Virus record (IMG/VR): IMGVR_UViG_3300027710_000120
Location: 1-25,607 of that record
DNA length: 25,607 nt
Source of the DNA: a virus
Strand: one strand, 5' to 3'
In this document: piece by piece, positions 1-25,607 of the stretch
Position numbering within the stretch: the first letter of the stretch is position 1
Layout: every line of letters begins with the position of its first letter
Program-made: the position numbers and the translations under genes
The notes under the pieces: generated by a model
Told to the model about the DNA's origin: nothing
Database searches by the model: none
The model's input: only the letters and a program-made list of their open reading frames with translations

Positions 1-60
1 GAGGAAGACGGCCAGCCCGACGAAGCCCAAGAGTGGGAATCATTTGACCCAGACTGTTAA
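1..60 (+). CDS. C-terminal end of an unidentified acidic protein (5' end outside window)
   Basis: Frame 1 is open from the first base to a TAA at the end of this stretch and encodes 19 residues, rich in Glu and Asp and ending in DPDC. The next gene's Shine-Dalgarno AAGGAG overlaps this stop codon, which is typical of the tight packing seen in the rest of the region, so I take it as a real gene end. Nothing can be said about function from so short a tail. Confidence 0.6.
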   Translation, partial: EEDGQPDEAQEWESFDPDC

Positions 61-69
61 GGAGCAACT

Positions 70-321
70 ATGATCACAGCAGACACTATCGAAGTTCTAA
101 CTTCGTATTCACCGCAGTATCTAACCAAAGCCGCACAGTTGTCAGGCTACAAGGGTCCAACCTTCACAGCCTGCAAGTTCCTGGGCATCACTAACGGCGG
201 GCAGTTCTGCTATCAAGCAGTCTTTCCAGTCAAAGGCGGTTCAGATAGCACTAAAGTATTCCTCAGCTATGACCACGATGAGGATAGGGTTATTGCAGAC
301 TATCAGTTGACAGAATGGTAA
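70..321 (+). CDS. Conserved small phage protein, unknown function (83 aa)
   Basis: This is a small soluble protein with no signal peptide or membrane segment. It begins MITADTIEVL and has the stretch KFLGITNGGQFCYQ in the middle, a pattern I have seen in uncharacterised small phage proteins. The start is fixed by AAGGAG five bases upstream, overlapping the previous stop codon. Its last codons (Leu-Thr before Glu-Trp-stop) are themselves the -35 hexamer TTGACA of the promoter for the next gene, so coding and promoter sequence are constrained together. It appears to be the downstream gene of a pair whose first member lies mostly outside the window. I see no catalytic motif and assign no function. 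Confidence 0.75.
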   Translation: MITADTIEVLTSYSPQYLTKAAQLSGYKGPTFTACKFLGITNGGQFCYQAVFPVKGGSDSTKVFLSYDHDEDRVIADYQLTEW

Positions 322-335
322 AACCGTGCTATAAT
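307..335 (+). promoter_or_regulatory. Early sigma70-type promoter P1
   Basis: TTGACA (307-312), 17-bp spacer, TATAAT (330-335), with TG one base before the -10 (extended -10). The -35 lies inside the end of the 70-321 gene. It drives the 369-1030 gene pair. Confidence 0.92.
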
Positions 336-368
336 TAGCACATATACAAACACACTAGGAGTAAAAAA

Positions 369-851
369 ATGGGAACACGAAGCACTATCGCATTGGAATT
401 CGCAGACGGCACAGTCGAGCAAGTGTATTGCCACTGGGACGGCTACTTGGCCTACAATGGCAAGATGCTGTTGGAGCACTACAGCAATCCTTTCATCTTG
501 CGTGACTTGATTGACTTGGGAGACATCAGCTCACTCAAGCCTACAGTAGGCACCAAGCACGCCTTTAGCCACTTTGGCACAGACATGAAGCAAGAGGACT
601 ACGAAGCACTCTACGGCAACATGACTACCTTCTACGGACGCGATCGCGGCGAGGACGGCACGAGTTCCAAGAAGTTCAAAGACTATGCGGACTACATTGC
701 CAACCACCAGTATGAGGAATACGAGTACATCCTGCGCTCAGTAGGCGGTGAGGCAGTTTGGTTTGTAGCAGATCACGACAACGTCTATGTTCCGTTGGTA
801 TCTGCTATTTTAGACGAAGAAGATCGTATTGCACAGGAGGAGACAGCATGA
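369..851 (+). CDS. Conserved phage protein of the MGTRSTIA / CHWDGY type (160 aa)
   Basis: The protein starts MGTRSTIALEF, then has CHWDGY at about residues 21-26 and YGRDRGED at about 93-100. I recognise this set as a widespread phage (and prophage) family of unknown function, about 150-200 aa long. It is soluble, acidic and rich in aromatic residues. AGGAG lies eight bases before the ATG, and promoter P1 starts transcription about 27 bases upstream of it. The stop overlaps the start of the next gene (ATGA), so the two are probably translationally coupled. The reading frame is clear; the function is not known to me. Confidence 0.88.
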   Translation: MGTRSTIALEFADGTVEQVYCHWDGYLAYNGKMLLEHYSNPFILRDLIDLGDISSLKPTVGTKHAFSHFGTDMKQEDYEALYGNMTTFYGRDRGEDGTSSKKFKDYADYIANHQYEEYEYILRSVGGEAVWFVADHDNVYVPLVSAILDEEDRIAQEETA

Positions 852-1030
852 GCGCGATGAAAGACTTGACCTACGACATTGAGCAACTGTATATTGACGG
901 CTTCAACAGCCGAGCAATCGCAGAAGAACTAGGGTGCCCCATAGAGGTTGTATTGGGCGCATTGGAAGCTATGAATGTGGCAGATGCGCCACAGGAGGAT
1001 GAGATCTTCAGTCCCTACTACGGAGCCTAA
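848..1030 (+). CDS. Small helix-turn-helix-like protein (60 aa)
   Basis: The start at 848 is chosen because its ATGA overlaps the previous stop and AGGAGGAG lies just upstream. A longer in-frame extension back to 758 would run through the previous gene. The product MSAMKDLTYDIEQLY... contains YIDGFNSRAIAEELGCPIEVV (quoted in part), which has the spacing of a helix-turn-helix (helix, Ala-rich turn, Gly-Cys, second helix). This resembles small phage HTH regulators, but the domain is too short to name. It is co-transcribed from P1 with the gene before it, and a role in transcription control is inference only. Confidence 0.7.
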   Translation: MSAMKDLTYDIEQLYIDGFNSRAIAEELGCPIEVVLGALEAMNVADAPQEDEIFSPYYGA

Positions 1031-1035
1031 TTCAA

Positions 1036-1071
1036 AAAATGGTTGACAACCAACCAAAATGGTTGTATAAT
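1036..1071 (+). promoter_or_regulatory. Early promoter P2 with GGTTG/CAACC operator-like repeats
   Basis: TTGACA (1043-1048), 17-bp spacer, TATAAT (1066-1071). The -35 and spacer carry alternating GGTTG and CAACC: GGTTG at 1041, CAACC at 1047, CAACC at 1051 and GGTTG at 1061. The 10-mer AAAATGGTTG occurs at 1036 and again exactly 20 bp later at 1056. No other promoter here has this, so it may be a repressor site. Confidence 0.85.
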
Positions 1072-1127
1072 TTAATTAATGCGAAATAGTTCGCAGGCAC
1101 ACACAGACATTCACATAAGGAGATTAT

Positions 1128-1538
1128 ATGTCTAAATCATTTACCCACGCTGGTGTTTCTAAGTTGGACGGTGAGTTCAAGGTTCGTTTTGCCAATGACG
1201 CAATGCGTACCAAGGTGTTGATCAAGAACGGTCACACTGATATCGATATCATCGAACTCAAGAACGCTATGTCTAAAGAAGACGCTCTTGCTTATTTGAT
1301 GAGCATCGACTTTGCCAACGGCAACCTTGCTGTTCAGGCTGCTCTTGAAGCTGAAGTCACCAAGCGTAGCGATACGCCCAAGGCTGCTAACAAAGAGCGC
1401 AAAGGCAACAAGGAAGCTAAGAAGCCTAAGAAAGCTCCAGCTCCTAAGCCTACACTCGAAGGCATCCGTGCTAAGGCAACTGTAAGCAAGGCTGAAGTCA
1501 TTGCCCAATTGGCTGACTTGGAAGACGCTCCTTACTGA
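1128..1538 (+). CDS. Small phage protein with basic Lys/Ala/Pro-rich linker (136 aa)
   Basis: Residues 1-75 form a compact alpha/beta domain beginning MSKSFTHAGVSKLDGEFKVR. Residues about 78-112 are a highly basic, disordered-looking Lys/Ala/Pro segment, followed by a short C-terminal helix ending LADLEDAPY. Such a basic tail fits binding to nucleic acid or to an acidic partner, but I do not recognise the family. AAGGAG lies seven bases before the ATG. It has its own promoter P2, the only one in the series with strong operator-like repeats, so it may be expressed at high level or be autoregulated (inference). Codon use is notably regular (AAG, GCT and AAC rich), consistent with strong expression. 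Confidence 0.85.
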   Translation: MSKSFTHAGVSKLDGEFKVRFANDAMRTKVLIKNGHTDIDIIELKNAMSKEDALAYLMSIDFANGNLAVQAALEAEVTKRSDTPKAANKERKGNKEAKKPKKAPAPKPTLEGIRAKATVSKAEVIAQLADLEDAPY

Positions 1539-1600
1539 TCAACGAGGGGCAGTGCCAATAAGTCCTCTCTTATACACCGGGGTATTCAAGGAAAAACACT

Positions 1601-1819
1601 ATGAGCAGACTACAACTATTCGGAAGACAGTGGGTCGTATTCGACGCACAGAACAAAGACCATCGCAAATGGTTTGCCAATTTCAATAAGACAGGTGCCT
1701 GGGGTTCGTGCCCCGTGAGGTTCGTGGTCAATGATGATCACGGTGATCTCGTTACTCAAATTCAACGCGAACTCATCGCTCATTACGTGGGCAAAGAGTT
1801 TGGACAAATTAGGAGTTGA
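1601..1819 (+). CDS. Conserved small phage protein, unknown function (72 aa)
   Basis: The start is supported by AAGGA nine bases upstream. The protein begins MSRLQLFGRQWVVFDAQN and has GSCPVRFVV in the middle and a C-terminal helix (QIQRELIAHYVGKEF). I have seen similar small phage proteins, all without function. There is no obvious promoter in the 62 bases before it, so it is probably read from P2 together with the preceding gene. The gap holds only weak stem-loops. Its TGA stop is part of the -35 box of the next promoter. Confidence 0.75.
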   Translation: MSRLQLFGRQWVVFDAQNKDHRKWFANFNKTGAWGSCPVRFVVNDDHGDLVTQIQRELIAHYVGKEFGQIRS

Positions 1820-1844
1820 CCTTATAGGGTATCTTTGCTATACT
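1816..1844 (+). promoter_or_regulatory. Early promoter P3
   Basis: TTGACC (1816-1821), 17-bp spacer, TATACT (1839-1844) with TG one base before the -10. One mismatch in each box makes it the weakest of the plus-strand series. The TGA stop of the upstream gene lies inside the -35. Confidence 0.82.
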
Positions 1845-1886
1845 AGTAGCAACTGTTAAGAAACAGAACTTATAAGGAAAAACAAA

Positions 1887-2156
1887 ATGAAACATTTCAA
1901 TCCAGAAACAAAGACATTCAAGTTGTTCAACGCAATGTACAACGGTGAAGCTGTTACAGCCAGTGCCGCTCAAAAGCGTTTTGGCATCAAGAACATCAGT
2001 GCTGAAGTAAGCCGCATCCGTCAAAACGGTTATGCTGTCTACGCTAACACTCGCGTCGCTGGTAACAACGCCAAGGTTACAGAATATGTAATCGGTAAGC
2101 CAAGCCGTGCAATCGTTGCCGCTGGTTACAAGGCTATGTCTTTAGGTCTAGTCTAA
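1887..2156 (+). CDS. Helix-turn-helix domain phage protein (89 aa)
   Basis: Residues about 12-55 (KLFNAMYNGEAVTASAAQKR onward, through ISAEVSRIRQNGYAVYAN) read as a winged-helix module of the type found in small phage proteins: a helix, TASAAQKRFGI as turn and second helix, SAEVSRIRQ as recognition helix, then a beta wing. The C-terminus is short and not membrane-bound. AAGGA precedes the ATG and transcription starts at P3. It is followed by two stable hairpins, so it is a one-gene unit. A DNA-binding role is a family inference and the target is unknown. Confidence 0.8.
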   Translation: MKHFNPETKTFKLFNAMYNGEAVTASAAQKRFGIKNISAEVSRIRQNGYAVYANTRVAGNNAKVTEYVIGKPSRAIVAAGYKAMSLGLV

Positions 2157-2172
2157 TAGATCGCTCCGAAGT

Positions 2173-2192
2173 CCTGGGGGTAGTGTCCCAGG
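2173..2192 (+). terminator. Stem-loop after the HTH gene
   Basis: CCTGGG pairs with CCCAGG around an 8-nt loop, 17 bases after the stop. There is no U-tract directly after it; it forms a pair with the larger hairpin that follows. Confidence 0.5.
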
Positions 2193-2202
2193 CAAACCCC
2201 CC

Positions 2203-2234
2203 GAACCCCGCCTATCGTGAGATACGTGGGGTTC
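2203..2234 (+). terminator. Long hairpin capped by a GTGA (GNRA) tetraloop
   Basis: GAACCCC (2203-2209) pairs with GGGGTTC (2228-2234). After a G-U and a C-G pair and one mismatch, TATC pairs with GATA around the loop GTGA. About 13 pairs with a GNRA cap make it the most stable structure in the early region. It lacks a proper U-tract (ACCTTTGTTG follows), so it may protect the 3' end or be a protein site as well as a terminator. Confidence 0.6.
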
Positions 2235-2240
2235 ACCTTT

Positions 2241-2256
2241 GTTGTAAAAATACAAC
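2241..2256 (+). repeat. Perfect 16-bp inverted repeat upstream of promoter P4
   Basis: GTTGTA AAAA TACAAC, ending 10 bp before the -35 of P4. It could be an operator or an accessory hairpin; no other promoter of the series has it. Confidence 0.6.
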
Positions 2257-2266
2257 ACTCAAATGG

Positions 2267-2295
2267 TTGACAAAGTGGTAAAACTTTGCTATAAT
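2267..2295 (+). promoter_or_regulatory. Early promoter P4 (predicted leaderless transcript)
   Basis: TTGACA (2267-2272), 17-bp spacer, TATAAT (2290-2295). The spacer region contains the dyad CAAAGT...ACTTTG. The ATG of the next gene begins seven bases after the -10, where +1 is expected. Confidence 0.9.
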
Positions 2296-2301
2296 ACATA
2301 C

Positions 2302-2751
2302 ATGAACACACAATACAACACCACATACGAATTTGACTTTACAGGCAAGATCCAATTTGGAGACATGCCTGTTGAGCAACTGCATAAACTGTTTCAAGAC
2401 GGCCGTGTTGCCAGTAAGTTCTTGGAGCACACGATTCCTACATGGTTTCCGGACTTGGAGTTTGTAGACGCCAAGGGCTACGATCATGTCAGCAAGACTA
2501 CCAAACGCAAGTATGATCTTAAAGGCTTTACCAAAGGTGGCGCCAGCTATGCCCCTAGCACAATGTTAGGCGCAGGCCGCAAGATTGACAAGGCAGTGTT
2601 GCATGAGCATGCCGAGAGCATTGACTACATCATCAGCGATGTTACAGAGTTCCCTAAGGTTCGTGTAGTGTTTAAAAAGGGCACTGATTTAGTGCGTGAC
2701 TACCCTAGCGGCAAGATCTCAGTTAAAGAACGCAATACCCTTTTTGGTTGA
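2302..2751 (+). CDS. Phage protein of unknown function, faint nuclease-like pattern (149 aa)
   Basis: The chosen start gives MNTQYNTTYEFDF. An upstream in-frame ATG lies across the -35 of P4 and cannot be transcribed from it. At 2302 the ATG falls at the predicted transcription start with no Shine-Dalgarno, so the gene looks leaderless. An in-frame ATG at 2365 has GGAG only two bases away, which is too close. The central region (YDHVSKTTKRKYDLKGF, then GGASYAPSTMLGAGRKID) has the Asp-x-Lys spacing and Gly-rich loop seen in some restriction-type nucleases, but I cannot define a full PD-(D/E)XK core. Its TGA stop lies inside the -35 of the next promoter. Confidence 0.78.
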   Translation: MNTQYNTTYEFDFTGKIQFGDMPVEQLHKLFQDGRVASKFLEHTIPTWFPDLEFVDAKGYDHVSKTTKRKYDLKGFTKGGASYAPSTMLGAGRKIDKAVLHEHAESIDYIISDVTEFPKVRVVFKKGTDLVRDYPSGKISVKERNTLFG

Positions 2752-2760
2752 CAGGGTATT
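2734..2760 (+). repeat. Inverted repeat spanning gene end and -35 of P5
   Basis: AATACCCT (2734-2741) and AGGGTATT (2753-2760) form an 8-bp stem whose loop contains the gene's TGA stop and most of the -35 TTGACA. As RNA it could terminate transcription from P4 while the DNA serves as the next promoter. Confidence 0.65.
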
Positions 2761-2776
2761 GAAACGGTGTTATAAT
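2748..2776 (+). promoter_or_regulatory. Early promoter P5
   Basis: TTGACA (2748-2753), 17-bp spacer, TATAAT (2771-2776), TG one base before the -10. The TGA stop of the preceding gene is bases 2-4 of the -35. Confidence 0.92.
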
Positions 2777-2801
2777 ACATATATCGCAACAAGGAGCAGA
2801 G

Positions 2802-3002
2802 ATGGCTTACACGGTCTTCAAGCACAATCAGGAGTTCACAAGCCGCAAGGGCTTAGAGGGTCCTTTCCACTATCCCAACGGTCGTGTTCTGTATTACGAT
2901 CCAATGGCTGGCGAGTACTGGGATCCACGCACAGACTTCTATGTGCCCAACGATGAAGTCTCTGAACTACAGAATTCAATCTTTGATGTAGTTAGGGGTT
3001 GA
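2802..3002 (+). CDS. Small phage protein, unknown function (66 aa)
   Basis: AAGGAG lies seven bases before the ATG and P5 starts the transcript about 20 bases upstream. The product MAYTVFKHNQEFTSRKGLEG... is short, acidic and Tyr/Pro rich (RVLYYDPMAGEYWDPRTDFY) and looks like a small beta-rich domain. There is no signal peptide and no membrane segment. I do not recognise the family. Like the gene before it, it ends in a TGA that is part of the next -35 hexamer. Confidence 0.78.
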   Translation: MAYTVFKHNQEFTSRKGLEGPFHYPNGRVLYYDPMAGEYWDPRTDFYVPNDEVSELQNSIFDVVRG

Positions 3003-3027
3003 CAGGGTTGGTAAAACCTGTTATAAT
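2999..3027 (+). promoter_or_regulatory. Early promoter P6
   Basis: TTGACA (2999-3004), 17-bp spacer, TATAAT (3022-3027), TG one base before the -10. The spacer with its flanks is an imperfect dyad, ACAGG.TT...AA.CCTGT. The TGA stop of the upstream gene is inside the -35. Confidence 0.92.
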
Positions 3028-3055
3028 ACACACATACACTAGCAAGGAGCAGACA

Positions 3056-3349
3056 ATGGCTAAACTGTTAATCCAAACTCAAACACACGAGAACTACGGT
3101 GATGACGTCAACCAACATTGGAAGCCAAAAGGCGGCTGTGATTACGTGGTCAAGAAGTTCAAAGACCTAGGCAAGGTCACAGAGGTTGTCATGGCCCTGC
3201 GCGGTCAGATCGAGTGCGACAACGAATGGTATCGCGAAAGCATCATCGGTTGGGAGATCGTAGCCGACGACTACCTTACAGAGTTTGAGAAGGATCAGTT
3301 GGAATACGAAGGTCAGATCCGCTTCCCTGCAAAAGAGCTGGTTTGGTAA
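3056..3349 (+). CDS. Conserved small phage protein (97 aa)
   Basis: The start at 3056 has AAGGAG seven bases upstream and lies after P6. A longer frame reaching back into the -35 is rejected because it would use promoter DNA as coding sequence. The protein begins MAKLLIQTQTHENYG and contains HWKPKGGCDYVVKKF, a pattern I have seen in uncharacterised phage proteins. The C-terminal half (RESIIGWEIVADDYLTEFEK) is acidic. It is soluble, with one predicted alpha/beta domain and no catalytic signature. It stands alone between P6 and P7, with a CCCT...AGGG stem-loop at its 3' end. Confidence 0.82.
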   Translation: MAKLLIQTQTHENYGDDVNQHWKPKGGCDYVVKKFKDLGKVTEVVMALRGQIECDNEWYRESIIGWEIVADDYLTEFEKDQLEYEGQIRFPAKELVW

Positions 3350-3352
3350 TAA

Positions 3353-3390
3353 CCCTACCGGTTGACAGGGCTTTGATTTGGTGTTATAAT
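3353..3390 (+). promoter_or_regulatory. Early promoter P7 with CCCT/AGGG junction stem
   Basis: TTGACA (3362-3367), 17-bp spacer, TATAAT (3385-3390). CCCT (3353-3356) can pair with AGGG (3367-3370), placing most of the -35 in the loop, the same design as P5 and P11. Confidence 0.9.
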
Positions 3391-3413
3391 ACATACACAG
3401 ACAACAAGGAACA

Positions 3414-3647
3414 ATGATGCTAGAAACACTGACACAACATGGTTACTATGATGAACGCCACGGCGGCCCATATGATCGCGGCACAGCCGACAGCTACTAC
3501 GGTCGTGACTATAATCCACACTACTTCGTAGGCGACACCTACAATAGCCCAAAGATTGAGCTGGCGCAGATGACTGCCGCAGAGATCGTGGCCTACACCG
3601 CAGGCTATACCAACAACGAAGCCAACGGCGATCGCAAGGAGTATTGA
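3414..3647 (+). CDS. Conserved small phage protein, HGGPYDRG/SYYGR type (77 aa)
   Basis: Two adjacent ATGs follow AAGGA, and either could start; I give the first. The N-terminal half is rich in Tyr, His, Gly and Asp (DERHGGPYDRGTADSYYGR), followed by NPHYFVGDTYNSP and a C-terminal helix, MTAAEIVAYTAGYTNNEA. I recall this order of motifs from other environmental phage genomes, always as a hypothetical protein. The stop is followed one base later by the start of the next gene, so the two form a bicistronic unit under P7. Confidence 0.82.
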   Translation: MMLETLTQHGYYDERHGGPYDRGTADSYYGRDYNPHYFVGDTYNSPKIELAQMTAAEIVAYTAGYTNNEANGDRKEY

Positions 3648-3648
3648 T

Positions 3649-3861
3649 ATGGAAATCCAATTTCGTACCTCAGAGCAGAGGCGCATTGCAGACCTTATGT
3701 GGGCCTGCCAGACCAATGATGAAGTCAATGTGCTACTCCGTGCCTTTGGCGTAGAAGCCTACATAGTGCGGGAGATGATGATTGCCGCTACCTACGATGA
3801 AGTAGAAGATGTGGCTTTTGCACAACAAGTCCTAAAACCCTTTAGGTTGACAGGTCTTTGA
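3649..3861 (+). CDS. Small alpha-helical phage protein (70 aa)
   Basis: AAGGAG lies before the ATG and overlaps the previous gene's end. The product is mostly helical: EQRRIADLMWACQTNDEVNV, then LLRAFGVEAYIVREMMIAA and YDEVEDVAFAQQV. It resembles short phage proteins of unknown function. It has no membrane segment. The last five codons (Leu-Thr-Gly-Leu-stop) read through the -35 box of promoter P8, so the gene end and the promoter of the RNA cassette overlap. It is cotranscribed with the preceding gene from P7. Confidence 0.78.
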   Translation: MEIQFRTSEQRRIADLMWACQTNDEVNVLLRAFGVEAYIVREMMIAATYDEVEDVAFAQQVLKPFRLTGL

Positions 3862-3875
3862 AAAGACGTTATAAT
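3847..3875 (+). promoter_or_regulatory. Early promoter P8 (drives a non-coding cassette)
   Basis: TTGACA (3847-3852), 17-bp spacer, TATAAT (3870-3875), followed by ACATACA as in its siblings. The spacer contains the dyad GTCTTT GA AAAGAC. No reading frame of useful length follows. Confidence 0.9.
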
Positions 3876-3881
3876 ACATAC

Positions 3882-4008
3882 AAGAAGAAAGAATAAGGTT
3901 GCTGAAGTAAAGAGCATTTAAGGACGCTGAGGAACAGTGTTAACGCCCCAGAGGAACTAGGGCATTTAGATGGGGCAACGATTATAATAACCCTACAGAG
4001 AATAGGGT
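3882..4008 (+). ncRNA. Candidate phage small RNA, about 127 nt, own promoter and terminal hairpin
   Basis: The transcript from P8 should begin near 3882. All three frames are closed by stop codons within a few codons, and the only ATG gives a 5-residue peptide. The RNA can form ACGCTG/CAGTGT (3924-3929 with 3935-3940, loop AGGAA), GCCCCA/TGGGGC (3945-3950 with 3971-3976, 20-nt loop containing AGGAA) and an end hairpin ACCCTA/TAGGGT (3990-3995 with 4003-4008). An outer GTTG/CAAC pairing (3898-3901 with 3976-3979) could close a junction. GAGGAAC occurs twice, both times in loops, so a GGA-binding protein of the CsrA type or an antisense role is imaginable. No tRNA arms are present. The alternative is a decayed gene between two promoters. 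Confidence 0.55.
3990..4008 (+). terminator. CCCTA...TAGGG junction hairpin
   Basis: ACCCTA and TAGGGT form a 6-bp stem around CAGAGAA, just before promoter P9. It lacks a U-tract but recurs in related form at other junctions. A look-alike, GCCC...AGAGGAACTA...GGGC, lies at 3945-3963. Confidence 0.6.
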
Positions 4009-4011
4009 CGG

Positions 4012-4040
4012 TTGACAGAGTAGTAAAACGAAGTTATAAT
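4012..4040 (+). promoter_or_regulatory. Early promoter P9
   Basis: TTGACA (4012-4017), 17-bp spacer, TATAAT (4035-4040), then ACATACACAC. Confidence 0.92.
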
Positions 4041-4070
4041 ACATACACACTAACACAAAAGGGGCGATAA

Positions 4071-4457
4071 ATGACTAAAGTAAACTATGACAGATTTGCT
4101 AGTTTTGACATTAACGAATGCTGTGACCACTTTGACAGTGAGAAGCAGAGCAACTGGAAGAAGATCGGTAAGTTCATCGTAGCAGATGGACAGGACTATG
4201 TTAACATTATGGAGACAGAGTTCGACTTTGAAGACACAGGTGATGGCGAGTATGCGGCATTTGACGCAGGTGTTAAGTATGCCTTAACTAAGATGAACAT
4301 TGCCTTTGAGGCGGCAGGCCTGGACTTGCAGATCTGCGAGATAGACTTGGTAGAGAGCATGGGCTTTATTATGGTCCGTGCAGACGACGAGCCTGAGGAC
4401 TTCGTTAAGCGGGTTCTTAAGAAGCCCGTGTTAATGGTAGAGAGCTGGATAGACTAA
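4071..4457 (+). CDS. Acidic phage protein, unknown function (128 aa)
   Basis: AAGGGG lies about seven bases before the ATG, after P9. The product is strongly acidic: MTKVNYDRFASFDINECCDH at the start, an Asp/Glu-rich middle (METEFDFEDTGDGEY), a long central helix (FDAGVKYALTKMNIAFEAAG), and a C-terminal half ending KPVLMVESWID. It has no membrane segment. An acidic, compact early phage protein may be a DNA mimic or inhibitor, but nothing here proves that. It is a single-gene unit, followed by a 116-base gap holding a long hairpin and the next promoter. Confidence 0.82.
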   Translation: MTKVNYDRFASFDINECCDHFDSEKQSNWKKIGKFIVADGQDYVNIMETEFDFEDTGDGEYAAFDAGVKYALTKMNIAFEAAGLDLQICEIDLVESMGFIMVRADDEPEDFVKRVLKKPVLMVESWID

Positions 4458-4472
4458 TTGCCAGAGTGCCAG

Positions 4473-4517
4473 CCCCTGCCACTAGACCCTGCAACTCGCC
4501 TGGGTACTTCGCAGGGG
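4473..4517 (+). terminator. Long-loop hairpin CCCCTGC...GCAGGGG before P10
   Basis: A 7-bp perfect stem (4473-4479 with 4511-4517) encloses 31 nt in which CCCTGC (4488-4493) can compete for the same 3' arm. It ends directly against the -35 of P10. The terminator role is inferred from position. Confidence 0.5.
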
Positions 4518-4546
4518 TTGACACCGAGGCTTTTCTGTGCTATAAT
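4518..4546 (+). promoter_or_regulatory. Early promoter P10
   Basis: TTGACA (4518-4523), 17-bp spacer, TATAAT (4541-4546), TG one base before the -10. Confidence 0.92.
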
Positions 4547-4573
4547 ACACACATAAACAAACAAGGACACACA

Positions 4574-4708
4574 ATGACACAGAAATCAATTCCGAGCTCC
4601 ACAGGTGGAGTCATCACTTACACAAAGACTGGCTTGATCCATACAGCCGGCAAAGCCTACAGCGGTAAGATTGCCGCTCAAGAAGCTAAATCAAACAAAG
4701 GAAAGTAA
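4574..4708 (+). CDS. Very small basic phage protein (44 aa)
   Basis: The ATG at 4574 follows AAGGA by eight bases and lies about 20 bases after the expected start of transcription from P10. The in-frame extension upstream crosses the promoter and is rejected. The product MTQKSIPSSTGGVITYTKTG... is Ser/Thr/Gly rich and ends in a Lys-rich helix (KIAAQEAKSNKGK). It is too short for a domain call. The next gene starts one base after its stop, so they share a transcript. Confidence 0.68.
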   Translation: MTQKSIPSSTGGVITYTKTGLIHTAGKAYSGKIAAQEAKSNKGK

Positions 4709-4709
4709 A

Positions 4710-4943
4710 ATGAACAAGTATCAGAAACAAGCCGCACTAGACCTAGTCAAGGTCGCTACCATTGTGCTGGGTGCCATCGCAGTCGTTGGCTACATTATCA
4801 AGTTGGGCGTAGAAGCCAATGACTTGGTTGCCGCTGGATCCTTTGCCCTTATGGGCTACTGTATCTATCAACTGTACCAAGTCCGTGTAGGACAGTTGGA
4901 GTCTGAGGATCAACGCAAAGAAATGGAAAGCCGTTACAAATAA
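4710..4943 (+). CDS. Small membrane protein with two transmembrane segments (77 aa)
   Basis: AAAGGAAAG precedes the ATG. After a short N-terminal helix (MNKYQKQAALDLVK), residues about 15-35 (VATIVLGAIAVVGYIIKLGV) and 39-57 (LVAAGSFALMGYCIYQLYQV) are hydrophobic enough to span the membrane as a hairpin. A charged C-terminal tail (RVGQLESEDQRKEMESRYK) is probably cytoplasmic. Early phage proteins of this shape are often superinfection-exclusion factors, or are simply unknown; I cannot choose. It shares a transcript with the 44-aa gene before it. Confidence 0.75.
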   Translation: MNKYQKQAALDLVKVATIVLGAIAVVGYIIKLGVEANDLVAAGSFALMGYCIYQLYQVRVGQLESEDQRKEMESRYK

Positions 4944-4945
4944 CC

Positions 4946-4981
4946 CTAGTGGTTGACAGGGCTTTGTAAAGACGCTATAAT
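4946..4981 (+). promoter_or_regulatory. Early promoter P11 with CCCT/AGGG junction stem
   Basis: TTGACA (4953-4958), 17-bp spacer, TATAAT (4976-4981), then ACATACACAC. The upstream TAACCCTA and the spacer start AGGG repeat the P7 arrangement. The spacer holds CTTT GT AAAG. Confidence 0.92.
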
Positions 4982-5009
4982 ACATACACACAGACACAAA
5001 AGGACTATT

Positions 5010-5366
5010 ATGTCAGATTACAATCACATTGTTTTAGGCCGAGACTTCCGCATGATGGATGCTGAATGCGTTAAGTTGGTTAAGAAACTTGCAGGCAAGA
5101 TCCCACAGAGCGGCATGCGGTATATTGACGATAACACGATCTTGCTACAGTCAAACTCTGTACACGACATCCTTGACACTGTTCGGAACGGTGCTTGGGC
5201 ACACTCAACCAATCCAAGCCGCGTTAAAAAAGACTTCCAGGTCTACATTGTGCCCAACAACAAGACACAAGAACTCTACGGTGCGGCTGCCGTAGGTGTT
5301 AGCTTTATAGCAGATGCCGATGTCTATAAAGACATTAATAACGAATTTGTTTGGGCTAGCGAATAA
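5010..5366 (+). CDS. Phage protein, unknown function (118 aa)
   Basis: The start at 5010 follows AAAGGA and lies downstream of P11; the longer in-frame reading into the promoter is rejected. The product MSDYNHIVLGRDFRMMDAEC... is a mixed alpha/beta soluble protein with a KKLAGKIPQSGMRYIDDNTI segment and a beta-rich C-terminal half (DFQVYIVPNNK, AAVGVSFIADADVY). No active-site pattern is visible and I do not recognise the family. It is a single-gene unit whose stop runs directly into the CCCTACA hairpin. Confidence 0.8.
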   Translation: MSDYNHIVLGRDFRMMDAECVKLVKKLAGKIPQSGMRYIDDNTILLQSNSVHDILDTVRNGAWAHSTNPSRVKKDFQVYIVPNNKTQELYGAAAVGVSFIADADVYKDINNEFVWASE

Positions 5367-5384
5367 CCCTACAGCTTGTAGGGT
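5366..5384 (+). terminator. Perfect CCCTACA/TGTAGGG hairpin before P12
   Basis: ACCCTACA and TGTAGGGT form an 8-bp stem with a GCT triloop, starting at the last base of the preceding stop codon. It is the best copy of the junction hairpin. No U-run follows. Confidence 0.65.
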
Positions 5385-5386
5385 GG

Positions 5387-5415
5387 TTGACAGATTGGTA
5401 AATTGGCGTTATAAT
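5387..5415 (+). promoter_or_regulatory. Early promoter P12
   Basis: TTGACA (5387-5392), 17-bp spacer, TATAAT (5410-5415), then ACATAC. Confidence 0.92.
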
Positions 5416-5447
5416 ACATACTTACACACACTAAACAGGAGATAGTT

Positions 5448-5801
5448 ATGCAAGCAATCGCAACAGTGATCACAGAGCAGTTGGTACAAGACGCAACCAA
5501 CGAAGCCGCTCAACAAGCCCGCTCAGCGGCCAAAGCATTCCACGCCAAGCATGGCGATCGTGATGCTTGTGGCTTTGCTTGGGTTAACGTTTGGGGCGTC
5601 CGTTCAAACTCTAAGTTGGGCAAGTGGTTGCAGGCCGCAGGCTTCCGCAAAGACTACACAGGTGCATTGAGCCTGTGGAACCCCAGCGGCTTCCCGACAC
5701 AAAGCATCTCAATTTTGGAAGCTGGCGCTGATGCCTACGCTCAAGTGTTGAAAGACAAGTTGGGCTTGGACAAGGTCTACAGCGGAAGCAGAATGGACTA
5801 A
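5448..5801 (+). CDS. Conserved phage protein, FAWVNVWGVR type (117 aa)
   Basis: AGGAGATA precedes the ATG. After an Ala-rich N-terminal helix (residues about 10-35), the protein has CGFAWVNVWGVRSNSKLGKW, then AAGFRKDYTGALSLWNPSGF and a C-terminal EAGADAYAQVLKDKLG helix ending KVYSGSRMD. I recognise this motif order from many marine and freshwater phage genomes, where it is annotated as hypothetical. It is soluble with no known catalytic residues. It forms a single-gene unit with P12. Strong, regular codon use suggests good expression. Confidence 0.87.
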   Translation: MQAIATVITEQLVQDATNEAAQQARSAAKAFHAKHGDRDACGFAWVNVWGVRSNSKLGKWLQAAGFRKDYTGALSLWNPSGFPTQSISILEAGADAYAQVLKDKLGLDKVYSGSRMD

Positions 5802-5808
5802 TTAGTCA

Positions 5809-5837
5809 TTGACGGGGAAGCAATTCCCTGCTATAAT
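5809..5837 (+). promoter_or_regulatory. Early promoter P13 with GGGAA-GCAA-TTCCC dyad
   Basis: TTGACG (5809-5814), 17-bp spacer, TATAAT (5832-5837), TG one base before the -10. The spacer is almost filled by the dyad GGGAA (5815-5819) / TTCCC (5824-5828). It drives the AAA+ ATPase unit. Confidence 0.88.
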
Positions 5838-5863
5838 ACAATCTTTAACACTAAGGAAACAAC

Positions 5864-6736
5864 ATGGCAGCTACCAAAGCTAAAGCGCCCAGCAAGGGCA
5901 CCACGGTTCTCGAGTTTGATACAGATGCTATCAAGCGTCGCGAGAAGGAAGTAGCTCGTGAGAGCGACGAACAGATCCTGGCCCGTCTTGGCGAGCGCTT
6001 TGAGATCTTGGACGAGATGACCAAAGCAGTCAAGCAGGGCGATGTCCGTGCTATGATTGTCAGCGGCCCTCCAGGTGTTGGCAAGAGCTTCGGTGTTGAG
6101 AGCATCCTGCAAAAGGACGGCTTGTTTGACACGCTGGCAGAACGCAAGCCCAAGTTCGAAGTGGTAAAGGGTGCTATGTCCAGCATTGGACTCTACGCTA
6201 AACTCTACGAGTTTGCCAAAGCTGGTAATGTTGTAGTGTTTGATGACTGTGACAGCATCTTGATGGAAGACTTATCCTTGAACATCCTCAAGGGTGCCTT
6301 GGACAGTAGCGCTCGTCGTTTCATCAGCTGGAACACAGACAGCCGCTTGTTGCGTAGTGAAGGTATCCCAGACCGCTTTGAGTTCTGCGGTGCGGCTATC
6401 TTTATCACGAACATCAAGTTCGAGCACGTTCGCAGTAAGAAGCTCCGTGATCACTTGGATGCATTGGAAAGCCGTTGCCACTACATTGATCTGCAAATGG
6501 ACACGAATCGTGAGAAGATCTTGCGTATCAAGCAGGTAGTGAACAAGGGCGAGATGCTGGCCAAGTACGAGTTCCAAGACTGTGTCAAGGACGAGATTGT
6601 TGAGTTCGTTGAAACTAATCAGGACAAGCTTCGTGAGCTGAGCCTGCGTATGGTCCTGAAGATCGCTGATCTGCGTAAGGCTTTTCCACTTAGCTGGACA
6701 GCTATGGTTAAGACTACTTGTATGAAGCGAGCCTAA
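5864..6736 (+). CDS. AAA+ ATPase (290 aa)
   Basis: Walker A GPPGVGKS is at residues 68-75, Walker B VVVFDDCD at 123-130, a sensor-1-like FITN at 180-183, and an LESR near 201-204 may supply the arginine finger. The N-terminal 60 residues are charged and helical, and the C-terminal 80 form a helical lid. The single AAA+ module of about 290 aa resembles stand-alone phage ATPases that remodel or load other proteins; the partner is not visible here. AAGGAAAC precedes the ATG and transcription starts at P13. Two small genes follow in the same transcript, almost overlapping, and may encode partners. I do not see clamp-loader (gp44) specific features, so I avoid that name. Confidence 0.88.
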   Translation: MAATKAKAPSKGTTVLEFDTDAIKRREKEVARESDEQILARLGERFEILDEMTKAVKQGDVRAMIVSGPPGVGKSFGVESILQKDGLFDTLAERKPKFEVVKGAMSSIGLYAKLYEFAKAGNVVVFDDCDSILMEDLSLNILKGALDSSARRFISWNTDSRLLRSEGIPDRFEFCGAAIFITNIKFEHVRSKKLRDHLDALESRCHYIDLQMDTNREKILRIKQVVNKGEMLAKYEFQDCVKDEIVEFVETNQDKLRELSLRMVLKIADLRKAFPLSWTAMVKTTCMKRA

Positions 6737-6738
6737 GT

Positions 6739-6972
6739 ATGCGTAACCTACAGCGTATCGCGGCACTAGGTGCCCTTTGGGGCGTGCTGTGGTACCTGTA
6801 CTCGGACACGGACGTAGACTACGGTTGGGCAGTGTGGTGTGTATGGGGTGTGGCCCTAGTATTAGAACACCTAGCCTACCAAGCGGGCATTGCATTTGGC
6901 ATAGAAGTCTACCGCAATATGAGTGCAGAACAACGACAAAGCATCAACGATATAATGGACAAAGAGCAATGA
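6739..6972 (+). CDS. Small membrane protein, two hydrophobic segments (77 aa)
   Basis: The ATG at 6739 lies two bases after the ATPase stop; an in-frame ATG at 6718 would overlap it, and neither has a strong ribosome site (translational coupling is likely). Residues about 4-21 (LQRIAALGALWGVLWYLY) and 29-52 (GWAVWCVWGVALVLEHLAYQ onward) are hydrophobic and Trp-rich, consistent with a membrane hairpin. The rest (RNMSAEQRQSINDIMDKEQ) is a soluble tail. Its function is unknown; its place beside an AAA+ ATPase is suggestive but not proof of a complex. Confidence 0.68.
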   Translation: MRNLQRIAALGALWGVLWYLYSDTDVDYGWAVWCVWGVALVLEHLAYQAGIAFGIEVYRNMSAEQRQSINDIMDKEQ

Positions 6973-7235
6973 CTACATGTACATACATAGGAACTAGTGC
7001 AGAGGACACTGTTAGACTACAGCCCTCATGCTGTGCAGCCGCAGTAGAAGGACGTAGCTACTGTGCAGATCACTTGTGGCTAGTCTACAAGCAGGGCACA
7101 GCAGTTCACCGTAAGAAGGATAAGAGGACAGCAGAGTCAGTGTGGAACATCCAGGACGCATTCAATGAGGCTATCACTGAGTTAGAAGCGGAAGGCTTTG
7201 ACTGCTATGGTGACTCAGAGAGGCTGGAGGCCTGA
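6969..7235 (+). CDS. Small Cys/His zinc-site protein with GcrA-like C-terminal motif (88 aa)
   Basis: The start overlaps the previous stop (ATGA). The N-terminal half carries cysteines at residues 4, 21, 22 and 32 and a histidine at 35, in the context TCTYIGTS...PSCCAAAVEGRSYCADHLW. The spacing (Cys...Cys-Cys...YC-x2-H) resembles the zinc-binding end of GcrA-type transcription regulators and related phage proteins, here without their N-terminal DNA-binding domain. The C-terminal half is helical (SVWNIQDAFNEAITELEAEG). A regulator or a small structural zinc protein are both possible. It is the last gene of the P13 transcript and is followed by terminators. Confidence 0.68.
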   Translation: MTTCTYIGTSAEDTVRLQPSCCAAAVEGRSYCADHLWLVYKQGTAVHRKKDKRTAESVWNIQDAFNEAITELEAEGFDCYGDSERLEA

Positions 7236-7306
7236 GGGGGTGGGGGGCATAGCACACAGCAAGTTAGCACACACTAACTTGCAAGCATGCCAACTTTTCA
7301 ACCCCC
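7236..7306 (+). repeat. G-run/C-run outer stem around a 9-bp perfect hairpin
   Basis: GCAAGTTAG (7259-7267) and CTAACTTGC (7274-7282) form a perfect 9-bp stem with loop CACACA. Outside it GGGGGT (7236-7241) can pair with ACCCCC (7301-7306). It lies directly after the last early gene. There is no U-tract next to the inner stem. Confidence 0.6.
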
Positions 7307-7323
7307 AGTTAGACTAGATCACC

Positions 7324-7352
7324 AGGGGCCGAGATCTCTTCCCCTATTTTTA
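7324..7352 (+). terminator. Rho-independent terminator closing the plus-strand early block
   Basis: AGGGG (7324-7328) pairs with CCCCT (7341-7345), with GAGATCTC in the loop, followed by ATTTTTAA. A second small stem GGCAA/TTGCC (7360-7373) follows. This is the clearest classical terminator on the plus strand. Confidence 0.7.
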
Positions 7353-7401
7353 ACTGCGCGGCAATTTTTTGCCCTAGTGTAGACCTCGGGCCCTTGTGAC
7401 A

Positions 7402-7409
7402 CTTAAATA
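7402..7409 (+). promoter_or_regulatory. Possible late-promoter core before the 62-aa gene
   Basis: CTTAAATA ends four bases before the ATG at 7414, inside the palindrome ACTTAAATAAGT. It matches six of eight bases of TATAAATA; compare the cores at 10327 and 14237. Confidence 0.35.
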
Positions 7410-7413
7410 AGTC

Positions 7414-7602
7414 ATGTCCCCAAAGTTGATCTCATTGCTAGCATTGTTGCCCAGTCCCCTGTGTGCGCTGGGATTTCTCTACAGTGTATACACCATTGAT
7501 CATCCCAGTGTATGTGGACTCGGGCATGATTACTCCATGCCCGCAATGTGGTTAATAATGACACTAGCGCATTTAACGCCCTGGTTCCGACGTGCTTATT
7601 AA
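7414..7602 (+). CDS. Small hydrophobic protein (62 aa)
   Basis: Two hydrophobic stretches, residues about 5-28 (LISLLALLPSPLCALGFLYS and on) and 43-57 (MPAMWLIMTLAHLTPWF), separated by a loop, suggest a membrane hairpin or a holin-like shape. There is no Shine-Dalgarno; a TAAATA core sits four bases before the ATG, so the mRNA may be leaderless and late. It overlaps the convergent neighbour by four bases. It may be a small lysis or membrane protein or a chance frame; the coding evidence is weak. Confidence 0.45.
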   Translation: MSPKLISLLALLPSPLCALGFLYSVYTIDHPSVCGLGHDYSMPAMWLIMTLAHLTPWFRRAY

Positions 7603-7883
7603 GCTGGGTCCGCTTTTACTCGCGTAGCTCGTTTAGTTGTAGTAGGCTCAACTGGAATCACAGTGTTCACACCACTGGCCAAGTTCAACTGTTGGATCAC
7701 ACTTTCAAATGAGTCTTGTGCTTCCCAAGTTCCGTGTGGTGGACAGTGTAGAAACGTCACTGGTTCCACAGTTCCGTCATCTCTCACTATAGTATTGTGG
7801 TGAACGCTGACCACTAGATCTTGTCTAATAGCCAAAGGTGTGCCTTTATGAGCCGGCGTGGCATTGGTTAGTTTGATGTACAT
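7599..7883 (-). CDS. Conserved T4-like phage protein, FLHCPPHGTWE type (94 aa)
   Basis: The start at 7883 (MYIKLTNATPAHKG) is preferred because sequence upstream of it is AT-rich promoter DNA. Motifs: a beta strand with AIRQDLVVSVHHNT, then VTFLHCPPHGTWEAQDSFES and a basic tail (KRATRVKADPA). I recall this small protein from T4-like phages of aquatic bacteria, as hypothetical. A TATACA/17/TATACT promoter on the minus strand would start the RNA about three bases before the ATG. It is divergent from the GNAT-like gene and convergent with the 62-aa gene. Confidence 0.75.
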   Translation of the reverse strand: MYIKLTNATPAHKGTPLAIRQDLVVSVHHNTIVRDDGTVEPVTFLHCPPHGTWEAQDSFESVIQQLNLASGVNTVIPVEPTTTKRATRVKADPA

Positions 7884-7892
7884 AGTGTGTTT

Positions 7893-7921
7893 AGTATACA
7901 CTCTAAAACTCAGACTGTATA
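7893..7921 (-). promoter_or_regulatory. Minus-strand promoter for the 94-aa gene
   Basis: On the minus strand, TATACA (7921-7916), 17-bp spacer, TATACT (7898-7893). The first ATG is nine bases after the -10, giving a nearly leaderless RNA. Confidence 0.5.
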
Positions 7922-7979
7922 TAGATTTTGGCTCATGAAAAATTTTTTTAGCTATTTTTTCCTCTACTATATAGAATTC

Positions 7980-8008
7980 TTGACATTTTGTATAAGTATG
8001 TATATAAT
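7980..8008 (+). promoter_or_regulatory. Sigma70-type promoter P14 for the GNAT/HAD pair
   Basis: TTGACA (7980-7985), 17-bp spacer, TATAAT (8003-8008). The expected RNA start is about six bases before the ATG at 8021, with no room for a Shine-Dalgarno. Confidence 0.82.
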
Positions 8009-8020
8009 TCATATGACACC

Positions 8021-8461
8021 ATGCTACACACTATCACTACCTTAGACGATCCACTACTAGCTTTAATCAAGGATGATCCTGTTCGTCCGGACATTCCCAT
8101 TGAGTTTAGAGTCAGTGATCATTGTTGTGTATACGTGTTATTGGATGATGAATATAAGAAGCCACAAGCTGTAGTCTGTGTAGCACGTAAGAGCACAGTG
8201 CCCAAAGATGTGGTGGAGTTGGCTCTTGTGGATATTGAGGTTCCTACAGTGGCAGTATTCTATACTATATGGAGTTACAGTCCCGGAGCAGGACGACGAC
8301 TCATACAAGAAGCTCAGCGTAGTATACGTGTAGAGCACAAGAACATTAAGACATTTGTTACACTGAGTCCACCCACTGAAATGGCACGTATATTCCATTT
8401 AAAGAACGGTGCTGGCGTGCTCAGTGTGAACTCGGACACAGTTAATTACATCTATGACTAA
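8021..8461 (+). CDS. GNAT-fold-like protein resembling the malonyl-CoA decarboxylase catalytic domain (146 aa)
   Basis: The ATG at 8021 is chosen over a TTG at 7988 because the latter lies inside promoter P14. The segment FYTIWSYSPGAGRRLIQEAQ, then the KTFVTLSP strand and a short C-terminal part (ARIFHLKNGAG) match the order seen in the GNAT-like half of malonyl-CoA decarboxylases (FYSIS...G...KTFATLSP), but the protein is far shorter. Activity on an acyl-CoA is inference and catalytic residues cannot be confirmed. It overlaps the following HAD gene by eight bases, so they form an operon. Confidence 0.7.
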   Translation: MLHTITTLDDPLLALIKDDPVRPDIPIEFRVSDHCCVYVLLDDEYKKPQAVVCVARKSTVPKDVVELALVDIEVPTVAVFYTIWSYSPGAGRRLIQEAQRSIRVEHKNIKTFVTLSPPTEMARIFHLKNGAGVLSVNSDTVNYIYD

Positions 8462-9050
8462 TACATTTTACCTGGACATGGACGGGGTTGTCGCAGATTG
8501 GGACAGGGCCGCATCCCAGTTTCTAGGACGACCACAACGGCCCGCCAATGATCTAACACACTATAAGAATACTCCAGAAGAGTGGAGTCGTATTAAAACA
8601 CAACAGAGATTTTATCGTAGCCTGCCTTTGATGCCCAGATCTGCGGAACTAGTGGATCTAGCACGACGATATAGAGATGGGTTGGGTTGGAACTTATTGT
8701 TTCTAACTGCTGTGCCCAAAGATGATGATGTGCCTTGGGCCTACTACGACAAGGTATTGTGGGCTCAAGAACACTTTCCCGACGTCCCTGTACACTTTGG
8801 ACCGCACTCGTGGGACAAACAACGGCATTGTCGGTCCGGGGATATCCTAGTAGACGACCGACCTGATAACTGCTCTAGTTGGATTGCCGCGGGTGGACTG
8901 GCTGTACAAGTTCTTGGCAACGATTTGAGTGCGGCTATTACTCAAGTGAGCTTTGATCTTAACCGACGTATGAGTCTACGTAGCATGGCCGCGTTGAATG
9001 ACATGGCTGACGCTATTGTGGCTGCTGGTGGCTTTAAAGTTGGTAGTTAA
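8454..9050 (+). CDS. HAD-type 5'(3')-deoxyribonucleotidase (198 aa)
   Basis: The HAD motif I LDMDGVVADW is at residues 7-16 (nucleophile Asp8, acid/base Asp10), motif II is near FLTAVPK, and motif IV is DILVDDRPDNC. This is the 5'-nucleotidase C family, which dephosphorylates deoxynucleoside monophosphates in the cytoplasm and helps balance phage nucleotide pools. The length fits the family. A C-terminal extension of about 40 residues (LNRRMSLRSMAALNDMADAI onward) looks like an added helical hairpin. It is coupled to the preceding GNAT-like gene and followed by GC-rich hairpins. Confidence 0.85.
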   Translation: MTNTFYLDMDGVVADWDRAASQFLGRPQRPANDLTHYKNTPEEWSRIKTQQRFYRSLPLMPRSAELVDLARRYRDGLGWNLLFLTAVPKDDDVPWAYYDKVLWAQEHFPDVPVHFGPHSWDKQRHCRSGDILVDDRPDNCSSWIAAGGLAVQVLGNDLSAAITQVSFDLNRRMSLRSMAALNDMADAIVAAGGFKVGS

Positions 9051-9079
9051 TAGGCTCTGAAAAATTCTTTTTTACCGCT

Positions 9080-9113
9080 GGCGCTTCGCGCTGGCTTCGG
9101 GCCGTCCCTGTTA
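9080..9113 (+). repeat. GC-rich hairpin-forming stretch between convergent genes
   Basis: GCGC TTC GCGC with a second GGC/GCC stem around TTCG form two adjacent small hairpins after the T-run ATTCTTTTTT. The local GC content is well above its surroundings, which may mark a junction or an inserted fragment. Confidence 0.4.
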
Positions 9114-9132
9114 CGATTTACCGCCAAGAAAA

Positions 9133-9160
9133 AACCCGGGGGTTTAAGCTCGGGTTTCTC
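9133..9160 (-). terminator. Bidirectional terminator after the orphan frame
   Basis: On the minus strand AACCCG (9156-9151) pairs with CGGGTT (9138-9133) followed by a T-run. It starts at the stop codon of the 9144 frame. On the plus strand the same stem follows an A-run. Confidence 0.65.
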
Positions 9161-9323
9161 TATACTTGGCCAATGCAATTTGTCGGGCCAGCCATAATCT
9201 AAACTTTACATGATCCGATAGTTCTTCATCAACTATCTTACCAAACTGTTCAGCTTGACGATTACGGCCGAAAGTGAGTTCGTCATCGACTTCATATTCA
9301 CCTTCTTCTAGCCCCTTGGGATT
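9144..9323 (-). CDS. Conserved-looking reading frame without a usable start (59 codons)
   Basis: The frame encodes NPKGLEEGEYEVDDELTFGR, continuing ...IVDEELSDHVKFRLWLARQI...KYRETRA, with normal amino acid balance and helix pattern, and ends exactly at a terminator, so I believe it is or was coding. Upstream in the same frame the sequence is only the shifted frame of the signal-peptide gene (Gln/Pro-rich nonsense), and there is no ATG. A GTG at 9368 lacks a ribosome site. Options are a gene whose 5' end was replaced by the neighbouring secretory gene, a +1 frameshift at the AAG AAG TAA end of that gene fusing the two, or an uncommon start. Confidence covers the frame, not a start. Confidence 0.5.
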   Translation of the reverse strand, partial: NPKGLEEGEYEVDDELTFGRNRQAEQFGKIVDEELSDHVKFRLWLARQIALAKYRETRA

Positions 9324-9540
9324 ACTTCTTGGCTGCGTCTTTCTTGTCGTCTTTCTTAGCAGGCTCACTTTTGGCAGGCGTTGCTGGCGCTGTGGCTGCT
9401 GGTGTAGTTGTTGCTGGTTTGGCCGGTGCTGTGGCAGCTGGCTTGGCTTCAACTTTCTTTTCTTCTTTCTTAGCTGGTTCAGCGGCGAAAGCAGTAGCGG
9501 ATAAGGCCAATGTGGCGATTAGGGTAGCGATAGTTTTCAT
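9322..9540 (-). CDS. Secreted Ala/Lys/Pro-rich periplasmic protein (72 aa)
   Basis: AAGGAAAC lies about eight bases before the ATG. The first 19 residues (MKTIATLIATLALSATAFA) are a textbook Sec signal peptide with AFA|AEP cleavage. The mature part is a low-complexity chain of Lys-Glu, Ala-Pro and Thr-Pro repeats ending KKDDKKDAAKK, probably disordered and periplasmic. Proteins of this composition are common in beta- and gammaproteobacteria and rare in phages, so I suspect capture from a host. It might coat the periplasm or affect the envelope during infection, but the function is unknown. Confidence 0.8.
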   Translation of the reverse strand: MKTIATLIATLALSATAFAAEPAKKEEKKVEAKPAATAPAKPATTTPAATAPATPAKSEPAKKDDKKDAAKK

Positions 9541-9629
9541 TTTAAGTTTCCTTGGTTTGTTTAATACAAGAATTATCCCTGTATGTATATATAACGCGGT
9601 AGCCTGGAAACTCGTTTACAGAGTTGGAT

Positions 9630-10319
9630 TTATTTTATACTCAAACTTTGATCGTGCAGATCACCGATTAATTTCATGAGTTTTTCTATGATTTTACTGT
9701 TACGCAGGGTCTTGTATACCAGGTTCTCAATACCGTATTCTCCGGAGTGTTTTAGGCCTAATTTGCGGTAATTTCGTAGCATTTTTAATACTTTTCGGCC
9801 GGTTTCGAGGTCGTTTGATTCGATGGCTTTACCTATGACTGTCTGCCATATTTTACTCATTCTTATGATTTCTTCACGGTCAATTTCCTCGGGTTGGCTG
9901 TCTGGTTTTACCCGCCAACCACCACTGCCCAAACTATATGTTGCACTGACTGCGGGGAAGTTTGAGTCTTCAATATACACTTCTACGGGAACACCATGTA
10001 TGCTGATATCGTATTGTTTCTTATAGAGCAAGCGTTTGGTATCAAACAACTCCGCGGCTTCACGGTCGCAGTCCACAGTATTAAAATCTACAATAATGTG
10101 CAGATCCAAATCGCTGTGTTTGGTATAGTAGTAGCCCAATTGACTGCCTGTGAGCACTAGGTCTTCCACCTTAAAAGGCACTTCAACATAGTCAACAAAG
10201 TCTCGGGCTATCTTTAGCAGGGTCATTTTAACTTCGGGACGCAGTTCTTCACCCTGCCATAACAGCGGGTTAAGTTCGTTGTGTTCTTCAAAACCTAGAT
10301 CTAACTCAAGTATACGCAT
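9630..10319 (-). CDS. Pol-beta-type nucleotidyltransferase (229 aa)
   Basis: The nucleotidyltransferase signature is at residues 57-76: TGSQLGYYYTKHSDLDLHII, with Gly58-Ser59 and the metal-binding Asp70 and Asp72. A third acidic residue is probably supplied by VEVYIED at 112-118. Similar proteins occur in T4-like phages as putative nucleotidyltransferases; they could adenylylate a protein, RNA or small molecule, and the substrate cannot be read from the sequence. The C-terminal half is helical (KVLKMLRNYRKLGLKHSGEY). There is no Shine-Dalgarno; a GATAAATA core lies seven bases before the ATG, so a late, leaderless RNA is likely. Confidence 0.82.
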   Translation of the reverse strand: MRILELDLGFEEHNELNPLLWQGEELRPEVKMTLLKIARDFVDYVEVPFKVEDLVLTGSQLGYYYTKHSDLDLHIIVDFNTVDCDREAAELFDTKRLLYKKQYDISIHGVPVEVYIEDSNFPAVSATYSLGSGGWRVKPDSQPEEIDREEIIRMSKIWQTVIGKAIESNDLETGRKVLKMLRNYRKLGLKHSGEYGIENLVYKTLRNSKIIEKLMKLIGDLHDQSLSIK

Positions 10320-10326
10320 AGATAGA

Positions 10327-10343
10327 TATTTATCGATTAAATA
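10327..10343. promoter_or_regulatory. Divergent late-promoter dyad
   Basis: TATTTA TCGAT TAAATA is a 17-bp dyad lying between two divergent genes. On the minus strand it reads GATAAATA (7 of 8 to TATAAATA) seven bases before the ATG at 10319. On the plus strand ATTAAATA lies six bases before the ATG at 10350. Confidence 0.55.
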
Positions 10344-10349
10344 TGTTAT

Positions 10350-10910
10350 ATGATTGAACAGAATTACCGAGGCTACTTATTAGCCGCTCATCCTAAAAGG
10401 CCTGACCCACATCTACGTAAGGGAGTCATGTTAGTACTTGATCACGACAATGCAGGTGCTATAGGATTACAGATTAACAAAACTTTCAGCAGCAATGTTA
10501 GCTTTGATACAGTGATGCAGAATGTAGGCTTGCCCAATGATATAGATCAACCTTTGTATAACGGTGGTCCAGAGTCTACAAATAGAATACACGTAATACA
10601 TAGCTTAGATTGGTATACTTCTAATACAACTAAACTCACTGATCAGATTGGAGTCAGCAACGATATCAGTGTGTTGGCTGCTATATCAGACGGGCAAGGT
10701 CCTGAATACTTTAGAGTAGTAGCAGGATATACTAGATGGTTACCCGGGCACCTAGAAGGAGAAATCCTCGGTGAAGAACCTTGGAACATTAATCATACTT
10801 GGACCTACTTGCCTGCTGATATTGATACATTGTTTGGTTTGGACAACTCAGATCAATGGCATACGGTGATCACTGAAAGTGGCCGTATGCAGGTATCTAC
10901 TTGGTTTTAA
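10350..10910 (+). CDS. YqgE/AlgH family protein (186 aa)
   Basis: The pattern GYLLAAHPKRPDPHLRKGVM, then LDHDNAGAIGLQINK, YNGGPES, a His in HVIHS and GYTRWLPGHLEGEI follows the bacterial YqgE/AlgH (DUF179) family almost end to end, at the usual length of about 185 aa. The biochemical role of that family is not settled; bacterial AlgH has been linked to alginate regulation. Here it sits in a phage, probably under a TAAATA-type late promoter without a ribosome site. Its 3' end overlaps the convergent helicase gene by four bases. Confidence 0.85.
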   Translation: MIEQNYRGYLLAAHPKRPDPHLRKGVMLVLDHDNAGAIGLQINKTFSSNVSFDTVMQNVGLPNDIDQPLYNGGPESTNRIHVIHSLDWYTSNTTKLTDQIGVSNDISVLAAISDGQGPEYFRVVAGYTRWLPGHLEGEILGEEPWNINHTWTYLPADIDTLFGLDNSDQWHTVITESGRMQVSTWF

Positions 10911-12388
10911 TCTTTTTCGCTGTTTAGGCCTGCAAGCAAATTTCTAATAGCAGTAGCTTTTGGAGCATCAACTCTAGGCTTGCTTAAATCAAATCCTTCT
11001 TTAGGACTTGCCCTTTCCCACCCGGCACTACTGGTTTCCCCGCTGTCAGATGTGGTGTTAATAGCACTGGTACGTTTTAGTCCTGCATACACACTACTAC
11101 CTCCACCATTGTTCTGCCGTTGTTGATTGAAGCTGCCTTCTTCCTCTTCACCTAGGTCAGTGATACGCAGAGTTTCTACATTAAACTCTAGATCAACCTT
11201 TTGTCCAACGCCCGAGCTAGAACGTGTCTTCATGAACTGGATTTGATAACGCCCACGTTCCTTCATAGCCCTAGAAGTAAAGATACCAATAACATTATCC
11301 GCCGTCATAATCTTTGACAAGCCACCTGAGATGTGACTGTGATCAAATTCAATTTCTTCAACGGCTGAACGATTTAACTGTGACGCTGTAACAGTAATAC
11401 ATTGTGTTTCCATGGCCAAGTTACGAATCTCTTCTGATACATATTTGTCTTTGACAAACAGGTCACTGGGGCTAACTTTAACACTCAGCGGCATCATCAA
11501 ATCCAAATAGTCAATTAGAATAACGTCGGGCTTGCAACCTTTCTTAACTTGGTATTCTTTCAAATAAGCACGAATGTCGTTACAGTTCTTGCCAGATGGC
11601 ATATACTTGACCTGCAAGTTACCTGCCTTTTTGCCCAGCATCTTAACCTTGAGCTCGACGTCATCGATGCTCTTGAATACTTCGCGAGTTGAGATACCTG
11701 TCATCATAGAGTCCAAACGCATAGACACTAAACCTTCACTCAATTCGAATGTAAGATACAATACATTAAGTCCTTGTAACGCCCAGTTTACACCCATGTT
11801 GGCTAAGAACAAACTCTTACCACCACCTGATCCTGCACAGAAGATATTCAACTCTCCACGGTTAAATCCACCATAAAGTTTCTTATCAATACTAGGCCAT
11901 CCTGTGCTAATCTGTCCGTTACCATCTTTCAGTTTGCTTAGACGTGCCCTAGGATCTTCAAAGTAATCTGTGCCCATGTCCTTGTTAAGGCTAATCTGGA
12001 TGGCATCCTTGATCAGCTTTTCTACTGGACCGTAGTCACCTGCTTCTAGTAGATCACTGGAGTCGATAATAGCTCTCTCCAATCCTTTGTGTCTACTAAA
12101 CTGCTCAAACTCGTTCATCAACCAGTCATAATTTTCCTTGGGCAATTGTACAGGATTTAGGTCTGCACCTGTGCTAGCATTGACAATTGTTGCCTCGGGC
12201 ATGACCTTGTATTCATCTACATACTTGTTAATGAATGTAGCAATGTCTTGCAGTCGTTGGTCAAAGTTTAGTGGATCAAAAATATTTTGACAGCGAACAA
12301 ACGTTTCTGCATCGCTCATGAACATTTCGAGATACAGTCGTTGAATGTCGTAGTTGTAATTTGGTTTAGGTGCTTTTTCTTTACTCAT
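10907..12388 (-). CDS. 41: Replicative DNA helicase, T4 gp41/DnaB type (493 aa)
   Basis: Walker A AGSGGGKS is at residues 185-192 and Walker B VILIDYLDLM at 289-298, within a RecA-type core preceded by a helical N-terminal domain. TASQLNRSA and FMKTRSSSGVG supply later helicase motifs. After about residue 410 the tail is Ser/Gly/Asn-rich and disordered and ends in a helix (IRNLLAGLNSEKD) that could contact the primase or loader. It is the hexameric 5'-3' helicase of the phage replisome. It overlaps the upstream primase gene by eight bases, so the primosome pair is translated together. T4 gp41 is about 475 aa, close to this. Confidence 0.93.
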   Translation of the reverse strand: MSKEKAPKPNYNYDIQRLYLEMFMSDAETFVRCQNIFDPLNFDQRLQDIATFINKYVDEYKVMPEATIVNASTGADLNPVQLPKENYDWLMNEFEQFSRHKGLERAIIDSSDLLEAGDYGPVEKLIKDAIQISLNKDMGTDYFEDPRARLSKLKDGNGQISTGWPSIDKKLYGGFNRGELNIFCAGSGGGKSLFLANMGVNWALQGLNVLYLTFELSEGLVSMRLDSMMTGISTREVFKSIDDVELKVKMLGKKAGNLQVKYMPSGKNCNDIRAYLKEYQVKKGCKPDVILIDYLDLMMPLSVKVSPSDLFVKDKYVSEEIRNLAMETQCITVTASQLNRSAVEEIEFDHSHISGGLSKIMTADNVIGIFTSRAMKERGRYQIQFMKTRSSSGVGQKVDLEFNVETLRITDLGEEEEGSFNQQRQNNGGGSSVYAGLKRTSAINTTSDSGETSSAGWERASPKEGFDLSKPRVDAPKATAIRNLLAGLNSEKD

Positions 12389-13385
12389 CTTTTAGTGCTT
12401 CTAGTTTTTTCTTCATTAGATTTATTTTTATCTCTCCCGAGACTCTGTAGTGCAAGATTGTGGTTAGAACATAGAGTCTGCCATATTTTTTAACAGCATC
12501 TGCAACGTCTTTGATATCATCGCTCCACGGCGGTGAACTGGCACTCCAGCCATTGTCTATTGCAGCCTTAAGCATTTTAGCTCCGGGTCTATCTTTATCG
12601 GGTACTACAATTACTTCTCTAGCTAGAGCATTTATCCTAGCTACTTGAGCTTCGTTAGGTTCGTTGGTCATAATAGCCACACCGTCTATAGCAATGGCAT
12701 CAAATTGACCTTCAGTGACAATGACAAACTTTCTATTGTAGTCCTGTGTATCTATATTAAACACGTAACCGCTTTGGCTATCTGTAAGATACTTAGGTTT
12801 ACCATCTGTGATCTTTCTTCCTGTATATCCTACAATCTTTCCATCTTGATAAAAAGGTATTAACACTCTATCTATATAACCGGGGGCAGGACTCCACATC
12901 CAGTTATACCAATCTAGATCCATTCCACGACCTATAATGTATTCTACTATTTTACCAATATCTTCTGCAACGTCAGGCAAGTAACCAGTGTTAATCCATT
13001 CCATCACAGTCATGGTGCCTTCAGGCAAGGATCTTTCTAGTAATGTTAGGTTAAGTGCTTTCTTAAGTACTGGCTGATCATCTTTGATCTTCATGGTAGC
13101 CAGATTAAGTTTTCCTATATCTATCTCGCTCATTCCAATCCATTGGAACAAGTTTCTTGAATTCTTACTTAATAGTTTACCAGGTGTCCAACCTGCGGCA
13201 AACCCGCAGTTAAAGCAATGATAAACAAATCCGTCTTTTTCTATTTTAATACCGCCACGGAGCCTGTCATCTTGACGTTCGCCTCTATGGTGACAGCAGG
13301 GTGCGTTGAAACTTGTCCAACCGCCAGATGTCAGTTTTCTTTTTGGAGGCAGTAATGCTAATAATGCAGATTGTATATCATTCAC
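12381..13385 (-). CDS. 61: DNA primase, T4 gp61 type (334 aa)
   Basis: An N-terminal zinc-binding module (Cys30/Cys31, His32/His33, Cys57, Cys60 in APCCHHRGER...YHCFNCGF) is followed by a TOPRIM catalytic core: VTEGQFDAIA with Glu225, and VVPDKDRPG with Asp263 and Asp265. This is the primase that synthesises RNA primers for the lagging strand with the gp41 helicase, whose gene follows with an eight-base overlap. The start is a GTG at 13385; the nearby ATG is out of frame. No clear ribosome site is seen. The length is close to T4 gp61 (342 aa). Confidence 0.92.
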   Translation of the reverse strand: MNDIQSALLALLPPKRKLTSGGWTSFNAPCCHHRGERQDDRLRGGIKIEKDGFVYHCFNCGFAAGWTPGKLLSKNSRNLFQWIGMSEIDIGKLNLATMKIKDDQPVLKKALNLTLLERSLPEGTMTVMEWINTGYLPDVAEDIGKIVEYIIGRGMDLDWYNWMWSPAPGYIDRVLIPFYQDGKIVGYTGRKITDGKPKYLTDSQSGYVFNIDTQDYNRKFVIVTEGQFDAIAIDGVAIMTNEPNEAQVARINALAREVIVVPDKDRPGAKMLKAAIDNGWSASSPPWSDDIKDVADAVKKYGRLYVLTTILHYRVSGEIKINLMKKKLEALKDE

Positions 13386-13394
13386 ATATACAGT

Positions 13395-14231
13395 TTAACT
13401 TCTGTAGAGAACTTTGTCAAGTGTTCCGGAGTAAGCAGTATTTCTATTGTCCGTATCAGTAGGACCTTTGGCTGGAACATGTTTGATTCGAATATATGAA
13501 TACACTCCATTGAAGTTAGCGTAGCCAATTCCGGTATAACCGTTATAGGTTAAGGTGCTGACCACAGAATAGTTTTCACTGCTATCTGGAGTGTTGTCCA
13601 ATGTAGCTTCAACATAAACGGTGCCTTTGTAAGCTGTCATATAAACGGCCACAGTATGTAATGCTGAGTTTCCGTTAAATGCTGGATCTGCATAAAGGTT
13701 ACCACTAAGATTTTCATACAATTGAGTTTCGTCATTCCAAACTGGATTGAATGTAGTAACTGAAACGCTGTCCTTGAGCACTGGATTTACATCGTTACTT
13801 AAATGCAGGGTTCCAGCCATACCGTAATAAGTATTTGAATATGCAGGAGTGTAACTACCATCGGAGTCTAATAATTTTACGCTGTATTGATAGCTGGTTC
13901 TATCTAAGTCTAGAGTATCGCTTTCGTTGAGAGTTAATAGAGCAAGTCCGCGTGTAGCAGTAGTTCCAAGATCTAAAACATCTAATTCTTTCTCTACTAT
14001 CAGTCGTTGGTTAATTGCATCAAACATACTGAATACAAATGTTTGGGTATTATGAATTGTAACCTTTTTCTGATCGCTGTTTTTAAACTGGACTCGAACT
14101 TGGTTCTTAATCCCTTTTTGTATTTTCAAGTCTCGTTGATACATAACCTGGTTAACTCCCCTAGTAGTAGCGTCCAAATCTAATATAACGGCGAGTGTAT
14201 TTGGATATAAATAGATTGGTAAATTTTGCAT
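13395..14231 (-). CDS. Virion structural protein (278 aa)
   Basis: The protein starts MQNLPIYLYPNTLAVILDLD and contains MYQRDLKIQKGIKNQVRVQF, then VQFKNSDQKKVTIHN and a long beta-rich body with many Thr, Tyr, Asn and Gly (NTYYGMAGTLHLSND). I recognise this order from T4-like phages of aquatic bacteria, where it is annotated as a virion structural protein. Residues after 150 look like a beta-sandwich of tail or neck type. It sits just upstream of primase and helicase, an unusual neighbour, and begins five bases after the late-promoter-like core AATAAATA with no ribosome site. Confidence 0.8.
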   Translation of the reverse strand: MQNLPIYLYPNTLAVILDLDATTRGVNQVMYQRDLKIQKGIKNQVRVQFKNSDQKKVTIHNTQTFVFSMFDAINQRLIVEKELDVLDLGTTATRGLALLTLNESDTLDLDRTSYQYSVKLLDSDGSYTPAYSNTYYGMAGTLHLSNDVNPVLKDSVSVTTFNPVWNDETQLYENLSGNLYADPAFNGNSALHTVAVYMTAYKGTVYVEATLDNTPDSSENYSVVSTLTYNGYTGIGYANFNGVYSYIRIKHVPAKGPTDTDNRNTAYSGTLDKVLYRS

Positions 14232-14236
14232 AAGAG

Positions 14237-14244
14237 TATTTATT
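14237..14244 (-). promoter_or_regulatory. Late-promoter core for the structural gene
   Basis: On the minus strand AATAAATA (14244-14237) matches TATAAATA in seven of eight bases and lies five bases before the ATG at 14231. Confidence 0.5.
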
Positions 14245-14252
14245 TAAAAATA

Positions 14253-14630
14253 ATGAGCGATCAGTTTCAAGAAAAATTCCCCTTTATATCTTGCGTTAAA
14301 TCCAATGATAAAGAATACGTGGGCATTGTTATCAACTTTGATGATTACATTGCCAGCATCTACGATCTATCAATGATATTAGGCGAAGCTGAACGCACTC
14401 TATTTTTAGAAATGGGTGAGATTTGGTGGTGGGAAAGTAATCGAAAAATACCTATCAATATTTTTCTAAAATCTGAAATGCAGGTATTTAGGCCGTTTAT
14501 TAAAACATTTAATTCTAAAGATGCAGAATTAGTCTTTGGGCCAACCGTTAATCTCAGCGAAATTGCCGAGAAACGTATAAAAAGAAAATCAATTCAATTA
14601 GTAAGATCAGTTAAGAATATCCGTAACTGA
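14253..14630 (+). CDS. Conserved T4-like phage protein, MGEIWWWESNRKIPI type (125 aa)
   Basis: The start at 14253 gives MSDQFQEKFPFISCVKSNDK; the upstream in-frame ATG lies inside the divergent structural gene. Key stretches are YVGIVINFDDYIASIYDLSM, EMGEIWWWESNRKIPINIFL and ELVFGPTVNLSE, followed by a basic C-terminus (KRIKRKSIQLVRSVKNIRN). I recall this protein from T4-like phages of marine and freshwater bacteria, near replication or late genes, without a known function. A basic tail next to a Trp-rich core could bind nucleic acid. No ribosome site is visible. It overlaps the convergent DnaE-like gene by 20 bases. Confidence 0.8.
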   Translation: MSDQFQEKFPFISCVKSNDKEYVGIVINFDDYIASIYDLSMILGEAERTLFLEMGEIWWWESNRKIPINIFLKSEMQVFRPFIKTFNSKDAELVFGPTVNLSEIAEKRIKRKSIQLVRSVKNIRN

Positions 14631-15189
14631 TACCTTCACAAATCAAATTCATCTGTACTACTACTGCCATAGCATAGGCTACAGCATGAGCCTTCTTAAA
14701 GTAGTATTCACCATCCTCGGGCTTTGTCCAAATAGTCGTCATCACTGTCGTCCAGTCTGTCCCAATCAAGTGTCTCTTGGCGGGACGTATCATAGCCAAA
14801 ACTGCCGCTAGTTGGAGTATACTCTTCGGTTTCATCTGCCTTAGGATGGAGCCGTGCCCGTTGACGTGAAATAGTAAGTTGCTGAAATCGTCCTGCTCTA
14901 AAAGGTCCCATAGTGGTTCGGTTTCCATTAAAGTTTTGAGATGCTCTTCATCTCGTATATCTTTATATATGCCTACATTCAAAAAATCTATCTTAAAGTA
15001 GCCTCTATCTTCGGCTTTTTTGTATTCTATGCTGGCTGTGTCTGTTAACGGATTATACGGTATAGCATGACAATATACGCCAGTATTGTGCTTTTTAAAA
15101 GTATTATTTTCTTTTTGGGCCGCCGGAACGTGTTGGATAATATCCAAAACTTTTTTCCTATCGGCAAAGTCAATATCAATATCCGGCAT
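14611..15189 (-). CDS. Miniature DnaE-like polymerase III alpha fragment (192 aa)
   Basis: Starting at MPDIDIDFADRKKVLDIIQH, the protein reproduces in order three conserved pieces of the bacterial replicase DnaE. PDIDIDF (Asp3, Asp5) corresponds to the two catalytic aspartates. YFKIDFLN (Asp68) corresponds to the third, found in KFDFLGL of DnaE. KPKSILQLAAVLAMIRP (119-136) and FKKAHAVAYA (164-173) match the later region (ALxRPG, FNKSHAAAYA). DnaE is about 1160 aa and spaces the aspartates about 150 residues apart; here the gap is about 60. The PHP, beta-binding and OB parts are absent. The start at 15189 overlaps the kinase gene by 14 bases. It may be an active mini-palm, an inhibitor or a decoy; activity is unproved. 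Confidence 0.78.
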   Translation of the reverse strand: MPDIDIDFADRKKVLDIIQHVPAAQKENNTFKKHNTGVYCHAIPYNPLTDTASIEYKKAEDRGYFKIDFLNVGIYKDIRDEEHLKTLMETEPLWDLLEQDDFSNLLFHVNGHGSILRQMKPKSILQLAAVLAMIRPAKRHLIGTDWTTVMTTIWTKPEDGEYYFKKAHAVAYAMAVVVQMNLICEGISYGYS

Positions 15190-15946
15190 GTCTGATCTCG
15201 TCGTATGATGGTGCGTAGTTTCCACGGTGTTGCACAGTTATGCCTGCGGCAACATTAGCAAATATTATAGCTTTTTCTATGTCTTTTGTAAAGAGATATT
15301 GAGCAACCAGTGCCGCCATAAAAGTGTCTCCGCAGCCGCATACATCCATAACTTCGACTGACTTAGTTGGACAATATATGTCGTGGTGTGGAACTTTTGC
15401 ACCTCGGTCTCCTAGTGTAACAATTAGACCAGAACACTCACTTTTGAGCTTACTGTATTCTAATTCATTGACCTTAACCCATGCACCCTGGAAACGTTCT
15501 ACATTTGTTTTCTTAGTATCAATAAAAACTGGACTCTTTACTGATCCTATGATATTTTCAATATGTTCATATGTTAGGAACCCTTTATCATAATCTGAAA
15601 TAACAATAGCATCATACGTTTCTAATGGACTAGGTGTTGAGCCTGACCATTGCACGACATTATCTTCATCATCAACTCTCAATAGATGTTGTCCTGAACG
15701 TTTGTCTATGAATCTAGTTTTTGTAATTGAAGTATCGTTGTGTATAAAGTCCGCTTCAATATTTAAATTTACCAAATTGCGATGTACGTTTGCACTCATG
15801 CCTGGTAATGAAAATGTTTCTACAATTTTAACAACAGGTACAGGAGCCTCAGGGCTCAATCTATCTACTGTACCTATGTTATAGATATCAGTGCAACTAT
15901 CACCGATTAGTAATACGTTGAATGATGTTTGTTGTTGAGTATCCAT
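15176..15946 (-). CDS. HldE1/RfaE1-like heptose phosphate kinase (256 aa)
   Basis: This PfkB-fold sugar kinase begins VLLIGDSCTD and has SPEAPVPVVK (31-40), VISDYDKG (115-122), FIDTKKTNVERFQGA (141-155) and DVCGCGDTF (201-209), with the catalytic base Asp207. The SPEAPVPVVK block is characteristic of the kinase half of HldE, which phosphorylates D-glycero-D-manno-heptose 7-phosphate at C1. Two substitutions are notable: the sugar-site GG becomes GM (PGMSAN) and GAGD becomes GCGD. At 256 aa it is shorter than the usual 310 or so. It overlaps the upstream nucleotidyltransferase by 47 bases; together they are a split HldE. Confidence 0.85.
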   Translation of the reverse strand: MDTQQQTSFNVLLIGDSCTDIYNIGTVDRLSPEAPVPVVKIVETFSLPGMSANVHRNLVNLNIEADFIHNDTSITKTRFIDKRSGQHLLRVDDEDNVVQWSGSTPSPLETYDAIVISDYDKGFLTYEHIENIIGSVKSPVFIDTKKTNVERFQGAWVKVNELEYSKLKSECSGLIVTLGDRGAKVPHHDIYCPTKSVEVMDVCGCGDTFMAALVAQYLFTKDIEKAIIFANVAAGITVQHRGNYAPSYDEIRHAGY

Positions 15947-16295
15947 CTACTAGCTTTACAAATTTAATTTCTTTACAATACTTGGCACCTACAATTCGTT
16001 TGCCTTCGTAATCACTGCCCTTAACCATTATGTTAGGTTGATACATTTTACAGATTCTTTCTAGGTCCTCTTCGGAATCAAATGTCCAAACTGCATCTAC
16101 ACATTTTAATCCCTGAAGCATAAATGCTCTATCAGCCTGATTATTAATAGGTCTGCCTTCACCTTTAAGTTCTGTTACACGGCGGTCGGTATCAATACAA
16201 ACTAAAAGAAATTCTCCTAGCCCTTTAGCATATTCTAGTAGTTCAACATGTCCACGATGTAGTATGTCAAACGTGCCATTAACTATAATTTTCAT
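15900..16295 (-). CDS. HldE2/RfaE2-like sugar-phosphate nucleotidyltransferase (131 aa)
   Basis: GTFDILHRGHVELL (7-20) holds the HxGH nucleotide-binding motif (His13, His16) of the cytidylyltransferase-like fold, and VKGSDYEGKRIVGA (91-104) matches the HldE C-terminal half (VKGGDY). It probably transfers AMP to heptose 1-phosphate to give ADP-heptose; glycerol-3-phosphate cytidylyltransferase is a possible alternative. The length fits the isolated domain. Its ATGA overlaps the cupin stop upstream, and it overlaps the kinase gene downstream, so all three are co-translated. Confidence 0.85.
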   Translation of the reverse strand: MKIIVNGTFDILHRGHVELLEYAKGLGEFLLVCIDTDRRVTELKGEGRPINNQADRAFMLQGLKCVDAVWTFDSEEDLERICKMYQPNIMVKGSDYEGKRIVGAKYCKEIKFVKLVDGYSTTNIIQRITNR

Positions 16296-16651
16296 TTTTG
16301 GCTGTCGCCTTTACCTACACGATAATTATCTTCCACACTGTCTGGAGTACTCACTTCAATAACAGTACCAGCTTCGATGCACTCTAGTTGATGTGGCATA
16401 CAGGGTGTATTATGCCACACTGCACCATCACGCAATTCTTCTTCGTGTAGTTCAGCAGTCTTAGTATCAATCCAACGAACAATAAACTTGCCGCTTTGTA
16501 TATACCAAGTTTCTTCTTTGTCTTTATGGAAGTGCATACTAAACTTGGCACCTGCATTAAAGTTCATAAACTTGCCGCAATACTTGTCGTTAGTGGCCCA
16601 GATAAATTCTGACCCCCAACCTTTTGGAACTAGACCTTTTAATTGTGTCAT
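16292..16651 (-). CDS. Cupin protein, sugar-phosphate isomerase/mannose-6-P type (119 aa)
   Basis: The start at 16651 overlaps the previous stop (ATGA). The cupin motif 1 is SMHFHKDKEETWYIQSGKF, with His40, His42 and Glu46 or Glu47, and motif 2 supplies His87 (CMPHQLE). One double-stranded beta-helix, about 120 aa, resembles cupins attached to mannose-1-phosphate guanylyltransferases or used as sugar epimerases. Its place immediately before the heptose nucleotidyltransferase and kinase suggests it processes the same sugar. The metal and substrate are inferred. Confidence 0.8.
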   Translation of the reverse strand: MTQLKGLVPKGWGSEFIWATNDKYCGKFMNFNAGAKFSMHFHKDKEETWYIQSGKFIVRWIDTKTAELHEEELRDGAVWHNTPCMPHQLECIEAGTVIEVSTPDSVEDNYRVGKGDSQK

Positions 16652-16830
16652 TCTGGTAATCCTGTAAATCTTCCTAAGAATGCCTCTAGATAGCAAGAAT
16701 ATTTTTGGTCATGATTATTATCATTGTAATAATGCACCCAAGTATTCTCACCTTCTTCTACAATTTTAGAAACTACAAATCTCTTTCCTTCACCTGCCCA
16801 CCAGCGCGAACCTACTGTAACTAATTTCAT
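16648..16830 (-). CDS. Small conserved phage protein, YSCYLEAFLGRFT type (60 aa)
   Basis: The 60-aa product has SRWWAGEGKRFVVSKIVEEG, then TWVHYYND and KYSCYLEAFLGRFTGLPE, a small beta-barrel-like pattern that I have seen as a free-standing protein in T4-like phages. Both ends overlap neighbours by four bases (ATGA), so it belongs to a coupled operon. It may be an SH3-like adaptor; no function is known to me. Confidence 0.75.
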   Translation of the reverse strand: MKLVTVGSRWWAGEGKRFVVSKIVEEGENTWVHYYNDNNHDQKYSCYLEAFLGRFTGLPE

Positions 16831-17204
16831 AATTCTCCACTTTCAGCTAATTTTAACATTAGGCTATATTGTTTATATGCATTATTTACAGCTGGATACT
16901 TGTCTCTTAAATATTTTTCACGTTCTTTTTGTTCCATGAGCATTTCAAACATGTGATAATGTCCTTGTTTTTTCATGTTGTTAAAAACTTGTGCTTCAAA
17001 ATCTGCTATGCGTTCTAATTCACTTTGTGCAATCTCAACTGTGTATAAAGGTTCACTGTCGGCTATAATATCTTCGTGGACTAGATTATAATCCATTGGG
17101 TCTTTAAAAAACTTTAGATTAATTTTATGATAACGGTGCGCTCGTTTATTTGTATCAAGCACACGAATTTGGTGTTGCTCACAAAAACTTTTTATATTTT
17201 CCAT
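16827..17204 (-). CDS. Helical phage protein, unknown function (125 aa)
   Basis: I start at the ATG at 17204, three bases after the cupin stop; an in-frame TTG at 17210 is the alternative. After a short beta part (IRVLDTNKRAHRYHKINLKF), residues 50-125 are a long charged helical region (AQSELERIADFEAQVFNNMK, then HYHMFEMLMEQKEREKYLRD, ending LMLKLAESGEL), probably a coiled coil. There is no known motif. It lies between two cupin genes in the coupled operon. Confidence 0.75.
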   Translation of the reverse strand: MENIKSFCEQHQIRVLDTNKRAHRYHKINLKFFKDPMDYNLVHEDIIADSEPLYTVEIAQSELERIADFEAQVFNNMKKQGHYHMFEMLMEQKEREKYLRDKYPAVNNAYKQYSLMLKLAESGEL

Positions 17205-17206
17205 GC

Positions 17207-17527
17207 TCAAACATAAACCTTATCGTCAGCACCTGCAGGAGTTTTAACACCAATGATCACTGATGGTTCTAAGTAATCAGAATCATTTACTTCTCCTGGT
17301 TCTAAAACAATAATATCACCTGCTACAAATTTAATACCTTGTATAATCACACTACCAGAAATGAGTAATATTGTTTCGGTGCATCGAGTGTGATAATGTG
17401 CCTTAATAAGGCCAACTGGCTCCGGTGTATATGCAACTTCTACTAGATCAGTTTGAACTGCGGCTTCAGGAAATGATCCTATAAACCAACCACGTGCTCC
17501 TGTATTTTCTAATTTAAAATGTTTCAT
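17207..17527 (-). CDS. Small cupin protein (106 aa)
   Basis: The start at 17527 has AAGG about eight bases upstream and its ATGA overlaps the previous stop; a GTG six bases earlier is less likely. Cupin motif 1 is AHYHTRCTETILLISGSV with His44, His46 and Glu51, and the motif 2 region is GDIIVLEPGEVND, with Glu in place of the usual His. It is a single beta-barrel. With the second cupin and the heptose enzymes in the same operon, a sugar role is plausible but unproved. Confidence 0.8.
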   Translation of the reverse strand: MKHFKLENTGARGWFIGSFPEAAVQTDLVEVAYTPEPVGLIKAHYHTRCTETILLISGSVIIQGIKFVAGDIIVLEPGEVNDSDYLEPSVIIGVKTPAGADDKVYV

Positions 17528-17853
17528 AACCACCTTAGAATAAACATTGTAGCATCTCTAGGGTCTTTGAACAACCACTGTCCTTTTATCAATTTATAAT
17601 CACCTTGGGCATTTAAGTGTATCCATTCTGCGGTCTTACTATACCATTCTTCGTATTTGCCAGACAACATTCCCATGTCTGTGTACGCAGGGTTAACTTT
17701 GGTTTCTACCCAATCTTCATCTTTTAATATAGCAATCATCATATCATCTAATAGATCTTTATCAATCTTTCGGGCCATATCTTCAGCCATACGATCTATA
17801 ATGTCATTTTGTAAACTACGTGCTACTGCTCGCTTACTTGCAAATCCAGTCAT
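17524..17853 (-). CDS. Phage protein, unknown function (109 aa)
   Basis: I choose the ATG at 17853, whose ATGA overlaps the previous stop, over one two codons earlier. The N-terminal half is helical and acidic-basic mixed (DIIDRMAEDMARKIDKDLLD), the middle has KVNPAYTDMGMLSGKYEEWY, and the end GQWLFKDPRDATMFILRWL is a small beta-helix unit. A similar 'FKDPRDATMF' ending occurs in small phage proteins with unknown roles. It sits within the coupled operon. Confidence 0.75.
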   Translation of the reverse strand: MTGFASKRAVARSLQNDIIDRMAEDMARKIDKDLLDDMMIAILKDEDWVETKVNPAYTDMGMLSGKYEEWYSKTAEWIHLNAQGDYKLIKGQWLFKDPRDATMFILRWL

Positions 17854-18110
17854 GCCCATCTCATTGCCAACATTGTATATAGTTTTTCGTGTACATCAAA
17901 TGTATCTAACACTCGATAACTTCCTACTTTGTAATCATACCATAGATCTTTGTTTTGTGTTCTCACCCAACTGGCAACCTTAGGCTCGGCTTGTACAACA
18001 TACCATTGTTCGCTGTCTACCTGACCTCGGTCTATGATTTCGTAACTGTGTTTCTGTACTGCCCTTAGAGGTAGTAGTGTAGAATACTTAATAGGGCGAT
18101 GTATTTTCAT
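17850..18110 (-). CDS. Phage protein, unknown function (86 aa)
   Basis: The start overlaps the previous stop (ATGA) and the stop overlaps the next start. The product is basic and aromatic (WYVVQAEPKVASWVRTQNKD, then LWYDYKVGSYRVLDTFDVHE) with a helical end, LYTMLAMRWA. No motif is recognised. Its end resembles that of the neighbour at 18107-18322, since both finish with a helix of the type EKL.T..A.., so these may be related small modules. Confidence 0.72.
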   Translation of the reverse strand: MKIHRPIKYSTLLPLRAVQKHSYEIIDRGQVDSEQWYVVQAEPKVASWVRTQNKDLWYDYKVGSYRVLDTFDVHEKLYTMLAMRWA

Positions 18111-18322
18111 GATCCGTATTTTAATGCAAACAAAGTTGCTAGTTTTTCTTCATAGAATGTAAAATTAGTAAAACCTTTAACATCACCAATCATAGGATCC
18201 CAACGAGTTCGATAAAATGCAAAATCAAAATCTTTACCCTGTACTAATCCACTAGCACGTAGTTCTTTAACGATGTCTATTACAGCACCTGGGTCTTTAT
18301 CTAGTAACTTTATCACGGTCAT
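18107..18322 (-). CDS. Small phage protein, unknown function (71 aa)
   Basis: The start overlaps the stop of the zinc-finger gene (ATGA) and the stop overlaps the next start. The N-terminus is helical (DPGAVIDIVKELRASGLVQG), followed by DFDFAFYRTRWDPM, then VKGFTNFTFYEEKLATLFAL. The last helix is similar to that of the next gene. It is a soluble, single small alpha/beta domain of unknown function. Confidence 0.72.
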   Translation of the reverse strand: MTVIKLLDKDPGAVIDIVKELRASGLVQGKDFDFAFYRTRWDPMIGDVKGFTNFTFYEEKLATLFALKYGS

Positions 18323-19014
18323 TTGACTCCTGCTTCGTTGAGTATTTCTTTAACAAGTGCTACATCTGCAGGAAATTCCTTGAACTTCTTTAACCAATAC
18401 TTAATGTCAAACGCTGGAGCAATCATTGCCAATTGTTCGTCATTCATCTTACCTGCCATGTCTTTACCCGAGTTACAATTTAATAAAACCCAACAACTAA
18501 TCTTTCCGTTGACAATGTCATGTACTGCTTTATTAAGACTAACATAGTTAAAGTAATGCGCAAAATTTGCATTATGCTCATCACCCCATTCCATCATAGT
18601 TTGTAAAGTTCTTTGCACCGCCGCCTCGACAGGTTCAGTTTTTACTGTTTCAAATAGATACTGTTCATAGAGTTCATCTCTACACCAGTGGTCTAACTTG
18701 ACACCACTTTTAATAACATAGTCGATGAACTTAGTAGGATACAATGGATTTACATTATTAACAAAGCTACCAAATTTTACAAAGGCGTTATAGTAAGCAC
18801 TGTTGCAGAAGTGATCATAGTTCTTAGGAACTTTATTACCCTGCGTCAGTTGATAGAATCTATTATAGGCCATAAAACCAGCCTGCACTCTTTTCTCAGT
18901 CTCCTGTAAAGCCCTACGTTTTCGTTCGCACATATGAGCAACAAGAGTCTTCTCTTTCATGAAACTCTTGCTACAATGCACACAGATAAAAGGCTGCTCC
19001 ACAAGTGCTATCAT
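18319..19014 (-). CDS. Phage protein with an N-terminal CCHC zinc finger (231 aa)
   Basis: Residues 10-29 (ICVHCSKSFMKEKTLVAHMC) hold Cys11, Cys14, His27 and Cys29, a classical C2H2-like finger with Cys as the fourth ligand, followed by a basic ERKRRALQ segment. The rest (about 190 aa) is a helical domain including KNYDHFCNSAYYNAFVKFGS and DYVIKSGVKLDHWCRDELYE. I recall similar proteins in T4-like phages, annotated as hypothetical zinc-finger proteins. Nucleic-acid binding is the likely role of the finger. The start overlaps the previous stop (ATGA). Confidence 0.8.
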   Translation of the reverse strand: MIALVEQPFICVHCSKSFMKEKTLVAHMCERKRRALQETEKRVQAGFMAYNRFYQLTQGNKVPKNYDHFCNSAYYNAFVKFGSFVNNVNPLYPTKFIDYVIKSGVKLDHWCRDELYEQYLFETVKTEPVEAAVQRTLQTMMEWGDEHNANFAHYFNYVSLNKAVHDIVNGKISCWVLLNCNSGKDMAGKMNDEQLAMIAPAFDIKYWLKKFKEFPADVALVKEILNEAGVK

Positions 19015-19502
19015 TGATATTCTTTTCTATCTTTTTTATCAAAACCTATTTTATCAAACAGATCTAACTTTTCTTCATCAGTCATTACACTGGCTAACAA
19101 CTTAATCTCATCCATCTTATATGTCGGATGTAAAATTGCCAACAACTTTTCAAATTTGTCAAAGTCTGCCTTCATTGCAGGGAGGTAGGGGTGGTAACTC
19201 TTAATACCTGCACCAGTGGCTGCATACAACAACCACAACAATTTTTCATGATTCTTACTTAATGTCCAGTGATGTTTATTAACCATCTCATTGGTCATTT
19301 CAACAAACCATTCCTGGATGTCTCTGTCATTAGATCCAACACTGCTAACAAATCTCAACAACACATAAGGACTGAATTCTTTTAATTCTGCGGTTGTAAG
19401 ATTATCATAGAACTCATAGTTCTTGCTGTCAACGGCAGATAGCACTCGAGTTAGATCAAGTGCCCGTTTCTTTGGTTCTTTTTTAGGTTTCGTCGTTGCC
19501 AT
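19011..19502 (-). CDS. Conserved T4-like phage protein, possibly clamp-loader small subunit-like (163 aa)
   Basis: After a basic N-terminus (KPKKEPKKRALDLTRVL) come EFYDNLTTAELKEFSPYVLL, then WFVEMTNEMVNKHHWTLSKN and a helical C-terminal half ending DKKDRKEYQ. The FSPYVLLRFVSS and NKHHWTLSK features recall proteins in aquatic T4-like phages sometimes annotated as the clamp-loader small subunit (gp62), but I cannot confirm this, and no gp44 gene is adjacent. It overlaps the preceding gene by 20 bases and the zinc-finger gene by four. Confidence 0.7.
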   Translation of the reverse strand: MATTKPKKEPKKRALDLTRVLSAVDSKNYEFYDNLTTAELKEFSPYVLLRFVSSVGSNDRDIQEWFVEMTNEMVNKHHWTLSKNHEKLLWLLYAATGAGIKSYHPYLPAMKADFDKFEKLLAILHPTYKMDEIKLLASVMTDEEKLDLFDKIGFDKKDRKEYQ

Positions 19503-19713
19503 GTTCTTTACTTAAATGATAAACAGTCATTAATTTGTCTAATGCAATTTTTACAGCAGGATTAGTTTCTGCAAGTTTTTGTATCTCTTGCCATTCACCC
19601 CATGCACCGAGTGTAGTGCTAGGAGAACTGGTACCAATACCGAGACTGCCATTAGAACCGATACGCATTACTTCTTGCGCCATTATTCCATGGAACTTCA
19701 TACCGGGTGCCAA
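19483..19713 (-). CDS. Phage protein with a tail-fibre-like GIGTSSPSTTLG motif and a duplicated C-terminus (76 aa)
   Basis: A TTG start at 19713 is preferred: AAGGAA lies eight bases upstream, the usual spacing, while the ATG at 19701 has no ribosome site. Residues 17-36 carry IGSNGSLGIGTSSPSTTLG, a signature common near the ends of phage tail-fibre and host-range proteins. The C-terminal EIQKLAETNPAVKIALDKLM, then YHLSK, repeats the C-terminus of the 100-aa gene just upstream (EARTNPALQKAMEQ...YHLSK). The gene looks like a product of duplication plus fusion with a fibre fragment. Confidence 0.65.
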   Translation of the reverse strand: MAPGMKFHGIMAQEVMRIGSNGSLGIGTSSPSTTLGAWGEWQEIQKLAETNPAVKIALDKLMTVYHLSKEHGNDET

Positions 19714-20000
19714 TCTACTGTTTCCTTGTTTTTACTTAGATGATATATTATTATACACTGTTCCATGGCTTTTTGCAAGGCAGGGTTTGTCCGGGCTTCA
19801 CGACGGATCTCTCCCCAAAGTCTATCTTCTTTTATATGTTCGTATAACGGACGGCCGTCGGGTGTTCTTGGATCTTTTTCGTTCTGGTATTGATAGCCAA
19901 CTAATTTTCTAGATTGGACTGGGGACCCAACTTCTCTGGCGTAGATTTCTTCGCCATTGCGTTCATAGATATATGTAGCACCCGGAGTTAATGTACCCAT
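19698..20000 (-). CDS. Phage protein with TNPA...YHLSK C-terminus (100 aa)
   Basis: The protein begins MGTLTPGATYIYERNGEEIY, with a beta-rich N-terminal part that includes VGYQYQNEKDPRTPDGRPLY, and ends with LWGEIRREARTNPALQKAME and YHLSKNKETVD. The last 35 residues are clearly related to those of the next gene (shared WxEI, A-x-TNPA, YHLSK), so the pair are partial paralogs. The function is unknown. It starts three bases after the UvsW-adjacent gene and overlaps the next by 16. Confidence 0.75.
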   Translation of the reverse strand: MGTLTPGATYIYERNGEEIYAREVGSPVQSRKLVGYQYQNEKDPRTPDGRPLYEHIKEDRLWGEIRREARTNPALQKAMEQCIIIYHLSKNKETVDWHPV

Positions 20001-20003
20001 GAT

Positions 20004-20507
20004 TTACCAACACTTAGTATAATCTACAATTTCGCTTTGGCGACTAACTTCTTTGACAAAGTAAGCACACATTGGTTTGTCGCCTGCGGCTAATGGAGTG
20101 CATAGAAGTTGTCCAGGTTTCATTTTGGGGAAATACCATTTAACATCCGGGTATATATCTATAATATCTATCTCATGAAATTCTGGTCTAAATCCACTGA
20201 TGGGATTAAAACAATAAGTCTTAAATCCTCGGTCATTTAAACTTGTTAATGGTAACACTTCCATGTCTGGACCTTCTGGATCGCCGACTACGGTACACCA
20301 ATCTAATGGCATAGTAAGTTCATATGGTCCGATCTTTAATACGGCTGCTGGCCCGGTGAAACTCTCAAGAAAGATAAGAGGAATAAAGAAATAATCAGGA
20401 TTTTGATTATCACTGTTGTCAAGGACTGAGAATCTTAAATCCTCATCTACTTCCTCTGGTAGGTCATTCAGATAGAATGTTTTGTTTTCTAATGTTAAAA
20501 TTTGCAT
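20004..20507 (-). CDS. Conserved T4-like phage protein next to uvsW (167 aa)
   Basis: The product MQILTLENKTFYLNDLPEEV..., with FIPLIFLESFTGPAAVLKIG, LDWCTVVGDPEGPDMEVLPL, TSLNDRGFKTYCFNP and PDVKWYFPKMKPGQLLC, ends YTKCW. I recall a protein with this order of motifs in aquatic T4-like phages, near uvsW, of unknown function. It is beta-rich and soluble. Its ATG shares a base with the UvsW stop (TAATG), so it is translationally coupled to the helicase. Confidence 0.82.
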   Translation of the reverse strand: MQILTLENKTFYLNDLPEEVDEDLRFSVLDNSDNQNPDYFFIPLIFLESFTGPAAVLKIGPYELTMPLDWCTVVGDPEGPDMEVLPLTSLNDRGFKTYCFNPISGFRPEFHEIDIIDIYPDVKWYFPKMKPGQLLCTPLAAGDKPMCAYFVKEVSRQSEIVDYTKCW

Positions 20508-21970
20508 TATTGATATTTCACTTTTTGTATTTCAAACGGATACTTGGCTTCTTTATAAAACTTCTTGCGTTCTGTAAGATGCCTCTTCGCGTACTTTGTA
20601 GATGCCGTAAGGTCCCAGATCTGGACGAAGTCCTTGTCGTCTGCTTTTCTAATGCCTCGCCCAATGCTTTGTATAACGCGGACAAAGCTCTTTCCGGGCT
20701 CCAGAAGAACCATATTAAAAATACGGGGGATATTAATACCCACAGCGGCCACACCGTAAGTCGCCACAATAATCTTGTTGTTAGCAGTTTTAATCTCGTC
20801 ATACTCGTCTTTTCTATCTTTTGTTTTCATTGAGCCCGAGACAAAAACGCTGTCTGGAATGTTGTTAATAATTAATTGACCGGACTCAATTCTATCAACT
20901 AATACTAGTGTGTTGCCTGTTTCTGCAATGCCGTTAATAAGATTGCTGATCCAATTCATACGTGTTTCGTCAGTGACAAGGTATTTTAATTCACCTGCAT
21001 AGCTTTCGAATTCTTTCCACTCTGCTGTTTGAATAACAGTTACTTGACAATCACTGAGCACGCCTTTTTCTTGAAGTTCGTGTGCTTTAACACGATGCAC
21101 AACCTCTCCTAGGCTAGCACGTAGGGCTTGAAATTCGTGGTCTGCTTTTGGTACTGTACCAGTCAAACCCCAACGTATAGGTGCGTTGGAAAGGTTACGT
21201 GTTAACAAGTTCTTTAACACTTCTGCCTTGGCCATATGCACTTCATCAACCATGACACAGCTGACTCCGTCTAACAATTCAGCTAGACGTAACAGTTGTT
21301 CTTCACCGTCAAATTCCTTGGAACCCTTGTCCAAAATATTCAAACTTTGCCAAGTGCAAATAGTATGTGTTTTGTCAAGATTTTTTCTGTCGCCGTAGTA
21401 AACGCCAACATCTAATCCGCAGTTAAGAAAGTCCTCTTCAGTTTGTTCAACCAGTGACTTGTTAGGAACAATGGTTATTGTTCGACCATATTTTTCACAG
21501 ATTTTTGCCAAAGTTGCAGTGGTAATAGTTTTGCCGAAACCAGTGGCAATTTCTTGTATGCACTGAGGATTTTCTAAAAACTTATTGATAACTTCAACCT
21601 GGTCATCGCGCAGTCTAATCTTTTCACCGGCAAATCGATGACCTACAGGCCACGTTTGATCACCCCAAAATTCCTCAGAAATTTCAGGGAAACTTAATGC
21701 TGTTGGGCGGCGATGATCTTCTAATTCAATGTAATAATTCTTTGCCTCAAGGTATTCAAGCACCTGCGGCAGCATACTCATGTAGGTAGTACCACCAAGA
21801 CCAAAAAAGCTGATACTACCGTCCCATCTTCCTAACTTATAAGCTGGTCTAAACCGTGCAGTAGGATCCTCATACTTGAATTTTTTGACCAAAGCCTTAC
21901 GTGCATCAAGATCTAAATTTTCAATCTTAACGTTTACCTCATCTTTGATAATAATTTTACATGATGCCAA
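20507..21970 (-). CDS. uvsW: UvsW-type SF2 DNA helicase (487 aa)
   Basis: Walker A ATGFGKT is at 142-148, the DEVH box at 242-245, a GLTGT motif at 268-272 and motif VI QSIGRGIRK at 434-442. The N-terminal 90 residues, including YKLGRWDGSISFF, match the UvsW N-terminal domain (T4 UvsW, 503 aa, has YGNWDGRI). The enzyme unwinds branched DNA and R-loops, and helps switch from origin to recombination-dependent replication. The start is a TTG at 21970: AAGGA lies nine bases upstream, and the nearest in-frame ATG is about 60 codons later, inside the conserved domain. It overlaps the upstream gene by 14 bases. Confidence 0.94.
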   Translation of the reverse strand: MASCKIIIKDEVNVKIENLDLDARKALVKKFKYEDPTARFRPAYKLGRWDGSISFFGLGGTTYMSMLPQVLEYLEAKNYYIELEDHRRPTALSFPEISEEFWGDQTWPVGHRFAGEKIRLRDDQVEVINKFLENPQCIQEIATGFGKTITTATLAKICEKYGRTITIVPNKSLVEQTEEDFLNCGLDVGVYYGDRKNLDKTHTICTWQSLNILDKGSKEFDGEEQLLRLAELLDGVSCVMVDEVHMAKAEVLKNLLTRNLSNAPIRWGLTGTVPKADHEFQALRASLGEVVHRVKAHELQEKGVLSDCQVTVIQTAEWKEFESYAGELKYLVTDETRMNWISNLINGIAETGNTLVLVDRIESGQLIINNIPDSVFVSGSMKTKDRKDEYDEIKTANNKIIVATYGVAAVGINIPRIFNMVLLEPGKSFVRVIQSIGRGIRKADDKDFVQIWDLTASTKYAKRHLTERKKFYKEAKYPFEIQKVKYQ

Positions 21971-23141
21971 AATCTAAGGTCCTTGTTTTGTTGTTGTCTA
22001 ATACATTGATTACGTTATGGTGCCAATTTAGCAAATTTTTGATGGAATAATGAATATTATAAAAATTAAAATTCACTACACAGTTAAATTTTATTTTTTT
22101 GTCAAGAATTGTTTTAGGGACCTTACTGCTGATAAACACTGCTTTAGTTTTTTCACTGATGACAGAATTTAATTTTTCTTCTCTGACAAAATTATTGAAT
22201 TTTTCACCAGTTTCGTTGGGTAGTCTAAACAGCACACTAATTTCTTCATTAGAAATTTCACTAACTTTTAAAAAGTCTAAAGATTTTTCTAATTTTTCCA
22301 TTTCACTGCCACCTGGAATTACAAACAAAACTGGCCCCATATATTTTACAATATCTTTGAGAGAAAAAATACCATTTTCTTCCAAATTTATTGACATATT
22401 TTCACCAGGATCAGTTTGTAGGAATTTTTTAATCACTCGGTCTGTATTTTTCCATTCATCAGTTTCTTCGATGGTTTCGTCCCAGGTAAAAATTCCTAAT
22501 TTTCTTGCTCTGAACAAATTTTCAATGATGTTTGAATTAGTAGGTTGAGCTATTTTTTCAGAAATATTCAAAAATTTCAGATTTTTGTCAGCATACGACA
22601 ACATAGGAATGTACTGCTCAATGTTGGCTTCAATTTCTCTGATTTGATTTTGATAATTTTCAAATTCTTCGTCTACTATGAAATTTTCTTCAATGGCAAC
22701 ACGACCTAAAAATGTCAATGACCGTTCATCTAGTGAAAAAACCCATGATTTATGCTCTGGGTCCCACTGTGCCATGTTTAGCTTTGGCTTTTCTTCTCTA
22801 ATTCTTGCCAGCAGTGATTCGTTGAATGGAAATTCTATTTTAATTGTCTTTCCAAAGTTAGGATGTTCAAACATAGCAATACGTTTGAAGGAAGACACTA
22901 ATCTTCTTGCCAGTCTAAATGACGGATTTTCCAAAAATGGCAAAATATCCTTGCCGAATATGGAATTTAATTTTGCTACCTGTCTCTTTAAGATTTTTAC
23001 AGATAATAATTCTTGTTTTTCTGTAAATCCGGACCCGCGGGATATTTGATCGTGAAAACTGTATATCAATTTTGAATCATATGGATTCATTGACACATTA
23101 CGACTGATAGCTAGGGTAATAATTAGGTCTTCAATATACAT
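21957..23141 (-). CDS. AT-rich HARP-like protein of the recombination cluster (394 aa)
   Basis: I place the start at 23141 (MYIEDLIITL); an ATG at 23159 lies upstream of the -10 box of its promoter. Residues about 92-154 (FEHPNFGKTIKIEFPFN, then KLNMAQWDPEHKSWVFSLDE, SLTFLG) follow the pattern of the HARP-type annealing domain found near SF2 remodelers. The C-terminal part (AVFISSKVPKTILDKKIKFN, then LNWHHNVINVL) is unrecognised; I see no Walker A. The gene is visibly richer in A+T than its neighbours. It lies between uvsY and uvsW and overlaps the latter by 14 bases, so a role in DNA annealing or fork remodelling is a reasonable guess. Confidence 0.78.
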   Translation of the reverse strand: MYIEDLIITLAISRNVSMNPYDSKLIYSFHDQISRGSGFTEKQELLSVKILKRQVAKLNSIFGKDILPFLENPSFRLARRLVSSFKRIAMFEHPNFGKTIKIEFPFNESLLARIREEKPKLNMAQWDPEHKSWVFSLDERSLTFLGRVAIEENFIVDEEFENYQNQIREIEANIEQYIPMLSYADKNLKFLNISEKIAQPTNSNIIENLFRARKLGIFTWDETIEETDEWKNTDRVIKKFLQTDPGENMSINLEENGIFSLKDIVKYMGPVLFVIPGGSEMEKLEKSLDFLKVSEISNEEISVLFRLPNETGEKFNNFVREEKLNSVISEKTKAVFISSKVPKTILDKKIKFNCVVNFNFYNIHYSIKNLLNWHHNVINVLDNNKTRTLDFGIM

Positions 23142-23147
23142 AAAATT

Positions 23148-23176
23148 ATTATAACACAAAACAAAAAGGAGAGCAA
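23148..23176 (-). promoter_or_regulatory. Minus-strand promoter nested in a terminator hairpin
   Basis: On the minus strand TTGCTC (23176-23171), 17-bp spacer, TATAAT (23153-23148) with TG one base before it. The -35 overlaps the loop and part of the stem of the terminator at 23164-23186. The ATG at 23141 is seven bases after the -10, so the RNA should be leaderless. Confidence 0.65.
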
Positions 23177-23186
23177 GTCTCCTTTT
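23164..23186. terminator. Bidirectional terminator AAAAGGAGA / TCTCCTTTT
   Basis: A 9-bp perfect stem with loop GCAAG, A-rich on one side and T-rich on the other. It ends the gp32-uvsX-uvsY transcript three bases after the uvsY stop. Confidence 0.8.
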
Positions 23187-23188
23187 GT

Positions 23189-23644
23189 TTATAACACTAC
23201 GTCTTCTAGGCCGGCTGTTCGAAGTTTGATGATATTACTCAATTGCCATTGTTTTATATCCAAAGCCTTGACAATGCCTAACCATTGATTGCGTAACATG
23301 GCAAATTCGTTGATAATTTTTTCCATATCAACAACATCTGCTTCGCCATCGACATATTTTTCAACATCTCGGCTGCTGAGTGCTCTCTGATAATTTTCTA
23401 GATATTTCTTAAATGCCTTACTACGGGTACGTCTTAGTTCAATGTTCAAATATTCAAGCACGGCTTCAATTTCTTGAAGTTGATTGAATCGTTGTTCAAC
23501 TATACCCGGTAAATGGGCTGAGGCCTTTTCCACGTTGCCGTGTATTTTAACCTCATACCTTGCAGAATCTAGTTCTTTATAAAAGTACTCTATGCAATCA
23601 GGAAGGAAGGATATGTCTTTGCTTACTTTGGAGTACCATGACAT
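23189..23644 (-). CDS. uvsY: Probable UvsY recombination mediator (151 aa)
   Basis: This is an all-helical, charged protein of 151 aa (T4 UvsY is 137 aa). The middle holds IELRRTRSKAFKKYLENYQR, then DVEKYVDGEADVVDMEKIIN, followed by a helix ending IKQWQLSNIIKLRTAGLED. The overall layout (basic helix, acidic EKY segment, long C-terminal helices) matches UvsY, which loads UvsX onto ssDNA coated by gp32. No single motif proves it; its place two genes after uvsX and beside uvsW supports it. The gene ends at the terminator. Confidence 0.65.
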   Translation of the reverse strand: MSWYSKVSKDISFLPDCIEYFYKELDSARYEVKIHGNVEKASAHLPGIVEQRFNQLQEIEAVLEYLNIELRRTRSKAFKKYLENYQRALSSRDVEKYVDGEADVVDMEKIINEFAMLRNQWLGIVKALDIKQWQLSNIIKLRTAGLEDVVL

Positions 23645-23646
23645 AC

Positions 23647-23898
23647 TCAGTCCATGTCTTCGCCATAATCGTAGTCTTCTTCATCGATGTCGTCTTCGTC
23701 ATCTTTGTTTTCATCTACAACTAATTGGATTGCATTGTCAAGATGAGTGTCGTAGCCCATTAAACCTTCGAGTACTGACAACTCAACATCTTTGCCAATT
23801 AAAAAATCAATATATTGATTTGCGGCAACTTCTTTATTTTTATCAGAGACATATTCTCTGAATGTATCCCATACTTCTATGATTAGATCTTCTTCCAT
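23647..23898 (-). CDS. Small acidic phage protein between uvsX and uvsY (83 aa)
   Basis: The product MEEDLIIEVWDTFREYVSDK, with AANQYIDFLIGKDVELSVLE and LMGYDTHLDNAIQLVVDENK, ends in a tail of Asp and Glu (DDEDDIDEEDYDYGEDMD). I recall this protein at the same place in T4-like aquatic phages, as hypothetical. The acidic tail might mimic DNA or regulate recombination proteins; this is inference. Its ATG shares a base with the UvsX stop (TAATG), and GAGG lies upstream. Confidence 0.82.
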   Translation of the reverse strand: MEEDLIIEVWDTFREYVSDKNKEVAANQYIDFLIGKDVELSVLEGLMGYDTHLDNAIQLVVDENKDDEDDIDEEDYDYGEDMD

Positions 23899-24965
23899 TA
23901 TGCCTCCTCGGTGTCTTCTGTTACTGCTGTAGTTTCAGTTTTCATACCATTCTTAGAAATTTCTTCCATTATGATAGATAAACCTTCTTTTTCATTACGA
24001 TCCCATGCTTTGCGGAATTGTTTGATTACTTCACCATCAGATGTTGTGTAAACAAGACTATTGCCTTCTTTCTTTAACATACCTTTGGCTTCAAACAAGT
24101 CAACTAAACCACTGTGCGGGCTCATACCTGTTGTGTAAGGAATCTCAACTTGCACTGATTCAAATGGCTTTGCATAACGTGTTTTCATAATCTTACAAGC
24201 TGAACGGATACCGTTAACTGTTGTAGTCTTATTACCATCTGCATCTGTTTTCAATTTCAGTTTACGCATAGCAACAACAATAGAACTAGCATAGATGAAA
24301 CCTTGTCCACCACTGATCTTGTCATCTGGGTCAAACATATCCTGTGAAGCATAAGTGTGATTTGTGCAAACCATACCTACATTCCACGAACCAAACATGT
24401 TTACACAGTTACGAACAAGCGATGTAAGTGCTTTAGGCTTACGGCCCATGTCACCTTTCATCTCTCCTGCTTCAAACTGATTAACGTCTGTTGGAGTTAA
24501 CAACATGCCCAATGAATCGATAACAAATAATACCTTGGGACGACCGTCTTCTGGCATAACTTTGTACTCTTTCATGAATTCACTAATGGTTTTTGCCACG
24601 TCGTCAATCATAGCCATGTTGAGTTTTAGAAGTTTATCTTCACTGGTATTAACACCTAGATCAATCAACCACTTTTCGTCAAGTGCGTTTTCGCTGTCAA
24701 CTAAGACAACAAAAATACCTTGTTCTTGTGCCGCTTTAATAATGTTACCAGAGCAGATATATGATTTACCTGCGCCTGATTCGCCTGCAAAAACTGTTAC
24801 TTTGCCCAGAGGAACTCCTTTGTAGAAGTCCCCTGAGATAAGATAGTTCAGGGCGTAGTTACCGGTTGAAATCCAATCGGTAGGGTCATTAAACCCAATT
24901 CCTAAGCCATCAATACTTTTAGTGATAGACTTACGGAACTTCGAAATATCGAAGGCCTTTCCCAT
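23898..24965 (-). CDS. uvsX: UvsX, RecA-like recombinase (355 aa)
   Basis: Walker A GESGAGKS is at residues 61-68, Walker B VLFVIDS at 145-151, and SGGQGFIYASSIVVAM forms the later core. The protein is the strand-exchange recombinase of the phage; T4 UvsX is 391 aa. The C-terminus is acidic (TTAVTEDTEEA), as often in RecA proteins. AGGAG lies before the ATG and the gene starts 13 bases after gp32. Together with gp32, UvsY and UvsW it gives a complete recombination-dependent replication set. Confidence 0.95.
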   Translation of the reverse strand: MGKAFDISKFRKSITKSIDGLGIGFNDPTDWISTGNYALNYLISGDFYKGVPLGKVTVFAGESGAGKSYICSGNIIKAAQEQGIFVVLVDSENALDEKWLIDLGVNTSEDKLLKLNMAMIDDVAKTISEFMKEYKVMPEDGRPKVLFVIDSLGMLLTPTDVNQFEAGEMKGDMGRKPKALTSLVRNCVNMFGSWNVGMVCTNHTYASQDMFDPDDKISGGQGFIYASSIVVAMRKLKLKTDADGNKTTTVNGIRSACKIMKTRYAKPFESVQVEIPYTTGMSPHSGLVDLFEAKGMLKKEGNSLVYTTSDGEVIKQFRKAWDRNEKEGLSIIMEEISKNGMKTETTAVTEDTEEA

Positions 24966-24978
24966 GTCTATCTCCTAA

Positions 24979-25607
24979 TTAAGTACTTTGGCGATTACGG
25001 ATCATCGCAATGATATCGGCTGCTCTGCTAGATGCTTCACCACCAGCACTCTCAGCTTTTGCGGCTGGAGGAGTGAATGATTTCTCTGCTGTTGCAACTT
25101 CTTCTTCCCACGGTGCCGCTTCTTCAGCTACTGGAGCTGGTGCTGCCTTCGGTGCAGGTGCTGCCTTAGCGCCGCCTTCATCTGCATCACGACCACCAAA
25201 GCCCGCAGGCTTGAAGTATTGACTCCAGCGATCTGGATCATATGCTTCGCCATCAACAGATGCTTCAAACATCTCTTTGATAACTTTGAGTTCAACTGCG
25301 CCTGGCTTCTTGGGCAAGAAGTCTGACAGTTTGAACAAACCGTGTTGTGCAATAGCCGCTTGTTCTTCTTCGCTCAAAGCACGTTCACGACGAGCCCAAG
25401 TAGAAGTAGAGTAGTCAGCGTAACCACCTTTGCTGGTTTTAGCAATCTTAAAATCCAAACCACGAACGTAGTCTGTTGGCAATTCTTCAATCTCAGCATC
25501 CATTAGTGCGTTCTTAACAATGTTAAAAATCTGGCTACCAATGATGAATCGACGAATTGGATTCTCTGGAGTACGGTCTTCTTTGAACTTGCTGTCAACA
25601 ACAAATC
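24979..25607 (-). CDS. 32: gp32-type single-stranded DNA-binding protein (partial; 5' end beyond window)
   Basis: The frame is open to the window edge, 34 codons upstream of an internal Met at 25503: PENPIRRFIIGSQIFNIVKN is visible there. It continues into DYVRGLDFKIAKTSKGGYAD, then STWARRERAL, typical of the gp32 core. Residues near the C-terminus form an Ala/Pro-rich linker (AAPAPKAAPAPVAEEAAPWE) and a final helix, AADIIAMIRNRQST. The gp32 protein coats ssDNA and recruits recombination and replication proteins; its usual acidic tail is represented here by the Glu-rich linker. 208 residues are visible. Confidence 0.9.
   Translation of the reverse strand, partial: FVVDSKFKEDRTPENPIRRFIIGSQIFNIVKNALMDAEIEELPTDYVRGLDFKIAKTSKGGYADYSTSTWARRERALSEEEQAAIAQHGLFKLSDFLPKKPGAVELKVIKEMFEASVDGEAYDPDRWSQYFKPAGFGGRDADEGGAKAAPAPKAAPAPVAEEAAPWEEEVATAEKSFTPPAAKAESAGGEASSRAADIIAMIRNRQST

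Follow-up and report, generated by a model that had tools for sequence, protein, structure and literature searches.

We describe RNA-1, a conserved noncoding RNA with an 86-nt core and a Y-shaped fold, encoded behind a consensus early promoter in a virus record of 25,607 bases that is probably a fragment (the whole of this stretch is called the window below). That a conserved noncoding RNA with this fold exists is, in our judgement, close to certain; the fold matches no Rfam family and is a new structured phage RNA. Our preferred reading, to which we give a probability of roughly 60%, is that RNA-1 is a free-standing early RNA gene with a stable product that acts in trans.

A conserved noncoding core in an array of early promoters

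Small early genes are arrayed along the first 6 kb of the window, almost every one behind a consensus promoter of its own, and the early-promoter pattern has 18 matches in the window compared with 1.06 expected. An initial annotation, made from the letters alone, had singled out one full-consensus early promoter, P8, as being followed by a stretch with no reading frame while its siblings each serve a gene. P8 matches the consensus at 12 of 12 positions and is the sole promoter among the 13 in the array with no ATG-started frame within ~70 nt. As had been proposed, the stretch behind it is free of reading frames, with no + strand frame of at least 25 aa overlapping the RNA-1 core in the window copy. 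The elements of the region are as follows.

3847 to 3875, + strand: sigma-70 promoter P8, TTGACA-17-TATAAT, expected transcript start near 3882
3895 to 3980, + strand: RNA-1 core, 86 nt, conserved structured RNA, with copies in 26 other IMG/VR contigs; covariance model R1 scores 106 bits here
3990 to 4008, + strand: junction hairpin ACCCTA/TAGGGT, -6.5 kcal/mol, a possible 3′ end, not a canonical terminator
4012 to 4040, + strand: next promoter, 12/12 consensus, serving the 128-aa gene; abuts the RNA-1 core directly in L169-type relatives
4071 to 4457, + strand: downstream early gene, 128 aa, function unknown, 102 related stretches in IMG/VR

The 128-aa gene has no Pfam or PHROG match. Upstream of P8, a 70-codon frame (3649-3861) has its stop codon inside the promoter spacer, so the end of this frame overlaps the -35 box. 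CCCTA-type inverted repeats are also found at several gene ends (2727-2760, 2990-3010, 3352-3372, 4943-4962 and 5364-5386). They overlap or base-pair with the -35 box of the promoter that follows, which means that adjacent cassettes share sequence where one ends and the other starts.

A locus search returned 167 loci, nearly all retrieved via two neighbouring genes, and the RNA-1 stretch was present in ten of these from other contigs; pattern scans of IMG/VR raised the total to 26 contigs besides the window, with 18 distinct sequences. All relatives are metagenomic contigs, most of them fragments, and each record carrying RNA-1 holds one copy. Further pattern matches (L172, L173, L178, L179, L193, L195-L197, L199, L208-L212, L214 and L217) were rejected as RNA-1 copies, and eight matches in genome contigs were put down to chance, having nothing in common with the core beyond the 20-base pattern. 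RNA-1 was found in none of 26 other large contigs with a neighbour gene and in none of 33 further ones, and is thus an accessory element. Annotated phage records gave no DNA match to the stretch, and neither did 274 genomes of one bacterial class, a weak negative given its stricter filters and lack of a positive control. Rfam 15 gave no match at gathering across the window and none at E<=10 for 3840-4020, and no match came from the literature combining structured RNA, jumbo phage and covariation.

Six sampled relatives share 93-94% identity with the window over the 86-nt core. For five of them, from the group in which a promoter abuts the core, identity falls to 50-56% in the upstream gene and 47-55% in the spacers (~50% being chance level), with 58-68% in the promoter and 81-85% in the downstream gene. 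The sixth, L096, has an identical promoter and leader, a 92% identical spacer, and 73% and 52% identity in the downstream and upstream genes, respectively. Since each sibling promoter serves a gene, RNA-1 could be imagined as the remnant of a decayed one, but conservation is higher in the core than in the adjacent functional gene, no relative has an intact gene at this position (no + strand frame of at least 25 aa covers the core, save a 28-codon frame in L171), and compensatory changes occur in the stems. Contradicted by covariation, this explanation has a negligible probability. L171 itself is a 285-kb viral contig with a permuted betaproteobacterial-type tmRNA gene at 8466-8856 (- strand), which hints at a betaproteobacterial host for this relative.

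A Y-shaped fold with compensatory changes in every helix

The 18 distinct cores were aligned with one balanced indel pair, and RNAalifold, working from the alignment only, returned a single Y-shaped fold made of the helices P1 and P1b and the hairpins P2 and P3.

3898 to 3902, + strand: 5′ strand of P1, pairing with 3975-3979; innermost pair C-G, U-G or U-A (C-G -> U-G -> U-A)
3975 to 3979, + strand: 3′ strand of P1, partner of 3898-3902
3903 to 3914, + strand: 5′ side of a conserved asymmetric internal loop (3′ side 3973-3974); AAG, AA and AGCA invariant in 18 sequences
3915 to 3922, + strand: 5′ strand of P1b, pairing with 3965-3972; three pairs with compensatory changes
3965 to 3972, + strand: 3′ strand of P1b, partner of 3915-3922
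3924 to 3940, + strand: hairpin P2, stem 3924-3929 with 3935-3940, loop AGGAA at 3930-3934
3945 to 3963, + strand: hairpin P3, stem 3945-3951 with 3957-3963, loop AGGAA at 3952-3956

Much of this had been anticipated. The two GAGGAAC hairpins are present at 3929-3935 and 3951-3957, each with the loop AGGAA closed by G-C; the suggested outer GTTG/CAAC pairing is the closing helix, GTTGC (3898-3902) with GCAAC (3975-3979); and the terminal CCCTA/TAGGG stem is the end hairpin, ACCCTA/TAGGGT, 3990-3995 with 4003-4008. The eight-base helix P1b had been overlooked, and it is this helix that gives the molecule its Y shape. The TAGGG at 3958-3962, which had been placed in a loop and offered as an alternative partner for the CCCTA of the end hairpin, is instead the 3′ strand of P3. 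The switch between two folds built on that pairing is not conserved, as the end hairpin, besides having no T-run, does not occur in many relatives; the alternative fold needs a hairpin that the L169-type, L171, L194, L198 and L168 copies lack. For the same reason the region is only partly the promoter-terminator cassette it was taken for: its promoter is conserved, and at a constant distance, but the hairpin at its end was not flagged by terminator calling.

On the alignment, 99.3% of cells are paired in the named structure, and compensatory changes on both sides affect 6 of its 25 pairs (19 cells, counted as sequences and not as events), spread over all four helices. None of 500 shuffles matched the observed number of double-changed pairs and none of 500 matched the covariation score, though the shuffles preserve columns and not relatedness. 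Sliding the structure along the alignment gave at most one double-changed pair and at most 44% paired, a control that is biased toward the named structure because the structure was derived from the same alignment. Covariance model R1 scored true copies at 97-113 bits, where the copies used in building the model match by construction, and everything else at 15.6 bits or less. The window copy alone is less telling, with a predicted fold weaker than those of its relatives and a folding z of -2.6 for the 129-nt stretch (3 of 200 shuffles were equally good); it is the comparative evidence that decisively places RNA-1 beyond chance.

Three parts are invariant in the 18 sequences: the loop of P2 and the pair that closes it (GGAACAG), the AAG, AA and AGCA elements, the last of which extends from the internal loop into P1b, and the 3′ strand around GCAACG. 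In the P2 stem, 8 of the 18 carry a compensatory A-U to C-G change. P3 varies more, with one pair appearing as U-A, U-G or C-G among copies and as a C-A mismatch in the window copy, and with a shorter, GGA-less loop in five relatives (L189, L191, L192, L194 and L213).

The exposed GGA had been likened to CsrA-sponge RNAs, and GGA does lie in two hairpin loops in 13 of 18 copies, a feature shared with CsrB/RsmZ-type sponges that could titrate the host regulator CsrA/RsmA. The likeness goes little further. The RNA-1 loops are GAGGAAC, with no ANGGA in either, and not the ANGGAN described for RsmE; one of the two sites is lost in the five copies just named; and two sites are too few where known sponges have many, such as the 22 GGA in CsrB (PMC7652899). 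We consider a sponge very improbable.

Promoter linkage, changing neighbours and mode of action

The -35 box starts 46-48 nt upstream of the core in 24 of the 25 promoter-bearing copies (24 of 27 copies overall) and 60 nt upstream in L168, so that RNA-1 lies near the expected transcript start in 25 of 27 copies. Judged from sequence and comparison, RNA-1 is very probably a promoter-linked early gene. What follows it varies, with about seven unrelated gene clusters and two tRNAs found downstream. In the window, the L170-type contigs, L176 and L177, RNA-1 is followed by the junction hairpin, a promoter and a gene. The cassette of the window group otherwise has the usual promoter-gene-hairpin layout, with RNA-1 standing where the coding gene would be. 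Seven L169-type contigs (L169, L175, L181, L182, L184, L185 and L187) have a promoter and a gene of the 128-aa family directly behind RNA-1, with no junction hairpin, while in L194 and L198 a gene follows directly with no intervening promoter. A second structured RNA, RNA-2, stands between RNA-1 and the gene in L189-L192 and L213. In L215 and L216, RNA-1 lacks its own promoter and is preceded by tRNA-Asp and followed by RNA-2 and then tRNA-Asn, and in L168 RNA-1 is just ahead of tRNA-Cys.

We propose that host sigma-70 RNA polymerase would transcribe RNA-1 from its own consensus promoter as infection begins, and that the transcript would fold as a Y in which the closing helix P1, the asymmetric internal loop and P1b lead to hairpins P2 and P3. 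It would be ended or trimmed just downstream, at the junction hairpin in the window, and in other phages would probably be released by tRNA-processing cuts, leaving a stable product of roughly 90-130 nt that acts in trans. Action in trans as a discrete RNA seems to us a reasonably good bet: neither a riboswitch nor a leader tied to one gene should change its partners this readily, and an RNA flanked by a tRNA gene on either side should be released by cleavage. The P2 loop, invariant as GGAACAG, would most likely be presented together with the internal loop to a host or phage protein, with RNA-1 serving as a decoy or scaffold. We suggest a protein partner since conservation falls on a compact fold with a fixed loop and not on a long free stretch, and binding through these two loops is a tentative proposal whose chances we put a little below even. 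The idea of a phage small RNA in the initial annotation is well supported in that the stretch is noncoding and conserved, with covarying stems in a promoter-linked cassette. Against a free-standing RNA, no promoter separates the L194 and L198 copies from the gene that they adjoin, only RNA-2 stands between RNA-1 and the gene in L189-L192 and L213, no canonical terminator lies behind RNA-1, and the window copy by itself has a weaker predicted fold than its relatives.

The main rival is a leader acting in cis from the very 5′ end of early transcripts, where it would modify RNA polymerase or protect and regulate the mRNA that follows. The put RNAs of phage HK022, a pair of stem-loops close to where early phage transcripts start, modify RNA polymerase and suppress termination in cis, and RNA-1 likewise has two stem-loops near an early promoter. 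Its position near the transcript start in nearly all copies fits such a role, as does the lack of a terminator between RNA-1 and the next gene in the L169-type contigs, L194, L198, L189-L192 and L213; in all of these except the L169-type contigs RNA-1 may be part of a 5′ leader. However, a further consensus promoter begins 1-2 nt past RNA-1 in the seven L169-type contigs, making the next gene independent of a leader there, and the copies in L215 and L216 are embedded in a tRNA cluster and lack their own promoter. The downstream genes are unrelated to each other, and the two hairpins of RNA-1 are enclosed by P1 and P1b on a closed Y and are not in tandem, unlike put. A leader role is unlikely overall, though it deserves more weight than any other alternative.

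The same change of neighbours bears on the idea of a riboswitch or of a ribozyme that cleaves itself. Conservation is high in the internal loop and the junction, as it would be in a ligand-binding or catalytic core, but the neighbouring genes are of many kinds, tRNAs included, where a riboswitch would be consistently linked to one pathway or gene family, and no ribozyme or riboswitch family in Rfam matched at E<=10. We regard this as quite improbable. An antisense RNA that base-pairs with host or phage mRNAs would fit the size, the predicted early expression and the conserved unpaired stretches, but the compact fold leaves few free bases. When phage targets were considered, pairing with 18 translation-start regions of the window was not above chance, the best value of -23.3 kcal/mol being reached by 59 of 100 shuffles. 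This role is improbable too, if slightly less so than a riboswitch or ribozyme.

The close parallels to RNA-1 include the species 1 and 2 stable RNAs of phage T4 (rnaC and rnaD), which are small, stable, phage-encoded and adjoin tRNA genes, much as RNA-1 is found within a tRNA cluster in two copies and next to tRNA-Cys in one. At 139 and 119 nt, respectively, rnaC and rnaD differ from RNA-1 in fold, and homology was rejected when model R1, with filters off, gave no credible match in them (the best score, 10.9 bits, lay outside). GOLLD and ROOL, structured RNAs of phages that likewise occur close to tRNA islands and whose function is unknown (PMC12286853), are intricate and several hundred nt long, compared with 86 nt and no Rfam match for RNA-1. 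The wcaG, manA, glnA and PhotoRC-II RNAs of T4-like cyanophages are structured as well, but those described are mostly cis-regulatory (PMC9964418), and none of them matches RNA-1 in the Rfam search.

Other structured RNAs in the same early slot

The interval that separates an early promoter from the promoter of the following gene appears to be a slot that RNA-1 shares with other RNAs, none of which (RNA-2, RNA-2b or RNA-3) was found in the window.

L190:3381-3458: RNA-2; also in L191, L192, L213, L215, L216, L238, L239, L240, L241 and L242
L019:4841-4929: RNA-2b, in RNA-1's slot; also in that slot in L016, L020, L027, L028, L034, L047 and L058, and at L169:12189-12277
L013:4717-4931: RNA-3, candidate; also in L031, L032, L067, L052, L169:4477-4616, L187, L093 and L101

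RNA-2 is a second structured RNA of 74-79 nt with compensatory changes in 9 of 21 pairs, and it had no Rfam match in the contigs scanned, where two sub-gathering hits were attributed to chance. In L238, L239, L241 and L242 it occurs by itself, preceded by a promoter and leader of the same kind, and in L239, which shares its contig with L054, it occupies the place of RNA-1 ahead of the 128-aa gene. The promoter and leader are duplicated in L242, and in both L242 and L240 (11000-11500, downstream) RNA-2 is located within or next to long stretches resembling larger structured RNAs. RNA-2b is a diverged 89-nt relative of RNA-2 that is often directly ahead of the promoter of the 128-aa gene. RNA-3 is a candidate RNA, about 215-250 nt in length and closed by a long stem (GACAGTTAG...CTAACTGTC), proposed on conservation only, with alifold run on four sequences that did not align cleanly. 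It is found in the same slot in L013, L031, L032 and L067, behind RNA-2b in the last, and is promoter-led in L013, L031 and L169. Only tRNAs were matched by Rfam at the RNA-2b and RNA-3 slot loci, including L013, L031, L032 and L067. A fourth RNA, RNA-4, may be held by L024:2714-2805.

It is conceivable, though we would not expect it, that this locus is an exchangeable early one, filled by unrelated structured RNAs (RNA-1, RNA-2/2b, RNA-3 and perhaps RNA-4) that together make up an RNA-based takeover or counter-defence set for the first minutes of infection; the slot is read from adjacency in a metagenome collection, which does not prove a joint function.

To our knowledge, lytic phages have yielded few small RNAs, the majority of them in a handful of model phages. 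RNA-1 is compact, backed by covariation, and comes from an abundant group of freshwater phages with consensus early promoters and, in some lineages, tRNA clusters. Together with the related loci it offers a concrete, small set of elements in which to search for binding partners, and it raises the question of whether early host takeover by such phages uses RNA besides proteins.
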